Positions 1 to 64,000 of a stretch of DNA of 64,000 nt are shown here, one piece after another. The DNA is taken from NCBI RefSeq assembly GCF_900453205.1, contig NZ_UGQU01000003.1:558001-622000 (forward strand), given 5' to 3'. Positions within the stretch are counted from its first letter, which is position 1; each line of letters begins with the position of its first letter. Both the position numbers and the translations under genes were made by a program. The notes beneath the pieces are model-generated. The model was not told where the DNA came from and searched no databases. It saw nothing but the letters and a program-made list of their open reading frames with translations. The DNA comes from Moraxella lacunata (lineage in GTDB: Bacteria; Pseudomonadota; Gammaproteobacteria; Pseudomonadales; Moraxellaceae).

Positions 1-293
1 TTAAACAAGCAATGGTTGTAGCAGGCTCTGGGCAGGTCAAAAAACAAGCCGAAAGCGAAGGGCTTGACAAAATCTTTATTGATGCTGGATTTGAGTGGCG
101 GCAGCCGGGCTGTTCTATGTGCCTTGCCATGAATGCTGATAAACTACAATCGGGCGAGCATTGTGCCAGCACTTCCAACCGTAACTTTGAAGGTCGTCAA
201 GGCAACGGCGGTCGTACGCACCTTGTGAGTCCTGCAATGGCGGCGGCGGCGGCAATTTATGGGCATTTTGTCGATGTGCGAGCGGTGGCGTAA
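1..293 (+). CDS. leuC: 3-isopropylmalate dehydratase large subunit, C-terminal end (partial)
   Basis: This is the C-terminal end of LeuC, the [4Fe-4S] aconitase-family subunit that isomerises 2-isopropylmalate to 3-isopropylmalate in leucine synthesis together with LeuD. The frame is open from the first bases, so the gene starts upstream of the window. The visible part contains the highly conserved stretches [16 protein letters not shown], with cysteines of the cluster region, then [12 protein letters not shown] and [16 protein letters not shown], which closely follow the end of enterobacterial LeuC. Translation stops with TAA at 291-293. leuD, normally next door, lies 2.3 kb downstream after AT-rich cargo. 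Identification is secure; only the missing N-terminus limits it. Confidence 0.96.
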
Positions 294-355
294 GGCGTGA
301 AAAATAAGACAATCTGTGGTATGATGGGTTGTCTTGTTTTAAAATTGGAAGAGAA

Positions 356-1090
356 ATGCACATACAAAGAAATTCTGCTCAAATCAGAAAATATATTGAA
401 CCTACTCAATATTTTCAATTGCAAAAAGAGCAATTATCCAAAACCTATATTTATAAAATTGGTCGTGGAAATTGTTATCCAGAAGATATTTTGAAAAGAA
501 TTTGGGAATTGGAAGTTTTAGAAAAGCAGGGTTTTGTGTATTTGGGTGAGAAAAATTGGTTGCAAGATTGTTTAAAAGAGCGTGGTTTTGAAAATTTAAA
601 CGATGAGAAAATACAACAAGATTGTTTGGCAATTAAGTATGAGTATCCAAATTTCAAATACCCAACTTATGACAGATGGATTATTGCCTATTTGTCAAAA
701 TATCTGAATATCAATTTTGTCAAAACTGAGCATAATAATATTATTGATTATGACACAACATATAGAAATGTTGTGTCTTATGTGGGTACTTTCATACCTG
801 AATTATTCTTAAATTTTAGTCAATTATATAACCCATCTTATGAATTTAACTATGAAAAATTAGATTTATATTTATTGGGAGACGAACAGGGTATATTCTC
901 AAATTCTGTATGTAAACTGTTTGAAGTCTTGCATAATTTAGAATACTACATAGCAATGTTGCCCGAACATTCAGAAGAGCCACTTGAGATTAATTCGTTG
1001 GTTTTTGATAATTTGATTAGTTCAGAAGAGTTTATGATTAACACTTTATCTGTGTATGGTGCAGATATGGATTATTTTTTTTGTTGGTAA
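356..1090 (+). CDS. Hypothetical protein (244 aa), AT-rich cargo
   Basis: I do not recognise this protein. The ATG at 356 is preferred over an in-frame one at 329 because GGAAGAG stands just upstream. The product is soluble-looking, rich in Tyr, Asn, Ile and Leu, and has no signal peptide or membrane segment. It begins MHIQRNSAQIRKYIEP and ends with an aromatic tail (YGADMDYFFCW). Base composition is far more AT-rich than leuC and leuD, which suggests acquired cargo. It is the first of five genes separating leuC from leuD, followed closely by another small unknown gene. A role as a toxin or immunity protein is possible but nothing in the sequence proves it. Confidence 0.6.
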   Translation: MHIQRNSAQIRKYIEPTQYFQLQKEQLSKTYIYKIGRGNCYPEDILKRIWELEVLEKQGFVYLGEKNWLQDCLKERGFENLNDEKIQQDCLAIKYEYPNFKYPTYDRWIIAYLSKYLNINFVKTEHNNIIDYDTTYRNVVSYVGTFIPELFLNFSQLYNPSYEFNYEKLDLYLLGDEQGIFSNSVCKLFEVLHNLEYYIAMLPEHSEEPLEINSLVFDNLISSEEFMINTLSVYGADMDYFFCW

Positions 1091-1112
1091 TAAATTTCGT
1101 TCTTGGTAAAAA

Positions 1113-1430
1113 ATGACAACCTATTCCGAACTAGTCAAAACCCTAATTACCAACCCCATAGAAGTGGGCGATGAATTATGGGTGTTTAAGATTGAAGTTT
1201 TTAAACACTCAAATGGTTATTTTGCAAGCCTTTGGCGACTGGATAATTATAATATCAATCCTACTTTTCCAACAGTAGCAGGGCATATTGCCAGTGAAAG
1301 TTTCTTTGTTGATGAGAGTTTTCGTTTTGATGGCTTGGGATTATATGGCGATGATTTAAAGTATTTTAAAACGCTTGATGATTGCCAAAATTATGTGTTA
1401 AAGTGTCTTAATGATGAATTTAATTGTTAA
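1113..1430 (+). CDS. Hypothetical protein (105 aa)
   Basis: A small acidic protein of unknown function starting MTTYSELVKTLITNP, with several aromatic residues (GDELWVFKIEVFKHSNGYFASLWRL is the core). It has no signal peptide or membrane segment. It starts 22 bases after the preceding unknown gene and ends 12 bases before the PEBP-family gene, so the three probably share a transcript. The size and acidic, aromatic character resemble small immunity or accessory proteins, but that is only an impression. Confidence 0.6.
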   Translation: MTTYSELVKTLITNPIEVGDELWVFKIEVFKHSNGYFASLWRLDNYNINPTFPTVAGHIASESFFVDESFRFDGLGLYGDDLKYFKTLDDCQNYVLKCLNDEFNC

Positions 1431-1442
1431 AAGGAAAATTGT

Positions 1443-1976
1443 ATGAATGACTTAACCCAAAACCCTTATTTAGAAGTCCGCCAACCCGCCCAAATTCAAG
1501 GCGAAATGATATTATTGTGCGATGACATTGCCCTAGACAGTACGCTGTCTAATGATTATGTCGCCAATATTTGGGGGTATGCAGGCAATAATATCAGCCC
1601 CAATCTGAAATGGCAAAACGCTCCTGCTGAGACCAAAAGTTTTGTGCTAACAATGTACGACCCAGATGCACCAACAGGCTGTGGCTTTTGGCATTGGAAT
1701 GTGTTTAATATTCCTGCCGATTGGAGCAAATTGCCAAAAGGCAAGTCCAATGAGTTTGGCAATGGCATTGTGGAATTAAAAAACGATGCAGGACTTGATG
1801 GTTTTATTGGGGCATTTCCACCCAAAGGCGATAAACCGCACCGCTATATTTTTACCCTATATGCCCTAAATGAAATACTGGATTTACCCAATAGCATAAG
1901 CCCTGCGGTACTCGGCTTTAATTTAAATGGCAAGGTATTGGCAACAGCAAGTTTGACGGCTTATTATCATTGGTAA
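1443..1976 (+). CDS. YbhB/YbcL family (PEBP / Raf kinase inhibitor-like) protein
   Basis: A 177-residue member of the phosphatidylethanolamine-binding-protein fold family (bacterial YbhB/YbcL). The diagnostic ligand-pocket motif DPDAPTGCGFWHWNVFNIP is present near residue 77, preceded by SPNLKW, and a second pocket motif, GDKPHRYIFTLYAL, follows near residue 129. Length is typical of the cytoplasmic forms and there is no signal peptide. The biochemical role of bacterial members is not established. A good Shine-Dalgarno (AAAAGGAAAATTGT) precedes the ATG. It sits inside the leuC-leuD insertion, between a small unknown gene and a toxin-antitoxin pair. Confidence 0.88.
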   Translation: MNDLTQNPYLEVRQPAQIQGEMILLCDDIALDSTLSNDYVANIWGYAGNNISPNLKWQNAPAETKSFVLTMYDPDAPTGCGFWHWNVFNIPADWSKLPKGKSNEFGNGIVELKNDAGLDGFIGAFPPKGDKPHRYIFTLYALNEILDLPNSISPAVLGFNLNGKVLATASLTAYYHW

Positions 1977-1991
1977 AATAGGAGTGTTAAA

Positions 1992-2216
1992 ATGCCTATT
2001 TCAATCGTAGAGCATTATTATCAAATGATACAGCATTTGGATAATGCCGATAAAATAGCATTGGTTGAAAAAATCAATCAATCAATAGAAAATGATTATT
2101 CGCATTACAATAAATTATCACGATTAAAATCTCGTCCAAACGCTGTGAATGGTAATTCCGATGATTTGGTAAATATCAGTTGGGAAGGGGAATTAAATCT
2201 TGATTTTCCAAAATGA
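1992..2216 (+). CDS. Probable antitoxin of a PIN-domain toxin-antitoxin pair
   Basis: A 74-residue protein whose last codons overlap the start of the PIN-domain gene by 17 bases, the usual arrangement of VapBC-type modules with translational coupling. The N-terminal half is helical (MPISIVEHYYQMIQHLDNADKIALVEKINQSI), and the C-terminal end (ISWEGELNLDFPK) is of the extended type that commonly wraps around a PIN toxin. No classical AbrB or ribbon-helix-helix signature is obvious, so antitoxin identity rests mainly on position, size and overlap. It would be expected to neutralise the neighbouring RNase and repress its own promoter. Confidence 0.72.
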   Translation: MPISIVEHYYQMIQHLDNADKIALVEKINQSIENDYSHYNKLSRLKSRPNAVNGNSDDLVNISWEGELNLDFPK

Positions 2217-2589
2217 TGTTTATTTAGATACTCATGCGGTAGTGTGGCTATATACGGGGCAATTAAAAAAATTTTCCAAAAATACCTTAGATATTTTAGA
2301 AAACAATAATCTTTTTATTTCACCTATGGTCAAATTAGAATTGCAATATCTGTATGAAAAGCAAAGAATTACTGATACGGCAGAGCAAATTATCAATGCC
2401 TTAAATAATGAAATTGATTTAAATATTTGTCAAAAGAATTGGATTGATGTTGTCAATGTTGCATTAACTTGTGATTTTACCAGAGATGCTTTCGACCGTC
2501 TGATTGTTGCCCATGCGATGTTAGATGATAATATTTTAATCAGTAAAGATACCAATTTAACCGAACATTGCAAAAATTGTGTTTGGTAA
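2200..2589 (+). CDS. PIN-domain toxin (VapC-like ribonuclease)
   Basis: A 129-residue PIN-domain protein. The first acidic residue is in VYLDTHAVVWLYTG (Asp near residue 9), the conserved Glu is in SPMVKLELQYL (near 47), and the C-terminal acidic cluster is TRDAFDRLIVAHAMLDDNILISKDTNL with Asp at about 95, 98 and 117. These form the Mg-dependent RNase site of VapC-family toxins. The ATG at 2200 lies within the 3' end of the antitoxin-like gene. The product likely cleaves tRNA or rRNA when its antitoxin is degraded, by family knowledge. Composition is AT-rich, like the rest of the insertion between leuC and leuD. Confidence 0.85.
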   Translation: MIFQNDVYLDTHAVVWLYTGQLKKFSKNTLDILENNNLFISPMVKLELQYLYEKQRITDTAEQIINALNNEIDLNICQKNWIDVVNVALTCDFTRDAFDRLIVAHAMLDDNILISKDTNLTEHCKNCVW

Positions 2590-2603
2590 TATAAGGAAAA
2601 GCT

Positions 2604-3254
2604 ATGAAAAAATACACCACCGAAATTGGCATTGTTGCCCCGCTAGACCGTGCCAATGTAGATACCGATTTGATTATCCCTAAGCAGTTTTTAAAATCCA
2701 TTAAACGCACAGGCTTTGGCGATAATTTATTTGACGAATTGCGTTATTTGGATGAAGGCTTTTTGGGGCAGGACATTGCCAAACGCCCAAAAAACCCTGA
2801 TTTTGTGTTAAATCAAGAACGCTATTCTGGTGCAACGATTCTCTTGGCTCGTACCAATTTTGGCTGTGGTTCATCTCGTGAACACGCTCCTTGGGCATTA
2901 AATGAATATGGCTTTCGCACCGTGATTGCCCCAAGTTTTGCCGATATTTTTTATAATAACTGCTTTAAAAACGGTATGCTTCCTGTGATATTAACAGAAA
3001 GTGAAGTTGATGAATTATTCCAAGAATGTTTTAATAATGTCGGCTATCAATTAACCGTAGATTTACAAAATCAAAAAGTAATTTCGCCATCTGGCAAAGA
3101 ATATGCTTTTGAAGTGGACGCATTTCGTAAGCATTGTTTATTAAATGGCTTAGATGATATTGGTTTGACTTTGCAAAATAGTGATGATATTAAGGCTTTT
3201 GAGGAAAAAGCTAAAAATGAGCGTCCTTGGGTGTTTAAGGAATTGACGGCTTGA
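2604..3254 (+). CDS. leuD: 3-isopropylmalate dehydratase small subunit
   Basis: LeuD (216 aa) pairs with LeuC to convert 2-isopropylmalate to 3-isopropylmalate in leucine synthesis. The sequence shows the family start ([23 protein letters not shown]) and the substrate-recognition motif [14 protein letters not shown] around residues 89-102, followed by [20 protein letters not shown]. Length matches enterobacterial LeuD. The start has a clear ribosome site (ATAAGGAAAAGCT before the ATG). It follows the PIN toxin gene by 14 bases, so it may be read from a cargo transcript rather than directly with leuC. leuB follows after a gap containing an inverted repeat. Confidence 0.97.
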
Positions 3255-3284
3255 TTTTTTATAATTTGATAGTTGGTGATAAAT

Positions 3285-3347
3285 GTAGGGGCGAATTACA
3301 TTTGCCCAAAATGAATATTAACAGGGCAAATATAATTTGCCCCTACC
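3285..3347. repeat. Intergenic inverted repeat (TAGGGGC...GCCCCTA family)
   Basis: Two arms of about 23 bases face each other: GTAGGGGCGAATTACATTTG CCC at the left and its near-perfect complement ending TTTGCCCCTAC at the right, with two mismatches and a spacer of about 16 bases. A second copy lies at about 21908-21976, where IS110 element A is inserted in the right arm. The arms end in GCCCCTA, the same heptamer found in the candidate bridge RNA of element A. It lies between leuD and leuB and could also form a hairpin in the transcript. Confidence 0.8.
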
Positions 3348-3416
3348 AATCTTTTTTAAAATGCCATTTATTTATCATACTTTTTAATTTTGAATAAATG
3401 TAAAAAGGAAACCCTT

Positions 3417-4484
3417 ATGAAACACATCGCAATCCTAAATGGCGACGGTATCGGACCTGAAATTGTCGCCCAAGCGGTTAAAGTCTTGGATAAACTCATT
3501 GAACAAGGCTTGGAAGTAAGTTATGAATACGCCAAACTGGGCGGAGAGGCTTATGATGCTTATGGTGTGCCATATCCTAGCCAAACCCAAGAAATCGTAC
3601 GAAAAGCCGATGCGGTGTTATTAGGTGCGGTTGGCTCGCCCCAATATGACAACCTTGACCGCCCACTGCGTCCTGAGCGTGGACTTTTGGCGATTCGTAA
3701 GGATTTGAATTTGTTTGCCAATTTGCGTCCTGCGATTTTGTACAAAGAACTAGCCAATGCGTCCACTTTAAAGCCCGAAGTTGTATCGGGATTGGATATT
3801 TTGATTGTGCGTGAGCTGACGGGCGACATTTATTTTGGCGAGCCACGGGGCATTCACACCAACGACAAGGGCGAGCGTGAAGGCTTTAATACCATGCGTT
3901 ATAGCGAAAGCGAGATTCGCCGTATCGCCCATGTGTCGTTCCAATCCGCCCAAAAACGTGGCAAAAAGCTGTGTAGCGTGGACAAGGCGAATGTATTGGA
4001 GACGACCGAGCTGTGGAAAGAGATTTTTACGGACGTTGCCAAAGAGTATCCCGATGTTGAGCTGTCGCATATGTATGTGGACAACTGTGCCATGCAACTG
4101 GTTAAAGCTCCCAAGCAGTTTGATGTGATTGCTACGGGCAATATTTTTGGCGATATTTTGTCCGACCAAGCCTCTATGCTGACAGGCTCAATCGGTATGC
4201 TACCGTCAGCAAGCCTTGATGAAAATGGTAAGGGCTTATACGAGCCTTCGCACGGCTCTGCCCCCGACATTGCAGGACAGGACAAGGCAAATCCTTTGGC
4301 GACCATTTTGTCTTTGGCAATGTTACTTCGTTATAGTTTAAATGATGAAGCTCGTGCGGTGCAGGTGGAGCAGGCGGTGCAAAAGGTGCTGGCAGACGGA
4401 CTGCGTACGGCAGACATCTATGAAGACGGCACGACATTGGTTGGTTGTACGGACATGGGCGATAAAGTGGTGCAGGCGTTGTAA
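3417..4484 (+). CDS. leuB: 3-isopropylmalate dehydrogenase
   Basis: LeuB (355 aa) oxidatively decarboxylates 3-isopropylmalate with NAD+ to 2-oxoisocaproate, the last specific step before transamination to leucine. It begins [17 protein letters not shown] and contains [15 protein letters not shown], the catalytic region [11 protein letters not shown], the metal-site stretch [18 protein letters not shown] and the NAD-binding [18 protein letters not shown]. The ATG at 3417 is chosen over one 27 bases upstream because an AAAAAGGAAACC ribosome site precedes it and it fits the family start. A strong hairpin terminator follows within 20 bases of the stop, so it closes the leucine operon. Confidence 0.97.
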
Positions 4485-4502
4485 GCGTTGTTAATTTGAC
4501 AC

Positions 4503-4531
4503 AAAAAGCCCATGATTGTGGGCTTTTTTAT
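4503..4531 (+). terminator. Rho-independent terminator of leuB
   Basis: The stem AAAAAGCCCA pairs with TGGGCTTTTT across a six-base loop and runs into a T tract, 18 bases after the leuB stop. This is a textbook intrinsic terminator. Confidence 0.9.
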
Positions 4532-4563
4532 TTGCCAAGTGATTGATTTTGCTTTACAATGCT

Positions 4564-4698
4564 AGGGCGTGTTGAGCATTGATAACATTTTATTTAAATT
4601 CGGTAGAGATTTAAAGCCTTGATTGATTTTTGCATGAAAAATGGCTAAATCTGGTTTTTCTCATTTTTCATTGCAAATACCAATCTTCAGCACGCCCT
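4564..4698. mobile_element. MITE-like element, GGGCGTG termini (copy 1)
   Basis: A 135-base element without coding capacity. Its left end AGGGCGTGTTGAGCATTGAT is mirrored by a right end whose complement reads AGGGCGTGCTGAAGATTGGT. A second copy with the same ends and a shared internal TTTTTGCATGAAAAATG lies at 34231-34353. The ends look like those of a nonautonomous insertion sequence; I see no transposase for it in the window. It ends 27 bases before the start codon of the following lipoprotein gene, so it may have displaced or supplied promoter sequence. Confidence 0.8.
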
Positions 4699-4724
4699 AT
4701 CGTTTTAATTTAAAAAGGGGTAAG

Positions 4725-5768
4725 ATGATGAAAAAAGTATTGGTGCTGGCTTTGGCGGTGTTGATGACTGCTTGTGGTCAAGATGAAACGGTCAAAAACA
4801 ATCAAGCAGAATATCTAGAAACTCAAAAAAGCCAAGTCATGCCAAGTGGTGAGCTAACCCCAAGTGAGACCATTCAAGCCCTTGATCAAAAACTTGCCAA
4901 TGCAGGCAAGATTACCAAGCCTGAACAAATTAAATTTAGCACGGTTGCCTATGAGTATGAACTGCCCGATGAGATGAAACAGGCGTGCAATTTTGACCCA
5001 AAAACACCCAAAGATGACAAAGGTTTTTATGAGGGGGATTTTTGCACGAGTATCAACATCAAATTGGCAAAAATTGAGCCACGTTGGATAGAGCAGATTG
5101 TCAATAAAAAAATTACCAATGATGATAATCCCAAACTGTTTAAATTTAAGCAAAATGTTGATGAATTTGTGGGCGAGCATTTGGCACTTATCAATGAGAT
5201 GAAGGAAGTTGCCAAAGAAAATGGCGAGCCCTTTGAGTCGGCACCGAGCTATGCTTGGACGGTTGCCCCAGAGTTTGTCCCTGCTCACAAAAACTTAGCT
5301 CAGGTTGCCATTGCTGGCGATGTTTATATGGGTGGGGCTCACGGTATGCCATTTATGGAATATCTGATGTTTGATATGGATTTGCAGACGCAGATTGAGT
5401 TTTCTGATGTGATTGTGGCGGATAGGGCGAGTGATTTTCATGAGCTGGCTTATGCAGGGTTTAAAGAATATCTAAAAAACGAGCTACAAATCACAACCAA
5501 AAAAGACATTCAAGAATACGAGCAAACGTGGCAGTTTGAGATGACCGAAAATGTGTATTTTGGTAAAAATGGGGTGGTGTTGGTGTATCAGCCTTATGAA
5601 ATGGGAGGTTTTGCACAGGGTTTTGTTGAGATTGTGGTGCCGTATGATGGTTTACAAGGCATTATCCGAGAGGAATACCTGCCTAAGCAGACAGCCAAAA
5701 CAGCGAACCAAGAGACAGTAAGCCAAGAGTCGGCAAGCAAAGAGACAGCAGGTCAAAAGACGGAGTAG
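4725..5768 (+). CDS. Lipoprotein, RsiV/DUF3298-like
   Basis: A 347-residue putative lipoprotein. The signal sequence MMKKVLVLALAVLMTACGQ ends in a lipobox-like MTAC. An in-frame start at 4641 would begin inside the MITE; the ATG at 4725 has AAAGGGGTAAG in front. The central and C-terminal part has the pattern of DUF3298/RsiV-type proteins: GDVYMGGAHGMPFMEYLMFDM, then a helix-rich stretch (ELAYAGFKEYLKNEL) and a final block VLVYQPYEMGGFAQGFVEIVVPYDGL. The last 30 residues are an imperfect repeat (QETVSQESASKETAGQKTE). RsiV binds lysozyme in Firmicutes; whether this homolog binds anything comparable is unknown. The gene looks monocistronic. Confidence 0.8.
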   Translation: MMKKVLVLALAVLMTACGQDETVKNNQAEYLETQKSQVMPSGELTPSETIQALDQKLANAGKITKPEQIKFSTVAYEYELPDEMKQACNFDPKTPKDDKGFYEGDFCTSINIKLAKIEPRWIEQIVNKKITNDDNPKLFKFKQNVDEFVGEHLALINEMKEVAKENGEPFESAPSYAWTVAPEFVPAHKNLAQVAIAGDVYMGGAHGMPFMEYLMFDMDLQTQIEFSDVIVADRASDFHELAYAGFKEYLKNELQITTKKDIQEYEQTWQFEMTENVYFGKNGVVLVYQPYEMGGFAQGFVEIVVPYDGLQGIIREEYLPKQTAKTANQETVSQESASKETAGQKTE

Positions 5769-5918
5769 GCAAGCCAAACGGATAAACCTTGATGTATCAT
5801 TAACCAAACATTAACAATGCGTTTCTTAATCGTGCTTGTTTTTCCTAATCAGTCTTGTTAGAATTTATCGCATTGGTGTTGTGCCAATAACATTATTCAT
5901 CAAACCCAAGGAGTTGTT

Positions 5919-6491
5919 ATGAAAAAGCTAGCCCTACTGTCTCTTGTCGCCCTAGCAGGCATGGCAAATGCCGCCACTTATGAGATTGACCCATTTCACA
6001 CCAATGCCCGTTTTGCCATTGATCATTTTAAAACCAGCACCAATGTGGGCGGTGTGTATGGTCTGACAGGTGAGATGGAGTTTGATAAAGCCAAACGTAC
6101 GGGTAAGATTGATATTGAGTTGCCATTGGCAAATCTACAATCAAGCTCTAAGGAGTTTACCGAACATCTGCTGAGTGCCGATTTGTTTGATGCTGAAAAA
6201 TACCCCACCATGCGTTTTGAATCTACCAAATTCAACTACACAGGCAAGGGCAAAGCACGCAAACTAAGCTCGGTGGATGGCAAACTAACTCTACTTGGTC
6301 AAACGCACCCTGTTCGTCTGCACGCCAATAAGTTTAACTGTTATGACAGCCCTATGGCAAAAACCGAAGTGTGTGGCGGTGATTTTAGCACGACCATTGA
6401 CCGCACCAAATGGGGCATGGATTATTTAGTGAATGTTGGCATGGCAAAAAATGTCCGTATTGACATTCAAGTAGAAGCCGCTAAGAAATAA
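5919..6491 (+). CDS. YceI family periplasmic protein
   Basis: A 190-residue secreted protein with a clear signal peptide (MKKLALLSLVALAGMANA, cleaved before ATYEID). The mature part is a YceI-type lipocalin-like beta barrel: YEIDPFHTNARFAIDHF, FDKAKRTGKIDIELPL, YPTMRFESTKF, GKLTLLGQTHPVRL and DRTKWGMDYLVN are all typical blocks. YceI proteins bind isoprenoid-type lipids in a hydrophobic pocket; the cellular role is unsettled. AAGGAG stands upstream of the ATG, and a strong terminator follows the stop, so it is probably transcribed alone. Confidence 0.93.
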   Translation: MKKLALLSLVALAGMANAATYEIDPFHTNARFAIDHFKTSTNVGGVYGLTGEMEFDKAKRTGKIDIELPLANLQSSSKEFTEHLLSADLFDAEKYPTMRFESTKFNYTGKGKARKLSSVDGKLTLLGQTHPVRLHANKFNCYDSPMAKTEVCGGDFSTTIDRTKWGMDYLVNVGMAKNVRIDIQVEAAKK

Positions 6492-6520
6492 TTTGTTTTA
6501 ACCAAATCTTAACCAAAATC

Positions 6521-6557
6521 AAAAATCACCCCAAATTGTTTTGGGGTGATTTTTTTA
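6521..6557 (+). terminator. Rho-independent terminator of yceI
   Basis: AAAAATCACCCCAAA pairs with TTTGGGGTGATTTTT over a very short loop and ends in a T run, 30 bases after the yceI stop codon. Confidence 0.9.
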
Positions 6558-6629
6558 TGGTTTTATAAAAATAAAAAGCAAATGATATGGGCGGTATTTA
6601 GAGTTATCACAATTTAACCATGTGGACGT

Positions 6630-6651
6630 AGGGACGTGCTGAGCACGTCCT
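6630..6651. repeat. REP-like perfect palindrome between convergent genes
   Basis: GGACGTGCTGAGCACGTCC is a perfect 9-base inverted repeat around a single central base. It lies between the convergent yceI and sthA genes, where short REP-type palindromes are common. It lacks a T tract, so it is not a clear terminator. Confidence 0.6.
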
Positions 6652-6679
6652 TTGATGTGCCTTTAAGGGTTATAACACT

Positions 6680-8305
6680 TTAAAAAATACGGTTCATGCC
6701 ATTTAACGCTGCCACACGATAGGCTTCTGCCATGGTAGGGTAGTTAAAGGTGGTGTTGATGAAGTATTCTAGCGTGTGACCGCATTTCATCACCGCTTGT
6801 CCGATGTGGATAATTTCGGATGCGTGGTTGCCGTAGCAGTGAATACCTAGGATTTGCAAAGTTTCACGGTGGAACAAGATTTTTAGGACGCCTGAACGTT
6901 CACCGATGATTTGGGAGCGAGCCAGATGTTTGAAAAAGGCTTGTCCGACTTCATAAGGGATTTGGTCACGAGTTAAATCTTCTTCGGTCGCTCCAATGCT
7001 TGAAATCTCAGGAATGGTATAGATGCCAGTAGGCACGCTATTGACAAACTCAGCGTGTTTGTCACCCACCATAAAGCCGGCGGCATTTCGCCCTTGGTCG
7101 TAGGCAGCGGACGCTAAAGACGGCCAGCCGATGACATCGCCCACGGCATAGATATGCTCAGCTTTGGTGCGGTAGGTTTGGTCAACTTCAAGCTGTCCAC
7201 GACTGTTAGCAGATAAGCCAACCGCTTCTAGGTTAAGCCCGTCGGTGTTACCCGAACGTCCGTTACACCAAAGGATGGCGTCGGATTTGATTTTTTTACC
7301 GCTTTTTAGGTGCAAGACCACGCAGTCATCAAAGGTTTCTAGGCGTTCAATCTCTTCGTTGCTACGAATACGCACGCCAAACTGACGAAAGTCGTGCGAT
7401 AGGGCGTCTGAGATTTCATCATCAAGGTAGCTTAGTAGTTGCTCTTTATTATTAATCAAATCAACGACATAGCCCAGACCTGTAAAGATGGACGCATACT
7501 CACAGCCAATCACGCCCGCCCCATAGATGATGATTTTGCGAGCGACATAGTCCATTTGCAAAATCTTGTCCGAATCAAAGACACGGGGATGGTCAAAGTC
7601 AAGCAGGTCAGGACGGTAGGGGCGTGAACCCACGGCAATGACTGCCTTTTCAAAGGTAACTGTCTTGGCACCTTCGCCATGAACCTGTTCAACTTCTAGG
7701 GTGTTTTTGTCAATAAAACGCCCCCAACCTTGGATAATCTCAACACGGTTACGCTCATAAAATAGCTTGTGGGTATTGACTTGACTGGCAATTACTCGCC
7801 GTGCTTTGCTTAGCACCTTATTTAGGGGAACCTGAAAGTTGTCGGTAAATGAGCTAAAAATGGGGTCACGTCTCATGCTGATGATGTTAAACACCGATTG
7901 GCGAAGTGCCTTACTGGGAATGGTGCCGACATGAGCACAGTTACCGCCTACTTGGTCACGGGGGTCGATGACTGCCACTTTGAGTCCTGATTTGGCAAGT
8001 TTCATCGCCGCTGCTTCACCAGCAGGCCCTGCCCCTAGTACCACGGCGTCATATTCAAAGCCGTGACGGGCTTTGCGTTTTTGGGGAGCGATGGCGATAC
8101 GCTGACCGTCAAGAGGGCTAATTAGCAGGTGACTGAGGTCATGCTCTTCATGAGCTGGCGTGTTTGTGCTGTCAGGGGTTTTGATTTCTGCTTCGGGTAG
8201 GGCGGAACGTTTGGCTTGTTCTTTGATGGCGTGTTCCGCCTTGGTCTCATTTTTGGCAGGGTTTGGGGATTTACCTGCCGTCTCGGTGGGGTTGGTTTTG
8301 GTCAT
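6680..8305 (-). CDS. sthA: Soluble pyridine nucleotide transhydrogenase (Si-specific)
   Basis: SthA interconverts NADPH and NADH in the cytoplasm. The 541-residue protein is a two-dinucleotide-binding flavoprotein: the FAD motif [10 protein letters not shown] lies near 91-100, the second Rossmann motif [18 protein letters not shown] near 264, and a GD motif near the FAD ribityl site is in [15 protein letters not shown]. The active-site region reads [16 protein letters not shown], with a single cysteine as in SthA rather than the CxxxxC pair of lipoamide dehydrogenase. Unusually, about 80 hydrophilic, Lys/Glu/Pro-rich residues precede the catalytic core; whether they are translated or a later start is used cannot be settled here. 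Confidence 0.93.
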
Positions 8306-8330
8306 GATATTACCTTTTTGTTTATTTTAA

Positions 8331-8699
8331 TTAACGAATGTTTTGCGTTAAAATCTCATCTAACTGCCACAGTCCTGTGGGTTTGCCAGTATTTTGGTCT
8401 ATCTCTTGACGCACCTTGATGGTGTAGGCAGTGCCAACAGTTGGCGTAAAGCCAATGATGTCATTATAGCCAATACCGAACAGCTTATCATCATCTGCCC
8501 CAACGGGCTTGACCAGTAGGCACTGCATGGGTGTGGCAGAATGGCAGGCACTGCGATAAGGCATGACTTCTAGCGTTTCACTGGCGTTTAGGGTGACATT
8601 AGGGATGTAACGTGGCTCAGGCACTGGCGGACGACTTTGGCACGCACTCAAAGAGATGATGAGTGTTAGGGGTAAGAGCAACAAAGAGCGATGTTTCAT
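8331..8699 (-). CDS. DUF4377-like lipoprotein
   Basis: A 122-residue lipoprotein: signal MKHRSLLLLPLTLIISLSAC with lipobox SLSAC, then a short Pro-rich linker. The rest matches the small DUF4377 type: a Cys pair in YRSACHSATPMQCLLVKP, then FGIGYNDIIGFTPTVGTAYTIKVRQEI. Function is unknown; such domains are often attached to secreted or heat-shock HslJ-like lipoproteins. It lies between sthA and ppsR on the same strand with short gaps, so it could be cotranscribed with sthA. Confidence 0.75.
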   Translation of the reverse strand: MKHRSLLLLPLTLIISLSACQSRPPVPEPRYIPNVTLNASETLEVMPYRSACHSATPMQCLLVKPVGADDDKLFGIGYNDIIGFTPTVGTAYTIKVRQEIDQNTGKPTGLWQLDEILTQNIR

Positions 8700-8738
8700 A
8701 TTTTTCTCAGGGTTTATCAGTTTTAAATATTTTAAAAA

Positions 8739-9632
8739 TCAGCCAATCCGCCGTGCCAAACCTGTAATTTGTAAAATCCGTGTGGCAATCTCTTCAACGC
8801 TCATTTCTGATACATTAAGGTTGGGGATTTTTTGGGCGGTGTAGATGGCTTGGATGGCACGCTGTTCTTCTTGGCACTGGGCAAGGGAGGCATAGCGAGA
8901 GCCTGCTTTTCGCTCTTGGCGGATGCGCACCAATCGTTCGGTGTCAATGGTCAGACCAAAGAGTTTGTGGCGATAGGGCTGTAACACTTTGGGTAGATTA
9001 CTACTATCTAGGTCATCTTCGGTCAAAGGATAGTTGGCGGCACGAATGCCAAACTGTAAGGCAAGATATAGGCTTGTGGGGGTCTTGCCTGAGCGTGATA
9101 AGCCAACTAGGATGATGTCTGCCCCGTCATAGTGATTGGTTCTTGCCCCGTCGTCATTATCCAAAGCAAAATGCACCGCGTCAATCCTTGCCTTATAGTC
9201 TTCGCTGTCCACTTGTCCGTGTGCCATGCCTGCATGGGGGTCGGGGGTCTCACCGATTTCATTGGCGATGCGGGTAATTAACCCTTCATAGATATCAAGA
9301 TTGGTGGCGTCCGCCCCGTTGATGATGGTGCGAATCTCATCACTGACGATGGTGTCAAAAACTAAGGGTTTAAGTCCTGATAAACGATGAGCTTCGTTGA
9401 TGCGTTTGACCGCTTCATGAGCCAACTCGGGGGTGTCCACATAGGGGATGATTTTGACGTCAAATTTGACATTACCAAACTGGCTAAGCAGTGATCGTCC
9501 AAGTGTCTCGGCAGTGATGGCGGTGCCGTCAGAGACAAAAAAAGCACTGCGAAGTAGCTCGGGGGCTTTAAACTGCTTGGTTTGCTTCGCCTGCTCGTCT
9601 TGTTGGCTGGGTGTGGGGGTGTGAACGTACAT
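8739..9632 (-). CDS. ppsR: PEP synthase regulatory kinase/phosphorylase (PpsR, DUF299)
   Basis: PpsR reversibly inactivates PEP synthase by ADP-dependent phosphorylation of a Thr next to the catalytic His, and reactivates it by phosphorolysis. The 297-residue protein has the family start FFVSDGTAITAETLGRSLLSQF near 31-52 and the nucleotide-binding loop VGLSRSGKTPTSLYLA near 176-191, followed by KLFGLTIDTERLVRIRQER. About 25 extra residues precede the family core. In related genomes ppsR and ppsA are usually divergent neighbours; here ppsA is 4.5 kb away, beyond an O-acetylation cluster. Confidence 0.94.
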   Translation of the reverse strand: MYVHTPTPSQQDEQAKQTKQFKAPELLRSAFFVSDGTAITAETLGRSLLSQFGNVKFDVKIIPYVDTPELAHEAVKRINEAHRLSGLKPLVFDTIVSDEIRTIINGADATNLDIYEGLITRIANEIGETPDPHAGMAHGQVDSEDYKARIDAVHFALDNDDGARTNHYDGADIILVGLSRSGKTPTSLYLALQFGIRAANYPLTEDDLDSSNLPKVLQPYRHKLFGLTIDTERLVRIRQERKAGSRYASLAQCQEEQRAIQAIYTAQKIPNLNVSEMSVEEIATRILQITGLARRIG

Positions 9633-9956
9633 GGCTATCCTTTATGTCCTGTGCCATACATGGGTAAACTTAAATGAGAGTATAGCACAAAAATAGGGGG
9701 TTTTGTAGGAAAAATTATCAACTGTGGCATGATAATAAGAAACAGGACAAGTAAATGACAATGATTAAAACAGCATGAAAAAGCGGATAAAATCCCATTG
9801 TGCATTTGTGGTAATTTTGTTAAAATGAACGACCTTTTTGTCAATATAAAAAGTGTAGGTTGGATAAAAGGGCGGTGCTAACCATAATAACAACAATCAC
9901 ATCTTTGGGTGGGGCGTATTCATGGTTTCTCAGATGGTTTATGGCTAAGGAATGCA
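9633..9956. promoter_or_regulatory. Divergent intergenic region between ppsR and the O-acetylation cluster
   Basis: This 324-base AT-rich stretch separates the minus-strand ppsR from the plus-strand MBOAT gene and must hold both promoters. I see no convincing paired -35/-10 boxes or known regulator site, and no gene. Confidence 0.4.
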
Positions 9957-11513
9957 ATGTTTTCATTTTTATCGGTAGAATTTGCGTTATTGTTCATGGT
10001 GTTTTTCATGCTTTATTGGGCATTTAAAAAAAGACCAGACATTCAAAATATGCTGTTGCTCATTATCAGCTATGCCATTATTTATTTAATGGCAGGCTTG
10101 ATGGCAGTTGGCATGCTGTTTATTTTTAGTATTGTCATTTATTTCATTGCTCGGCAAATCATCATCAGTCACCACAAAAAATCATGGATGGCGATGGGTG
10201 TTATCATCACTTTGATAAATCTATCAGTGTTTAAATATTATGAATTTTTCCGTGCCAATATTAGCCGTGCTTTGGAGATGTGGCAATTAGATAATACGGG
10301 ACTTATAGCAAATATTATTTTTCCATTGGGTGTTTCTTATTATTCATTTCAAGCCATTAGTTACTTGGTAACGCTTTACCGACAAAGCGTGGTTTATGAG
10401 AAAAATGAACAAAATAAACAAAGTGAGCAAGAAAAACAAGATGAAAATAATGAAAATCCTATTTCTTATTTATATTTTTGGCAAGCATTAACGCACTTTT
10501 CGTTTTTTGCCACAATTTCGGCAGGTCCGATTACCCGTGTTAATGACACTAAAGGTTTGATTGACATTATGGGTAAGCCTTGTGGGATGTATGACCAATT
10601 AAATGAGCCAGAGTCACGCCAATTATTATACCCAAAAATCGCCTTTGCTTTGATTGTGCTTGCCCTTGCCAAAAAATGGTGGCTGGCAGGATATTTGGCG
10701 GATAATTGGGTCAATCCCGTTTTTGCCAATCCCACAGGATTCCACAGCTTGGAAGTATTGACTGCTATTTATGGTTATACCTTGCAATTATTTTTGGATT
10801 TTTCAGGATATAGTGAGATGATGGTGGCATTTGGGTTATTGCTTGGTTTTCGCTTACCCATGAATTTTAATGCTCCCTTATTGGCACATAATATTAGAGA
10901 TTTTTGGGGCAGATGGCATGTTAGTTTATCAACATGGATACGAGATTATATTTACATTCCCTTAGGCGGAAGTAGAAAAGGTTTTTGGTTTACCCAGTTC
11001 AATCTTATTATTGCAATGGTATTATCAGGGATTTGGCATGGCTCAACCTTTAACTTTTTCTTTTGGGGGTTGTTACACGCCTTAGCCATTGTTTTATTAA
11101 ATATTGGAGATTTGGCTTGCCAAAAAATAAGCGGTCATGCCAAAGGGCGTAATTTTTTGGCAAATACAGGCATCATTGGTAAAACGCTGGGCGTATTAAT
11201 TACTGTGCATTTTGTGGTATTTGCTTTTGTGTTTTTTAGAGCGACCACATTAGATGAAGCATTATTGGTTTTTAATGCTTTATTTTTTAATCATATTAAT
11301 GTGGCATGGACAAATAATCCGCTTTATCTATTGGTGATATTGGCATTGGCATGGCTGATTTATCCATTATTTCATCGTCATCAAAAAAATGTCGGTCAGC
11401 TGATACTTAAAATGCCAAGTATGATTTTTTATGTGTTGTGCTTTATGATATTTATGGCGGTGGTAATTTTGGCTCCGTCTGGCATTCCCGGTTTTATTTA
11501 TGCAAACTTCTAA
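9957..11513 (+). CDS. patA: MBOAT-family O-acetyltransferase, PatA/PacA-like
   Basis: A 518-residue integral membrane acyltransferase. It begins MFSFLSVEFALLFMVFFMLYWAF with AAGGA upstream of the ATG at 9957; an in-frame start 48 bases earlier lacks this. It shows the AlgI/PatA hallmarks FWGRWHVSLSTWIRDYIYIPLGG and SGIWHGSTFNFFFWGLLHAL, with the catalytic His at about 361, plus many hydrophobic helices. Such proteins move acetyl groups across the inner membrane; in Neisseria and Campylobacter the PatA/PacA member serves peptidoglycan O-acetylation. The neighbouring SGNH and Ape1-like genes support peptidoglycan rather than alginate as the target. A charged insert (KNEQNKQSEQEKQDENNENP) interrupts one cytoplasmic loop. 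Confidence 0.88.
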   Translation: MFSFLSVEFALLFMVFFMLYWAFKKRPDIQNMLLLIISYAIIYLMAGLMAVGMLFIFSIVIYFIARQIIISHHKKSWMAMGVIITLINLSVFKYYEFFRANISRALEMWQLDNTGLIANIIFPLGVSYYSFQAISYLVTLYRQSVVYEKNEQNKQSEQEKQDENNENPISYLYFWQALTHFSFFATISAGPITRVNDTKGLIDIMGKPCGMYDQLNEPESRQLLYPKIAFALIVLALAKKWWLAGYLADNWVNPVFANPTGFHSLEVLTAIYGYTLQLFLDFSGYSEMMVAFGLLLGFRLPMNFNAPLLAHNIRDFWGRWHVSLSTWIRDYIYIPLGGSRKGFWFTQFNLIIAMVLSGIWHGSTFNFFFWGLLHALAIVLLNIGDLACQKISGHAKGRNFLANTGIIGKTLGVLITVHFVVFAFVFFRATTLDEALLVFNALFFNHINVAWTNNPLYLLVILALAWLIYPLFHRHQKNVGQLILKMPSMIFYVLCFMIFMAVVILAPSGIPGFIYANF

Positions 11514-11536
11514 AAGATAAGATAAAGGGTATTATC

Positions 11537-12739
11537 ATGAGTGAACACAAACAAGATGAGATTAATCATATTGACAAGGCTGATATTGATTGTCAAAATG
11601 ACATTAATCAAGAAAATAAAAATATTGATACAAAAATCATTGATAAAGAAAATACGGATGAAGAAATCATTTATCAAGAAGATGGCGATGATTGGGATGA
11701 TGAATTAATTAACCCAGATGATGATTTTAAACAATCTTTTATTAACACGCTCATTTTTTTGGTATTATCTACCGTCATGGGTATTTGGATAATGCAAAAA
11801 TCAATCAATGCCTATTATCTGCAAACTTATCATCAGCCTAGTCCATTAAATCTAATCAATCACCCTTTATGGCAAAAAGGGGGCAATATTGGCGATGGGT
11901 TATATACCTTGCATGATAATATTGCCAATAATATCGACAATATGAATAAAAGTATGATTGATGAGTTTAATGATAATTATGCCTATACCCCTGCTTATAA
12001 AGCCAAAATGGCAGAAAAAGCGCGCCAAGAGCAATTACGCCAAGAGCAAGAAAGGCAATTAAAAGCCCAAGTCCTAAAAGAAAATCAAGCCCAAAATGAA
12101 TTAGAACAATCCTTAACGTTAAATAAAAGCCAAAAGGTATTTTTTGCTGGCGATTCGATGATGCAGGGCATTGCCCCACATATGCAAAAATATTTACAGG
12201 GCTTAGGCGTAGATTCGGTCAATCTTAGCAAACAAAGTACCGGCTTGGCATATCCTAAATTCTTTGATTGGAATAGCACCATTAAAAATACTTTGAGGTC
12301 AGATAGCAATATTAAAGTACTCATCATCATGCTTGGGGCAAATGACCCTTGGGATATGCCAGATAAACAGGGAAAATACCTAAAATTTAATAGCGAAGAA
12401 TGGATAGCAGAATATCAGGCACGCATGAAAGATATATTGGATTTTGCCAAAGAAAGACAGGTGGGTGTGATTTGGGTAACGCCGCCAAATATGAAAAAAA
12501 ATAAATTAAATGAACAAATGGTTCAGCTCAATGATGTGATGATGAACGAGCTGGCTCGTCATAATGTTAAAGTGATTGATGCACGTCCTATTATGGGTGG
12601 GTGCAATAATATTTACAATGATTATCTTGAAAAAGATGGCAAAAATATTAAAATGCGTAGCACTGATGGCGTTCATTTTTCTGGCGATGGTCAGCGGATT
12701 CTTGCCAAAGAAGTGCAGTCTTATTTAATCATTGAGTGA
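11537..12739 (+). CDS. SGNH-hydrolase-fold membrane-anchored O-acetyltransferase, PatB-like
   Basis: A 400-residue protein with an acidic cytoplasmic N-terminus (about 70 residues), one membrane anchor (SFINTLIFLVLSTVMGIWIM), a charged coiled-coil-like stretch (MAEKARQEQLRQEQERQLKAQV) and a periplasmic SGNH domain. Catalytic residues visible are Ser about 207 in FFAGDSMMQG, the LGANDPWDMP block, and Asp about 377/His about 380 in STDGVHFSGDG. It fits DUF459-type SGNH proteins and the PatB-like enzyme that takes acetyl from PatA and transfers it to MurNAc O-6. It starts 24 bases after the MBOAT gene, consistent with an operon. Confidence 0.8.
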   Translation: MSEHKQDEINHIDKADIDCQNDINQENKNIDTKIIDKENTDEEIIYQEDGDDWDDELINPDDDFKQSFINTLIFLVLSTVMGIWIMQKSINAYYLQTYHQPSPLNLINHPLWQKGGNIGDGLYTLHDNIANNIDNMNKSMIDEFNDNYAYTPAYKAKMAEKARQEQLRQEQERQLKAQVLKENQAQNELEQSLTLNKSQKVFFAGDSMMQGIAPHMQKYLQGLGVDSVNLSKQSTGLAYPKFFDWNSTIKNTLRSDSNIKVLIIMLGANDPWDMPDKQGKYLKFNSEEWIAEYQARMKDILDFAKERQVGVIWVTPPNMKKNKLNEQMVQLNDVMMNELARHNVKVIDARPIMGGCNNIYNDYLEKDGKNIKMRSTDGVHFSGDGQRILAKEVQSYLIIE

Positions 12740-12770
12740 TATTATCATTTGATAACTAAAAAGAGTATTC

Positions 12771-14039
12771 ATGAATTTAACAAAATTTAGCTTTAAGCCT
12801 ACCTTATTAATCATGGCGTGCGTGTCGGTATCGGCTCATGCCAATCTGGCCAACTTTGGTGAACCCAACACCAATGCCCTAGCACAGGCAATGGCAAATC
12901 ACTCGGTGCATATCGTCCAACTGGGCGACAGCCACACCGCAGGCGATACCATGACGGACGCTCTAAGAAATCGCTTGCAGGGCGTGATGGGCGATGGTGG
13001 CATGGGCTGGGCGATGCCGATGTATTTTAGCGGTCAGCGTATGACACGGTTTAGCTATGATAATGTCGATTTTTCACCAATTTCTAGCCGTACCAACCAA
13101 AGCGAGTACTATACGCTGGGCGGACTGATTGCCAGACCCAAGGTCAATGGGGCAAGCCTCACTCTAAAACCAAAAAAAGGGGCAGAACCTGCTCAGCGTA
13201 TTTGGGTGAGCATTCGTCAGCAACCGACAGACGGCAGATTTACAGGGGTGGACGCTTATGGTAAGCGGTTTGTGTTAGAGACGGCACGTAAGGATGGTAC
13301 ATGGCAGATGGTGAGCGTGGATGTGAATTTGCCGTTTACCATTTATAATGACAATGCCACAGGCTCGGCGATTGGCGGTTGGTGGGCGTTTAATCCTAGT
13401 GGGCGTGGGGCAGTGGTGTCGGCATTGGGTATCAATGGGGCAGAGCTGTCGCATTGGAATAGGTGGAATACGCAGGCGTGGCAAAGCGAGCTTGCCACCA
13501 TTCGCCCCACGCTCATCGTACTCGCCTATGGCACCAATGAAGCCTATAATGGTGTGTCAGGCGAGAGCGTGCGTACGACTTTGACCGAAAAAATCCGCCA
13601 AATCCGTGCCGCCAGCCCACGTTCGGCGGTCATGGTGCTAGGCTCGCCAGAAGCTCTAAAAAGCACGGGCGGAAGCTGTGGCACACGCCCTGCCACGCTC
13701 ACAGACGTACAGACTGCCCAACGGCAAGTTGCCCAAGCCGAACGTACGCTCTACTGGGATTGGCAGGGGGCGATGGGTGGCTCTTGCACCATGAAATCAT
13801 GGATAAATCGTGGGCTTGCCAGTAAAGATGGCGTGCATTTTAGCCAGTCAGGTTACACTCGTCTGGGCAATGAGTTGGCAAATGAGTTATTGGCATTACA
13901 AACGCAAGCCCTCACGCAGTATCCCAATGCCACGCATCCTAACACCGCTCCGACATACAGCCCCAATGATGTGCCGAGTATTAGCTCAGGGCAGGGCGGT
14001 CAAGGGCGGGGGTTTATCCGCATTGAACGAGCTAATTAG
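12771..14039 (+). CDS. ape1: Peptidoglycan O-acetylesterase, Ape1-like SGNH hydrolase
   Basis: A 422-residue secreted SGNH esterase that likely removes O-acetyl groups from MurNAc, allowing lytic transglycosylases to act. A signal peptide ends near SVSAHA. The catalytic Ser is about 54 in VQLGDSHTAGDT, the motif seen in neisserial Ape1; further blocks are LAYGTNEAYNG and KDGVHFSQSGYTRLGNEL with Asp about 353 and His about 356. A long insert between the first and later blocks, as in Ape1, may be a carbohydrate-binding module. It follows the PatB-like gene by 31 bases, but its GC content is visibly higher than the two upstream genes. Confidence 0.86.
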   Translation: MNLTKFSFKPTLLIMACVSVSAHANLANFGEPNTNALAQAMANHSVHIVQLGDSHTAGDTMTDALRNRLQGVMGDGGMGWAMPMYFSGQRMTRFSYDNVDFSPISSRTNQSEYYTLGGLIARPKVNGASLTLKPKKGAEPAQRIWVSIRQQPTDGRFTGVDAYGKRFVLETARKDGTWQMVSVDVNLPFTIYNDNATGSAIGGWWAFNPSGRGAVVSALGINGAELSHWNRWNTQAWQSELATIRPTLIVLAYGTNEAYNGVSGESVRTTLTEKIRQIRAASPRSAVMVLGSPEALKSTGGSCGTRPATLTDVQTAQRQVAQAERTLYWDWQGAMGGSCTMKSWINRGLASKDGVHFSQSGYTRLGNELANELLALQTQALTQYPNATHPNTAPTYSPNDVPSISSGQGGQGRGFIRIERAN

Positions 14040-14170
14040 TCTTATTAAAAGGTTAAAATGGGTGTATTTAGATAATAAATAGACCCATTTTTATAAAAAA
14101 TAACATTGAGTATTGGCAAATTTATCGTTATAATTTGACAAAATTTTTATAGATTAAAAAAGGTGTTCGT

Positions 14171-16531
14171 ATGGCACAAGTTATCCCCTTTAACAAACTT
14201 GGTAAAGACGATGTTGAGATTGTCGGTGGTAAAAATGCGTCTTTGGGCGAGATGATTAGCAATCTTGCCAATGTTGGCGTGTCTGTGCCAAACGGCTTTG
14301 CCACGACCGCAGAGGCGTTTAACCGCTTTTTGAACGAAACAGGTTTGCTTGACAAAATCAATGCCGAACTAAAAGGCTTGGACGTTGATGATGTTGAAAA
14401 ACTTGCCGAAGTGGGGGCAAAAGTGCGTGGTTGGGTCATCGCCCAAGAGTTGCCAAAAGACTTAGAAGACGAGATTCGCACGGCATTTGATACACTTACA
14501 GGCGGTCAAGATGTGGCGGTGGCGGTGCGTTCGTCAGCGACTGCCGAAGATTTGCCTGATGCGTCTTTTGCAGGTCAGCAAGAGACATTCCTTAACATTC
14601 GTGGCATTGACAACGTACTGATTGCTATCAAAGAAGTATTTGCAAGTCTATACAACGACCGTGCAATCGCTTACCGTGTCCACAAAGGCTTTGAACACGC
14701 TGGTGTGGCGTTGTCGGCAGGCGTTCAGCGTATGGTACGCTCCGAGACTGGCACGTCTGGGGTGATGTTCACGATTGACACCGAAAGCGGATTTAATGAT
14801 GTGGTATTTATCACGGCAAGCTATGGCTTGGGCGAAATGGTGGTGCAAGGGGCGGTAAACCCTGATGAGTTTTATTTATCCAAAAAACTTCTAGTCGAAA
14901 ACCGTCCTGCCGTGGTTCGCCGTAACCTTGGCTCAAAACACATCAAAATGGTCTATGGCGATGAAGGCACGACCAAACGCTCAACCAAAATCGTGGACGT
15001 AGAAAAAGGCGACCGTCAGCAGTTCGCCCTAAATACCGACGAGCTAACTCGCCTTGCCAAACAAGCCCTTAGCATTGAAAAGCACTACGGCTGTCCTATG
15101 GATATTGAATGGGCAAAAGACGGCGATACTAATGAGCTTTTCATCGTGCAAGCTCGCCCCGAGACCGTCAAATCTCGCCAAGACAAAACCAGCATGGAGC
15201 GTTACGTCATCAATAGCAAGGGGGCAAAAGTGCTGTGTGAAGGGCGTTCTATCGGTCAGCGTGTCGGTGCAGGCAAGGTGCGTATCGTAACGAATTTGAA
15301 CGAAATGAGCAAAGTTCAAGACGGCGATGTGCTCGTGTCTGACATGACCGACCCCGATTGGGAACCTGTGATGAAGCGTGCCAGTGCGATTATCACCAAC
15401 CGTGGCGGACGTACTTGCCATGCGGCGATTATTGCTCGTGAGCTTGGCGTACCTGCCATTGTCGGCTGTGGCAACGCCACCGAGCTTTTGACAGACGGTC
15501 AAGCGGTAACGGTATCGTGTGCCGAAGGCGATACGGGCTTTATTTATGACGGCATTTTGGACTTTGAAGTGCAAAAAAATTCTGTCGCCAGTATGCCCAA
15601 GCTTGGCTTTAAAGTCATGATGAACGTGGGCAACCCTGACCGTGCCTTTGACTTTGCCCAAATCCCGAACGAAGGCGTAGGTTTGGCTCGCTTAGAATTT
15701 ATCATCAACCGCATGATTGGTGTACACCCAAAAGCTCTTTTGAACGTGGACACCTTGCCCCAAGAAACCCAAGCCCAAGTGTTTGAGCGTATCGCAGGGT
15801 ACAACTCGCCTGTGGAGTTTTATATCAACAAACTCATCGAAGGCATTTCAACGCTTGCCGTAGCGTTTAAAGACAAGCCTGTCATCGTGCGCATGAGTGA
15901 TTTTAAATCCAACGAATACGCCAACCTAATCGGCGGTAAACTGTACGAACCACACGAAGAAAACCCCATGCTCGGTTTTCGTGGGGCGAGCCGTTATATC
16001 TCGGATAATTTCCGTGATTGCTTTGAGCTTGAATGCCGTGCCTTAAAATACGTCCGTGATGACATGGGGCTAACTAACGTGAAAATCATGATTCCGTTTG
16101 TGCGTACCACAGGCGAAGCTCGCCAAGTCATTGAATTACTTGAAAAAAATGGGCTAAAACGTGGCGAGAATTCTCTTGAAATCATCATGATGTGCGAATT
16201 ACCAACCAATGCCCTGCTTGCTGATGAATTTTTGCAATACTTTGACGGTTTTTCAATCGGCTCAAACGACCTAACTCAGCTTACGCTAGGGCTTGACCGT
16301 GATAGTGGCATTGTGTCGCACCTGTTTGACGAGCGAGATCCTGCGGTCAAAAAACTGCTTGGCATGGCGATTGAAGCGTGTCGCAAGCAAGGCAAGTATG
16401 TCGGCATTTGCGGTCAAGGCCCGTCCGACCACCCAGACCTTGCCAAATGGCTCATGGAGCAAGGCATCAGCTCAGTATCGCTAAACCCTGATACGGTGCT
16501 GGATACTTGGTTGTTTTTGGCGGATAAATAA
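14171..16531 (+). CDS. ppsA: Phosphoenolpyruvate synthase
   Basis: PpsA converts pyruvate, ATP and water to PEP, AMP and phosphate for gluconeogenesis. The 786-residue protein has the N-terminal ATP-grasp part ([31 protein letters not shown]), the swivelling phosphohistidine domain with [18 protein letters not shown] (His about 417, next to the Thr that PpsR would modify), and the C-terminal PEP-binding TIM barrel with [44 protein letters not shown] and the catalytic Cys in [13 protein letters not shown]. The ribosome site is AAAAAAGGTG. A hairpin terminator follows. Confidence 0.97.
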
Positions 16532-16538
16532 AACCTAT

Positions 16539-16569
16539 AAGACTGGGCTGTCCAATCAGTCCAGTCTTT
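16539..16569 (+). terminator. Hairpin terminator of ppsA
   Basis: AAGACTGG and CCAGTCTT pair around CTG/CAG arms with a short loop just after the ppsA stop, followed by TTTAAAATATTTTT. The T run is imperfect, so confidence is moderate. Confidence 0.65.
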
Positions 16570-16601
16570 AAAATATTTTTAAAATTTTTTATAAAAACCC
16601 C

Positions 16602-16629
16602 TTGACGAAATTTTAAAATAAGCTATAAT
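16602..16629 (+). promoter_or_regulatory. Sigma-70 promoter of tRNA-Leu
   Basis: TTGACG (16602-16607) and TATAAT (16624-16629) are separated by 16 bases and lie about 33 bases before the tRNA. This is a near-consensus promoter with the -10 box perfect. Confidence 0.85.
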
Positions 16630-16661
16630 ACGCACCCATAGCAAACAAGCTAACCACTCAT

Positions 16662-16747
16662 GCCAGTGTGGTGAAATTGGTAGACACGACGGATTCAAAA
16701 TCCGTTGCCTAATAAGCGTGTCGGTTCGAATCCGACCACTGGTACCA
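16662..16747 (+). tRNA. tRNA-Leu (anticodon CAA)
   Basis: An 86-base class II tRNA. The acceptor GCCAGTG pairs with CACTGGT (one G-U at the end), followed by A and encoded CCA. The anticodon stem ACGGA/TCCGT encloses TTCAAAA with anticodon CAA, which reads UUG. A long variable arm (GCCTAATAAGCG region) and a GGTTCGAATCC T-loop are present. A strong promoter lies upstream and a hairpin terminator downstream. Confidence 0.97.
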
Positions 16748-16752
16748 ACTAC

Positions 16753-16780
16753 AAACCCTTGATTTTTCAAGGGTTTTTTG
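16753..16780 (+). terminator. Terminator of tRNA-Leu
   Basis: AAACCCTTGA and TCAAGGGTTT form a ten-pair stem with a four-base loop and a TTTTTT tail, six bases after the tRNA CCA end. Confidence 0.9.
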
Positions 16781-16926
16781 TTTTTAAAAGCAAAATCATA
16801 CCCCAACTCTTTAATCTGCTCTGTCATTCGCCATTTATCTGTAAAAATCTTAACAACTTAAAATTATAACCATTTTTTATCCTGTCCATTTGTGTTAAAA
16901 TAACTCATTTACCAAAGCCAAAAGTG

Positions 16927-17883
16927 ATGACCATGACACAAACATCAAAACAACCACTTACCTTTCAGCAAATTATCCTAACCCTACAAAACTACTGGGC
17001 AGAGCGTGGCTGCGTGGTCTTGCAACCTTATGACATGGAAATGGGGGCAGGGACGTTTCATACTGCCACATTTTTGCGTGCTTTGACGCCCGAAAAATGG
17101 AACGCTGCCTACGTTCAGCCGTCTCGCCGTCCCACAGACGGTCGTTATGGCGACAACCCCAACCGCTTGCAACATTATTACCAATTCCAAGTCGTCTTAA
17201 AGCCAAACCCTGCCAATATCCAAGAGTTGTATTTGGGCTCTTTGCAGGCGTTGGGTATTGATACACTAACCCATGACGTGCGTTTTGTGGAGGACAACTG
17301 GGAGAGTCCAACTTTGGGTGCGTGGGGGCTTGGCTGGGAAGTGTGGCTAAACGGCATGGAAGTTACCCAGTTTACCTATTTTCAGCAGGTGGGCGGGATT
17401 GAGTGTTTCCCTGTAACAGGCGAGATTACTTATGGCTTGGAACGCCTTGCCATGTACATTCAAGGCGTGGACAGCGTCTATGACCTTGTGTGGACGGACG
17501 GCGAGTTTGGGCGTGTAACCTATGGCGACGTGTTCCACCAAAACGAAGTGGAGCAATCTACCTATAATTTTGAATATGCAGACGTTGCCAAACTCTTTGA
17601 ATTATTTGACTTTTATGAGCATGAAGCCGACCGTCTGGTGGGCGTAAATCTACCCCTGCCTGCCTATGAAATGGTATTAAAAGCAAGCCATACCTTTAAC
17701 TTATTGGACGCTCGTGGGGCGATTTCGGTTACCGAACGCCAACGCTTTATCCTGCGTGTGCGGACATTGGCTCGTAAAGTGGCGGTCAGCTATGTACAAG
17801 CTCGTGCCAAACTGGGCTTTCCGCTTGCTGATGAAGCTCATAAAAAAGAAGCGTTGGAGAAGTGGTTGCCGAAAAATGACTAA
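16927..17883 (+). CDS. glyQ: Glycine-tRNA ligase alpha subunit
   Basis: GlyQ (318 aa) is the catalytic class II subunit of the alpha2beta2 glycyl-tRNA synthetase. It shows [35 protein letters not shown] at the start (here in parts), then the class II motif 2 region [28 protein letters not shown] and the C-terminal [18 protein letters not shown]. The ATG at 16927 is preferred, though one at 16933 is equally possible because no strong ribosome site is visible. The stop overlaps the start of the next gene (ATGACTAA). Its partner glyS, usually adjacent, lies 1.9 kb downstream after three cargo genes. Confidence 0.96.
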
Positions 17884-19000
17884 AACAAAATTATATATAA
17901 TGCAGGGCTTGTATGCAATCATTTGTGGATTGATACTTGCTACTGTCATTAAGGTATTTAAAGACTATGGCGATATTAGTCAATTCGTGATATATTCCAT
18001 TGTGGCAACAATTCTAATTGTGGGCTATCCATTTTTCACATTTAGCATTTTTTTAAAATCTTGGGGTAGTAGTATAGAATGCACCTTAAAAGATGTGTAT
18101 TGGATTGCAAAACACACACCAACAAATATTGCATTGCCCGATTTCTTGATAAAATGTTCAATTTTATTAACCTTAATTGCAATCGCATTTTCGGCTTGTT
18201 GGGCATTTATGCCAAATAATAAAATTGCACTAATGACAGTTACTATTGTTGTCTTGATATTGCAAAGTAGATTTTCAAACATTTTTGATAAATGGGTAAA
18301 ATCACTATCTGACAACTTTCATATAGGATTGTTTGAATGCAATAAACACAAGATTGCAAAACACTTTTCAAATTATATGACCGAAAATTCTTTGAATGTG
18401 TTTTTGCAATTTTATGAACACCTACCTACACATTTAAGAAGAAAATATCCAAATATTGATGATATTGCTTTAATTGCAGGAATATCGGCATTATCAGGCA
18501 GTTGTTATCAGTGTTTTGAGATTAATAAAAGCTCTTTTTCAACCATTACTGCACCCAATGGGGATAGGTTGTATGATTATGACAATCCAATAGAAGTATT
18601 TCCAATGCAAATCTCAAAAAAACTTATGCCAATTAGGAGTTATTTATCGGAAGATAATCTAAAAGACATGGCTTTTGATATGCTAAAAATTAATAATGCA
18701 GTCAAAAGTTCTATTGGTAATGAAAAGTTTGGTGTGCCAACTTTAATGCGTCATTCAAATGAACAGCCACACCCATTAAAGATAGCAAAAGAAAATTTGG
18801 ATTATTGCCAATCATTGATAAAAAGTGATTATCAAAATATGTCACAAGCCTTAATGATGTGTGCTTATTTGCTAAATCATAAAAATGTAATTTATAACAA
18901 GCCTTATTTGCAGGCAGATGATTTTGAAAAATTGGTTTTAGAAAGTGCTATTCCAGCGTCAAAAATTGATTTTGAACAATTAAAAACCAAACAATTTTAA
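17876..19000 (+). CDS. Hypothetical membrane protein inserted between glyQ and glyS
   Basis: A 374-residue protein of unknown family. Its ATG overlaps the glyQ stop by eight bases. The N-terminal third holds about four hydrophobic segments ([67 protein letters not shown]). The remainder is hydrophilic and cytoplasmic-looking, with a His-rich stretch ([13 protein letters not shown]). It is strongly AT-rich compared with glyQ. I cannot assign a function. Confidence 0.65.
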
Positions 19001-19012
19001 TAAGGATAAAAA

Positions 19013-19198
19013 ATGAGCACCGCATCCTTTGATAAACAATTTATTGTGCGTGATAAAAAGGCGATTGAGCAATTTTTATATGATTTGGACAATGCCAAGC
19101 CGTCAAAACCAATCAATCTTGAACCCACACAAGATGAAATTGAGCAAAAAAATAAAGTATTGGCATTACTACAAAAGCGAATGAGTAAGTTATGCTAA
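19013..19198 (+). CDS. Small protein, probable antitoxin of the GNAT gene
   Basis: A 61-residue protein starting MSTASFDKQFIVRDKKAIEQ, with a Pro/Lys-containing middle (NAKPSKPINLEPTQDEIEQ) and a basic end. The gene overlaps the following GNAT gene by seven bases. Short proteins of this design commonly precede GNAT toxins and act as antitoxins; the assignment rests on position, overlap and general pattern, not a confirmed family match. An AATAAGGATAAAA ribosome site precedes the ATG. Confidence 0.65.
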   Translation: MSTASFDKQFIVRDKKAIEQFLYDLDNAKPSKPINLEPTQDEIEQKNKVLALLQKRMSKLC

Positions 19199-19740
19199 CT
19201 GTTATTGCATTGCAAGAATTATACAATGTGCAAGGTTATAATAAAGAGCAAGTACAACATTTATTAAAGGAATTTGCTTGTCCAAAAAATCCTGATGTAG
19301 AAAGATTTTTACATCAAAAAGCCTTACGATTTGAAGAAAGTCATAATGCCAGAACTTATTTGATTGCGTCCGAAAATGGCGAACTTTTGGCATATTTTTC
19401 ACTATCATTTAAGGAAGTGGTTTTGCAAGTGGATAAAATAAGCAAATCTGAAATCAAAAATTTGGACGGCATTAATAAAAATGCTAATAAAATCCGAGTA
19501 TTTTTGATTGGACAAATTGGTAAAAATAGTTTAATTACCAACAACCCCATTAAACTGGCAGATATTTTTAATGAAATTGAGAAAATATTATTAAAAGCCA
19601 AACAGTTAATTGGCGGCCGTGCGGTTATTTTAGAATGCCAACCGATTACCAAACTGCTTGATTTATATAGCCATCACGACTTTAAACAATTAGCCGTTGT
19701 GAATGATGATGAAATGCTAACCCTATATCGGGTTTTGTAA
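19192..19740 (+). CDS. GNAT-family N-acetyltransferase (possible toxin)
   Basis: A 182-residue protein with a degenerate GNAT fold: ARTYLIASENGELLAYFSLSFKEV resembles the central strands, IRVFLIGQIGKNSL the acetyl-CoA-binding strand and helix, and AVILECQPITKLLDLYSHHDFKQL the C-terminal 'damaged neighbour' region. Overlap with a 61-residue upstream gene suggests a GNAT toxin-antitoxin unit like those that acetylate aminoacyl-tRNA, but a metabolic or protein acetyltransferase is also possible. It lies in the AT-rich island between glyQ and glyS. Confidence 0.7.
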   Translation: MLTVIALQELYNVQGYNKEQVQHLLKEFACPKNPDVERFLHQKALRFEESHNARTYLIASENGELLAYFSLSFKEVVLQVDKISKSEIKNLDGINKNANKIRVFLIGQIGKNSLITNNPIKLADIFNEIEKILLKAKQLIGGRAVILECQPITKLLDLYSHHDFKQLAVVNDDEMLTLYRVL

Positions 19741-19769
19741 TGTAAATTTTTAAATAAAAAGGTTAAATA

Positions 19770-21863
19770 ATGAGCACAATCTTATTTGAACTTGGCACCG
19801 AAGAGTTGCCCCCAAAATCCCTAAAAACCCTACAAAATGCCCTATATGACCACGTCAAAACGGCATTGGGCGAGCAAAACATCGCTTTTGATGACATCAA
19901 GGCCTACTCTGCCCCACGCCGTTTGGCATTACTTATCAAAGGCGTGGGCGACTATCAGCCCGACCGCACCGAAACCAAAAAAGGTCCAAACATCAAGGCA
20001 AGTTTTGATGCTGACGGCAATTTATCTCGTGCAGGGCAGGGCTTTTTGCAGGGGCTTAACGCAAACGGTCTAAACCTTACCAAAGACGATTTAATCACAA
20101 TCAGCGACAAAAAAGGCGAATACATCGCTTACGAGCTTACCATTAAGGGCGAGAAAGTTACCGACCTGATGCCAAGCCTTATCCAAAAGGCGTTGGACGA
20201 CTTGCCGATTGCCAAACGTATGCGTTCTGGGGCGAGTAAGGACGAGTTTGTCCGCCCTGTACAATGGGTGGTACTCATGGCGGACGATACCGTCATTCCT
20301 GCACGCATTTTAGGGCATGACACAGGCAGACAGTCTCGTGGTCATCGTTATCACGCCCCTGATTTTTTTGTGATTGACCATGCTGAGCATTATGAAAGCC
20401 TGCTTGCCGAGCGGTTTGTGGTGGCGGATTTTGCCAAACGCCAAGCGGACATTGTTGCCCAAGTCCAAAAACTCTCCGATGAAATCGGTGCGACCGCCAT
20501 TGTCCCTGATGACTTACTTGACGAAGTTACCGCCCTTGTGGATTATCCTGTTGCCCTGCGAGCCAGTTTCCCCGAGCGTTTCTTAGCCGTTCCTCAAGAA
20601 GCCCTTATCAGCACCATGCAAGCCGACCAAAAATATTTTTGTCTCACGGACGATAACGGCAAGCTAAAACCCAACTTTATCTTTATCAGCAACATTGACA
20701 GTAAAGATAAATCTGCGGTGATTTTGGGCAATGAAAAAGTGGTACGCCCACGCCTGTCGGACGCTGAATTTTTCTTTTTGCAAGACCAAAAACGTCCACT
20801 TGCCGACTTTGCCGAAACCCTAAAAACCCGAGTGTTCCAAGACAAACTTGGCACGATTTGGGAAAAAGGTGAGCGTATCGCCAAATTGTCCGCCTTTATC
20901 AGCGAAAACTTGCGTCCGCATGGTTGGGACGTGCCGACCGATGACGTGGTGCGAGCGGGGATTTTGGCGAAGGCGGATTTGGCGACCACGTTGGTGGGCG
21001 AATTCCCCGAATTGCAAGGCATTGCAGGGACATATTACGCCCACAAATCAGGCGAAAAAGCGGACGTGGCGAACGCCATTAGCGAGCAATACCTGCCAAA
21101 ATTTAGTGGCGATGAATTGCCAAAAACGCCAATTGGTGTCGCCCTTGCCTTGTCTGACCGCCTAGACACTTTGGTGGGGATTTTTGGCATTAACGAAGCT
21201 CCGACAGGCTCAAAAGACCCATTTAGCCTAAGACGAGCAAGCATTGGCATTTTGCGTATTTTGATTGAAAATAAATTGCCATTAAACCTAGCAAGCCTTG
21301 TCGGTGAAGCCATTAAAAATTATGGCAATAAAATCAACAACATGAGCGAGACTTTTAATGCCGTCATGGAATTTGTCAGCTCACGCTATCGTGCCATGTA
21401 CACCGAGCAGGGCGTGAATGTGGACACCATTCAAGCGGTGCAAGCGATAAATCCGCACATGCCCCTTGATTTTGATGAGCGTATCCGTGCGGTGCAGGCG
21501 TTTCGCGCGTTGCCACAGGCACAGGTGCTGGCAGAAAATAACAAACGTGTTGCCAATATCCTTGCCAAAGCCGACAACGTGGGCGAGAATGTAGATGAGA
21601 GCCTATTGACCGAGACGGCAGAAAAGGCATTGTATCAGGCGATTTTGAGTGCCAAAGAGACGGTAAAGCCCTTACAGGATAAGGCGGATTATCAAGGGGT
21701 ATTGACCGCCTTGACCGCCTTGGCAAGCCCATTGACCGACTTTTTTGACAACGTCATGGTAAATGCCGATGACGAAAACCTAAAAAACAACCGCCTAGCT
21801 TTGCTTGGACAGGTGCGTACGCTGTTTTTGAGCGTGGCGGATATTGGGGTATTGCAAGGTTAA
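19770..21863 (+). CDS. glyS: Glycine-tRNA ligase beta subunit
   Basis: GlyS (697 aa) is the tRNA-binding, HD-like beta subunit that works with GlyQ. The start STILFELGTEELPPKSL, the block RRLALLIKGV, EALISTMQADQKYFCLTDDNGKL, and the C-terminal ALALSDRLDTLVGIFGINEAPTGSKDPFSLRRASIGILRI are characteristic. Length matches bacterial GlyS. GC content returns to the level of glyQ, in contrast to the cargo between them. The 3' end runs straight into a MITE that carries IS110 element A. Confidence 0.97.
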   Translation: MSTILFELGTEELPPKSLKTLQNALYDHVKTALGEQNIAFDDIKAYSAPRRLALLIKGVGDYQPDRTETKKGPNIKASFDADGNLSRAGQGFLQGLNANGLNLTKDDLITISDKKGEYIAYELTIKGEKVTDLMPSLIQKALDDLPIAKRMRSGASKDEFVRPVQWVVLMADDTVIPARILGHDTGRQSRGHRYHAPDFFVIDHAEHYESLLAERFVVADFAKRQADIVAQVQKLSDEIGATAIVPDDLLDEVTALVDYPVALRASFPERFLAVPQEALISTMQADQKYFCLTDDNGKLKPNFIFISNIDSKDKSAVILGNEKVVRPRLSDAEFFFLQDQKRPLADFAETLKTRVFQDKLGTIWEKGERIAKLSAFISENLRPHGWDVPTDDVVRAGILAKADLATTLVGEFPELQGIAGTYYAHKSGEKADVANAISEQYLPKFSGDELPKTPIGVALALSDRLDTLVGIFGINEAPTGSKDPFSLRRASIGILRILIENKLPLNLASLVGEAIKNYGNKINNMSETFNAVMEFVSSRYRAMYTEQGVNVDTIQAVQAINPHMPLDFDERIRAVQAFRALPQAQVLAENNKRVANILAKADNVGENVDESLLTETAEKALYQAILSAKETVKPLQDKADYQGVLTALTALASPLTDFFDNVMVNADDENLKNNRLALLGQVRTLFLSVADIGVLQG

Positions 21864-21992
21864 TTTCAAATTTGGTATTGTTAATTGACTATACCTTTGG
21901 GTAGATTTGTAGGGGTAAATTGCAATTTGCCCTGTGATAAAATGTTGATTTTTGGGCGAATGTGATTTGCCCCTTGTATATCCAAAATAAGA

Positions 21993-21998
21993 TATAAT
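21993..21998 (+). promoter_or_regulatory. -10 box for the candidate bridge RNA of element A
   Basis: A perfect TATAAT in ATATAATAAGC, conserved at the same place in element B. In IS110 elements the matching -35 can be supplied by the right end when the element is circular; no strong -35 is seen at 17 bases in the integrated form. Confidence 0.6.
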
Positions 21999-22003
21999 AA
22001 GCC

Positions 22004-22160
22004 AACCCACTTATCTGTCTTTCGTTTCGCCCCTAGAATATGGCATTGACTGACTTTATACTCAAATGCCTGTTGTTCGTTTTGTAGCATTGAAACCAGA
22101 TAAGCACCCATCAACAACAACCGTACAGTTGCCAGTTTAACATCCGAATGCAAGGCAGGT
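22004..22160 (+). ncRNA. Candidate bridge RNA of IS110 element A
   Basis: Noncoding segment between the TATAAT box and the transposase. CTTATCTG (22010-22017) pairs with CAGATAAG (22097-22104) to close a loop. That loop contains GCCCCTA (22029-22035), matching the left insertion site, and TGTAG in GTTTTGTAGC, complementary to CTACA across the right junction. A hairpin GGCAT...ATGCC sits between them. The 3' part contains TACAGTTGC (22124-22132), identical to the right-end sequence, and ATGCAAGG, complementary with one G-T pair to CTTGTAT at the left end. Together these are the four guides expected of a bridge RNA. Exact ends are unknown. Confidence 0.75.
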
Positions 22161-22162
22161 TT

Positions 22163-23185
22163 ATGATGAGTATGAAATCAGCAAGCAATGAGTTAGACAA
22201 ACGCTATGTTCACTTTGTTGGCATTGACATCGCCAAAAAGAGCTTTGTGCTTGCCACTTCATTATCACCCAAAACCAAAAACTATGATAACACAGCACAA
22301 GGCATTGACCAAGCCATCTGTTTTATCAAAGATGAACAAACACAATGCGATAATGGCAAAACCTTAGTGGTTCTAGAAAGTACAGGTGGACTTGAAGTGC
22401 CCCTTGCCAAAGCCTTATGTTTGGCAGGCATTTGTGTCATGATTGCCAATCCAAGACAAACACATCAATTTGCCAAATCACAGTCCTTAACCAAAACAGA
22501 TAACAAAGACGCTAAAATGCTTGCTTTTTATGCCAAAGTGATGGCACAAAGAGATGATTTAGCCACCTTGCTTTATTGTCCACCCAGTCAAAGCCAAGAG
22601 TTATTAACCGCATTGATTAACAGACGCAATCAATTTGTCCAAATGTGTACGGCTGAGAAAAACCGCTTAGAGCAATCTCATCACAGTCAAGTGGGCAGCA
22701 TTCAAGCTCATATTGCTTATCTAACAGAGCAAATTCATGAGCTTGACAAGCAAATCAAAACCCATCTTGATGATGATAATCACCCAGACCTAAAACAAAC
22801 CAGCAGTGTCATTCAAAGCATCAAAGGTGTTGGACAAACCACTACAGCCACCTTGTTGGCAATGCTGCCTGAGCTTGGCACAATTTCACACAAACAACTG
22901 GCTAGTCTTGTGGGTGTTGCCCCACACCCCAAACAAAGTGGAGAGACTAAGTTTAAAGGTCTGTGTCAAGCAGGGCGACCAGAAGTGCGTAAGGCACTGT
23001 ACATGGCAACCTTAGTAGCTACTCGCTTTGATGAGAAAATCAAAACCTTCTATCAAAGATTAAGAACCAATGGCAAGCCCTTCAAAGTTGCCATTGTTGC
23101 CTGTATGCACAAACTACTAACCATTTTAAATGCACGGGTAAGAGATGAGTTAAAAGCCAACACTAATCTGGTTATTGCAAATTAA
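22163..23185 (+). CDS. IS110-family transposase (bridge recombinase) A
   Basis: A 340-residue DEDD-type recombinase. The RuvC-like N-terminal domain shows Asp about 22 in FVGIDIAKK, Glu about 72 in VVLESTGGLEVPLAKAL, and Asp about 113 and 116 in TDNKDAKMLA. A coiled-coil stretch (EQSHHSQVGSIQAHIAYLTEQIHELDKQ) follows. The C-terminal Tnp domain has IKGVGQTTTATLLAMLPELG and LVGVAPHPKQSGETKFKG, with the conserved Ser in QSGE. The double ATG at 22163 after GGCAGGT is the likely start. It appears intact and is related to, but clearly diverged from, the transposase of element B. Confidence 0.95.
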   Translation: MMSMKSASNELDKRYVHFVGIDIAKKSFVLATSLSPKTKNYDNTAQGIDQAICFIKDEQTQCDNGKTLVVLESTGGLEVPLAKALCLAGICVMIANPRQTHQFAKSQSLTKTDNKDAKMLAFYAKVMAQRDDLATLLYCPPSQSQELLTALINRRNQFVQMCTAEKNRLEQSHHSQVGSIQAHIAYLTEQIHELDKQIKTHLDDDNHPDLKQTSSVIQSIKGVGQTTTATLLAMLPELGTISHKQLASLVGVAPHPKQSGETKFKGLCQAGRPEVRKALYMATLVATRFDEKIKTFYQRLRTNGKPFKVAIVACMHKLLTILNARVRDELKANTNLVIAN

Positions 23186-23305
23186 CTTTTTTTACCTTTG
23201 CGTAAGGCTTTTGTATTGCACTTTGATGGGGAGTGGAATACAGTTGCTACACGTCCAAATTTTAAAATGTATTTTTATTGAACAATACCTTAAATTTTAG
23301 CGGTA

Positions 23306-23350
23306 GAGTGTGTCCCACGCACCTTTTAAATGAAAATCTTATTGGTGTGC
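23306..23350. repeat. REP-like palindromic repeat (GGTGCGT family), degenerate copy
   Basis: GTGTGTCCCACGCACCTTTTAAATGAAAATCTTATTGGTGTGC (read in parts) matches the reverse complement of the better-preserved element at 31577-31635. It lies just downstream of the MITE carrying element A. The arms have decayed, so it would form only an imperfect hairpin. Confidence 0.65.
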
Positions 23351-23372
23351 AATATTAACCTTTAAACAGCAA

Positions 23373-23409
23373 AAAATCCGCCCTATGGTATCATCATAGG
23401 GCGGATTTT
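23373..23409 (-). terminator. Rho-independent terminator of glyA
   Basis: A perfect 15-pair stem, AAAATCCGCCCTATG against CATAGGGCGGATTTT, with a seven-base loop and a T tract on the glyA-sense strand, ten bases after the glyA stop. The symmetric A/T flanks could let it act from both sides. Confidence 0.92.
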
Positions 23410-23418
23410 GTTTAGCAC

Positions 23419-24801
23419 TTATTTTTGATTGATTTTTGCCATGGCTTTTTCATAAAACTCATTGAATTTGTCTTTGGCGGTGTGGACAAATTCGCTGTCG
23501 GCTTGCTCGTCAATCATGTCGCTGATTTTGGAGAACAGCTCTTTGGTTTTTGATTTTTGATAAACGGGCAGTCTTTGGCAAACTTCGGCGACTTTGGCAC
23601 GCACTTCGCCGATAACTTTTTCATCGCCTTTGGCGTCCAAAATATCGCATACCCAGCCAGCCAGCTCCACGCACTCAGCTTCTTTAAAACCACGAGTGGT
23701 AACGGCAGGTGTACCAAGGCGGATACCGCTTGTTACAAAGGGCGATTTGGGGTCGTTTGGCACGGAGTTTTTGTTCACGGTAATGTGAGCGTCCCCAAGC
23801 CATTTGTCTGCTTCTTTGCCTGTAATGCCTTGCTTGATAAGGCTGATGAGCATAAGGTGGTTTTCGGTACCGCCAGACACCACGTCATAGCCACGAGCGA
23901 TAATCGTGTCCGCCATGGCTTTGGCGTTTTTGACGACTTGTTGTTGATATTCTTTGTACTCATCGCTCATTGCTTCTTTAAAGCATACCGCTTTGGCGGC
24001 AATGGCGTGCATTAGGGGGCCGCCTTGCGTACCAGGGAAGACGGCTGAGTTGAGTTTTTTCTCAATCTCTTCGTTGGCTTTGGCAAGGATAAGACCCGAG
24101 CGAGGGCCACGCAAGGTTTTGTGGGTGGTGGTGGTCGTTACGTCCGCAATCTGCACGGGGTTCGGGTACACGCCTGCCGCCACAAGCCCTGCCACGTGTG
24201 CCATATCTACCATAAGATACGCACCGACTTCATCGGCAATCTCACGAAACTTTTGCCAATCCATGACTTGACTATATGCCGAAAAGCCAGCGATAATCAT
24301 CTTGGGCTTATGCTCACGGGCTAGGCGAGCCACTTCATCATAATCAATCAAGCCGTCATCGGTAATGCCATAATGCACGGCATTATACGTTTTGCCCGAG
24401 AACGACACGCTTGCTCCATGTGTCAGATGTCCGCCGTGGGCAAGGCTCATGCCAAGCACGGTGTCGCCTGCTTCTAGTAGAGCAAGATACACCGCACTGT
24501 TGGCGTTAGAGCCTGAGTGTGGCTGTACGTTGGCATAGTCCGCCCCAAACAGCTCTTTGGCACGGTCAATGGCAATCTGCTCAATCACATCAACGTGCTC
24601 ACAACCGCCATAATAGCGTTTGTTAGGGTAGCCTTCGGCATATTTGTTGGTTAGGTTTGAGCCTTGGGCTGCCATGACGGCAGGGGAGCAGTAGTTCTCA
24701 CTGGCGATGAGCTCAATATGGTCTTCTTGACGCTCGCCTTCGGCATCAATGGCGGTGGCAATCTCGGGGTCAATGGCGTGTAGGGAGATGTCTTTGAACA
24801 T
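23419..24801 (-). CDS. glyA: Serine hydroxymethyltransferase
   Basis: GlyA interconverts serine and glycine with tetrahydrofolate, the main source of one-carbon units. The 460-residue protein shows [36 protein letters not shown], the PLP-site [16 protein letters not shown] with Lys about 228, and [17 protein letters not shown]. The enzyme core ends near VCQRLPVY as in E. coli (417 aa); about 40 extra charged residues ([30 protein letters not shown]) follow and form a probable helix. The gene stands alone with a strong terminator. Confidence 0.96.
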
Positions 24802-24926
24802 GGTGGTAATTCCTATATTAGGTAAAAGGTGTTATAAGTGTAGCATATTTTAATGAAAATAACAGGGGTATTTTGGCATCAGAAGTGATAAATAGGTCAC
24901 AATCATACCAAGATACTAGCCGATTA

Positions 24927-25388
24927 TCAATTTGAAAAATCTGTTAAAAACACTTCCTGCACCAACACCACTCGCCCTTGCCAATCATAAACCGTATTTC
25001 GCCCCCAATATCCATTGCAACTGTCAAAAAAGTAAGTACGAGCATGGGGTAGATTTTTGTTGTGCTTAAACATGACATAGCCAATCGGCGTGCGTTTTAA
25101 ATGACGTAGGCGTTTGGCATTACCGACTAGGCTTGTCAAAGGGAATACGCTTTTGGCACGTACCCACGCTTTATCATCATCGCCAAACAGCTCCACTTCC
25201 CGCACCCATGCAAGGGCAGGGCGGTGGACGGGCAATCCCAACAGCTTTTTGGTGGTAAAGTCAATCATTTGATGACCTTCACGTATCACATTCACACGCA
25301 AGGCTTGCCCTGCTTGCTGTTCTAATAAGGCGGTGAGCGAGCCGTGAGAATACAGATAAGGAGCTAGGGTGGTAGGTGGTGTGGTCAT
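24927..25388 (-). CDS. ubiC: Chorismate pyruvate-lyase
   Basis: UbiC removes pyruvate from chorismate to give 4-hydroxybenzoate, the first committed step of ubiquinone synthesis. The 153-residue protein matches the family pattern: LYSHGSLTALLEQQAG near the start, then WVREVELFGDDDKAWVRAKSVFPLTSL, with the Arg residues that hold the product, and RTPIGYVMFKH. ubiA, the usual partner, is not next to it here. Length is slightly shorter than the E. coli protein. Confidence 0.85.
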   Translation of the reverse strand: MTTPPTTLAPYLYSHGSLTALLEQQAGQALRVNVIREGHQMIDFTTKKLLGLPVHRPALAWVREVELFGDDDKAWVRAKSVFPLTSLVGNAKRLRHLKRTPIGYVMFKHNKNLPHARTYFFDSCNGYWGRNTVYDWQGRVVLVQEVFLTDFSN

Positions 25389-25811
25389 GATAAAATCGTG
25401 TGAAATTTGGCAAATTTTAGCACAAAATGACCAATGTAGGGGCGAGATGGGGCGATTTTTGAGATGTTTTGTTACAATTTGGCAGATTTTTCAAAAAATT
25501 TTTATAAAAAATCAAACATCATCATCAAGACAATTTATATACCCTATTTTGATAAAATCACCCCACTTTTCAAAGGGTTATCGCTTTGCTTGTCTTAATT
25601 ATCATCAATTTTTATAATGAAAAAACCAATATCATTTTTTTTAAAAATAGTCATAATTTAAGCAGACTATTGGATAAATGCCAAACTTTTGGGTATGCTA
25701 GGCACATGAAAAACAAACGAGCAATACAGATGGTTTTGCATTGCTTTTTTCATAAGTTGGCAGTTTTGTCATTCACGGTCCTAGACCCATGAACCTATAA
25801 GGAAAATTCTC
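25389..25811. promoter_or_regulatory. Long leader region upstream of aceA
   Basis: A 423-base AT-rich region without a convincing gene. A terminator-like hairpin lies at about 25720-25745: AGCAAT pairs with ATTGCT and is followed by TTTTTT, about 60 bases before aceA. It could end a short leader transcript or attenuate aceA. I see no recognisable riboswitch class. Short reading frames here have no supporting ribosome sites. Confidence 0.35.
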
Positions 25812-27410
25812 ATGACTTACCAATCCGCCCTAGAACACGTTCGTAACGTTAAAGCCAAATTAGGTGGCACTTGGGACACTATCCGCCCAGAAGACGCCGC
25901 TCGCATGATTGTCCAAAACCGCTTCAAAACAGGTCTTGACATCGCCAAATACACCGCAAGCATTATGCGTAAAGATATGGCGGAATATGACGCTGACAAC
26001 TCCAAATACACCCAATCACTAGGCTGTTGGCATGGTTTTATCGCCCAACAAAAAATGATTGCCAACAAAAAATACTTCGGTACCACCAATAAACGCTACA
26101 TCTACCTATCAGGCTGGATGGTTGCCGCCCTTCGCTCTGAGTTTGGCCCACTACCTGACCAATCTATGCACGAAAAAACTGCTGTGCCAAAACTGATTGA
26201 AGAGATTTACACGTTCTTACGCCAAGCAGATGCCAAAGAGCTAAACGACTTGTTCCGTGCCTTACAAAAAGCCGAGCAAGCAGGTGATACCGCTAAGGTA
26301 AAAGAGCTGGAAAGCCAAATTGACAATTTTGAAACTCACGTTGTGCCAATCATCGCTGACATTGACGCAGGTTTTGGTAACGAAGAAGCCACTTACCTAC
26401 TTACCAAGCAAATGATTGAAGCAGGTGCGTGTGCCATTCAAATTGAAAACCAAGTCTCAGATGCCAAGCAGTGCGGACACCAAGCAGGTAAAGTTACCGT
26501 ACCACACGAAGACTTCCTAGCCAAAATCAATGCCGTGCGTTATGCGTTCTTAGAATTGGGCGTGGACGAGGGCGTGATTGTCGCTCGTACCGACTCAGAA
26601 GGTGCTGACCTTACCCAAAAAATCCCTGTAAGCCGTGAACCTGGTGATTTGGCAAGCAAGTACATCAGCTACCTAGAAACCACCGAGATTGATATTTCAG
26701 AAGCCAAAGAAGACGAAATCCTTATCAAGCGTAATGGTAAGCTTCACCGCCCAACTCGCTTGCCATCAGGTCTATACCAGTTCCGTGAAGGCACACAGCA
26801 CGACCGTGTTGTCCTTGACTGCGTAACCAGCTTGCAAAACGGTGCGGACATGATTTGGATTGAGACCCCAACCCCAGACGTGGCAGGCATTGCAAGTTTT
26901 GTTAATGACATCAAAAAGCAAGTGCCAGATGCCAAATTGGTGTACAATAACTCACCGTCATTTAACTGGACAATCAACTTCCGCCAACAAGCCTATGACC
27001 GCTGGGTTGCCGAAGGTCGTGATGTGTCGGGTTACGACCGTGCTAAACTGATGGACGCTCAGTATGACGATAGCGAGCTTGCTCGTGATGCGGACGAAAA
27101 AATCCGTACTTTCCAAGCAGACGCTGCCCGTGAAGCAGGTGTGTTCCATCACCTCATCACGCTACCGACTTACCACACCGCCGCCCTTTCTACGCATGAA
27201 TTGGCAAAAGGTTACTTCGGCGATGAAGGAATGCTTGCGTATGTGGCTGGCGTACAGCGTAAAGAGATTCGTGGCGGTATCGCTTGCGTGAAACACCAAG
27301 CCATGGCAGGTTCTGACATTGGCGATGACCACAAAGAGATTTTCTCTGGTGAAAACGCCCTAAAAGCTGGTGATGCTAGTAAGAACACGATGAACCAGTT
27401 TGGTGGTTAA
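25812..27410 (+). CDS. aceA: Isocitrate lyase
   Basis: AceA splits isocitrate into glyoxylate and succinate, opening the glyoxylate shunt. This is the long form (532 aa) found in Pseudomonas and Acinetobacter relatives rather than the 434-residue E. coli form. The catalytic loop reads SDAKQCGHQAGKVTVPHEDF with Cys about 221. Other family blocks are GCWHGFIAQQKM, YLSGWMVAALRSE, IADIDAGFGNEEATYLL, VARTDSEGADL and VYNNSPSFNWTINF. An ATAAGGAAAATT ribosome site precedes the ATG. Malate synthase G (glcB) lies 1.9 kb downstream on the same strand. Confidence 0.96.
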   Translation: MTYQSALEHVRNVKAKLGGTWDTIRPEDAARMIVQNRFKTGLDIAKYTASIMRKDMAEYDADNSKYTQSLGCWHGFIAQQKMIANKKYFGTTNKRYIYLSGWMVAALRSEFGPLPDQSMHEKTAVPKLIEEIYTFLRQADAKELNDLFRALQKAEQAGDTAKVKELESQIDNFETHVVPIIADIDAGFGNEEATYLLTKQMIEAGACAIQIENQVSDAKQCGHQAGKVTVPHEDFLAKINAVRYAFLELGVDEGVIVARTDSEGADLTQKIPVSREPGDLASKYISYLETTEIDISEAKEDEILIKRNGKLHRPTRLPSGLYQFREGTQHDRVVLDCVTSLQNGADMIWIETPTPDVAGIASFVNDIKKQVPDAKLVYNNSPSFNWTINFRQQAYDRWVAEGRDVSGYDRAKLMDAQYDDSELARDADEKIRTFQADAAREAGVFHHLITLPTYHTAALSTHELAKGYFGDEGMLAYVAGVQRKEIRGGIACVKHQAMAGSDIGDDHKEIFSGENALKAGDASKNTMNQFGG

Positions 27411-27427
27411 TGCCGTTGTAATACATT

Positions 27428-27492
27428 GATATTAAAAGAATGTTTTAATATCAAAACCCAAAACGGTGTTTGAAATCCAAGCACCGTTTTGG
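27428..27492 (+). terminator. Paired hairpins downstream of aceA
   Basis: Two perfect hairpins follow aceA: GATATTAAAA/TTTTAATATC (27428-27452) and CCAAAACGGTG/CACCGTTTTGG (27458-27492). Neither has a clean T tract, so they may be mRNA 3'-end stabilisers or a weak terminator. Confidence 0.55.
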
Positions 27493-27583
27493 CAAACCAA
27501 TAGAAAGTTGAGGTTATTCATCAGTTGGAAAATCAAACTTGGCAAAAAGATTTTATTCATTTTTTTGTTAATGGAGTAAAAAT

Positions 27584-28498
27584 ATGGACATAACTCATCT
27601 TGCCAAAATCTTATTTTGTGCAACAGCGTTGTTCATACCCACAGTTAGCTCTGCTTTGTCCTATGCCGTTCCAACTGTCTCTGTTCAAAATGTTGCCACA
27701 GCAATTCGTATGACAGGTGCTACACTTGCCGTTTCGGTAGCTGTCAAACAATTACTAAAAGGTGTTGACTTTGTAATGGATCCTGAAAATAATCAGGCAC
27801 GAAGCAAGGAGAAGGTGGATTACTGCTCACATGGTGGTACTCCCTGCGTCAATACGCCAGAAGAGGCAGTAAAATATGCAATGCAAAGCGATTTTGCCGT
27901 GCATTGGAAATATCCATTTAAGGGATGTAAACTTGACCCTAAGCAGGGTAATGGCACAATCAACTGCACCTTTGAAAAAGATGGTGATATTAGAACGGTT
28001 GCCTTTTTTAGTTTTAATACAATCGTAAAATCAGCCAGTTATGAAGAGATTGCAGAACAGATAATTGCTAATGCAAAAAATGGAGACAAAGAAGCCATTG
28101 CATACCTGCAATCAGTTGTAAATCAAAACAAACTAAAACCGAGTGTACCTGCCAATCCACCAAAAGATGAAACAAAGCCTGATGTTAAGCCGAAGCCTGC
28201 GAATCCGCCCAAACTCCTCAATCCACCCAAGAAAAAGGAGGACAAAAATGAAACCGATAATGCACCAACCAAAGCAGAGTGCAATACAGCCATTAAAATT
28301 TTGGAGCAATATGAAAGACTTTCCAGTAAAAGCGGTTCAAGATTGTCCCCAAAAAGAATACAAGAGTTGAATGCTAAGCGAGATTTGAGAACAATTACCA
28401 TATATGATTTACCTGCTAGTCTTAGAAGTAAATTTCCCGCAAGATTCTTAGGTATGACACTCTCAGAAATTCGTGCAGTATGCAGTAAGGCAAGATAA
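27584..28498 (+). CDS. Secreted modular protein with phage-coat-like N-terminus, toxin-like C-terminus
   Basis: A 304-residue protein with a signal peptide (MDITHLAKILFCATALFIPTVSSA). The N-terminal half has GVDFVMDPENNQARSK followed by a Cys-containing segment and TPEEAVKYAMQS. This pattern resembles filamentous-phage minor coat or TspB-type proteins; the resemblance is from memory and moderate. A Pro/Lys-rich linker (about residues 185-225) leads to a basic C-terminal domain of about 75 residues (ECNTAIKILEQYERLSSKSG and onward). Domain order, linker and the HEAT-like gene 11 bases downstream suggest a secreted toxin with its immunity protein. No catalytic motif is recognised. Confidence 0.6.
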   Translation: MDITHLAKILFCATALFIPTVSSALSYAVPTVSVQNVATAIRMTGATLAVSVAVKQLLKGVDFVMDPENNQARSKEKVDYCSHGGTPCVNTPEEAVKYAMQSDFAVHWKYPFKGCKLDPKQGNGTINCTFEKDGDIRTVAFFSFNTIVKSASYEEIAEQIIANAKNGDKEAIAYLQSVVNQNKLKPSVPANPPKDETKPDVKPKPANPPKLLNPPKKKEDKNETDNAPTKAECNTAIKILEQYERLSSKSGSRLSPKRIQELNAKRDLRTITIYDLPASLRSKFPARFLGMTLSEIRAVCSKAR

Positions 28499-28509
28499 GG
28501 AGCCAATCA

Positions 28510-29109
28510 ATGACTCAAAATTTATTTGATAATATTCACATTGCTAACAAAAGTTATCAAGAATTATTGGATTTATTTAATATCAACATTCAAGATGACT
28601 GCGACTATTATCCCATTATTGCTTATCATTTATTAAAAAATAATGAACAAAACATTATTGATAACTTTGAAAATTTTAATGATGTACAAAAAGTGGCGAT
28701 TATAGACGCTTTTGGATTTTTTGATAATATTAGCAATAACGCACAAGATTTTTTATTAAGTTTTTTAGACAGTAAAAATAATAATTTTACCTTTTCTGCC
28801 ATTTTATCACTAAAAAATAAAGAAAATTATTATAGTGATTTAATAGAAAAATTCTTATATTCTGATGATGTGATGATAAAAAATTCCGCCATTCAATATT
28901 TTGCAAAAAAGAAAGGACTATTATTTAAAGACGAATTAAGGAAATTGTTAAATGATAAAAATGAGTTTATTAGAGAAGTCGCATTGGACGAATTAGATGA
29001 TTTGGACGATGAGGATTTGATAAATGACGCATTATATTGCCTAAATGATAATAGTGAAAGCGTCAAAGATTTGGCAAATTATATTGTTAATAGATTAAAA
29101 CAATCTTAA
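28510..29109 (+). CDS. HEAT-repeat-like protein, candidate immunity protein
   Basis: A 199-residue acidic, strongly AT-rich all-helical protein with repeat-like units such as VMIKNSAIQYFAKKKGLLFK and EFIREVALDELDDLDDEDLI, typical of HEAT/Armadillo folds. There is no signal peptide. It follows the secreted modular protein by 11 bases with a GGAGCC ribosome site. HEAT-like proteins are a common immunity type for polymorphic toxins, so it may protect against the C-terminal domain of the neighbour; this is inference from context. Confidence 0.65.
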   Translation: MTQNLFDNIHIANKSYQELLDLFNINIQDDCDYYPIIAYHLLKNNEQNIIDNFENFNDVQKVAIIDAFGFFDNISNNAQDFLLSFLDSKNNNFTFSAILSLKNKENYYSDLIEKFLYSDDVMIKNSAIQYFAKKKGLLFKDELRKLLNDKNEFIREVALDELDDLDDEDLINDALYCLNDNSESVKDLANYIVNRLKQS

Positions 29110-29330
29110 TAATATACAACAATGATTTTGATAATATATTATTGAGTGCCATTTATGCAAAAGCAAGATAACCCAGTCCTACACGCCTTGTTATTATCTC
29201 ATCTTGTCCATTTTATATTATGAAAGTGGAAGTGGTTCTCTAACAAAAAAGTTTACACCTGTTTGTCAATCCCTCAATGCCAACCTTTTAATTAACCCAA
29301 TTTATTTTTTAACTTTGTGAGGAAAAAATT

Positions 29331-31493
29331 ATGCCCACCACCCGCATTCAAAAAAACACCCTTGCCATTGATAAAATTCTTTATGATTTTATTGAAAATG
29401 AAGCCCTGCCTGTCGCCAAACTTGACAGCGATACTTATTGGAAAAATTTTGAGCAGGTCGTTCTTGATTTGACCCCAAAAAACAAAGCCCTGCTTGCTCG
29501 CCGTGATGAACTGCAAGCCAAGATTGACGATTGGCACAAAAACAACGCCTATGAATTGTCATCTTACAAAAATTTCTTGACCGAAATCGGTTATCTTGAA
29601 CCCGAAGTTGCCGATTTTGAGATTAGCACCCAAAACGTGGACGATGAGATTGCCACTATTGCAGGGGCTCAGCTTGTCGTGCCTGTGCGTAACGCCCGCT
29701 ATGCCCTAAATGCAGGTAACGCCCGTTGGGGGTCGCTCTATGATGCGTTGTACGGTTTTGACGTAATCCCTGAGACAGACGGAGCTGAAAAAGGCAAGGG
29801 CTATAACCCTGTGCGTGGGGCGAAGGTTGTGGCATTTGCCAAAAATTTTCTTGATGAAACCTTTCCCCTAGCGGACGGCTCGCACGCTGATGTAACGGCT
29901 TATAGTATTGAAAATGGTCAATTATCCGCCAAAATTGACGATAAAGTAACCACTTTAACCGAAAATAAAGTGGTTGGCTACAATGGTACGCCTGACAATC
30001 CTAGCGAAATTATCCTAAAAAACAACGGCTTACACGTCATTATCCAAATTGACCCAAATAGCCCAATTGGCAAAGACGACAAAGCAGGGGTTAAGGACGT
30101 GGTGCTAGAATCTGCCGTTACCACCATTCAAGACCTAGAAGACTCTGTGGCGGCGGTAGATGCCGAAGAAAAAGTAGAAGGCTATCGCAACTGGCTTGGG
30201 CTTATGAAAGGCGATTTGTCCGAAACCTTAGAAAAAAATGGCAAAACCATTACCCGCACCCTAAACGCTGACCGCACTTATACTGACCTAAATGGCAATG
30301 CCCAAACCCTGCACGGGCGTTCGGTCATGCTACTTCGTAATGTAGGGCATTTGATGACGAACCCTGCTATCCTAGTGGGTGGCGAAGAGATTTTTGAAGG
30401 GATTATGGACGCACTTATCACGCCCATGCTCTCTGCCATTGACATTCGTGGTGAGAATACCTTGTGCAACTCTCGCACAGGCTCCATGTATATCGTTAAG
30501 CCAAAAATGCATGGCTCGGAGGAAGTGGCATTTGCTGTTGAGCTGTTCTCTCGTGCCGAAGAAGCGATTGGCTTGCCCAAAAATAGCCTAAAAATGGGCA
30601 TCATGGACGAAGAGCGTAGAACGTCCGCCAACCTTAAAAACTGTATCGCCCAAGCTCGTGAGCGGACGATTTTTATTAACACAGGCTTTATGGACAGAAC
30701 AGGCGATGAGATTCACACCGCCATGCACGCAGGGGCGTTTGTGCGTAAGGGCGAGATTAAGGGGCAGACGTGGTTTGGGGCGTATGAAGAACGTAACGTC
30801 TCAATCGGTCTAAAAGCAGGACTGCGTGGCAAAGCCCAAATCGGTAAAGGCATGTGGCCTAAGCCTGATGAGCTTGCTGATATGTATCGCACCAAGATTG
30901 AACACCCAGAGGCGGGGGCAAACTGTGCATGGGTACCGTCTCCAAGCGGTGCGGTGATTCACGCCATTCATTATCACAAATGCAATGTAATGAGTCGCCA
31001 AGAAGAGCTTGCACGCCTTGCCACGCCTAGTCTTGATGACCTTTTGACCATTCCACTTGCCACCGACACAAGCTGGACAGCGGACGAAAAACGCCGTGAA
31101 CTTGAAAACAACTGCCAAGGCATTTTGGGCTATGTGGTGCGTTGGGTTGATTTGGGCGTGGGCTGTTCCAAAGTGCCTGACATTAACAATGTCGGCTTGA
31201 TGGAAGACCGTGCTACCTTGCGTATCTCATCTCAGCACGTCGCCAACTGGCTCGCTCACGGTATCGTAACTGCCGATGAAGTTTGGGACACCCTAAAACG
31301 CATGGCAAAAGTCGTGGACGAGCAAAACGCATCTGACCCTGCTTATCGTCCGATGTCGGCTGACTTTGACAATAACATTGCCTTTAATGCGGCGGCGGAT
31401 TTGATTTTTAAGGGAGCGACCGAGCCGTCTGGCTATACCGAACCACTGCTACACAAGGCACGATTAAAGCTAAAAGGCTATCAGGGCGATTGA
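29331..31493 (+). CDS. glcB: Malate synthase G
   Basis: GlcB (720 aa) condenses glyoxylate with acetyl-CoA to malate, completing the glyoxylate shunt begun by AceA. The length and the blocks [26 protein letters not shown], the catalytic-Arg region [68 protein letters not shown] and the C-terminal [18 protein letters not shown] identify the monomeric G form. A strong terminator follows. It is transcribed in the same direction as aceA but separated by the toxin-like pair. Confidence 0.97.
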
Positions 31494-31513
31494 TAGGCTG
31501 ATAATGGTAAAAG

Positions 31514-31541
31514 AAAACCCCAAATTAGTTTGGGGTTTTTG
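31514..31541 (+). terminator. Rho-independent terminator of glcB
   Basis: AAAACCCCAAA and TTTGGGGTTTT form an 11-pair stem with a TTAG loop and a T tract, 20 bases after the glcB stop. Confidence 0.92.
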
Positions 31542-31576
31542 GGTTTTTTGGTAAATGGTAGTTGCCATAGACAGTA

Positions 31577-31635
31577 GGGTGCGTAGTACGCACCAATAAG
31601 ATTTTTCACTTAAAAGGTGCGTGGTACGCACCCTG
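31577..31635. repeat. REP-like palindromic repeat (GGTGCGT family), best-preserved copy
   Basis: Two small palindromic arms, AGGGTGCGTAGTACGCACC and GGTGCGTGGTACGCACCCT, flank AATAAGATTTTTCACTTAAAA. Both the arms and the whole element can fold. Related copies are at 23306-23350 and 33226-33275, with half copies at 49237 and about 52064. Each arm contains GTACGCACC, which is also in the candidate bridge RNA of element B. Confidence 0.8.
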
Positions 31636-31660
31636 CCACTATCTACGTCTAAACTATGAC

Positions 31661-31945
31661 CTATTTGCAGGGCACCCCATCAGACAACCACAATACTTTG
31701 GTAAAAAAGAATGGACTGGTGGGGTGAGTTTGGGGGTGGAGTTTTAATTCACAACAATCTGCATTATGCACCCATACACCCAATCTACCCACATGATAGG
31801 TGTGAAAGTCATCTACTTCAATGTTGTAGACGGTATCGGTGTGGTTTGGAATAAGAAATTGGCTTAATACTTCTACTTCTTGATTATTTCTATCAAGCAG
31901 TATCATCCCTTGTTCTAGTAAAGACGCTTTTAGCCAGTTCCGTAG
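31661..31945 (-). pseudogene. Remnant of a polymorphic toxin with Hint (intein-like) domain
   Basis: The minus-strand frame reads WLKASLLEQGMILLDRNNQE, then VYNIEVDDFHTYHVGRLGVW and VHNADCC. This is the C-terminal block of a pretoxin Hint domain, which autocleaves to release a toxin tip in RHS/CdiA/Maf-type proteins. The N-terminal part is missing because IS110 element B abuts the frame; the residues before WLKAS come from the element's end. After the Hint motif only about 25 residues remain before a stop, so no full toxin tip is present. It is a decayed fragment. Confidence 0.8.
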
Positions 31946-32007
31946 CAACTGTATCCCTAAAGAATACAGTACCACCAACCCTCATTAACTTTGTTGGCTT
32001 GTGGATG

Positions 32008-33045
32008 TTACTTAACGCTAAGATTAAGATGATAATCCGCTTGCCAAACACTGTCATTTCTAACAATGGCGTTAATGACGATTAGGAGTTTACGCATACA
32101 AGCGTTGATGGCAACTTTAAAGGGTTTGCCTTTGCCTATCAAACGCTCATAAAACTGTTTAAATTTGGGTTCATATTGTCTTGCCACATTGGTGGCATTG
32201 TATAAGACATTACGAACCGATTGCCTACCCCCTTTGCAATGGCTCTTGTATTTAAGTGTGCCACTTTCTTTGGGGTGTGGGGCAACGCCCACTAAGGAGG
32301 CGATTTCTTTATTGCTTAATGTACCAAGTTCAGGTAACATTGACATCAAGGTAGCGACAGTAACACCACCAATCCCCTTGATGTCTTTAAACTTTTTTGT
32401 GGTGTCATCAAAATGTTTGCTTAGGGTGTCGATGTCTTGTTCTAACTTAGCAATCTGTTCATCAAGGTAAGCAATGACTTGTTTAACACTCTCAAGCTGA
32501 CTTTGATGAATTTGCCAAATACGGTTCTTTTCTTGTACACGCATTGCCACAAGCTGATGACGGCGTACTACCAATGCCTCTAAGCGTTCTTGCTCTTCGC
32601 TTGGTGGGACATAGAGCAAATGAGTAAGTTTGCTCTCATCAAGACTTAAAAACTTGGCATAAAGAGCAAGCATTTTGGCATCTTGGTTATCTGTCTTAGC
32701 ATTAGAATAAGACTTAGCAAACTGGCTGGTTTTATTAGGATTGGCAATCACCACATTAAAGCCTGATTGATACAGGGCTTTGGCAAGGGGGATTTCTAAT
32801 CCGCCTGTACTTTCAAGTACTACCAAAGCTAGGTTTGTGCCTGCATTGGTATTAAGATAAGCCATCGCTTGTTTGATGTCGCCCCCAGTGTTTGAAAAGG
32901 TTTTGGTTTTATCCTTACAAGAAAGTGATACCACAAAGACCTTTTTGCCCACATCAATGCCACAGTAAATGGGTTCATTGGGCTTGTTCGCTACATTGGT
33001 TTTGGTTTGCTTGGTATTTTTGGTTTGTTTAGCATTATTCATCAT
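32008..33045 (-). CDS. IS110-family transposase (bridge recombinase) B
   Basis: A 345-residue DEDD recombinase homologous to that of element A but with many differences. Asp about 31 lies in YCGIDVGKK, Glu about 78 in LVVLESTGGLEIPLAKAL, and the third and fourth acidic residues in KTDNQDAKMLALYAKF. A coiled coil (SVKQVIAYLDEQIAKLEQDIDTL) precedes the C-terminal domain with IKGIGGVTVATLMSMLPELG and LVGVAPHPKESGTLKYKS carrying the conserved Ser. An extra Lys/Thr/Asn-rich N-terminus of about 20 residues is present. The frame is intact, so the element may be active. Confidence 0.95.
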   Translation of the reverse strand: MMNNAKQTKNTKQTKTNVANKPNEPIYCGIDVGKKVFVVSLSCKDKTKTFSNTGGDIKQAMAYLNTNAGTNLALVVLESTGGLEIPLAKALYQSGFNVVIANPNKTSQFAKSYSNAKTDNQDAKMLALYAKFLSLDESKLTHLLYVPPSEEQERLEALVVRRHQLVAMRVQEKNRIWQIHQSQLESVKQVIAYLDEQIAKLEQDIDTLSKHFDDTTKKFKDIKGIGGVTVATLMSMLPELGTLSNKEIASLVGVAPHPKESGTLKYKSHCKGGRQSVRNVLYNATNVARQYEPKFKQFYERLIGKGKPFKVAINACMRKLLIVINAIVRNDSVWQADYHLNLSVK

Positions 33046-33049
33046 TAAC

Positions 33050-33196
33050 CTGCCTTGTATTCGGTTTAGAGTCTATCAACTGTACGGTTTTGATTGATGA
33101 AAGGTTATCCACTCTTAAAGCTACGACACGAACTTAATCTTGGGTGGTTGCCCTTATGGTTCTAAGGTGCGTACAAGATGTGGATAACGGGTTTTT
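33050..33196 (-). ncRNA. Candidate bridge RNA of IS110 element B
   Basis: Read on the minus strand, GTTATCCAC (33180-33188) pairs perfectly with GTGGATAAC (33104-33112). The equivalent stem in element A has different bases but also pairs. The loop holds GTACGCACCTT (33164-33174), matching the left flank GTACACACCTT at 10 of 11 positions, the difference being a permitted G-T pair. It also holds CGTAG in GTGTCGTAGC, complementary to CTACG across the right junction. The 3' part has TACAGTTG (33077-33084), identical to the right end, and ATACAAGG near 33055, complementary to the left end. Transcript ends are unknown. Confidence 0.75.
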
Positions 33197-33200
33197 GCTT

Positions 33201-33206
33201 ATTATA
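33201..33206 (-). promoter_or_regulatory. -10 box for the candidate bridge RNA of element B
   Basis: TATAAT on the minus strand in GGTATAATAAGC, at the same position as in element A relative to the stem. No good -35 is visible in the integrated form. Confidence 0.6.
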
Positions 33207-33225
33207 CCTTAAAAGGGGGTATACA

Positions 33226-33275
33226 AAGGTGTGTACCACGCACCTTTTAAATAAAAAAGCACATTAGTGTGTCAT
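33226..33275. repeat. REP-like repeat (GGTGCGT family) abutting element B
   Basis: GGTGTGTACCACGCACCTTTTAAAT is nearly the same as the reverse complement of the right half of the 31577-31635 copy; the other arm (TTAGTGTGTCATACG) is degenerate. The left end of IS110 element B begins directly at its outer edge. Confidence 0.7.
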
Positions 33276-33329
33276 ACGTATTACTATCTAGTTAAATCAT
33301 GGTTTTATTAGGTTTGTCAAAAACCCAAA

Positions 33330-34046
33330 TCACAACTTTGCCAACCACAAATTCACCCCAAACCCAATAAATAAACACCCCACGCCAAACATTGCCAAAG
33401 TCATGACAATCGGGCGAGAGCTAAAGACATCGGCAAGTTTTTTGCCACTAAATACCAAAAGGAGCAAATATAAAAAGCTGACAAGTTGCAAAATCACCGC
33501 CAGCACAAAAAACGTCAAAAACGGCTTATCATAAGTCGGGCTGACAAATTGCACAAAAAATGAGGTATTGTTAATTGAGTATACTTTTCTAGAAAGCCGT
33601 TCGTGGTGAGCTTGTCGAACCATAACGGTTTTCCTAGACTTCGACAAGCTCAGTCCGAACGGAAAACCTTAAAATCTATCTTTATTTAACAATACCAAAA
33701 ATGACAAGAAAAACAAAATCGCCTTGGGGTTGGTAAGACTTAATGATAGCGAGCGGTAAAAGTAATTTTGGGATTGGACTTTGGGCGGATTAAAACTTTT
33801 ACCCGCAATCGCATGGCGGTTTTTGAAGGTGTGATACGCTCCGATGATAAGCCGTGTCCCCAGATACGCCAAATAGCACCCACCGATGAGCTTGATGACA
33901 TCAAACACCGCAGGATAGAGTTTGAGTAGTGTCCCCGCTCCAAAGACGGTTGCTAGGATTAAAAGCGTATCACCAAGCAAAATCCCTGCCATCGCCTTAG
34001 CACCTGCTTGCCTGCCTTGACTTGCTGACATCGACAAGCGGTAAGG
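33330..34046 (-). pseudogene. leuE: LysE/LeuE-family exporter, disrupted twice
   Basis: Two minus-strand pieces together give most of a LeuE/RhtB-type amino-acid exporter: MSASQGRQAGAKAMAGILLG through LSLTNPKAILFFLSF, then FFVQFVSPTYDKPFLTFFVLAVILQLVSFLYLLLL and a final membrane helix. A 133-base MITE at 33564-33696 splits them, flanked by an AAAAATGA duplication, and introduces a stop. The N-terminal 30 or so residues, which should carry the PGP motif, are also missing; the sequence before residue Q (about 34046) is unrelated. The gene cannot make a functional exporter. Confidence 0.85.
33564..33696. mobile_element. 133-base MITE with 8-base target duplication
   Basis: Ends GGTATTGTTAA (33564) and TTAACAATACC (to 33696) are inverted, and AAAAATGA occurs on both sides (33556-33563 and 33697-33704). 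The interior holds CCGTTCGTGGTGAGCTTGTC and a facing GACAAGCTCAGTCCGAACGG, a large hairpin. The same ends bracket IS110 element A, and one end occurs at about 38394. Confidence 0.88.
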
Positions 34047-34083
34047 CTGTTTAAATGATGACAATTACGTCAGCAAGGTAGAA

Positions 34084-34135
34084 GACTAAGTTCTGTGAAG
34101 TTGTGAATTAAAGAATAAGTACACAAAACTTAGTC
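34084..34135. repeat. Short inverted repeat upstream of the leuE remnant
   Basis: GACTAAGTTCTGTG at 34084 faces CACAAAACTTAGTC ending at 34135 (13 of 14 pairs), and CTAAGTTTTG recurs near 34185. It may be the scar of another small element that removed the 5' end of the leuE-like gene. No transposase is present. Confidence 0.55.
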
Positions 34136-34230
34136 CTTAGTGGATACAGCTGGCTTTACCAACCTAACCTTTGATCTTGTGTCTAAGTTTTGGATTGGTT
34201 CATTTTTCGGTTTTTTTTGTGTGTGTATTG

Positions 34231-34353
34231 GGGCGTGCTGAACATTGATAATATTTTATAAAAATAAGATAAAACTTATTGTTTTGTCAATTTTTGCATG
34301 AAAAATGACTATCCGACCGCTTAATTATGCAAATACCAATATTCAACACGCCC
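34231..34353. mobile_element. MITE-like element, GGGCGTG termini (copy 2)
   Basis: A 123-base element with ends GGGCGTGCTGAACATTGATA and, complemented, GGGCGTGTTGAATATTGGTA. It shares ends and the internal TTTTTGCATGAAAAATG with the copy at 4564-4698 but differs in the middle. It lies nine bases from the ffh stop and may contribute to transcript ending. Confidence 0.8.
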
Positions 34354-34362
34354 CAGGCAAGA

Positions 34363-35916
34363 CTAAAAACGCTTTTTAAACTTACCGCCCATCGCATTAC
34401 TGGCATTTTGTAACTCGTTCATTTTTTGGCGAACTTGCTCTTCACTCATGCCTAGATTGATGGTGCTGGGGTCTACACCCATCTCATGAATGTCACTGGT
34501 CATTTTGGCAAATTCTTGTTGTTTGTTACCGCCAAACAAAGGACCGCCACCGCCGCCAGACATGCCACGAGTCAGCCCTTGCACCGCTTTCATCATTTTC
34601 TCGATACCATCGGGACGACTAATCATTTTCATCATTTTTGCCATCTGCTTATGCTGTTTTAGCAGGGCATTGACGTCTTGGATTTGTTTGCCCGAACCTG
34701 CGGCGATGCGACGTTTACGGCTAGGGGTGATTTTGTCGGGATTTTGGCGTTCAAAGGGTGTCATGGAGTGAATGAGTGCTTCCATTTCTTTGACTTTCTC
34801 TTCGGGTTTGGCTTGGGCGAGTGCGTCTTGGATATTTGCCCCGCTCATGCCTGGCATTTTGTCCAAAAATCCTGCCATGCCCCCCATGTTTTTCATCTGT
34901 TGGAACTGGGTCAATAAGTCTTCTAAGTCAAACTCACCGCCTTTTTGGATTTTTTTCGCCATGCGTTCGGCTTTGTCACGGTCGATTTTGTTTTCAACTT
35001 CTTCGACCAATGACAACACATCCCCCATGCCAAGAATACGCTGGGCGATACGCTCGGGGTGGAACAGCTCCAAGGCTTCTAGTTTTTCGCCACGACCCAA
35101 AAATTTAATGGGCTTGCCAGTAATCACACGCACGGACAAAGCGGCACCGCCACGAGCGTCACCGTCTGTTTTGGTCAAAATCACGCCTGTTAGGGGCAGA
35201 GCGTCGTTAAAGGCTTTGGCGGTGTTGGCGGCGTCTTGACCAGTCATTGAGTCCACGACAAACAAGGTCTCGGTAGGATTAACAGCAGCGGTTAGCTCTT
35301 TGATTTCGGTCATCATCGCTTCATCAATGGCAAGGCGACCTGCGGTGTCGATGATGAGAATGTCAGCAAACTGGATTTTGGCTTGTTCAATGGCACGATG
35401 AGCGATGTCAATCGGATTCTCGTTCACGCTCGATGGCACGAACATTGCCCCCACTTGCCCTGCGACAAATTCAAGCTGATTAATTGCGGCAGGGCGATAC
35501 ACGTCTGCCGACACGAGCATGACTTTTTTCTTTTGTTTGTCTTGTAGGAACTTGGCAAGTTTACCTGCGGTGGTGGTCTTACCCGCCCCTTGCAAGCCTG
35601 CCAGTAGATAGACCACAGGCGGTTTGCCCGTCATCTCTAAGCCTTGGTTTGCCGAACCCATCATCTCGGTCAGCTCGTCATAGACGATTTTGACAAAGGC
35701 TTGACCAGGGGCGAGTTCTTTTAGTACTTCTTGCCCGAGGGCTTGTTCTTTGACTTTGGCGACAAAATCACGAGCCACAGGCAGTGCCACGTCCGCTTCT
35801 AGGAGTGCCATACGCACTTCACGCAAGGTGTCTTTGATGTTGTCTTCGGTTAGGGTGCTTTGACCTGCTAGTTTATGAAGTGTGCCAGAGAGTCGTTCGG
35901 TTAAGGTGTCAAACAT
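34363..35916 (-). CDS. ffh: Signal recognition particle protein (SRP54 homolog)
   Basis: Ffh binds 4.5S RNA and signal sequences and delivers ribosomes to FtsY. The N domain (MFDTLTERLSGTLHKLAGQ), G domain (LLAGLQGAGKTTTAGKLAKFL; DTAGRLAIDE; LTKTDGDARGG; GRGEKLEALE) and methionine-rich M domain (FLDKMPGM; PSRKRRIAAGSGKQIQDVNALLKQ) are in the usual order. At 517 residues it is about 60 longer than the E. coli protein; the extra part is a Gly/Met-rich C-terminal tail ending NAMGGKFKKRF. GGAAC before the ATG at 35916 supports that start. A ypjD-like gene diverges from it, as in other gammaproteobacteria. Confidence 0.97.
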   Translation of the reverse strand: MFDTLTERLSGTLHKLAGQSTLTEDNIKDTLREVRMALLEADVALPVARDFVAKVKEQALGQEVLKELAPGQAFVKIVYDELTEMMGSANQGLEMTGKPPVVYLLAGLQGAGKTTTAGKLAKFLQDKQKKKVMLVSADVYRPAAINQLEFVAGQVGAMFVPSSVNENPIDIAHRAIEQAKIQFADILIIDTAGRLAIDEAMMTEIKELTAAVNPTETLFVVDSMTGQDAANTAKAFNDALPLTGVILTKTDGDARGGAALSVRVITGKPIKFLGRGEKLEALELFHPERIAQRILGMGDVLSLVEEVENKIDRDKAERMAKKIQKGGEFDLEDLLTQFQQMKNMGGMAGFLDKMPGMSGANIQDALAQAKPEEKVKEMEALIHSMTPFERQNPDKITPSRKRRIAAGSGKQIQDVNALLKQHKQMAKMMKMISRPDGIEKMMKAVQGLTRGMSGGGGGPLFGGNKQQEFAKMTSDIHEMGVDPSTINLGMSEEQVRQKMNELQNASNAMGGKFKKRF

Positions 35917-36026
35917 GATGAGTTCCAAAAAATTAATAGAAAAATTTGGGTTATTTTATGCTAAATTTAAAAATTATGCTATTATTATTGCATATTTTGT
36001 ACCAATTTTATGATAAAGGGGTGGTT

Positions 36027-36821
36027 GTGTTCGTTTTATACCTGATTGGCGTGATGATTTATGCAGGGGTGGGGCTTCATCTGTATCACGCTTTGGTTAA
36101 AAATAAGCCAATTTTTAAGACCGCCACGTTATCCGCCCTAACCATCGCCATCATCTTGCATGGCGTGATACTCGCCCCACAAATCATCACGCTCTATGGG
36201 CTTAATTTTAACATTTTTAACGTCCTTAGTCTAACAGGGCTGTTCTGCCTTATCTTTTTTGTGCTGTTTAGTCTGTATCGCCCCATTTTGAGCCTAGGCG
36301 TGCTTGCCGTGCCGACCGCCATTATTGGCATGAGTTTTGGCGAGTTTGGGCAAGCCCCGTATCAGCCGATTACTGACATGAACATGGGGCTACAAACACA
36401 CATCCTGCTGTCGTTTGGGGCGTACTGCGTGCTAATGATGGCGTGCGTGCAAGCGGTGATTTTGCGACTACAAATCCGTGAATTAAAGCACCAGACGATA
36501 CACCGCTTTTGGGTTGCCAAACTGCCGTCTTTGCAGAGCATGGAGAGCCTGCTGTTTGATATGATACTCATGGGTTTTGTGATTTTAAGTGTTGCCATTG
36601 GGCTTGGGCTTGTGACCACTTATGACATCATGACTCAGCATGTGGCACATAAGCTCGTGTTTAGTGTGCTGTCGTGGCTCGTGTTCGGGGTGTTCATTGC
36701 GGGGCATTACCGTTTTGGCTGGCGAGGCAAAAAAGCGTCCAATTTTGCCATTTATGGCTTTATCCTGCTTGCCATTGGGTTTGTGGGGTCAAAGGTGGTG
36801 TTGGAGCTGATTTTAAAATAA
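36027..36821 (+). CDS. ypjD: YpjD-like inner-membrane protein, CcsA/HemX-type
   Basis: An eight-helix membrane protein related to cytochrome c assembly CcsA/HemX proteins and to E. coli YpjD, which is also divergent to ffh. Family features include a Trp-poor HHxH-less core, LLSFGAYCVLMMACVQAVILRLQ, FDMILMGFVILSVAIGLGLVTTYD and VLSWLVFGVFIAGHYRFGWRGKKA. The start is uncertain: a GTG at 36027 with AAAGGGG upstream aligns with the E. coli start, while an ATG at 35958 would add 23 hydrophobic residues. A direct role in c-type cytochrome assembly is not established for this branch. Confidence 0.85.
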   Translation: MFVLYLIGVMIYAGVGLHLYHALVKNKPIFKTATLSALTIAIILHGVILAPQIITLYGLNFNIFNVLSLTGLFCLIFFVLFSLYRPILSLGVLAVPTAIIGMSFGEFGQAPYQPITDMNMGLQTHILLSFGAYCVLMMACVQAVILRLQIRELKHQTIHRFWVAKLPSLQSMESLLFDMILMGFVILSVAIGLGLVTTYDIMTQHVAHKLVFSVLSWLVFGVFIAGHYRFGWRGKKASNFAIYGFILLAIGFVGSKVVLELILK

Positions 36822-36937
36822 AATGCGTGCAGGAGCAGACCATATTTAGCTAATCAAAGCCTGATGGGCAGATAAATCGCCCGACAGAATGCCCAATTTA
36901 TGTTAAATGCCAAATCTATTAAACCAAGGAGCAGACC

Positions 36938-37419
36938 ATGAAAGCCAAAATCATATTCATCCTATCACTCATCCTGTCATCCTCCCTAACCCTAACCGCC
37001 TGTGACCCATTTAAAGGTCTAAGAGACTATGGACAAGAGGCAGGGGCAAATGGGAAATTTAAAGGATTTAAAAATGCTAGGGGGGGAATATGCCAGACTG
37101 CGATGGTGAAATAATGAAAGCCAATGAAGGCAATAGTTATTTGAAAAAATATGGTCTCCCCCTAGAAATCGGTGGTAACTTTATCTGTGAAAATGGCAAG
37201 CCCAAACTCCCCAAAGACTGTCAAGGTCGGGAGTTTAGAAGTGAAGCAGAACTTAGAGTATATTGGGAAAAACATCAATTGCCTGTTGGGCTAATCCGTT
37301 TTGACTGTAGTAGCGGTACACCAAAAGTAAGACCGCAGGGTATGAAATTTTGGCAAGAAGAAGAACAACTTATGCCAACCTGCAAAGATTCTCGTGGTCG
37401 TAAACGCCCTTGTGTCTAA
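36938..37419 (+). pseudogene. Small lipoprotein, paralog 1, frameshifted at a G7 tract
   Basis: The gene begins MKAKIIFILSLILSSSLTLTACD (lipobox LTAC) and is nearly identical to the intact paralog at 37902 up to KGFKNARGG. A run of seven G at 37080-37086 then puts the frame into an early stop. The rest of the protein (EGNSYLKKYGLPLEIGGNFIC through CKDSRGRKRPCV) is intact in the next frame. Adding one G restores a full reading frame. It may be a phase-variable gene caught in the off state, a true pseudogene or a sequencing error. The SD is AAGGAGCAGACC. Confidence 0.8.
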
Positions 37420-37503
37420 TGATAGATAATTAAGTAGCGTGAACAAACCAAATTCACGCTACTTTTATACTTTTTACACTACCCCAAAATCGCCACCAAA
37501 CTG

Positions 37504-37881
37504 ATGTTTGACATTATGACTGATATTGGTGTCAATCGTAATTATAATTTGGACAAATACCATGCCGATAAAGTCAAAGACCCTTATTTTCAAGCATTCT
37601 CCGAAGAGTTGATTGGCGAGGCTATGAAACGATATAAGGACTTTAAAACCAACAAAACCCAATACTTTGTTAATGAAAATATCATCAATGGCACACAAGA
37701 GGGTAAAGACTACTATGTTGGTATTAAAGACATAGACAAAAACAAAATCTTATTCCACGACTACCTACACTGGTGTAGCACCATGAAAAGAGACCCAGCC
37801 AGTCTCTTACTGGCTTATGTCAGCGTTCCCCACATCAACCCAAAAACCAATCAATTTTATAGAACAGTCTATCAAGGCTAA
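37504..37881 (+). CDS. Orphan 125-aa protein, possibly a toxin C-terminus
   Basis: I do not recognise a family. The frame is open upstream to about 37438 with no start codon or ribosome site, so this looks like the tail of a longer, lost protein (from MFDIMTDIGVNRNYNLDKY). It contains HDYLHWCSTMKRDPASLLL and ends YRTVYQG. It lies between two almost identical lipoprotein genes, an arrangement common where toxin C-termini are swapped beside immunity genes. Translation is unproven. Confidence 0.45.
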   Translation: MFDIMTDIGVNRNYNLDKYHADKVKDPYFQAFSEELIGEAMKRYKDFKTNKTQYFVNENIINGTQEGKDYYVGIKDIDKNKILFHDYLHWCSTMKRDPASLLLAYVSVPHINPKTNQFYRTVYQG

Positions 37882-37901
37882 ATCACACAAGGAGCAATGC
37901 C

Positions 37902-38384
37902 ATGAAAGCTTTTAACATCTGCCTTATCATTATGATAAGCTTATCATCTCTAACTCTAAGTGCCTGCGACCCATTTAAAGGTCTAAGAGATTATGGACAA
38001 GAGGCGGGGGCAAATGGGAAATTTAAAGGATTTAAAAATGCTAGAGGGGGAGATGTTTGGACTTGTAAAGATAATGTTATACATGCCCATGAAGGCAATA
38101 GTTATTTAGAAAAATATGGTCTCCCCCTAGAAATCGGCGGTAACTTTATCTGCGATGGCGACACCCCCAAACTCCCCAAAGACTGTCAAGGTCGGGAGAT
38201 TCGTAGTGAGGCGGAATTAAATGCTTATACCACCAAATACCAACTTCCACAAGGTATGATTATTTATGATTGCAGTACTGGCACTCCAAAAATACTTAGT
38301 CATCAACTAGAATACTGGAAAAGAACAGAAAGTAACAACCCCACCTGCAAAGATTCTCGTGGTCGTAAACGCCCTTGTGTATAA
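37902..38384 (+). CDS. Small lipoprotein, paralog 2
   Basis: A 160-residue lipoprotein with signal MKAFNICLIIMISLSSLTLSAC (lipobox LSAC) and a Cys-containing domain: CKDNVIHAHEGNSYLEKYGLPLEIGGNFIC in parts, CQGREIRSEAELNAY, YDCSTGTPK, and the end CKDSRGRKRPCV. Six cysteines suggest disulfides in the periplasm. The function is unknown; a surface or immunity role is possible given the duplicated context. The intact frame contrasts with paralog 1, 0.9 kb upstream. AAGGAGCAATGCC precedes the ATG. Confidence 0.75.
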   Translation: MKAFNICLIIMISLSSLTLSACDPFKGLRDYGQEAGANGKFKGFKNARGGDVWTCKDNVIHAHEGNSYLEKYGLPLEIGGNFICDGDTPKLPKDCQGREIRSEAELNAYTTKYQLPQGMIIYDCSTGTPKILSHQLEYWKRTESNNPTCKDSRGRKRPCV

Positions 38385-38413
38385 ATTTTTGGTATTGTTT
38401 AATAAAGATACAT

Positions 38414-38540
38414 TAGACTTCTTGCGAAATCCTGAATCAAAAAAACCGTTCGTGGTGAGCTATGCCTGTCCATAACGGTTTTCTACCACCCACAGGCATG
38501 GCTTAGGGTGAGCGGAAAACCTAGTATCGCAAGAAGTCTA
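38414..38540. repeat. Inverted-repeat element with TAGACTTCTTGCGA ends
   Basis: TAGACTTCTTGCGA (38414-38427) faces a perfect TCGCAAGAAGTCTA (38527-38540). The inside shares CCGTTCGTGGTGAGC with the MITE in the leuE-like gene and forms a second hairpin (GGTTTTC arms). A single MITE end, GGTATTGTTTAATAAAGATA, precedes it at 38394. It appears to be a mosaic of two repeat families. Confidence 0.7.
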
Positions 38541-38632
38541 TTTTAAAATTTGTCCCTACAAGCCTATCTAAGGCATAATTTATCAACAACGCCAAACATT
38601 TAAATAAATATTACACCAAAAAAGGATGAATC

Positions 38633-40489
38633 ATGATAAAAAAATCACTCTGTATCATTATTGGTTTATGTATGGCAATGTCTGCCCATACTCACTGTAT
38701 TTATAAAAAGCCCTTGGATGAACCCATAACCGATTTTCGCTGTGTTGGCAATCTCATTGAACGCAATCACGATTATGAATATTATAGTGTCATAGATAAA
38801 CAGGGCAATGTTTTATTTGCTAAGGTGGATTTATTATATGATGAGTATGATAGAGGGATTGACATGGTTATGAATGGTAAAACAGGATTGATTGATAAAG
38901 ATGGTCGCATAAAACTGCCTTTTAAGTATGAACATATCGGTATCTTTGAAAAAGATGACAATCTTATCTTAGTCAAATCAAATGGTAAATTTGGCTATAT
39001 CAATCAACAAGGCGAAACAGTCATTGATTTTATCTATGATGATGCTTGGGGGTTTAGAGAAGGTTTGGCTTGGGTTGTACAAAAAAGAGCGGATGGTAAA
39101 GGTCGTGATTATTATTTTATTGATGAAAAAGGCAATAAGGTATTTGATGTGCCAAAAGAGCTCTCATCAATGGGGGTGAGTTTTAATGATGGGCTTTTTA
39201 TGGTTAAAAAGAATGGCAAGTTTGGCTACATCAATAAAAAAGGAGAGTTTGCCATTGATTATCAGGATTATGATTATGTTGAGGGTTTTCAACATGGGCT
39301 AAATGTTGTTACTAAAAATGATAAAGAAGGTGCGATTGGCCGCATGGGTAATATTGTCATTCCCATAAAATACGATAATATCGAATATGTGGATGAGCAT
39401 TATTTGATATTAACCTTGGGTGATGATATTTTTATTGCAAATTTTAATGGCGATATTTTAAAAAAGGACATGAGACTATACCGCTCATCTGACCTTTATG
39501 ATGATAACAATCACCCCATATACATCGCAACTTTGACAAATGAAGAAGACTATCCAACGGCATTGTTTAATCACGAATTAAAAGAAATCGTCCCTTTTCA
39601 TCGCTTTGATGACATATTTGTATTAAACGCTAATTATTTTGAAGTAAAAAATAAGCGTTTAAATCAAGATGAAGCCATGCTAATAGATGATGAGAGATAT
39701 GGTATCATTGACAATCAAGGCAGGCTGATATTTGAGCCTGATTATCAAATTGATAAAACCTATCATGGTAAGGTTATGGCTGATTATTATATTTTAAAAA
39801 ATAAACATCATGCAGGCGTGATTGATAAAAACATGAATGTGCTATTACCTTTTGATTTTGATGATATTTATTCGCCTGACATGCCATTTTTTATTATCAA
39901 AAAGGATGATAAAGTGGCATTGTATCAATATGACAAAGCCATGACGGGTTTTGATTATCAAAAGATTGAATTTATCACGCCAACGCTATGGGCGGTTCAA
40001 AAAGATGATAAGTGGGCGTTAATCAATGAACAAAATAAGCCTTTGACCAAATTCATATATGATGATATGGATGAGTTAAAATATGGCATGATACCTGTTT
40101 TAAGACAAGGAAAATGGGGCGTGCTTGATGAGCATTACCAAGAAATCATTGCTCCTGTGCATGACGGTTTATGGATTTTGGATAATGGGGCGATTGGCGT
40201 GAGCACATTAATCGATGGTTATCATAAGTATGGCTTGGTGGATAAAAAGGGCATGCCATTGACCCAGATTGAGTTCGATGACTTGTCAAGTTTTGGGGCG
40301 ACAACAATAAGAGTGGCAAAGCAAATCGGCGATAAGCAGTACTATGGACTGCTTGATACCACGGGTAAGGAGATTTTCCCTGTCAAATACGACTTCATCA
40401 CACAGTCAAATGGGGCGGCCGAAGAGATGTATCTTAATGATGAGACCATTACCATAAATAAGGCAGGCAAGATATTGACAAATAGGTAA
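38633..40489 (+). CDS. WG-repeat-containing exported protein
   Basis: A 618-residue protein with a probable signal peptide (MIKKSLCIIIGLCMAMSAHTHC). Nearly the whole mature part is WG-type repeats: units such as GKFGYINQQGETVIDFIYDDAWGFREGLA, GKFGYINKKGEFAIDYQDYDYVEGF and GKWGVLDEHYQEIIAPVHD each carry a G-x-x-x-I/L-D/N-x-x-G turn. Repeats of this kind build beta-rich scaffolds of unknown ligand. The gene is AT-rich and has AAAAAAGGATGAATC before the ATG. It stands between repeats and convergent dusA. Confidence 0.85.
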   Translation: MIKKSLCIIIGLCMAMSAHTHCIYKKPLDEPITDFRCVGNLIERNHDYEYYSVIDKQGNVLFAKVDLLYDEYDRGIDMVMNGKTGLIDKDGRIKLPFKYEHIGIFEKDDNLILVKSNGKFGYINQQGETVIDFIYDDAWGFREGLAWVVQKRADGKGRDYYFIDEKGNKVFDVPKELSSMGVSFNDGLFMVKKNGKFGYINKKGEFAIDYQDYDYVEGFQHGLNVVTKNDKEGAIGRMGNIVIPIKYDNIEYVDEHYLILTLGDDIFIANFNGDILKKDMRLYRSSDLYDDNNHPIYIATLTNEEDYPTALFNHELKEIVPFHRFDDIFVLNANYFEVKNKRLNQDEAMLIDDERYGIIDNQGRLIFEPDYQIDKTYHGKVMADYYILKNKHHAGVIDKNMNVLLPFDFDDIYSPDMPFFIIKKDDKVALYQYDKAMTGFDYQKIEFITPTLWAVQKDDKWALINEQNKPLTKFIYDDMDELKYGMIPVLRQGKWGVLDEHYQEIIAPVHDGLWILDNGAIGVSTLIDGYHKYGLVDKKGMPLTQIEFDDLSSFGATTIRVAKQIGDKQYYGLLDTTGKEIFPVKYDFITQSNGAAEEMYLNDETITINKAGKILTNR

Positions 40490-40531
40490 TGGCTAAGTAA
40501 CGGCTAGGTAACAGCTGGGCGATGTGTATCA

Positions 40532-41503
40532 TCACAGCCCATTTTGGCTAAGTACGCTCTCGCCTGCTTGCTTGATGTCGTCCACGGTGAGATTTCGTTT
40601 ACCGCTCAAATCTTGTCGCCATTTTCTTGCTCCTGTCAAGCCTTGAAACAGCCCCAGATAATGCCGTGTCAAGGTTGCCAAATTCGCCCCTTGCTCGGCT
40701 CGTTTTTCAAGATAAGGGTGGAGATTTTCTAGGATTTCACGGTGCGTTGGGATAGGCTCGCCCCACAGCTCATTGCACGCCCCCATGAGCATGGGATTAT
40801 GATAAAACGCCCGTCCTACCATCACGCCGTCCACATGGGTTAGGTGGATTTTGATGTCATTAAGATTGTCTACACCGCCATTGATTTCTATAAACAGATG
40901 GGGAAACTCTGTTTTTAGGCGGTAAATATCATCGTAGCGTAGGGGCGGGATTTCTCGGTTTTCTTTGGGGGATAAGCCGTTGAGCCATGCGATACGAGCA
41001 TGAGCGATAAAGTGCGTACAGCCAGCGTCCGACACTGTCCCTACAAAATCACGCATAAACTCATAACTGTCAAACGTATCAATGCCAATGCGGTGCTTGA
41101 CGGTAACGGGCTTGTCCGTACTGTCTTTCATCGCACGCACCATGTTCGCCACCAGTTTTGGCTCTGCCATAAGGCACGCCCCGATTTTGTTGTGCTGAAC
41201 ACGGTCGGACGGACAGCCCACGTTGATGTTAAATTCATCATAACCCATCTTATCGGCAATCTGTACGCATTGTGCCATATCGTTAGGATTTGACCCACCA
41301 AGCTGTAACACCACAGGGTGTTCGCTGTCATCATATCGCAAAATATACTCGGTATCTCCCTTTAAAATGGCACTCGTGCTTATCATCTCGGTATACAGAT
41401 GTATATGTTGGTTAAACAGACGAGCAAAATAGCGAAAATCGGCTGTCGTCCAATCTATCATCGGGGCAAGGCTAATGCGTTTATTATCTTTAAAATCAAT
41501 CAT
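40532..41503 (-). CDS. dusA: tRNA-dihydrouridine(20/20a) synthase
   Basis: DusA reduces U20/U20a in the tRNA D-loop using FMN and NADPH. The 323-residue protein has the TIM-barrel start RISLAPMIDWTTADFRYFARL, the catalytic Cys about 97 in FNINVGCPSDRVQ, the subgroup motif FIAHARIAWLNGLSPKENREIPPLRYD, and DGVMVGRAFYHNP. These fit DusA rather than DusB or DusC. It faces the WG-repeat gene tail to tail. Confidence 0.95.
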   Translation of the reverse strand: MIDFKDNKRISLAPMIDWTTADFRYFARLFNQHIHLYTEMISTSAILKGDTEYILRYDDSEHPVVLQLGGSNPNDMAQCVQIADKMGYDEFNINVGCPSDRVQHNKIGACLMAEPKLVANMVRAMKDSTDKPVTVKHRIGIDTFDSYEFMRDFVGTVSDAGCTHFIAHARIAWLNGLSPKENREIPPLRYDDIYRLKTEFPHLFIEINGGVDNLNDIKIHLTHVDGVMVGRAFYHNPMLMGACNELWGEPIPTHREILENLHPYLEKRAEQGANLATLTRHYLGLFQGLTGARKWRQDLSGKRNLTVDDIKQAGESVLSQNGL

Positions 41504-41567
41504 TTGGTAAAAATCTTGTGGTTGTATTGGGCAGATGGTTTACGGCTTTTTTTATTTGCTTATGGTT

Positions 41568-42143
41568 TTAGGGTGTGGGTTTGAATAACCAATGTAACGC
41601 CAAATCATCTCGTTTGGGTTTGCCATTATTGCCATCATCAGGAAAGGACATGCTCTCGCCCGTGAGCTGATAACCACGTCGTTCGTAGTAGGCGAGCAGT
41701 TCGGGGCGGTGCGATAGGATGGACATGGCACAGCCGTCTAAGGCGTGGCGTGTGGCGTGTCGCCCTGCAAAGGTCTCGACCGCTGTCAGTAGGGTGTTGC
41801 CCACGCCTTTGCCTTGGAGTTCGGGCGAGACAGCAAAGGTGCCGATGTAGGCGACATTTTTGTCGTGCATGGTGGTAAACTGCACTCCGATACATGCTAA
41901 GATTTGCTTGTTGCCGTCAAGCTCTGGCTCAAACACGAAGACATACGACCCATCGGCGGTAATGATTTTTTCTATCTCGGCTAAGGTGGTGCGAATACCA
42001 TCGATGAGTTGACTTTCGTTTGTCCAGCCTTCATCGTTGCGGTAACAGCGGTTTAGGAGCGTGACTAAAGCCTGAACGTCGCTGATGTCGGCTCGGCGTA
42101 GGCGGATGTCATCGGTGCGGATGGTTGGGGCAGATGTGGTCAT
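41568..42143 (-). CDS. GNAT-family N-acetyltransferase
   Basis: A 191-residue GNAT protein: IRLRRADISDVQALVTLLNRCYRNDEGW at the start, then VAYIGTFAVSPELQGKGVGNTLLTAVETFAG with the acetyl-CoA pyrophosphate loop QGKGVG, and YYERRGYQLTGE near the end. It is a standard single-domain enzyme with unknown substrate, unlike the degenerate GNAT at 19192. It sits between dusA and the GTPase gene on the same strand. Confidence 0.85.
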   Translation of the reverse strand: MTTSAPTIRTDDIRLRRADISDVQALVTLLNRCYRNDEGWTNESQLIDGIRTTLAEIEKIITADGSYVFVFEPELDGNKQILACIGVQFTTMHDKNVAYIGTFAVSPELQGKGVGNTLLTAVETFAGRHATRHALDGCAMSILSHRPELLAYYERRGYQLTGESMSFPDDGNNGKPKRDDLALHWLFKPTP

Positions 42144-42204
42144 GATATGTCCTTGGTGTGTTGGTGTTATGGCAATGAGTGTCGCCGATAGGGCAGGCGT
42201 GGCG

Positions 42205-43599
42205 TTAGCGTGATTTTTCCATGTCGCCCAGATGGGTCAGCAGGATGTCGCTGAGCTTGTCCGACAGCTCGGAGCGGACGGCTTTTTTGTCATCATAACG
42301 CCCGTCCAGACTGCTATAATGTGGATAGGCACGAGCTTTTTTAAGCGGCGTGGGGAGCTTGCCTGCTTGCCACACCAGCGTGTCATGATGATGAGTGCTG
42401 ATGATGTCAAGGCTAGCATGCCCTAGGTGGCGTAAGGTGTAATGCAGGTTTTGGCTTTGGATGGCGAGCAGGGCAAGCGTCTCATTGTTGATGGTCAGGG
42501 TCTTAACGCCCATCGCTTTGTCCTTAATGGTACCGCTGTTAGGTAGCAGTCCGCCAAGCACGCCCCCGATGGCGGTGCCTAGTCCCAGACTTGCCCCAAG
42601 GGTCGCCACATCAATGCCTGCCCCAACTATCATGCCTGCCATGCTACCACTGGCGGTGCGAATGCCATAACGGGCAAGCAGTTCACTGTCAAAAATATCC
42701 TGTTCGGCACCTGTGACGGCAAACTCGCCATGCTCGGTCTGTACATGATAAAATTTATACAAATCCAACAGCTTTTGTTGCATGATGTCAAAGGCTTGAC
42801 GGGTGGCGTGTTGCATGGTAGTGAGAGTGGGCGTGGGGTCGTCATCTTCCCCGATTTTTTTGTGAAAACTTGCCACATTAACGAGAAAATCAGCAATCAC
42901 CAAACTGCCCATCTCCGCCATGTCTTGCCATAGTTCGGTGCGTTCGTGCTTTAAGGTGGCAAAGGCAGGATGATGAGTGAGCGTGCCTAGGTTGTCCCAT
43001 AACGCCATCTCGCTGGCAAAGTCAAAAGCGATGGTATCAAAGGGCTGATAAGCATGCAACGCCCGCCGTGTTAGGGTCTCACGCCAGTCATCGAAGTTTG
43101 CCCGCTCATCTTTGATGAAGTTAAATACAGGCAATACAGGCACGCCCGAGCTTGCCAAAATCGCCAGCTCGTCCTTGTATTTGGACAGCACAGGCTCACG
43201 CACGTCCACGACATAAATGGCGACATCGGCAGAGAGTAGGGCGTTAATGACTTTGGCTTCTTGACTATAATCATCGCTCAGTTTGGGGTCACTGCTTGCA
43301 ACCGCTCTTAGAAAGGCTTGCAACCGCTCCACGCCATCGGCTCGCCCGTCGGTGTGTTCATGCAAAAAATCCATCACGCCCGAGCCATCTTCTAAGCCGG
43401 GGGTGTCATACAGAGCAACCAAGGGCTTGCCATCGTTGGCATAGAGCGTGACGGCTTCGACATGGCGGGTGGTGGCGGATGCATTTTTGACTTCGCCAAA
43501 TTCACCATCTCGGAGCAAGGTTCGCATGAGTGATGTTTTGCCGACATTGGTGTGTCCGATGACGATGAGTTTGATGGGCGTGGCAGGTTGGTGTGACAT
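42205..43599 (-). CDS. Era/TrmE-like GTPase with DUF3482-type C-terminus
   Basis: A 464-residue protein with an N-terminal GTPase domain: G1 GHTNVGKTSL about 15-24, G3 YDTPGLED, and a G4-like VFNFIKDE that departs from NKxD. The C-terminal half includes a Gly/Ala-rich hydrophobic stretch (ASGSMAGMIVGAGIDVATLGASLGLGTAIGGVLGG in parts) that could insert in or touch the membrane, as in DUF3482 proteins. The usual DUF2868 neighbour is absent here. Function unknown. Confidence 0.82.
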   Translation of the reverse strand: MSHQPATPIKLIVIGHTNVGKTSLMRTLLRDGEFGEVKNASATTRHVEAVTLYANDGKPLVALYDTPGLEDGSGVMDFLHEHTDGRADGVERLQAFLRAVASSDPKLSDDYSQEAKVINALLSADVAIYVVDVREPVLSKYKDELAILASSGVPVLPVFNFIKDERANFDDWRETLTRRALHAYQPFDTIAFDFASEMALWDNLGTLTHHPAFATLKHERTELWQDMAEMGSLVIADFLVNVASFHKKIGEDDDPTPTLTTMQHATRQAFDIMQQKLLDLYKFYHVQTEHGEFAVTGAEQDIFDSELLARYGIRTASGSMAGMIVGAGIDVATLGASLGLGTAIGGVLGGLLPNSGTIKDKAMGVKTLTINNETLALLAIQSQNLHYTLRHLGHASLDIISTHHHDTLVWQAGKLPTPLKKARAYPHYSSLDGRYDDKKAVRSELSDKLSDILLTHLGDMEKSR

Positions 43600-43805
43600 A
43601 ATGAACGGTCGTGATAAATTGGCTTTTATTATAAAATAAATGGCAAAAGAATGATAGTCAGATGATGGCTGATGATAATTTACTTTTAATAAAAGACTAC
43701 AAATGTATGCTGTTTTTTATGAAAAAATGTGTTAAACTAGGCAAATAAATTTGTAACTAAATTTTTCAAACACAACATAATACATAAGGCAAAAGCGGAG
43801 TATCT

Positions 43806-44951
43806 ATGACCATTTGCATCACCGCCACAGGGCTACACATTCCCAAAGACAAAATCACCAATGAAGAGTTGGTAACGGCATTTAACACTTATGTGGATAA
43901 TTATAATGAAGCCCACGCCCAAGCCATTGAATCTGGCGAAAAGGTCGCTTTACAGCATTCTACCGTAGAATTTATCGAAAAAGCATCAGGCATCAAATCT
44001 CGCTATGTCATTGATAAAAAAGGTATTTTAGACCCGAACATCATGGCACCGATTTTCCCTGCTCGCAAACTTGGTGAGGAGCTGTCTATCATGGCAGAGA
44101 TGGGGACGGACGCACTCAATCAAGCCTTAGCTAATGCTGGCTTAGAAGGCAAAGATTTGGACGGGATTATCTGTGCTTGCTCCAACTTTCAGCGTGTCTA
44201 TCCTGCCATTGCCATTGAGATTCAGCATGCCGTGGGTATGGTGGGCGGTTTTGCCTTTGATACCAACGTGGCGTGTAGTGCGGCGACTTTTGGTATCGCC
44301 CAAGCGGTCGGTATGATAAAAGGCGGTGTCGCCAAACGCATTGCCGTGGTCAATGTCGAGATTACGTCCGCTCATCTCAACTGGCGTAACCGTGATAGTC
44401 ATTTCATCTTTGGCGATGTGGCGGCAGCGACCATTATCGAAGAGACCGACACACCAAAAGGCTATGAAGTGCTAGATAGCAAGCTGTGGACAGAGTTTTC
44501 AACCAACATCAAAAACGAATTTGGCTTTATGGACAGAAGTGAATTTTTGCACGCCAAAACATCCATGTATCCTGACCTAGACGAGCCTGTTACCGATAAA
44601 TTATTCTTACAAGAAGGGCGTAAAGTATTCCGTGAAGTCTGCCCCAAAGTGTCCGAGATTATCAGCACGCATTTGGCAGAAAACAACATCAGCACCGATA
44701 AAGTCAAAAAACTGTGGCTACACCAAGCCAACATTAACATGATTGATTTGATTTTACGCACCGTCATGGGCAAAGATGCGGACAAATCGATTGCTCCGAT
44801 TGTCATTGATGAATTTGGTAATACCAGTTCGGCAAGTCCGATGATTGCGTTTCATCGTTGCCAAGACGGCATTGCCAGCGGTGATTTGGCGGTGATTTGC
44901 TCGTTTGGGGCGGGATATTCTATTGGTTCGGTGATTGTGAAAAAGGTGTGA
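43806..44951 (+). CDS. Beta-ketoacyl-ACP synthase III (FabH-like, long form)
   Basis: A 381-residue thiolase-fold condensing enzyme. The catalytic triad is Cys about 157 (NVACSAATFG), His about 306 (LHQANINMI) and Asn about 339 (FGNTSSASPM). It is longer than E. coli FabH (317 aa) with an N-terminal insertion (FNTYVDNYNEAHAQAIESGE), like the Pseudomonas FabH2-type enzyme that condenses medium-chain acyl-CoA with malonyl-ACP and feeds beta-oxidation products into fatty acid synthesis. That substrate choice is inferred from the form, not seen. A terminator follows. Confidence 0.88.
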   Translation: MTICITATGLHIPKDKITNEELVTAFNTYVDNYNEAHAQAIESGEKVALQHSTVEFIEKASGIKSRYVIDKKGILDPNIMAPIFPARKLGEELSIMAEMGTDALNQALANAGLEGKDLDGIICACSNFQRVYPAIAIEIQHAVGMVGGFAFDTNVACSAATFGIAQAVGMIKGGVAKRIAVVNVEITSAHLNWRNRDSHFIFGDVAAATIIEETDTPKGYEVLDSKLWTEFSTNIKNEFGFMDRSEFLHAKTSMYPDLDEPVTDKLFLQEGRKVFREVCPKVSEIISTHLAENNISTDKVKKLWLHQANINMIDLILRTVMGKDADKSIAPIVIDEFGNTSSASPMIAFHRCQDGIASGDLAVICSFGAGYSIGSVIVKKV

Positions 44952-44978
44952 TAAAAATCATTGACCATTGACATAATA

Positions 44979-45009
44979 AAAAGAGCGGATGATTTTCGCT
45001 CTTTTTATT
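44979..45009 (+). terminator. Terminator between the fabH-like gene and the kinase gene
   Basis: AAAAAGAGCG and CGCTCTTTTT pair with a nine-base loop, followed by ATT. It lies 28 bases after the FabH-like stop and close to the convergent kinase gene, so it may serve both directions. Confidence 0.85.
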
Positions 45010-45028
45010 GTTATTAAAATTTATAAAA

Positions 45029-45547
45029 TTAAAGATTTTTTAATAATTCCCCAACTTGTTTTATTCTATTTTCCAAATTTCCCGAAATGGCGTGATAAGT
45101 TAATTGGCGGTTTTCTAATTCTTTAATAATCGTTTGTCGCATTTGCTGTCGCCCATTGGGTAAATCTCTCATGCCATCATCTATCCATGTAATGCCAATA
45201 TCATCGGTTACTAAAATTAAATCATATTGGTTATTTAAATTATCCAAAATAATCTTAGGCGTTTTATTAAAATAATGCTGACTATAAATATATAGTAGTA
45301 ATAATGACGTATCTATAAAGCAATAACGATGGGCAGTAGCAACCGCATGCTTCTCGCTGTCCATTTGTCCTTGTGCGATGGGCGTTAAATCATCAAAGGT
45401 GCAGACATGACCTGTTGGCTTTTGTTCTAGGTAGGTACGCAGGTATTCGGGCGTGTAAGTGGTGTTGTATTTGTCCGCTAGGGCGTGGGCGAGCGTGGAT
45501 TTGCCAGTGCATTCGGCACCGATAAGCAGGATTTTCTTGACGGTCAT
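45029..45547 (-). CDS. NadR-like nicotinamide-riboside kinase (AAA/P-loop)
   Basis: A P-loop kinase related to the C-terminal domain of NadR. Walker A is LLIGAECTGKSTLAHALA, followed by TTYTPEYLRTYL, a Walker B-like FIDTSLLLLYIYSQHYF and DLILVTDDIGITWIDDGMRDLP, all aligning with the NadR kinase domain. It would phosphorylate nicotinamide riboside to NMN. The DNA-binding and adenylyltransferase domains of NadR are absent. The ATG at 45547 places the P-loop near the N-terminus; an upstream ATG at 45595 is also possible and neither has a good ribosome site. It diverges from trmA. Confidence 0.78.
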   Translation of the reverse strand: MTVKKILLIGAECTGKSTLAHALADKYNTTYTPEYLRTYLEQKPTGHVCTFDDLTPIAQGQMDSEKHAVATAHRYCFIDTSLLLLYIYSQHYFNKTPKIILDNLNNQYDLILVTDDIGITWIDDGMRDLPNGRQQMRQTIIKELENRQLTYHAISGNLENRIKQVGELLKNL

Positions 45548-45652
45548 TTTGGGCAGAATGATTTGATGGGTAAATAGGCTATTATAGCGTGCCATTTGCT
45601 TTTTGGCGAATATTTTTATAAAATGGCGGTTTTATTTGACATTAGCCATATT

Positions 45653-46792
45653 ATGACACACACCGCCTTTACGCACGATGATTACCACGCTCAATTATCC
45701 GCCAAAATTGACCGCATTAGCACCCAATTCGCCCCTTTTAATCCGCCTGCCTTAGAAGTCTATGAATCGCCGATAAGCCATTTTCGCCAACGTGCCGAAT
45801 TTAGAATTTGGCATACCGAGCGAGACGGGGTGGACGATATGTTTTATGCGATGTTTGAGCGAGACGGTAAATCAAAAAAGGTGATTGAAATTACCGATTT
45901 TGCTATTGCCAGTCGTGCTATCAACGAGCTGATGCCTGTTTTATTAAATGAATTAAAACAACATAGCCTATTAAAAGATAAATTATTTCAAATTGATTTT
46001 TTAAATACCTTACACGGGCAAATGCTCGTTACGCTCATTTATCATAAAAAATTAGATGAAAACTGGCAAGCATTGGCAAATTCATTGGCGGATAAATTAA
46101 AAATTAAACTCATCGGGCGAAGTCGTGGACAAAAATTGGTATTAGATGATGATTTTGTCATTGAAAAAATGAGCGTGGCTATTAAAGGGCAATCCCAAGA
46201 TTTTTATTATCAGCAAATAGAAGGTGGATTTAGTCAGCCCAATGCCCATGTATGCCGTCATATGCTAAACTTTGCCTGTGATGTGGCGGATAATATTAGC
46301 CAGCATGATAAAAAAGATTTGTTAGAATTATATTGTGGTAATGGCAATTTTACCTTGCCGTTATCTAGGTATTTTAATCAAGTTCTGGCAACCGAAATGG
46401 CAAAATCATCGGTCAATTCTGCCAAATGGGCGATTGATTATAATAATATCTCCAATATCGCCATAGCTCGCTTATCCGCCCAAGAATTTAGCCAAGCTCA
46501 TAATGGCGAGCGTGAATTTAGAAGGCTTGCCGAGAGTGATATTGATATTAAATCTTATGACTTTAATACCGTCTTTGTCGACCCGCCACGAGCAGGGATT
46601 GATGATGAAACCTTAAAGATTTTGGCGAATTTTGACAATATCATTTATATTTCATGCAACCCTGATACTTTATTTGAAAACTTGAAATTTTTAAATCATA
46701 CCCACGAAATAAAACGCTTTGCCTTATTTGACCAATTCCCCTATACACACCATATAGAAAGTGGGGTGTGGCTAGGGCGTACCCACCATTGA
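45653..46792 (+). CDS. trmA: tRNA (uracil-5-)-methyltransferase
   Basis: TrmA makes m5U54 in the T-loop of tRNA using S-adenosylmethionine. The 379-residue protein follows the E. coli protein closely: [48 protein letters not shown], the SAM site [30 protein letters not shown] and the catalytic Cys in YISCNPDTL, ending [18 protein letters not shown]. The ATG at 45653 fits the family start; in-frame upstream starts (45596, 45623) lack support. Confidence 0.95.
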
Positions 46793-46877
46793 TAACTTTT
46801 ATTAAACGCTAAAAACATTGGCAAAATTTGACAATTTATGGCAAAATAACACGTTTTGATATTATTAGATAATAACC

Positions 46878-47957
46878 ATGAAAGAATCCCTACGCCACCG
46901 CCTAGACCAAATGGCGGACAGATTTGAAGAAGTTACCGCTTTGTTGTCCGACCCTGAGACCATTGCTGACAGCAAAAAATTCCGTGCCCTGTCGGTTGAG
47001 CATAGCGATTTGTCCGAGCTTGTGGATGCTTGGGGGAAGTTTTGTCAAGCCGAAGAAGATTTGGCGACCGCAAGCGAAATGCTTGCCGACCCTGATATGA
47101 AAGAGCTGGCACAAGACGAGATAGATACCGCAAAATCCAAAATTGACGAATTAACCGAAATTCTCAATGTTATGATGCTCCCCAAAGACCCCAACGACAA
47201 GGCGACCGCCTTTTTGGAAATCCGAGCAGGCACAGGCGGAGACGAAGCGGCGATTTTTAGTGGCGATTTGTTCCGTATGTACCAAAAATACGCCCAATCG
47301 CAGGGCTGGCAGGTGGAAGTCCTATCCGCCAATGAAGGCGAACACGGTGGTTATAAAGAAATCATCAGCCGTGTGTCGGGCGTGGGCGTGTATGGGCGAC
47401 TCAAATTTGAAAGTGGGGCTCATCGGGTTCAGCGTGTGCCAGCCACCGAAAGCCAAGGGCGTGTACATACGTCCGCTTGCACGGTTGCGATTATGCCTGA
47501 GATTGAACTTGATGACACGGTTGAGATTAACCCTGCCGACCTGCGGATTGATACTTATCGCTCAAGCGGGGCGGGCGGTCAGCACGTCAATACCACCGAT
47601 TCTGCCGTGCGAATCACGCACATCCCCACAGGCGTGGTTGCCGAGTGCCAACAAGAACGCTCACAGCACGCCAACAAGGACAAGGCGATGAAAATGCTTG
47701 TCGCCAAAATCCAACAAGCCAAAGTCCAAGCCCAAGTAGATGCCACCAGCGATATGAGACGAAATTTGGTGGGTTCTGGCGACCGCAGTGAGCGCATTCG
47801 CACTTATAATTTTCCACAAGGGCGAATGACCGACCACCGTATCAATTTAACGCTGTATAAATTGGACGCAATTATGGAAGGGGATTTGGGCGAATTGCTT
47901 GATAGCTTATTAAGAGAACATCAGGCGGATTTAATGGCAAGTGTGGGTGGGGAATAA
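46878..47957 (+). CDS. prfA: Peptide chain release factor 1
   Basis: RF1 (359 aa) releases peptides at UAA and UAG. Domain 2 carries the codon-reading PAT motif in [19 protein letters not shown], and domain 3 has the catalytic GGQ at about 233-235 in [15 protein letters not shown]. The end [23 protein letters not shown] is also typical. The stop codon overlaps the next ATG (TAATGA). No hemA is adjacent upstream and no prmC downstream, unlike in E. coli. Confidence 0.97.
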
Positions 47958-48316
47958 TGAAACAATGGGAAAGTACTTTTAATAATAATCATTTAAGACT
48001 AATGCGGGTGCATATTGGTTTGATGATTTTTTATGCTGTGTTTTTCTTATTTTGTTCTTATTTTTTATATAATCTTAGAATGGATAGAGTGATCGAAATT
48101 AGTTTTTTGCGAGTTTTTACATCGGTCATGCTTTTATATATTCCATTTTTTGCTTTCCATTTATTACTTGCAATCGGTGCAAAAAGGAAGTCAGAGATGT
48201 CTCGCAAAATCTCTGAAATTGTTTTTGCAATTATGTTATTGGGGTTTCCTGTTGGTACAATATTGTCTGCATTCTATTTTTTACCAAAAACTATTTGGAA
48301 AAGCAAAGAAAGTTAA
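47957..48316 (+). CDS. Small three-helix membrane protein
   Basis: A 119-residue unknown membrane protein, translationally coupled to prfA by overlapping stop and start. Helices are visible at VHIGLMIFYAVFFLFCSYFLY, SVMLLYIPFFAFHLLLAIGA and IVFAIMLLGFPVGTILSAFYFL. The loops are basic (RKSEMSRK), consistent with cytoplasmic sides. It is AT-rich and has no recognised family. Confidence 0.65.
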   Translation: MKQWESTFNNNHLRLMRVHIGLMIFYAVFFLFCSYFLYNLRMDRVIEISFLRVFTSVMLLYIPFFAFHLLLAIGAKRKSEMSRKISEIVFAIMLLGFPVGTILSAFYFLPKTIWKSKES

Positions 48317-48558
48317 TGAATATAAAGGGCTTTATTTCTGCTAAATTTACTCCTTTTATCTTTGCTTTTTATATGTCGGGCATTATGGCGTTTTTAATGT
48401 CGCTTGTGCTTGTGGCGGTTAATACAGGCTTTGGCGGTAATTATATGGTGCGAGTGTTTAGGGCGTATGTAATTTCTTTTCCCATTGCCTTTTGTTGTGT
48501 TACGGCGGTGCGTCCATTGGTAATGAAACTTGTGGACTTGACCATTAAAAAAGAGTAA
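48316..48558 (+). CDS. DUF2798-like two-helix membrane protein
   Basis: An 80-residue protein whose ATG overlaps the preceding stop (TAATG). It has two membrane helices, FIFAFYMSGIMAFLMSLVLVAVNTG and FRAYVISFPIAFCCVTAVRPLV, with the RAYVISFPIAF pattern of small DUF2798 proteins. Function unknown. An in-frame ATG at 48295 would only add seven residues. Confidence 0.72.
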   Translation: MNIKGFISAKFTPFIFAFYMSGIMAFLMSLVLVAVNTGFGGNYMVRVFRAYVISFPIAFCCVTAVRPLVMKLVDLTIKKE

Positions 48559-48607
48559 TTTTTAATTGAAAATTTTTGTTAAATTAAGACAATGTTGGTA
48601 ATAAAAA

Positions 48608-49060
48608 ATGAATAAATTTTTAATCACAATCACAAGTATTTTGGCATTAACTGCTTGTACGCCTAATGCCATCAATGAGCAAAAGGTGGATAATACGCCA
48701 AGCATTCAAAAACCCCAAGAAATAAATAAACCAAACCAAACTTTAACTGCCAAAGACATCAAACACCCACAAGGTAAAACCGCAACCCCTAGCGAGATTG
48801 CCGAATGCCAAAAACAAGGTGGAACAATCAGTCCGCAAGGCTTGTTGGCACACGATTTTTGTGTGGTGGAATTTGCTGATAAAGGCAAAGTGTGTACGGA
48901 CGGTGGCGACTGTCAAGCAGGGCGGTGTATTGCTAAGGTAAATAGCTCTATTGAAAATAGCAGTCAAGCAAAAGGCGTATGTCCAAGTAATAATGTGCCA
49001 TTTGGTTGTTATGGTACGGTTAATAAAGGTCAATTTGGTGGGTTTTTGTGTGTGGATTAA
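48608..49060 (+). CDS. Putative Cys-rich lipoprotein
   Basis: A 150-residue lipoprotein: signal MNKFLITITSILALTAC with lipobox LTAC, a Thr/Pro/Lys-rich spacer, then a compact Cys-rich domain (CQKQGGTISPQGLLAHDFC, CTDGGDCQAGRC, CPSNNVPFGCYGTV, ending FGGFLCVD). Eight or so cysteines imply several disulfides. I cannot assign a function. A GTAATAAAAA start context is weak. Confidence 0.7.
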   Translation: MNKFLITITSILALTACTPNAINEQKVDNTPSIQKPQEINKPNQTLTAKDIKHPQGKTATPSEIAECQKQGGTISPQGLLAHDFCVVEFADKGKVCTDGGDCQAGRCIAKVNSSIENSSQAKGVCPSNNVPFGCYGTVNKGQFGGFLCVD

Positions 49061-49236
49061 AAAATGAGCCGAACAAACGCAATGGCGGATTTTTAGTTGG
49101 CATAGATAATACTTCCGCTCCCGATGATTTTGATAGAATGTTTGAAGATGAAATTGCCGAAATGTTTTATGATGAAGATATTGAAACGCTCAATAAAATA
49201 TGGGCAGAATTAGCAAAAAATCAATCAAGCTCGTAA
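49048..49236 (+). CDS. Uncertain small acidic protein (62 aa)
   Basis: An open frame with a GTG at 49048 overlapping the lipoprotein end; an ATG at 49064 is in another frame and closes quickly. The acidic C-terminal part (DDFDRMFEDEIAEMFYDEDIETLNKIWAEL) is convincing as protein, but no ATG or ribosome site opens it. It may be a fragment of a lost gene. Low confidence. Confidence 0.3.
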   Translation: MCGLKNEPNKRNGGFLVGIDNTSAPDDFDRMFEDEIAEMFYDEDIETLNKIWAELAKNQSSS

Positions 49237-49253
49237 GGTGTGTATTACGCACC
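49237..49253. repeat. Half copy of the GGTGCGT palindromic repeat
   Basis: GGTGTGTATTACGCACC forms one small hairpin arm of the repeat family at 31577-31635. It stands just before the PLD-like gene. Confidence 0.5.
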
Positions 49254-49277
49254 GTTATAGAAAAAAAGGAATAATTT

Positions 49278-50042
49278 ATGGCAAAATTTTTAAATACCAG
49301 TGGTACAACTTACCATTTGGAAGAATTGATTAAAAAGGCAACCGACAGACTTGTTTTAATCAGTCCTTATTTGCAATTTAATGAACGCATTAAAGAATTA
49401 TTGGAAGATAAAAACCGCCTAAAAATTGACATTCGCATTGTGTATGGCAAAAGTGAATTATCGCCACAAGAAATTAATTGGTTAAAAGATTTAAATTTTG
49501 TGCGTACCAGCTTTTGCAAAAATTTGCACGCCAAATGCTATTTAAATGAACACGAGTGTATTATTACCAGTCTAAATTTATATGAATTTAGCCAAGTCAA
49601 TAATAATGAAATGGGCGTGCTTATCAATAAAAATGATGACGCTCAATTATATGCTGATACTTATGACGAAGTACAGCGTATCATTAGAATTAGCGAAGAA
49701 GTCAGATTATCAGCAGATACTGAAAAATCTACCACTTATCAAGAAAAACCAAAAACCGAAAGCAATACCAAACCAAAAAATTATGATAAAATCACCACCG
49801 CCAAACTTGCAGAGAAATTTGGTATTGATAGCAATGAATTTACCAAACTACTTGCTGAAAATGGCTATATTGAATTAAAAGGTAAAAATACCTTTTTAAC
49901 CGATAAAGGTCGTGAAGTGGGTGGCGAAGTTAAAAAAGGTCAATATGGTTATTTTATTGTTTGGTCGGTGGATTTAGAAATTTCTTTTGATGATGAAAAA
50001 ACAAGTTTTGCTGATAAGTTAAAAAACTTATTTAAACGCTAA
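49278..50042 (+). CDS. Phospholipase D-like nuclease-family protein
   Basis: A 254-residue PLD-fold protein. The N-terminal half ([21 protein letters not shown]) leads to a single HKD-type motif, [19 protein letters not shown], in which Glu stands where Asp is usual, followed by NNNEMGVLI. One motif per chain implies a dimer active site, as in bacterial PLD nucleases. A Lys/Thr-rich linker joins a C-terminal winged-helix-like part ([26 protein letters not shown]). It may act on nucleic acid rather than lipid. AT-rich, AAAAAAGGAATAA ribosome site. Confidence 0.78.
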
Positions 50043-50092
50043 TTTTTATTTTATTTATTTTATTTAATTTAATTGATATTAAGGCTTTTATT

Positions 50093-51610
50093 ATGTCAAA
50101 CCAACCTCAAACCCCAGAAACCCAAATCAGTGAAAATGATTTAATCGCCCAACGCCACGCCAAATTGCAAGAATTGCAAGCAAAAGCCCAAGCGAATGGC
50201 AAAACTGCTTATCCAAATACCTTTAAACGAGAAGATTATGCGTTGGATTTGCAAACTAAATTTGAAGGCGTGGATAAAGAAACCATTGAGAATGGCGAAA
50301 AAGTCTATGTCAAAGTCGCAGGGCGGGTAATGCTCAATCGTGGCTCTTTTATTGTTATCCAAGATATGACAGGTCGTATTCAGCTTTATGTGGATAGAAA
50401 AGGCTTGGATAATGATACGCTAGATTTAATTAAATCCTTAGACTTAGGTGATATTGTCGCAGGAAGTGGTTATATTGGGCGTTCTGGTAAAGGGGATTTG
50501 TATATTCATTTAGAACAATTTGAATTATTAACCAAATCATTACGCCCATTACCTGATAAATTTCACGGCTTGACCGATACCGAAGTCAAATATCGTCAGC
50601 GTTATTTAGATTTAATGGTTAATGAAGACACTCGTAAAACTTTTGAAATTCGCTCCAAAGTGGTGGCAGGCATTCGTGAATATCTTACCAATGAACGCTA
50701 TATGGAAGTAGAAACGCCAATGATGCACATTATTCCAGGTGGTGCGTCTGCTCGTCCGTTTGTTACCCACCATAATGCCTTGGATATGGATTTATATTTG
50801 CGTATTGCTCCTGAATTATATTTAAAACGTTTAGTCGTTGGTGGATTTGAGCGGGTATTTGAAATTAACCGTAATTTTAGAAATGAAGGCGTTTCTACTC
50901 GCCACAATCCTGAATTTACCATGATTGAATTTTATCAAGCCTATGCTGATTACAAAGATTTAATGGCACTCACCGAAAATATGCTTGAAAAATTGGCAAT
51001 GGATATTTTGGGAACAACCGATGTGCCTTATGGTGAAGAAGTATTTAGCTTTAAAGCCCCATTTGCCAAAATTCCAATGAGTGAAGCGATTTTAAAATAT
51101 AATCCAAATCTAACTTTGGAAAATATCAATGACCGTGAATTTCTGGCGGACTTTGTTAAAAATACGCTAAAAGAAGAAGTCAAACCATCGTTTGGTTTGG
51201 GTAAATTACAAACGATTGTTTTTGAAGAAACGGTAGAAACAAAGTTAAGACAACCGACTTTTATTACTGAATATCCAGCCGAAACTTCGCCACTGGCTCG
51301 CCGTAATGATGACAATCCGCACATTACTGACCGTTTTGAATTCTTTATTGGCGGACGGGAATTAGCAAATGGCTTTTCAGAATTAAATGACCCAATTGAC
51401 CAAGCCGAACGCTTTAAAGCACAAGTCGCAGAAAAAGACGCAGGTGATGATGAGGCAATGCATTATGATGCCGACTTTATTGAGGCACTGGAATATGGTT
51501 TGCCACCAACCGCAGGTGAAGGGATTGGTATTGACCGCCTTGTGATGCTCTTTGCCAATGCCCCAAGTATTCGTGATGTGATTTTGTTCCCGCATATGCG
51601 ACATAAATAA
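50093..51610 (+). CDS. lysS: Lysine-tRNA ligase (class II)
   Basis: LysS (505 aa) charges tRNA-Lys. The N-terminal OB-fold anticodon-binding domain ([27 protein letters not shown]) precedes the class II core with motif 1 ([20 protein letters not shown] region), motif 2 ([26 protein letters not shown]) and motif 3 ([29 protein letters not shown]). Length matches bacterial LysS. The gene is followed by a weak hairpin and three very small membrane-protein genes. Confidence 0.97.
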
Positions 51611-51620
51611 TCACCAATAA

Positions 51621-51654
51621 AAATAACCCTGTTTTTTATAAAATGGGGTTATTT
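51621..51654 (+). terminator. Possible terminator of lysS
   Basis: AAATAACCC pairs with GGGTTATTT over a loop of 16 bases, ten bases after the lysS stop. The long loop and lack of a T run make it weak. Confidence 0.45.
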
Positions 51655-51852
51655 AAAAAGAAGTTATTATGGAAGAAATCCCCCAAACTGATTTTACTTA
51701 TTCTGAAATCACTTGTATATGCCATACAAATTACTGGTGAATTTTGTTTGTCTTGCGGTCAATTTATCAACAATCGCTATGCAATTTGGTGGGTAATTGG
51801 CATTACCCTAACCATTGTGATAAGTTGTATCATAATGTTTTGGGGAAATTAA
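51643..51852 (+). CDS. Small membrane protein (69 aa)
   Basis: A short basic protein (MGLFKKKLLWKKSPKLILLILKSLVYAIQ in parts) with a second hydrophobic helix AIWWVIGITLTIVISCIIMFW. Its start lies within the lysS hairpin and has no clear ribosome site, but its stop touches the ATG of the next small gene (TAAATG), supporting coupling. Unknown function. Confidence 0.45.
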   Translation: MGLFKKKLLWKKSPKLILLILKSLVYAIQITGEFCLSCGQFINNRYAIWWVIGITLTIVISCIIMFWGN

Positions 51853-52035
51853 ATGGCGATTGGTATTATAGCATTTATTTTGGTGGTTGTTTATGTCATT
51901 ATTGAATGTTTGACACACGTTGACGACCCAATCTTTAATACTCGTTATTGGAAATGGTATCTCGTCATTTGTGTGATTGCTGCTATTATTGCCATTGGGT
52001 TTTATTATAAAGAATTTTTGGCAATATTGTCATAG
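51853..52035 (+). CDS. Small membrane protein (60 aa)
   Basis: Two hydrophobic helices (IGIIAFILVVVYVIIECL and WYLVICVIAAIIAIGFYY) separated by an aspartate-containing turn (THVDDPIFNTRYWK). GGGGAAATTAA precedes the ATG. No family recognised. Confidence 0.5.
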   Translation: MAIGIIAFILVVVYVIIECLTHVDDPIFNTRYWKWYLVICVIAAIIAIGFYYKEFLAILS

Positions 52036-52109
52036 TGTTGTTGATTTCATATTTCATAATCATGGTGTACACACCTTACAGTCATTTTTGAATCAATTTA
52101 GGGGTAAAA

Positions 52110-52271
52110 ATGGATGAATTTTTAAAACTCATTTGGTATCCATTATCTATGATTGCTCAAATTTGGGTGGAAATTGCAGATGAAAAGATTTGGCGAAAAT
52201 ACACCTTTTGGTATGTGTTATTTTTGATAGTGATTGTTGGTTTGGCGATTTATTTCATCGTTAATTCTTGA
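52110..52271 (+). CDS. Small membrane protein (53 aa)
   Basis: Start ATG at 52110 is preceded by TTTAGGGGTAAAA, a good ribosome site. The product begins MDEFLKLIWYPLSMIAQIWV and has one strong C-terminal helix (YVLFLIVIVGLAIYFIV). The Trp/Tyr-Lys boundary (WRKYTFWY) resembles the 60-residue neighbour (TRYWKWY), suggesting the two are distant duplicates. Unknown function. Confidence 0.5.
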   Translation: MDEFLKLIWYPLSMIAQIWVEIADEKIWRKYTFWYVLFLIVIVGLAIYFIVNS

Positions 52272-52298
52272 TATCTTTTTTTAATAAGATGATTGCCT

Positions 52299-53786
52299 AT
52301 GGGAAGTTTTATTTTTTTAGAAATTTTTACGGTTGTTTGTTTAATTTCTATTATTACGACTTTATTTAATAAACGCATCTTGGGAATGCCCCAAGCCATT
52401 GGCGTGCCAATTGTCTCGGCGGTATTGGTCTTTATTTTGCAATGGTCAGCGACATTATTGGCAGGCAACCAATTTATTAATATCAACATTCACGCCATTG
52501 AAGAAGCTGTCCGCCAAATCAATTTTTATGATTTTTTAATTAATGGGGTGATTTGTTTTATCTTAACTGCCTCCGCCCTTAAATTTAAAATGGCGGATTT
52601 AAGAACTTATTGGAAACCCATTGGGATTTTGGCAAGTTTAGCACTACTGTTTTGTGCTTTTGTTTTTGGCGGTCTATTATTTGGCTATCAATTCATCACA
52701 GGTCATCATGTTCCCTTAATTGTGTTGTTATTATTAGGCTCGGCACTTGGAGCAACCGACCCGATTGGCATTAAAGGCGTATTAAGCTCCATTAAAGCCC
52801 CCAATCATTTGATGATTAAATTAGAGGGTGAATCCTTATTTAATGATGCCATGTGTATTGCGGTATTTATGACGATTTTAAAAGTCATTCAAGGCAGTGA
52901 ATTTAATTTATTGCACGTTATTGAACATTTGGCATTTGAAATCATTGTGGCGGTGATTATTGGTTTTGCTTTTGGTAAAATGGCGTTGTATTTATTAAAA
53001 GGCAAAAACGAAATGGAGTCATTGATATTAACCACTGCCGTGTTAGCCTCAGGCTCTTATCTGGTGGCACTCTATGCTCATGCATCCGCACCGATTGCTT
53101 GTGTGATTGGTGGTTTGATGGTGGGCGATAAATGGCAAGAGATTTTAGCTCATAAAGATGTAGAAGAAATCAACCATTTTTGGCATACCATTGAAGGGAT
53201 TATTAATTCCTTTTTATTTACCTTAATTGGGCTTGAATTATTTATTTTGGATTTGAATGCTCATATTGTCATTGGCGGTATTGTGGCGTTTATTATTTTG
53301 CATTTAGCTCGTTTTTTAGCAAATTATTTGGCATTTTCGTTTTTTCCCAGTGTGCGTAAAAATGCCTATAAAGGCAGTTTGGAGATTTTGTCATGGGGCG
53401 GGGTGCGTGGTGGTATTTCGCTCGCCCTGATTTTGGCGGTTGCCAACGTCCCACAATTAAAAGAATACACCAACGTGTTGATTGGTTATACCTTTATCGT
53501 GGTACTTTTGTCAGGGGTGGTGTGTGGTTTGGGATTGCCTGCAGTGATTAATGCCTTTTATTATAATCCCAATGAGCCAAGCGAAGGGTTTGCAGGCTGG
53601 TATCAACGCCTAATGCACAAAATAATGAATCGCTCTGATAGATTATATGTGTTAAATGAGGATAAATTTGGCAATCAAACCATTAGCCTATATGAGCCTA
53701 CGCCAGAGGAATTGGAGGAATTGCCTAAGTTTGATGACACTAAACACGAAACGCAAGCGACACTTAATGACCCCAATCGTTTTTGA
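52299..53786 (+). CDS. Na+/H+ antiporter, CPA1 (NhaP-type) family
   Basis: A 495-residue antiporter with about twelve membrane helices. The family signature is clear: LLGSALGATDPIGIKGVLSS with the ATDP motif, then IKLEGESLFNDAMCIAVFMTIL with the ion-binding ND, and WGGVRGGISLALILAVAN. These are typical CPA1 helices. A hydrophilic C-terminal tail of about 70 residues ends KFDDTKHETQATLND. It would exchange Na+ or K+ for H+ at the inner membrane. The ATG at 52299 follows a weak ribosome site. Confidence 0.9.
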   Translation: MGSFIFLEIFTVVCLISIITTLFNKRILGMPQAIGVPIVSAVLVFILQWSATLLAGNQFININIHAIEEAVRQINFYDFLINGVICFILTASALKFKMADLRTYWKPIGILASLALLFCAFVFGGLLFGYQFITGHHVPLIVLLLLGSALGATDPIGIKGVLSSIKAPNHLMIKLEGESLFNDAMCIAVFMTILKVIQGSEFNLLHVIEHLAFEIIVAVIIGFAFGKMALYLLKGKNEMESLILTTAVLASGSYLVALYAHASAPIACVIGGLMVGDKWQEILAHKDVEEINHFWHTIEGIINSFLFTLIGLELFILDLNAHIVIGGIVAFIILHLARFLANYLAFSFFPSVRKNAYKGSLEILSWGGVRGGISLALILAVANVPQLKEYTNVLIGYTFIVVLLSGVVCGLGLPAVINAFYYNPNEPSEGFAGWYQRLMHKIMNRSDRLYVLNEDKFGNQTISLYEPTPEELEELPKFDDTKHETQATLNDPNRF

Positions 53787-53828
53787 TGTTAAAATGATGG
53801 GTCATTATAAGACAATTAAGGAGATTTT

Positions 53829-56800
53829 ATGTTTCACTTTACCCATGCACAAACCCCATTAAAAGATGCCATTACCGCCGCTTATCGCTTGGATGAGACG
53901 GTGGCAGTACGAAATTTGGCAAGCATACTTGACTTTACCCAAACCCAAAGAGACAATATTCAGTCGCTTGCCCGTTCGCTCATCACTCAGGTGCGTGCCG
54001 ACCGCTCCAAATCATCGGGCGTGGATGCGCTTATGCATGAGTTTTCGTTATCCAGCGAAGAAGGCATTGCTCTTATGTGCCTTGCCGAAGCCCTGCTACG
54101 CATTCCTGATAACGCCACCAGAGATAAGCTCATTCGTGATAAGCTCGCCGATGGGGATTGGCGACGTCATGTCGGTAATAGCCCATCCATGTTCGTCAAT
54201 GCTGCTGCTTGGGGGTTGGTCTTGACGGGTAAGCTGACCACGGATGTGTCGGATGACTCGATGGGTTCATCTTTGACCCGTGTCTTACAAAAAGGTGGCG
54301 AACCCTTTATTCGTGGTGGTGTGAACTATGCCATGAAGCTCCTTGGCAAGCAGTTTGTGACAGGGCAGACGATAGAAGAAGCCCTTACTAATGGTAAAGA
54401 GCGTGAACGTCTGGGCTATCGTTTTAGCTTTGACATGCTTGGTGAAGCTGCCATGACACAGGCGGATGCTGACCGTTATTTTAATGACTATGTCAGTGCC
54501 ATTCATGCCATTGGCAAAGATGCTAAAGGGCGTGGGGTTTATGATGGTAATGGCATCTCAGTCAAGCTGTCCGCCATTCATCCCAGATATTTTCGCTCAC
54601 AGCATAAGCGTGTGATGAGTGAGCTATTGCCTAGATTGAAGGCATTGTTTTTGCTTGCCAAAGAGTATGACATCGGGCTAAACATCGATGCCGAAGAAGC
54701 TCATCGCTTGGAGCTGTCGCTTGAACTCATGGAAGCCTTGGTGTCTGACCCTGATTTGGCAGGTTTTCGTGGCATTGGCTTTGTGGTGCAAGCCTACCAA
54801 AAACGCTGTCCTTTTGTCATTGATTATCTCATTGACTTAGCTCGTCGCCATAACCAAAAACTCATGATTCGCCTTGTCAAAGGAGCGTATTGGGACAGTG
54901 AGATTAAATGGGCTCAGGTGGATGGCATGGATGGCTATCCTGTCTATACCCGCAAAGTCCACACGGATGTGTCTTATTTGGCATGTGCCAAAAAACTACT
55001 GTCCGCCCAAGATGCCATATTCCCCCAATTTGCCACGCATAACGCCCAAACGCTGGCAACCATCTATGAGGTGGGTAAGGAGCTTGATTTTGAATTTCAA
55101 TGTTTACACGGCATGGGCGAGACGTTATATGACCAAGTGGTCGGCGACAAACTTGACCGCCGTGTGCGAATCTATGCCCCTGTCGGTACACACAAGACCC
55201 TGCTCGCCTATCTGGTACGCCGTCTTTTGGAAAATGGGGCAAACTCATCATTTGTCAATCGTATCGTGGATGAGAAAGTCAGTATTGATGAGTTGGTCAT
55301 CTCGCCTTTAGATGAGATTGATGTCGGCAACATTACACCAAACCCACTCACACCAAACCCGCGCCATATTTATGGCGAACGCAAAAATTCATGGGGCATG
55401 GATTTATCTAACGAGCATGTCCTATCCCAGCTCCAAGATGATATGACCATGGCAAGTGGCATTGACTTTAACGTTAGCTCCTTGACCCATCATGATGTCG
55501 TCCATATACCTGCCTTTGCCGTGCTAAATCCTGCCAATCACACCGATGTGGTCGGACAAGTAGCATTTATTAACCCAAATCAGGTGTCAGATGTGGTTGG
55601 AGTTGCCATCAATGCCCAACACTCATGGCAAAACGTCTCGCCAAAAGAGCGTGCTGACATGATACGAGCCTTTGCCGATTTGATGGAAGAGCCCAAACGC
55701 ATGGCACTGCTTATGATGGTGGCGGTGCGTGAAGCAGGCAAAACCCTGCTAAATGCCATTGCCGAAGTGCGTGAAGCGGTGGATTTTTGCCGTTATTATG
55801 CCGATGAATGTGAACGGCTAAACCTAACCACGCCACTAGGCACGGTGGTGGCGATTAGCCCGTGGAATTTTCCTCTAGCGATTTTTGTTGGCGAAGTGGT
55901 CTCTGCCTTGTGTGCAGGCAATACGGTTGTTGCCAAACCTGCCGAACAGACGTCCATCATCGCTCACTTGGCGGTTTCATGGCTACATGAAGCAGGCATC
56001 CCAACTGATGTATTACAACTGGTGCTGGGTGCTGGGGATGTGGGTGGTGTTTTGACAGCGGACGAGCGTATTGATGGCGTGATTTTCACAGGTTCAACAG
56101 ACGTCGCCAAACGCATTAATACCTTGCTTGCCAAACGCTCTGACAATCCTGTGCTCATCGCTGAGACAGGGGGCATGAACGCCATGATTGTGGATTCTAC
56201 CGCCCTGCCTGAGCAGGTGTGTGCCGATGTATTGGCATCTGCCTTTGACTCAGCAGGTCAGCGTTGCTCTGCCTTGCGTATCTTATGTATCCAAGAAGAC
56301 ATCGCCGAGCCTATGATTGAGATGATAAAAGGGGCGATGGATGAGCTTGTCGTGTCAGACCCACGCCTACTTAGCACAGATGTCGGGCCTGTGATTGACA
56401 GCGAAGCCCAGGCGAATCTGCTAGACCATATCAATACCCTAAAACAAACCAGCGATTATCATGAAGTGCGTGTTACAGATGGCGAGCAAGGCACCTTTGT
56501 TGCTCCGATTTTATTTGAACTAAAAGACCTATCACAGCTTAAAAAGGAAGTCTTTGGACCCGTGCTACACGTTGTCCGTTATAAAGCCCATGAACTTGAT
56601 GACGTGATAGACAGCATTAACAAAAAAGGCTATGCCCTAACACACGGCATTCACAGCCGTATCGATGGCACGATAGAGCATATCACAAATCGCATACAAG
56701 CAGGTAACGTCTACATCAACCGCAACATCGTCGGGGCGGTGGTGGGCGTCCAACCCTTTGGCGGTCATGGCTTATCGGGTACAGGACCTAAGGCAGGCGG

Positions 56801-57392
56801 ATGCTTTTATCTGCAACGCCTAAGCCGTCTGGACAGTTGGGACATACCTACCCTTGATAAGCCTGCCACGACTTATGATAACAATGTAGCTCGTGTCATG
56901 GACGTTGCTCGGTCGGTAGGTGTCAATCTAGACAGCACCATCAAGCACGCTTATCAAACGGCACTCAATCACGCCCAAACTACCCTACAAGGGCCAACGG
57001 GCGAGACCAACACCCTATCATGGCATGCCCCACGCTCGGTGGCTTTGACAAATGGCACGCCAGACAAGGCTCTGGCGGTGCTTGTTGTGCTTGCCCTAAA
57101 TGGCACCAAGGCGCACGTTACCCCAAGCCATGAGCTTGCCCCTTACGCTGATAAGCTGACAGATGTGCTTGACGTCATGGAGCAACAAGGCGTGGATAAA
57201 AACACCATCATCGTGGCGTTGTCCGACCTACCGACTTCTGAAAAAGTGCGACTGTCAGAGCTAGACGGGGCGATTCGTCGTGTGATGGATGCCACAGATG
57301 GCTTTGACATGACACGTCTGTATCATGAAGTCAGCCAAAGTTATAACACCACAGCGGCAGGGGGTAACGCCAGTCTGATGGCAAGTGCCTAA
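53829..57392 (+). CDS. putA: Bifunctional proline dehydrogenase / glutamate-semialdehyde dehydrogenase
   Basis: PutA oxidises proline to glutamate in two steps, passing electrons to quinone through FAD and then to NAD+. The 1187-residue protein has an N-terminal helical arm, the PRODH barrel (YDGNGISVKLSAIHPRY; MIRLVKGAYWDSEIKWAQ; YAPVGTHKTLLAYLVRRLLENGANSSFV), and the aldehyde dehydrogenase domain (VVAISPWNFPLAIFVGEV; IAETGGMNAMIVD; catalytic Cys in FDSAGQRCSALRIL; QPFGGHGLSGTGPKAGG). A further 180 residues follow. No ribbon-helix-helix domain is seen at the N-terminus, so it is unlikely to be the self-repressing form. Confidence 0.96.
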   Translation: MFHFTHAQTPLKDAITAAYRLDETVAVRNLASILDFTQTQRDNIQSLARSLITQVRADRSKSSGVDALMHEFSLSSEEGIALMCLAEALLRIPDNATRDKLIRDKLADGDWRRHVGNSPSMFVNAAAWGLVLTGKLTTDVSDDSMGSSLTRVLQKGGEPFIRGGVNYAMKLLGKQFVTGQTIEEALTNGKERERLGYRFSFDMLGEAAMTQADADRYFNDYVSAIHAIGKDAKGRGVYDGNGISVKLSAIHPRYFRSQHKRVMSELLPRLKALFLLAKEYDIGLNIDAEEAHRLELSLELMEALVSDPDLAGFRGIGFVVQAYQKRCPFVIDYLIDLARRHNQKLMIRLVKGAYWDSEIKWAQVDGMDGYPVYTRKVHTDVSYLACAKKLLSAQDAIFPQFATHNAQTLATIYEVGKELDFEFQCLHGMGETLYDQVVGDKLDRRVRIYAPVGTHKTLLAYLVRRLLENGANSSFVNRIVDEKVSIDELVISPLDEIDVGNITPNPLTPNPRHIYGERKNSWGMDLSNEHVLSQLQDDMTMASGIDFNVSSLTHHDVVHIPAFAVLNPANHTDVVGQVAFINPNQVSDVVGVAINAQHSWQNVSPKERADMIRAFADLMEEPKRMALLMMVAVREAGKTLLNAIAEVREAVDFCRYYADECERLNLTTPLGTVVAISPWNFPLAIFVGEVVSALCAGNTVVAKPAEQTSIIAHLAVSWLHEAGIPTDVLQLVLGAGDVGGVLTADERIDGVIFTGSTDVAKRINTLLAKRSDNPVLIAETGGMNAMIVDSTALPEQVCADVLASAFDSAGQRCSALRILCIQEDIAEPMIEMIKGAMDELVVSDPRLLSTDVGPVIDSEAQANLLDHINTLKQTSDYHEVRVTDGEQGTFVAPILFELKDLSQLKKEVFGPVLHVVRYKAHELDDVIDSINKKGYALTHGIHSRIDGTIEHITNRIQAGNVYINRNIVGAVVGVQPFGGHGLSGTGPKAGGCFYLQRLSRLDSWDIPTLDKPATTYDNNVARVMDVARSVGVNLDSTIKHAYQTALNHAQTTLQGPTGETNTLSWHAPRSVALTNGTPDKALAVLVVLALNGTKAHVTPSHELAPYADKLTDVLDVMEQQGVDKNTIIVALSDLPTSEKVRLSELDGAIRRVMDATDGFDMTRLYHEVSQSYNTTAAGGNASLMASA

Positions 57393-57467
57393 TCTAAAAT
57401 CGGTATTCTAAACGGACAAAATGCGGTATAATGGCACAAATTTATACCGCTCATTTGCCAATCTGTC

Positions 57468-59603
57468 ATGTCCGAATACCAAGTTTTAGCACGCAAATAC
57501 CGCCCCAAAAATTTTAGCGAATTATTGGGGCAAACCCACGTCTCCCAAGCCCTATCGCACGCCATTGATACAGGGCGATTGCACCACGCTTATCTGTTTA
57601 CAGGCACTCGTGGCGTGGGTAAAACGACCATTGCACGGATTTTGGCAAAGTGCCTAAACTGCGAAACGGGCATTACCAGTACGCCCTGCGGTGTGTGCGA
57701 TACTTGCGTGAGCGTGGATAATGGGCGGTTTATTGATTTGATTGAGATTGATGCGGCAAGTCGCACCAAAGTAGAAGACACTCGGGATTTGCTAGAAAAT
57801 GTCCCCTACGCTCCCACGCAGGGGCGGTACAAAGTGTATCTCATTGACGAGGTGCATATGCTCTCCACGCATTCGTTTAACGCCCTATTAAAAACACTAG
57901 AAGAACCGCCCCAGCACGTCAAATTTATCCTAGCGACCACCGATCCCCAAAAGCTCCCCATTACCATTGTCTCTCGCTGTTTGCAATTTGTGCTTCGTCC
58001 GATGTCGCAAGCGTTGCTCCACGCCCATTTAGCCAAAATCCTACACGCTGAGAACATCGCACACGATGACACCGCCCTGTGGCAACTGGCTCAGTCCGCC
58101 AAAGGCTCGGTGCGTGATGCCTTATCCTTGACCGACCAAGCCATTGCGTTTGGCGGGGGACAAGTCGGGGCGGATACCGTCATGGAGATGCTCGGGCTTG
58201 TGGATAGCCTTGATGTGCTGGATTTGGTGCGTGATATTTATCACGATGACCGCTCGGGCGTGGCTCGCCATATTGCCCGAATGCGTGAGCAAATGGTGGA
58301 CGCAACCGCCTTGCTTGACCGCCTTGTGGACAGCTTTCATGCGATGGCTCTGGTGCAGATTTTGCCCGATATGCCCCTTGATATGAACGATGAGCAAAAA
58401 CAGGCATTTTATCATCTTGCCCACACTTTACCTGCCGATGTCATACAGCTTTATTATGAGATTAGTGTCAAGGCACGAGACAGCGTTCGCCTTGCCAGTA
58501 CACCCATGCAGGCGTTGGAAATGGGGATTTTGCGACTGCTTGCGTTTCGTCCGCTTGCTCATAATGAAGTCATTTATCAAGAACCCAAACCAATTTTAAA
58601 TCAAGAAATAAATAATGCTATCAATCAAAGTTTAAATGATGAGAGTTTAAATGATGAGAGTTTAAATGATGAGAGTTTAAATGATGAGAGTTTAAATGAT
58701 GAGAGTTTAAATGATGAGAGTTTAAATGATGAGAGTTTAAATGATGAGAGTTTAAATGATGAGAGTTTAAATGATGAGAGTTTAAATGATGAGAGTTTAA
58801 ATGATGAGAGTTTAAATGATGAGAGTTTAAATGATGAGAGTTTAAATGATGAGAGTTTGGCGATTTCACAAAATACAGAAATTATAGAAAATCACCATCA
58901 AGAAATTGGCAATCAAGAAATTGGCAATCAAGAAATTGGCAATCAAGAAATTGGCAATCAAGAAATTGGCAATCAAGAAATTGGCAATCAAGAAATTGGC
59001 AATCAAGAAATTGGCAATCAAGAAATTGGCAATCAAGAAATTGGCAATCAAGAAATTGGCAATCAAGAAATTGGCAAAGCGGTAAATAATTCTCAATCAA
59101 TCAATGACATTAAGCCATCAGGACAGATAACCAAAGAGCAGTTAAAAAATGAACTCATGCCACAGCAGGTAGCGTTGGCAGGCGAGTGGACACCAGAGAA
59201 ATGGGATTATTGGGTGGCGGTGGCACGCCGTGAGCATAAGCTCGATGCCGATGAATTGGCGATGGTGAGTCATGCGATGATGGTGGGGCAGATAGATGGC
59301 GACTGTCAGCTGTATGTGCCTGAGCATAATAAGCAGATTTTTTCAAGTTTTAAGAGCTTTGCCAAAAAATTTGGTCAAGATTTTGCAAATGGTCGCTTGT
59401 GTGATGAGATGCCACTGCTGTCCCAAAGCGAATTTGCTCATCTTGCCACGCCTGTACAAAAACAAAAACAACGAGATGAGCAGGTATTAGCCATCGCCAG
59501 CAATCAGCTGTTAAACAGCCCTGTCTTACAAAGCCTGTATCGAGGCAACTTTATCAATGATGACAATGCCATCACGTCGGTGCGACTGACGTTAAATGAG
59601 TAG
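57468..59603 (+). CDS. dnaX: DNA polymerase III subunit tau (dnaX), with expanded repeats
   Basis: DnaX is the clamp-loader ATPase and replisome organiser. The 711-residue protein begins YQVLARKYRPKNFSELLGQ and has Walker A GTRGVGKTTIARILAK near 45-60, a zinc module (CLNCETGITSTPCGVCDTC), Walker B LIDEVHML and the SRC motif in TIVSRCLQF. Between domain III and the tau-specific C-terminus, 15 SLNDE units (58629-58853) and 11 IGNQE units (58905-59069) form a 135-residue low-complexity linker. After the repeats the C-terminus resumes at LAGEWTPEKWDYWVAVARREHKLDADELAM. An A6 run at 59144-59149 could give a short gamma form. Confidence 0.96.
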   Translation: MSEYQVLARKYRPKNFSELLGQTHVSQALSHAIDTGRLHHAYLFTGTRGVGKTTIARILAKCLNCETGITSTPCGVCDTCVSVDNGRFIDLIEIDAASRTKVEDTRDLLENVPYAPTQGRYKVYLIDEVHMLSTHSFNALLKTLEEPPQHVKFILATTDPQKLPITIVSRCLQFVLRPMSQALLHAHLAKILHAENIAHDDTALWQLAQSAKGSVRDALSLTDQAIAFGGGQVGADTVMEMLGLVDSLDVLDLVRDIYHDDRSGVARHIARMREQMVDATALLDRLVDSFHAMALVQILPDMPLDMNDEQKQAFYHLAHTLPADVIQLYYEISVKARDSVRLASTPMQALEMGILRLLAFRPLAHNEVIYQEPKPILNQEINNAINQSLNDESLNDESLNDESLNDESLNDESLNDESLNDESLNDESLNDESLNDESLNDESLNDESLNDESLNDESLNDESLAISQNTEIIENHHQEIGNQEIGNQEIGNQEIGNQEIGNQEIGNQEIGNQEIGNQEIGNQEIGNQEIGNQEIGKAVNNSQSINDIKPSGQITKEQLKNELMPQQVALAGEWTPEKWDYWVAVARREHKLDADELAMVSHAMMVGQIDGDCQLYVPEHNKQIFSSFKSFAKKFGQDFANGRLCDEMPLLSQSEFAHLATPVQKQKQRDEQVLAIASNQLLNSPVLQSLYRGNFINDDNAITSVRLTLNE
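58629..58853. repeat. 15 x 15-base tandem repeat in dnaX (SLNDE)
   Basis: Fifteen head-to-tail copies of AGTTTAAATGATGAG with no visible variation, each encoding SLNDE. The unit is a multiple of three, so copy changes keep the dnaX frame. The final copy passes into AGTTTGGCG. Confidence 0.97.
58905..59069. repeat. 11 x 15-base tandem repeat in dnaX (IGNQE)
   Basis: Eleven identical copies of ATTGGCAATCAAGAA, followed by a partial ATTGGCAAA. The unit is also 15 bases but unrelated in sequence to the first array. It lies 51 bases downstream of it. Confidence 0.97.
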
Positions 59604-59621
59604 AAGTGAGCAGGGCGATTG

Positions 59622-60245
59622 CTACACTTCATACACAAAAGCGTCTTTTAGCTGACTAAAATCATTCACACTCACCTCTAAGTCATGAATCAAGCCGTCT
59701 TTTAACCCATAAATCCAGCCGTGTACGGACAGCTTTTGCCCCCTGTGCCATGCGTTTTGGACGATGGTGGTGTGGCAGACGTTGGTCACTTGGCGTTTGA
59801 CATTAAGCTCGCACAAAAGGTCGGTTTGCTCATCGATGTTTAGGTTGTCAAATTTATCCAAATATTGATAATGAATGCCTTTGAGTGAGCGTAACCAGTT
59901 ATCAATCAGTCCAAACTCTTGGTGCGACAGTGCCGCAAGCACCCCACCACAGCCATAATGACCGCAGACGATGATATGCTCAACCTTTAACATGTCTACG
60001 GCGTATTGTAGGGCGGACAGTAGATTCATGTCGGTGGCGACGACCATGTTCGCCACATTGCGATGGACAAACAGCTCGCCTGGCATGAGTCCAACCACTT
60101 CATTGGCAGGGACACGGCTGTCAGAACAGCCAATCCAAAAATAATTGGGCGACTGCTGACGGGCAAGACTGGGAAAATAATCAGGGTCACGAGCGGAGAG
60201 GCTCTCTGCCCAAAAACGGTTGGATTCTAATAAGTCGGATAACAT
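59622..60245 (-). CDS. can: Beta-carbonic anhydrase
   Basis: A 207-residue zinc enzyme interconverting CO2 and bicarbonate. Zinc ligands are Cys about 40, His about 96 and Cys about 99 (FWIGCSDSRVPANEV; VCGHYGCGGV), with the Asp42-Arg44 dyad in CSDSR. FVHRNVANMV and the C-terminal VHGWIYGLKDGLI also fit the E. coli Can type. It lies tail to tail with dnaX and divergent to the Crp/Fnr gene. Confidence 0.95.
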   Translation of the reverse strand: MLSDLLESNRFWAESLSARDPDYFPSLARQQSPNYFWIGCSDSRVPANEVVGLMPGELFVHRNVANMVVATDMNLLSALQYAVDMLKVEHIIVCGHYGCGGVLAALSHQEFGLIDNWLRSLKGIHYQYLDKFDNLNIDEQTDLLCELNVKRQVTNVCHTTIVQNAWHRGQKLSVHGWIYGLKDGLIHDLEVSVNDFSQLKDAFVYEV

Positions 60246-60441
60246 GACGGCTCCAAATGCAGTAAACTATACTATTAAAATAGCACATTTATCAAGCGTT
60301 GCCATACCAATAACCGCCAAAGTCAGTAGGTAAAAACTAGCCAAAAGGGGTAGGTCGCGGTTTTGGTCTGTGCTTTTGGGGAATATGGCAGGCAGGCAGG
60401 GCAGGGTATGATAATGCCACTTATTTTGTATAGCTGACATC

Positions 60442-61278
60442 ATGAAATCTGCCGAACACACCAAAAAAGCCTACCTTGATATCCTACAAACGCACCCTTT
60501 ATTCGCTCTGCTGCCCCAATCTGAGACGGGGCAGGCGGTCAAAGATGAACTGCTTAGCCAAGTGGTGATTCATGAATATGCCAAGGGTGAGCTGATTTTT
60601 ATTCAGCACAGCGTGGTTGAAAATTTGTATTTTTTGCTAGATGGGCAGGTGATGTGTCATCGTGAACTGCCGAGCGGGCAGGCGTGCTTGATTGCCAGCT
60701 ATCATGAGATGGGGCTGATTAACGAGAGCGTGCTGTGGGGTTTGGAGACAGATGATTATCCCAACTTTGGTACGGGCATTTATCGGGTTGGGCAGGTGGA
60801 TGATGTGGATGGGAAAACCCCTAGCAAAGCCAATATCGCCACACGTCATTCCAAACTGCTCATCAAAGAGCGAGGCATTCATCAGCTGACCGCCACCGCC
60901 AAACAGCCGACCATTGTGGCGACGTTGCCAGTGCAGGCTTATTTTGAGAGCATTGCTAGCTTTGATTTAGGCAACCTCATCATGTGGTTTTGTGATACCA
61001 TCAGCAAACGCATGTACTATCATCTTATCAGTAGCGACCTGCTTGCCTTTGTTCAAGCAAAATCCAAACTTAGCTACTATTTTCTTACTCATTATCCTGT
61101 GGGCGTGCCGTTTGAATTGCCATTTAGCCAAAAACAGTTGGCAGGGCAGATTGGACTGCGTCCTGAGACACTCTCTCGCACCCTAAAAGAACTCATTAGT
61201 GCAGGACTCATCACCAAACGCAAGTCGCAATACTGCCTGATGGACGCCGAAGGGTTATTGGAACTCGTGAGCGAGTAG
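60442..61278 (+). CDS. Crp/Fnr-family transcription regulator
   Basis: A 278-residue regulator with an N-terminal cyclic-nucleotide-type barrel (YAKGELIFIQHSVVENLYFLLDGQVMCHREL) and a C-terminal helix-turn-helix (FSQKQLAGQIGLRPETLSRTLKELISAGLI). A long insertion (about residues 95-150, including DDVDGKTPSKANIATRHSK) interrupts the barrel. The N-terminal Cys cluster of FNR is absent, so it is not an Fe-S oxygen sensor of that type; a DNR/NarR-like NO or nitrate-linked regulator fits its place beside narXL. The stop is one base from the end of narL, which faces it. Confidence 0.85.
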   Translation: MKSAEHTKKAYLDILQTHPLFALLPQSETGQAVKDELLSQVVIHEYAKGELIFIQHSVVENLYFLLDGQVMCHRELPSGQACLIASYHEMGLINESVLWGLETDDYPNFGTGIYRVGQVDDVDGKTPSKANIATRHSKLLIKERGIHQLTATAKQPTIVATLPVQAYFESIASFDLGNLIMWFCDTISKRMYYHLISSDLLAFVQAKSKLSYYFLTHYPVGVPFELPFSQKQLAGQIGLRPETLSRTLKELISAGLITKRKSQYCLMDAEGLLELVSE

Positions 61279-61279
61279 A

Positions 61280-61939
61280 CTATTTATCCAAATGCCCGAC
61301 CGCCCATACCGCCGCTTCGACACGAGTACGCAGACCGATTTTGGCTAGGATGTGCTTGACGTGGACTTTGACAGTGGATTCGGCAATGCCCAGTTTGTTG
61401 CCTATCATCTTGTTGCTCATGCCGTCTCGTATCATGTACAGCACTTGGAGTTCACGGTCGGTCAGGTCAAGATTACTCTCAGGCTGGGCAGGTTTTCGCA
61501 TGGCGGCCGCCAAAATAGGGGCAAGGGCAGGGCTGATGACAAGCTCGCCACGCAGGATACGGCGGATATTACCAATAATCTCATCAGGTTCCATGTCTTT
61601 TAACAGATAACCGTCCACGCTCAACGCTAGGGCGTCTTGGACGTCTTTGATGTTGTCAGAGACGGTAAATAGTAGCACCTTGCCGTCAATTTGGCGTTCT
61701 CGGATGGCTTTTAGAGTTTCAAGTCCGTTCATCACGGGCATGTTGTGGTCTAGCACAATCAAATCCACGCTCTCATCTTGTAAAAAGCTCAACGCTTCAA
61801 TGCCATGATTGGCTTCCCCTGCCACTTCAATATCCATCTCTAAGGATAATAAGTCTGCCATGCCACGCCGTAACATGGGGTGGTCATCAACAAGTAATAG
61901 GTGGGCAGGGCTGGTGGCGGTATAGATTTTTTGACTCAT
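61280..61939 (-). CDS. narL: Nitrate/nitrite response regulator, NarL type
   Basis: A 219-residue NarL/FixJ response regulator. The receiver domain has the acidic pair in LLLVDDHPMLRRG and the phosphorylated Asp about 64 in DLIVLDHNMPVMNG, with the conserved Thr/Lys region LLFTVSDN and GYLLKDMEPDEI. The LuxR-type helix-turn-helix is LTDRELQVLYMIRDGMSNKMIGNKLGIAESTVKVHVKHILAKIGL. It is transcribed with narX upstream (91-base gap) on the minus strand. Nitrate specificity comes from the paired narX. Confidence 0.92.
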   Translation of the reverse strand: MSQKIYTATSPAHLLLVDDHPMLRRGMADLLSLEMDIEVAGEANHGIEALSFLQDESVDLIVLDHNMPVMNGLETLKAIRERQIDGKVLLFTVSDNIKDVQDALALSVDGYLLKDMEPDEIIGNIRRILRGELVISPALAPILAAAMRKPAQPESNLDLTDRELQVLYMIRDGMSNKMIGNKLGIAESTVKVHVKHILAKIGLRTRVEAAVWAVGHLDK

Positions 61940-62029
61940 GATAATATTTTTGGTTGGTTGGGTGAAATCGGTTAAGTTAAATAAATAATCGGTTTAATAA
62001 ATGTGACAGAATACTCTATTATACCCCAT

Positions 62030-64000
62030 TTATGACTCCGATGTTTTACCAAATTCATCATCGAGTTCATGGGTAAGCTCATAAGTGACGGTGCTGATTT
62101 GTTCGGCAGTCCATTCTTTGAGCTTGGGTTTGGGGCGTGGACTTTTTAGCTTTTTTAAGAAAAATTGGGGTAAAAAGCGAACGAATACTTCGGTGCCTGT
62201 GGGACGAGTTGGCTCGGTGCTAATCGTACCACCTAGACTCAACGCCCGCTCGCCCATGGTACTAAGCCCGTAGTGTTCAGGTTTTTCTTTGTCACTTTGA
62301 CGAATGCCAATGCCATCATCACTGATACGCAAGATGACTTCATAACTGATGCTGTCTTGGTAGAGCGTGATATTGACGTTCTTGGCGTGGGCGTGCTTGT
62401 GGACGTTGGACAGAGCTTCTCGGGTGATTTGCAACAAATCCACCTGCTCGGACGCAGATAGGTTTAGGGTTAATACTTGGTTGTCAAAGTTGATGTTAAA
62501 TCCGCCTTTGGCTTCAAACTCTTTAACCGTTATTTTTAAGGCGTCATTAAAATCGCCCCCATCCACTTTTAGGCGGAAGGTGTTTAATAAGTCTCGCAAT
62601 TGGGCGTAGGCGTGACTGGTGCCGTCATTTAGGTCGGTGCGGACTTTGTCTTGTTTTTGATGGATTTTTAGTAAAGTTTCTCTATTTTGTAGGTTTGGCT
62701 CATTAGCAAGCAGTTTTTTCTCTTGTTCGCCTAGGGTTTTTAGCATGGCGGACTGGATTTTTAGGTGCGACAACGTCTGGGCAATGGAGTCGTGCAATTC
62801 ACGGGCAAAGGTGTTACGCTCTTCGGACAGCAGTAGCTCTTCGGCTTGTTTTTGGCGTTGGTTTGACATAAAGGTCAAGGCGATGAGCTGTGCCAAAATA
62901 CCAAGCAGGTCATGCTCAGATAAGCCGTTATCGTCGCTGATGTTAAGTAGGGCAATGCGGTTTTTTGCCACGGGGCTGACAGGCTCACGCACCAGTAGCT
63001 CACCCCAGTTGGCATCAGTGCTTTTGATGGGGATGATACGGGTGTGCGTGTCGGTTTTTAGGTCGCAATACTCGCAGTCGTCAGGCGTACAAAAGTCATG
63101 ATGTTTACGCTCCGATAGACTCATGATGACGTTATTTTCAAAATTTTGCCCATGAATGCACAGCGACAGCTCCGTGTTGGGCAGTAGGTGGGCGAAATTT
63201 TGAATGAGTTCATGAAGCTCTTCGGTGTTGAGATGGTGCGTGGTGGCGATTTTCTCAGCAAAATGGTACAGGCTGTATAGAGCCTTGTTGCTTTGGGTGA
63301 GATGGTGTGTTTTGCGTTTGACTTCGGCTTCAAGCTCGGCTTGGTGGTTTTTGATGAGTGTGAGCATGGCAAAAAAAGCGTCCGACAGCTCGTTTAGCTC
63401 TTGATAGCCTTTGATGTCCATCTTGCCCGCCTGCATGTCAAGCGATTTGCCTTGCCTAAAGTGCCGAGCGGTGGCAGTTAGGTTTTTTAGGGGGGTTAGA
63501 GCATTGCGGTGTAGCTCCCACATGCCGACCAACATTACAAAGGTGATGAGTAGTAGCGAGATGATTTGGACGTGCTGTTGGTGTTCTTGGCGGTACTCGT
63601 TGCGTTTGCCGATGGCGTCCACCAGATGATTGACATCATCCAAAAACACCAAAGAATGCTGATAAAATGCCGTGCTGTCGCTTTGTTTTAAACTTGGAAG
63701 TAAGGTGTGTTCCCAATCATGGCGGATTTTGGTGAGTGCCTTATCAATGTCGCCATGTTTATTGCTGTTCTTGGCTTGGTATAGGCTTAGTTTGTCAAGA
63801 CGGGCGGTCATGTCGTCTGCCAAGATGGGGTTTGGCGTGTGGGGTGAATTTGGGTTTGCCGACAGTGCCAACTCGTGATTGATACGGTAGGTTGCCATAC
63901 GGATGGAACCTGCGTCATTGATGGCTTGGGCGTCCTTTTCGGCGGTATTGGCAAGATAAAAACTGTATGCAGAAGCGGTCAAAATCGTACAAAAAATAAA
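62030..64000 (-). CDS. narX: Nitrate/nitrite sensor histidine kinase, NarX type (5' end outside window)
   Basis: A sensor kinase running off the window; the frame is open to the last base (FIFCTILTASAYSFYL is the end of the first membrane helix). The periplasmic P-box, which binds nitrate in NarX/NarQ, is visible as DAQAINDAGSIRMATYRIN. Then follow a second helix (ISLLLITFVMLVGMWEL), HAMP, a signalling coiled coil, a Cys cluster (CTPDDCEYCDL), the HisKA_3 box RELHDSIAQTLSHLK and an ATPase domain (ALSNVHKHAHAKNV; ISDDGIGI; GLSTMGERALSLGG). It forms an operon with narL. Confidence 0.93.
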   Translation of the reverse strand, partial: FIFCTILTASAYSFYLANTAEKDAQAINDAGSIRMATYRINHELALSANPNSPHTPNPILADDMTARLDKLSLYQAKNSNKHGDIDKALTKIRHDWEHTLLPSLKQSDSTAFYQHSLVFLDDVNHLVDAIGKRNEYRQEHQQHVQIISLLLITFVMLVGMWELHRNALTPLKNLTATARHFRQGKSLDMQAGKMDIKGYQELNELSDAFFAMLTLIKNHQAELEAEVKRKTHHLTQSNKALYSLYHFAEKIATTHHLNTEELHELIQNFAHLLPNTELSLCIHGQNFENNVIMSLSERKHHDFCTPDDCEYCDLKTDTHTRIIPIKSTDANWGELLVREPVSPVAKNRIALLNISDDNGLSEHDLLGILAQLIALTFMSNQRQKQAEELLLSEERNTFARELHDSIAQTLSHLKIQSAMLKTLGEQEKKLLANEPNLQNRETLLKIHQKQDKVRTDLNDGTSHAYAQLRDLLNTFRLKVDGGDFNDALKITVKEFEAKGGFNINFDNQVLTLNLSASEQVDLLQITREALSNVHKHAHAKNVNITLYQDSISYEVILRISDDGIGIRQSDKEKPEHYGLSTMGERALSLGGTISTEPTRPTGTEVFVRFLPQFFLKKLKSPRPKPKLKEWTAEQISTVTYELTHELDDEFGKTSES

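What the first reader, a model, noticed from the sequence alone, without database searches (positions are those of the whole stretch)
21973..23248. IS110 element A carries a candidate bridge RNA whose guide matches its own insertion site in a MITE
Seen: the noncoding stretch 22004-22160 contains GCCCCTA (22029-22035) inside a closed loop. The element is inserted after GCCCCT (21969-21974), and taking it out restores GCCCCTA. Extended, guide GTTTCGCCCCT and target GATTTGCCCCT agree at 9 of 11 bases. On the other side of the loop TGTAG is complementary to CTACA across the right junction. The 3' part repeats TACAGTTGC from the right end. Known: IS110 recombinases such as IS621 use a bridge RNA with separate target and donor guides. 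Inference: this is a complete, natural bridge system pointed at a repeat arm.
Basis: partly seen in the sequence, partly recalled or inferred. Interest (0 to 1): 0.92.

Follow-up and report, generated by a model that had tools for sequence, protein, structure and literature searches.

The report
Bridge-RNA insertion sequence in a hairpin repeat
A small jumping gene carries the recipe for a guide RNA whose parts match the repeated hairpin it jumped into and its own ends; it looks like a complete natural member of the recently described bridge-RNA systems, and its relatives show odd duplications of their own left end.

Summary
Confirmed. 21975-23248 is a 1274-bp IS110-group element: recombinase 34% identical to IS621 with its DEDD and Ser residues aligned, 188-bp left end, 63-bp right end, CT core. 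The predicted left-end RNA (about 22005-22168) follows the published IS621 scheme: left target guide (8/9 here, 9/9 at a relative's site), right target guide GUAG, left donor guide ACAGUUGC (8/8), right donor guide, handshake bases. Beyond chance: over 8 IS110 families the true pairing of targets with left ends beats every other of 40,320 permutations; the target-loop stem has both-side changes at 9 of 13 pairs. Four complete copies and one remnant have a ...CCCT flank, but one (L026) fits the left guide at only 4/9. The "MITE" is a REPIN-like twin hairpin; TT(C/T)GCCCCTACA occurs 79 times in the genome. Unlike IS621 there is no room for a 5' stem-loop. Verdict: new member of a known kind. Extra: a relative's copy has a 60-bp left-end duplication ending exactly at its own target guide; E. 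coli IS621 has the like in 10 of 5,426 genomes, and similar ones at other CCT sites. Their cause is open. Transcription and activity untested.

The parts
21908..21974 (.). Left 67 bases of the interrupted twin-hairpin (REPIN-like) repeat; its last three bases ACA lie at 23249-23251
   Evidence: 24 repeats with TGTAGGGG...CCCCTACA ends in the genome (5 of them with another arm sequence)
21966..21974 (+). Left target half plus core, TTTGCCC-CT
21973..21974 (+). CT core, left copy
21975..23248 (+). Complete IS110-group element A (one core copy included, at its right end)
21993..21998 (+). -10 box TATAAT; in the circular form it lies 17 bases from TTGCTT (23244-23248 plus 21975; 3 of 6 bases of the -35 consensus)
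   Evidence: the linear-window scan lists no + strand promoter in the left end
22005..22168 (+). Predicted bridge RNA (both ends inferred)
22010..22017 (+). Target-loop stem, 5' arm (pairs 22097-22104)
22026..22034 (+). Left target guide UUCGCCCCU
22084..22087 (+). Right target guide GUAG; 22081-22083 UUU its extension; 22088-22089 CA handshake bases, complementary to donor TG (23245-23246)
   Evidence: read by eye; register from PMC11208158 passages
22097..22104 (+). Target-loop stem, 3' arm
22125..22132 (+). Left donor guide ACAGUUGC, 8/8 to the right end 23240-23247
22148..22154 (+). Right donor guide AUGCAAG, pairs with CTTGTAT (21973-21979) with one G-T as in IS621; 22155 G handshake base for target position 7
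   Evidence: scheme
22163..23185 (+). Transposase/recombinase CDS (start 22163 or 22166; the ATG at 22148 lies in the donor guide and is ATA in element B)
23239..23248 (+). Left donor half TACAGTTG plus core CT (right end of element)

Best explanation
Element A is a natural IS110-group (IS621-like) bridge-RNA transposon. Excision as a circle brings its right end next to its left end, which forms a promoter (TTGCTT-17-TATAAT) that would transcribe a roughly 160-nt RNA from the left end. Its first internal loop pairs with the repeat arm TT(C/T)GCCC-CT-ACA, its second with the circle junction ACAGTTG-CT-TGTAT; the DEDD/Ser recombinase cuts after CT in both and exchanges strands, so the element lands between the hairpin stem and the outer AC(A) of REPIN-like repeats. 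Shown by sequence: ends, core, guide matches, guide-target covariation, conserved catalytic residues. Inferred: transcription, circle formation, activity, order of strand exchange.
For: Pfam IS110 domains; phmmer to IS621 8wt6 E 3.8e-41 with DEDD and Ser aligned, 34% identity. Right flank ACA in 4 of 4 complete copies. Element B (54% aa): left flanks ACACACCTT 5 and ACGCACCTT 3 of 8, guide ACGCACCTT (8-9 of 9); right flanks AC 8 of 8. Family E: right flank GAG in 6 of 6 copies read, and its RNA carries CUCAG instead of GUAG, so the right guide follows the target too. Families C, D, E, the N. gonorrhoeae remnant and IS621 match their own target at 8-9 of 9. Permutation 1 of 40,320. Stem covariation: 0 of 500 shuffles on four of five measures.
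Against: No expression or activity data. Own match is 8/9; L026's outer site only 4/9. The Avibacterium target fits its own left end at 7/9 in the IS621 register and A's left end better (8/9); the N. gonorrhoeae target fits the Avibacterium left end as well as its own (8/9). Copy by copy in Avibacterium the own guide is no better than a shuffled one (73 against mean 73.3). In one search the measure 'further pair types' went the other way (499 of 500 shuffles as high). No bridge-RNA family among Rfam matches up to E 10. The -35 half is weak and fails the scan's threshold. Minimum-energy folds of single sequences did not return the proposed donor loop.
Confidence: 0.93

Rival explanations
1. The element is an IS110 transposon whose site choice is set by the protein; the left-end matches are coincidence or a relic.
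For: For the single copy, 106 of 2000 shuffles reach 8/9.
Against: True guide-target assignment is the best of 40,320 over 8 families; the right guide changes with the right target in family E; stems covary.
Confidence: 0.03
2. The element works but its RNA is a reduced bridge RNA (no 5' stem-loop) that depends on RNAs from other copies in trans.
For: Single complete copy in this genome; the -10 box leaves no room for a 5' stem-loop; the published structure suggests that the two loops come from two RNA molecules.
Against: Relatives whose left ends also seem to lack it have many copies (B 8, A. paragallinarum 15), and guides and donor loop are intact in A.
Confidence: 0.04
3. The left-end duplications (60 bp in L026; 47, 72, 85, 114 and 423 bp in E. 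coli IS621) are made by the recombinase joining its own left end to an internal CT, either by insertion of a circle and later loss of one copy by homologous recombination, or by exchange between sister copies.
For: In the 11 places with distinct site or distinct breakpoint that I read, the duplicated piece starts at core|TGTAT and ends at a CT; shared bases at the breakpoints are only 4 in L026, 2 in L115, 3 in L128. The same ybiT-ybiU insertion carries a 72-base duplication in some strains and an 85-base one in another, so they arise after insertion.
Against: No nested-dimer right junction and no reciprocal deletion for the one repeat form queried in 5,426 E. coli genomes. My queries fixed the left start, so a start elsewhere would mostly be missed. 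Most breakpoints share CCT or more with the flank, so slippage is not excluded. The 47-base form occurs up to 7 times in one genome, so a duplicated form can itself spread and places are not all independent events.
Confidence: 0.45
4. Those duplications come from slipped mispairing between the flank (...GGCCT) and similar stretches in the left end, of which the guide is one by design.
For: GGCCTTG (7 bases) shared in IS621 at the guide, GCCTT at the 114-base site; all four sites searched end in CCT.
Against: Only 2-4 shared bases at L026, L115, L128 and L129-L131; the reciprocal deletion was not found.
Confidence: 0.4

Closest known systems
IS621 of E. coli (IS110 group) and its bridge RNA (PMC11208160, PMC11208158)
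   Same: CT core, donor right half CTTGTAT, right guide GUAG, 9-nt left guide, 8-nt left donor guide ending in C, right donor guide ending CAAG with G opposite T, handshake bases; insertion at CCT|AC of a palindromic repeat
   Different: 34% aa identity; A has no room for the 5' stem-loop, lacks the two extra U of the right donor guide, has a shorter donor hairpin, and aims at another repeat family
ISCro4 transposase (PDB 9t56)
   Same: Second solved relative, E 1.7e-36
   Different: Its RNA was not compared here
Element B of the same genome and the Avibacterium paragallinarum element
   Same: 54-56% aa, donor left half ACAGTTG-CT, same compact RNA layout
   Different: Target guides and target repeats differ
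REPINs / REP elements (the target)
   Same: Two inverted hairpins with GTAG/CTAC outer ends, many copies; REP elements are targets of IS elements (PMC1525189, abstract seen). The REPIN definition is recalled.
   Different: No Y1 (RAYT) transposase match in this genome

Membership tests
IS110 family, IS110 group (bridge-RNA transposons) | DEDD RuvC domain PF01548 plus PF02371 with conserved Ser | tested here: met
   residues named
IS110 family, IS110 group (bridge-RNA transposons) | Left non-coding end longer than right; RNA in left end | tested here: met
   188 against 63 bp
IS110 family, IS110 group (bridge-RNA transposons) | Core dinucleotide at both ends, insertion without further target duplication | tested here: met
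   CT; empty repeats of the same make-up
IS110 family, IS110 group (bridge-RNA transposons) | Target guides match the insertion site and covary | tested here: met
   Avibacterium only 7/9 in this register
IS110 family, IS110 group (bridge-RNA transposons) | Donor guides match the circle junction | tested here: met
   read by eye against the scheme
IS110 family, IS110 group (bridge-RNA transposons) | Target-binding internal loop closed by a covarying stem | tested here: met
   9 of 13 pairs changed on both sides, 95.6% of cells paired
IS110 family, IS110 group (bridge-RNA transposons) | Donor-binding internal loop closed by a covarying stem | tested here: inconclusive
   inner 4 pairs never vary, outer 5 pairs 82.9% paired with no both-side change
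IS110 family, IS110 group (bridge-RNA transposons) | 5' stem-loop before the target loop (in the published consensus; not shown to be required in all) | tested here: not met
   -10 box ends at 21998, target stem starts at 22010
IS110 family, IS110 group (bridge-RNA transposons) | Promoter rebuilt at the circle junction | tested here: inconclusive
   TATAAT 6/6, 17-base spacing, TTGCTT 3/6
IS110 family, IS110 group (bridge-RNA transposons) | Transcribed RNA bound by the recombinase | not testable with these tools
   none
IS1111 group | Right end longer than left, with the RNA there | tested here: not met
   right end 63 bp
REPIN (target repeat) | Two inverted hairpins with GTAG at outer ends, many copies | tested here: met
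   24 full copies, 127 half sites
REPIN (target repeat) | RAYT (Y1) transposase in the genome | tested here: not met
   no PF01797 match at E 0.001

The most novel reading that the evidence does not exclude
Bridge-RNA transposons attack their own left end: the DNA that encodes the left target guide is by design a target half-site with a core, and the recombinase joins the element's own left end to it (and to other nearby CCT sites), leaving tandem left-end duplications that can then spread as longer forms of the element. The guide-site outcome appears in two systems of 34% identity: the element-A relative in G011 and E. coli IS621 (10 genomes, four places).
Probability: 0.4. Interest if true: 0.6.

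Novelty: new member of a known kind. Interest (0 to 1): 0.42.

Why it matters
It gives a compact bridge RNA, without room for the 5' stem-loop of IS621, with all guides readable and with close relatives whose target guides have been re-aimed in nature while the donor side stayed nearly fixed. That is a ready test of which RNA parts are needed. The left-end duplications raise a question that I did not meet in the passages I read: how such an element is kept from its own guide gene, which matches the guide perfectly and differs from a true target only on the right side ('self-target' and 'own bridge' have no hit in PMC11208160; PMC11208158 was not searched for them).

Tried and rejected
Rfam: 10 matches up to E 10, all of unrelated families below their gathering scores. 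Plasmid DNA search gave two N. gonorrhoeae records with a 67-base match; one was read and is an element remnant with a matching guide. Viral contigs: one fragment of an Avibacterium-type element without its left end. RAYT search empty. Search of 299 genomes of the family at E 1e-60: 2 matched, both in the genus. The linear promoter scan found 5 promoter-like sites against 3.6 expected, none on the + strand in the left end.

Considered: bridge RNAs in Avibacterium acting in trans, because some copies' flanks fit another copy's guide (L051, L052, L063: 9/9 to another guide, 6-8/9 to their own; best-of-pool sum 81 against own 73 of 90). Not concluded: guide type and a right-end variant (AGCTG/AGCGG before AATACAG) occur in all four combinations (L054, L061, L052, L055, read off), so copies exchange sequence by homologous recombination, which would scramble guides as well. 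Of 15 A. paragallinarum copies, L053, L057, L059, L062 and L065 were dropped from the left-flank count (no intact left end; another element's end seems to lie there); A. gallinarum L060 and the cut-off L064 were left out of it too. The ten loci outside Avibacterium were not used.

A first claim of mine that the guide site is favoured was tested and dropped: exact junctions at four CCT sites of the IS621 left end occur in 9 (47 bases), 10 (72 bases, guide), 3 (85) and 2 (114) of 5,426 genomes, and the 47-base form has 32 places, up to 7 in one genome, so places are not independent. Other CT sites were not searched. One search was a badly designed query (its halves match normal IS621 ends separately); replaced. 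Nine IS110 loci from plasmids were fetched for a wider RNA alignment and not used. In one search the three Avibacterium rows are near-identical, so counts there overstate independence.

Full report
The thing itself. Reading the window gives left junction GATTTGCCC-CT-TGTATATCC and right junction ATACAGTTG-CT-ACACGTCC. The element is 21975-23248, core CT. The transposase has both IS110 Pfam domains and aligns with IS621 (E 3.8e-41) and ISCro4 in the PDB; identity with IS621 is 108 of 314. The DEDD residues and the Ser named for IS621 (passages of PMC11208158) are aligned with D27, E77, D118, D121 and S264 of the 345-aa ORF (read by eye). The likely start is 22163 or 22166, since the ATG at 22148 lies in the donor guide and is ATA in element B.

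The target. Without the element the site reads TGTAGGGG...GGGCGAATGTGATTTGCCCCTACA, a repeat of 70 bases made of two inverted hairpins. The genome holds 24 repeats with perfect TGTAGGGG...CCCCTACA ends (each is listed on both strands; 5 of the 24 have another arm sequence) and 127 GCCCCTACA half sites (61 forward, 66 reverse; 0 and 1 for the reversed-pattern control), and 79 sites TT(C/T)GCCCCTACA (39 and 40; controls 0). The layout is that of a REPIN as I recall it, but no Y1 transposase was found. Only one complete A copy and one remnant in another repeat (L010: a 51-base match, about 41 bases of left end after TTTACCCCT) were found in this genome.

Copies. G011, a genome of the same genus, has three copies (95% aa). 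Right flanks start ACA in 4 of 4 complete copies. Left flanks: window TTTGCCCCT, L022 TTCGCCCCT, L030 TTTGCCCCT, remnant TTTACCCCT; L026 has an outer flank ACACACCCT (4 of 9 to the guide) with a right flank CTACAAAAC, complementary to GTTTTGTAG over nine bases.

The RNA. I laid the left end on the IS621 scheme by eye, using numbered positions given in PMC11208158 (passages) and PMC11208160 (abstract, sections 5, 6, 7, 12 and passages). Order in A: stem from 22010, linker GU, left target guide 22026-22034 UUCGCCCCU, one A, hairpin, GU, UUU, right target guide GUAG, handshake CA (complementary to donor T6-G7), stem to 22104; then donor stem, GU, left donor guide ACAGUUGC, CA, short hairpin, GA, right donor guide AUGCAAG against CTTGTAT with G opposite T as in IS621, handshake G (target C7), stem 22158-22168. 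The IS621 sequence itself (L114) shows the corresponding strings. There is no room for a 5' stem-loop between the -10 box (21993-21998) and the stem. In the circle TTGCTT and TATAAT are 17 apart; the -35 fits 3 of 6. Minimum-energy folds of single sequences gave the target stem in most but not the donor loop.

Controls. Seven left ends (A, A of G011, B, two A. paragallinarum, A. gallinarum, N. gonorrhoeae remnant) were aligned. For the named structure 94.1% of 170 cells pair and 10 of 25 pairs have both-side changes; 0 of 500 shuffles reach the observed value on four of five measures, while on 'further pair types' 499 of 500 do; slid controls pair 28-43%. The support lies in the target-loop stem; the donor stem hardly varies. 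Guides: I took consensus 9-mer targets of 8 families (A, from its two G011 copies L022 and L030; B; C; D; E; Avibacterium; N. gonorrhoeae, one copy; IS621, one copy) and one left end each. Own matches are 8-9 of 9 except Avibacterium at 7 (its guide fits one base further left), whose target fits A's left end better (8); the N. gonorrhoeae target fits the Avibacterium left end equally well (8). The true assignment sums to 66; over all 40,320 permutations of that matrix the mean is 52.4 and only the true one reaches 66. Right flanks: B AC 8 of 8, D 9 of 9, C 2 of 2, Avibacterium 13 of 16, E GAG 6 of 6, with CUCAG in the E RNA where others have GUAG. E was read from 6 of 34 copies listed.

Left-end duplications. 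L026 has its first 60 bases twice: outer flank, left end up to GTTTCGCCC-CT, then the whole element. I searched E. coli (5,426 genomes) for the matching IS621 junction: 10 genomes carry it exactly over 40 bases (rows H88-H97; 232 records matched in all, the rest partly), and these ten were read: rhlE-ybiA (3 genomes), ybiT-ybiU (4), prpE-codB (1), gldA-yijF (2), each a 72-base duplication with one right end. One near-match read as a control (L121) is an ordinary insertion. Others, with the same start and ending at other CT sites: 47 bases (three records read of nine, at three loci; 32 places, up to 7 in one genome), 85 bases (L128 read, of 3 genomes), 114 bases (L127 read, of 2 genomes), 423 bases inside the gene (L115, a plasmid-collection record). 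L128 sits at the same ybiT-ybiU insertion as the 72-base form, so two different duplications arose there. The nested-dimer junction and the reciprocal deletion, for one repeat form, were not found. So the guide is one such place, not the only or clearly preferred one; recombinase action is plausible but slippage is open, and the 47-base form has evidently spread.

Relation to what is known. IS621 inserts into REP elements and its bridge RNA is established (PMC11208160); REP elements as targets of several IS elements were reported in PMC1525189 (abstract and outline seen); re-aiming of guides between related elements is described for ISEc11/ISXne4 in PMC11187229 (passages seen). My searches for Moraxella with IS110 and insertion sequence (9 listed), bridge RNA/IS110/Moraxella (23 listed), IS621/IS110/tandem/bridge RNA (15 of 155 listed) and IS110 with target guide or self-insertion (10 listed) showed no paper whose title or opening of the abstract treats this element or such duplications; the library lacks most subscription papers. 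That the genus is Moraxella is my guess; no call names it.

Noticed in passing
31944-33225 (minus strand): Element B, a second IS110 (54% aa to A), 1282 bp, one of 8 copies in the genome; targets a different hairpin repeat (GGTGCGT...ACGCACCTT), target core apparently TT, donor left half same as A.
   Followed up: yes
L026, 1297-1416 of the reverse complement: 60-bp tandem left-end duplication ending exactly at the copy's own target guide and core.
   Followed up: yes
L051-L059, L061-L063, L065, L070, L072 (Avibacterium paragallinarum): Fifteen copies in one genome carry three target-guide alleles (GTCCGCCCC, ATACGCCCC, GTCCGCCCT); copies also exchange other variants.
   Followed up: partly
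L113, about 1395-1570 (Neisseria gonorrhoeae): Left end of a related element with guide GCCCGCCC and flank GCCCGCCCT, the transposase gene apparently lost beyond its start.
   Followed up: partly
L053, L057, L059, L062, L065: Another element's end (GGGGCTGT-type on the other strand) seems to sit in the left end of five Avibacterium copies at slightly different places.
   Followed up: no
22039-22069: The window copy has 31 bases more in the target-loop hairpin than the G011 copy.
   Followed up: no
G011, 34 copies of family E: A high-copy IS110 whose right target is CTGAG in 6 of 6 copies read, with a matching changed right guide.
   Followed up: partly
NZ_CP044313.1 and two sister strains: IS621 with a 47-base left-end duplication at 7 places per genome: a duplicated form that seems to have spread.
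   Followed up: no
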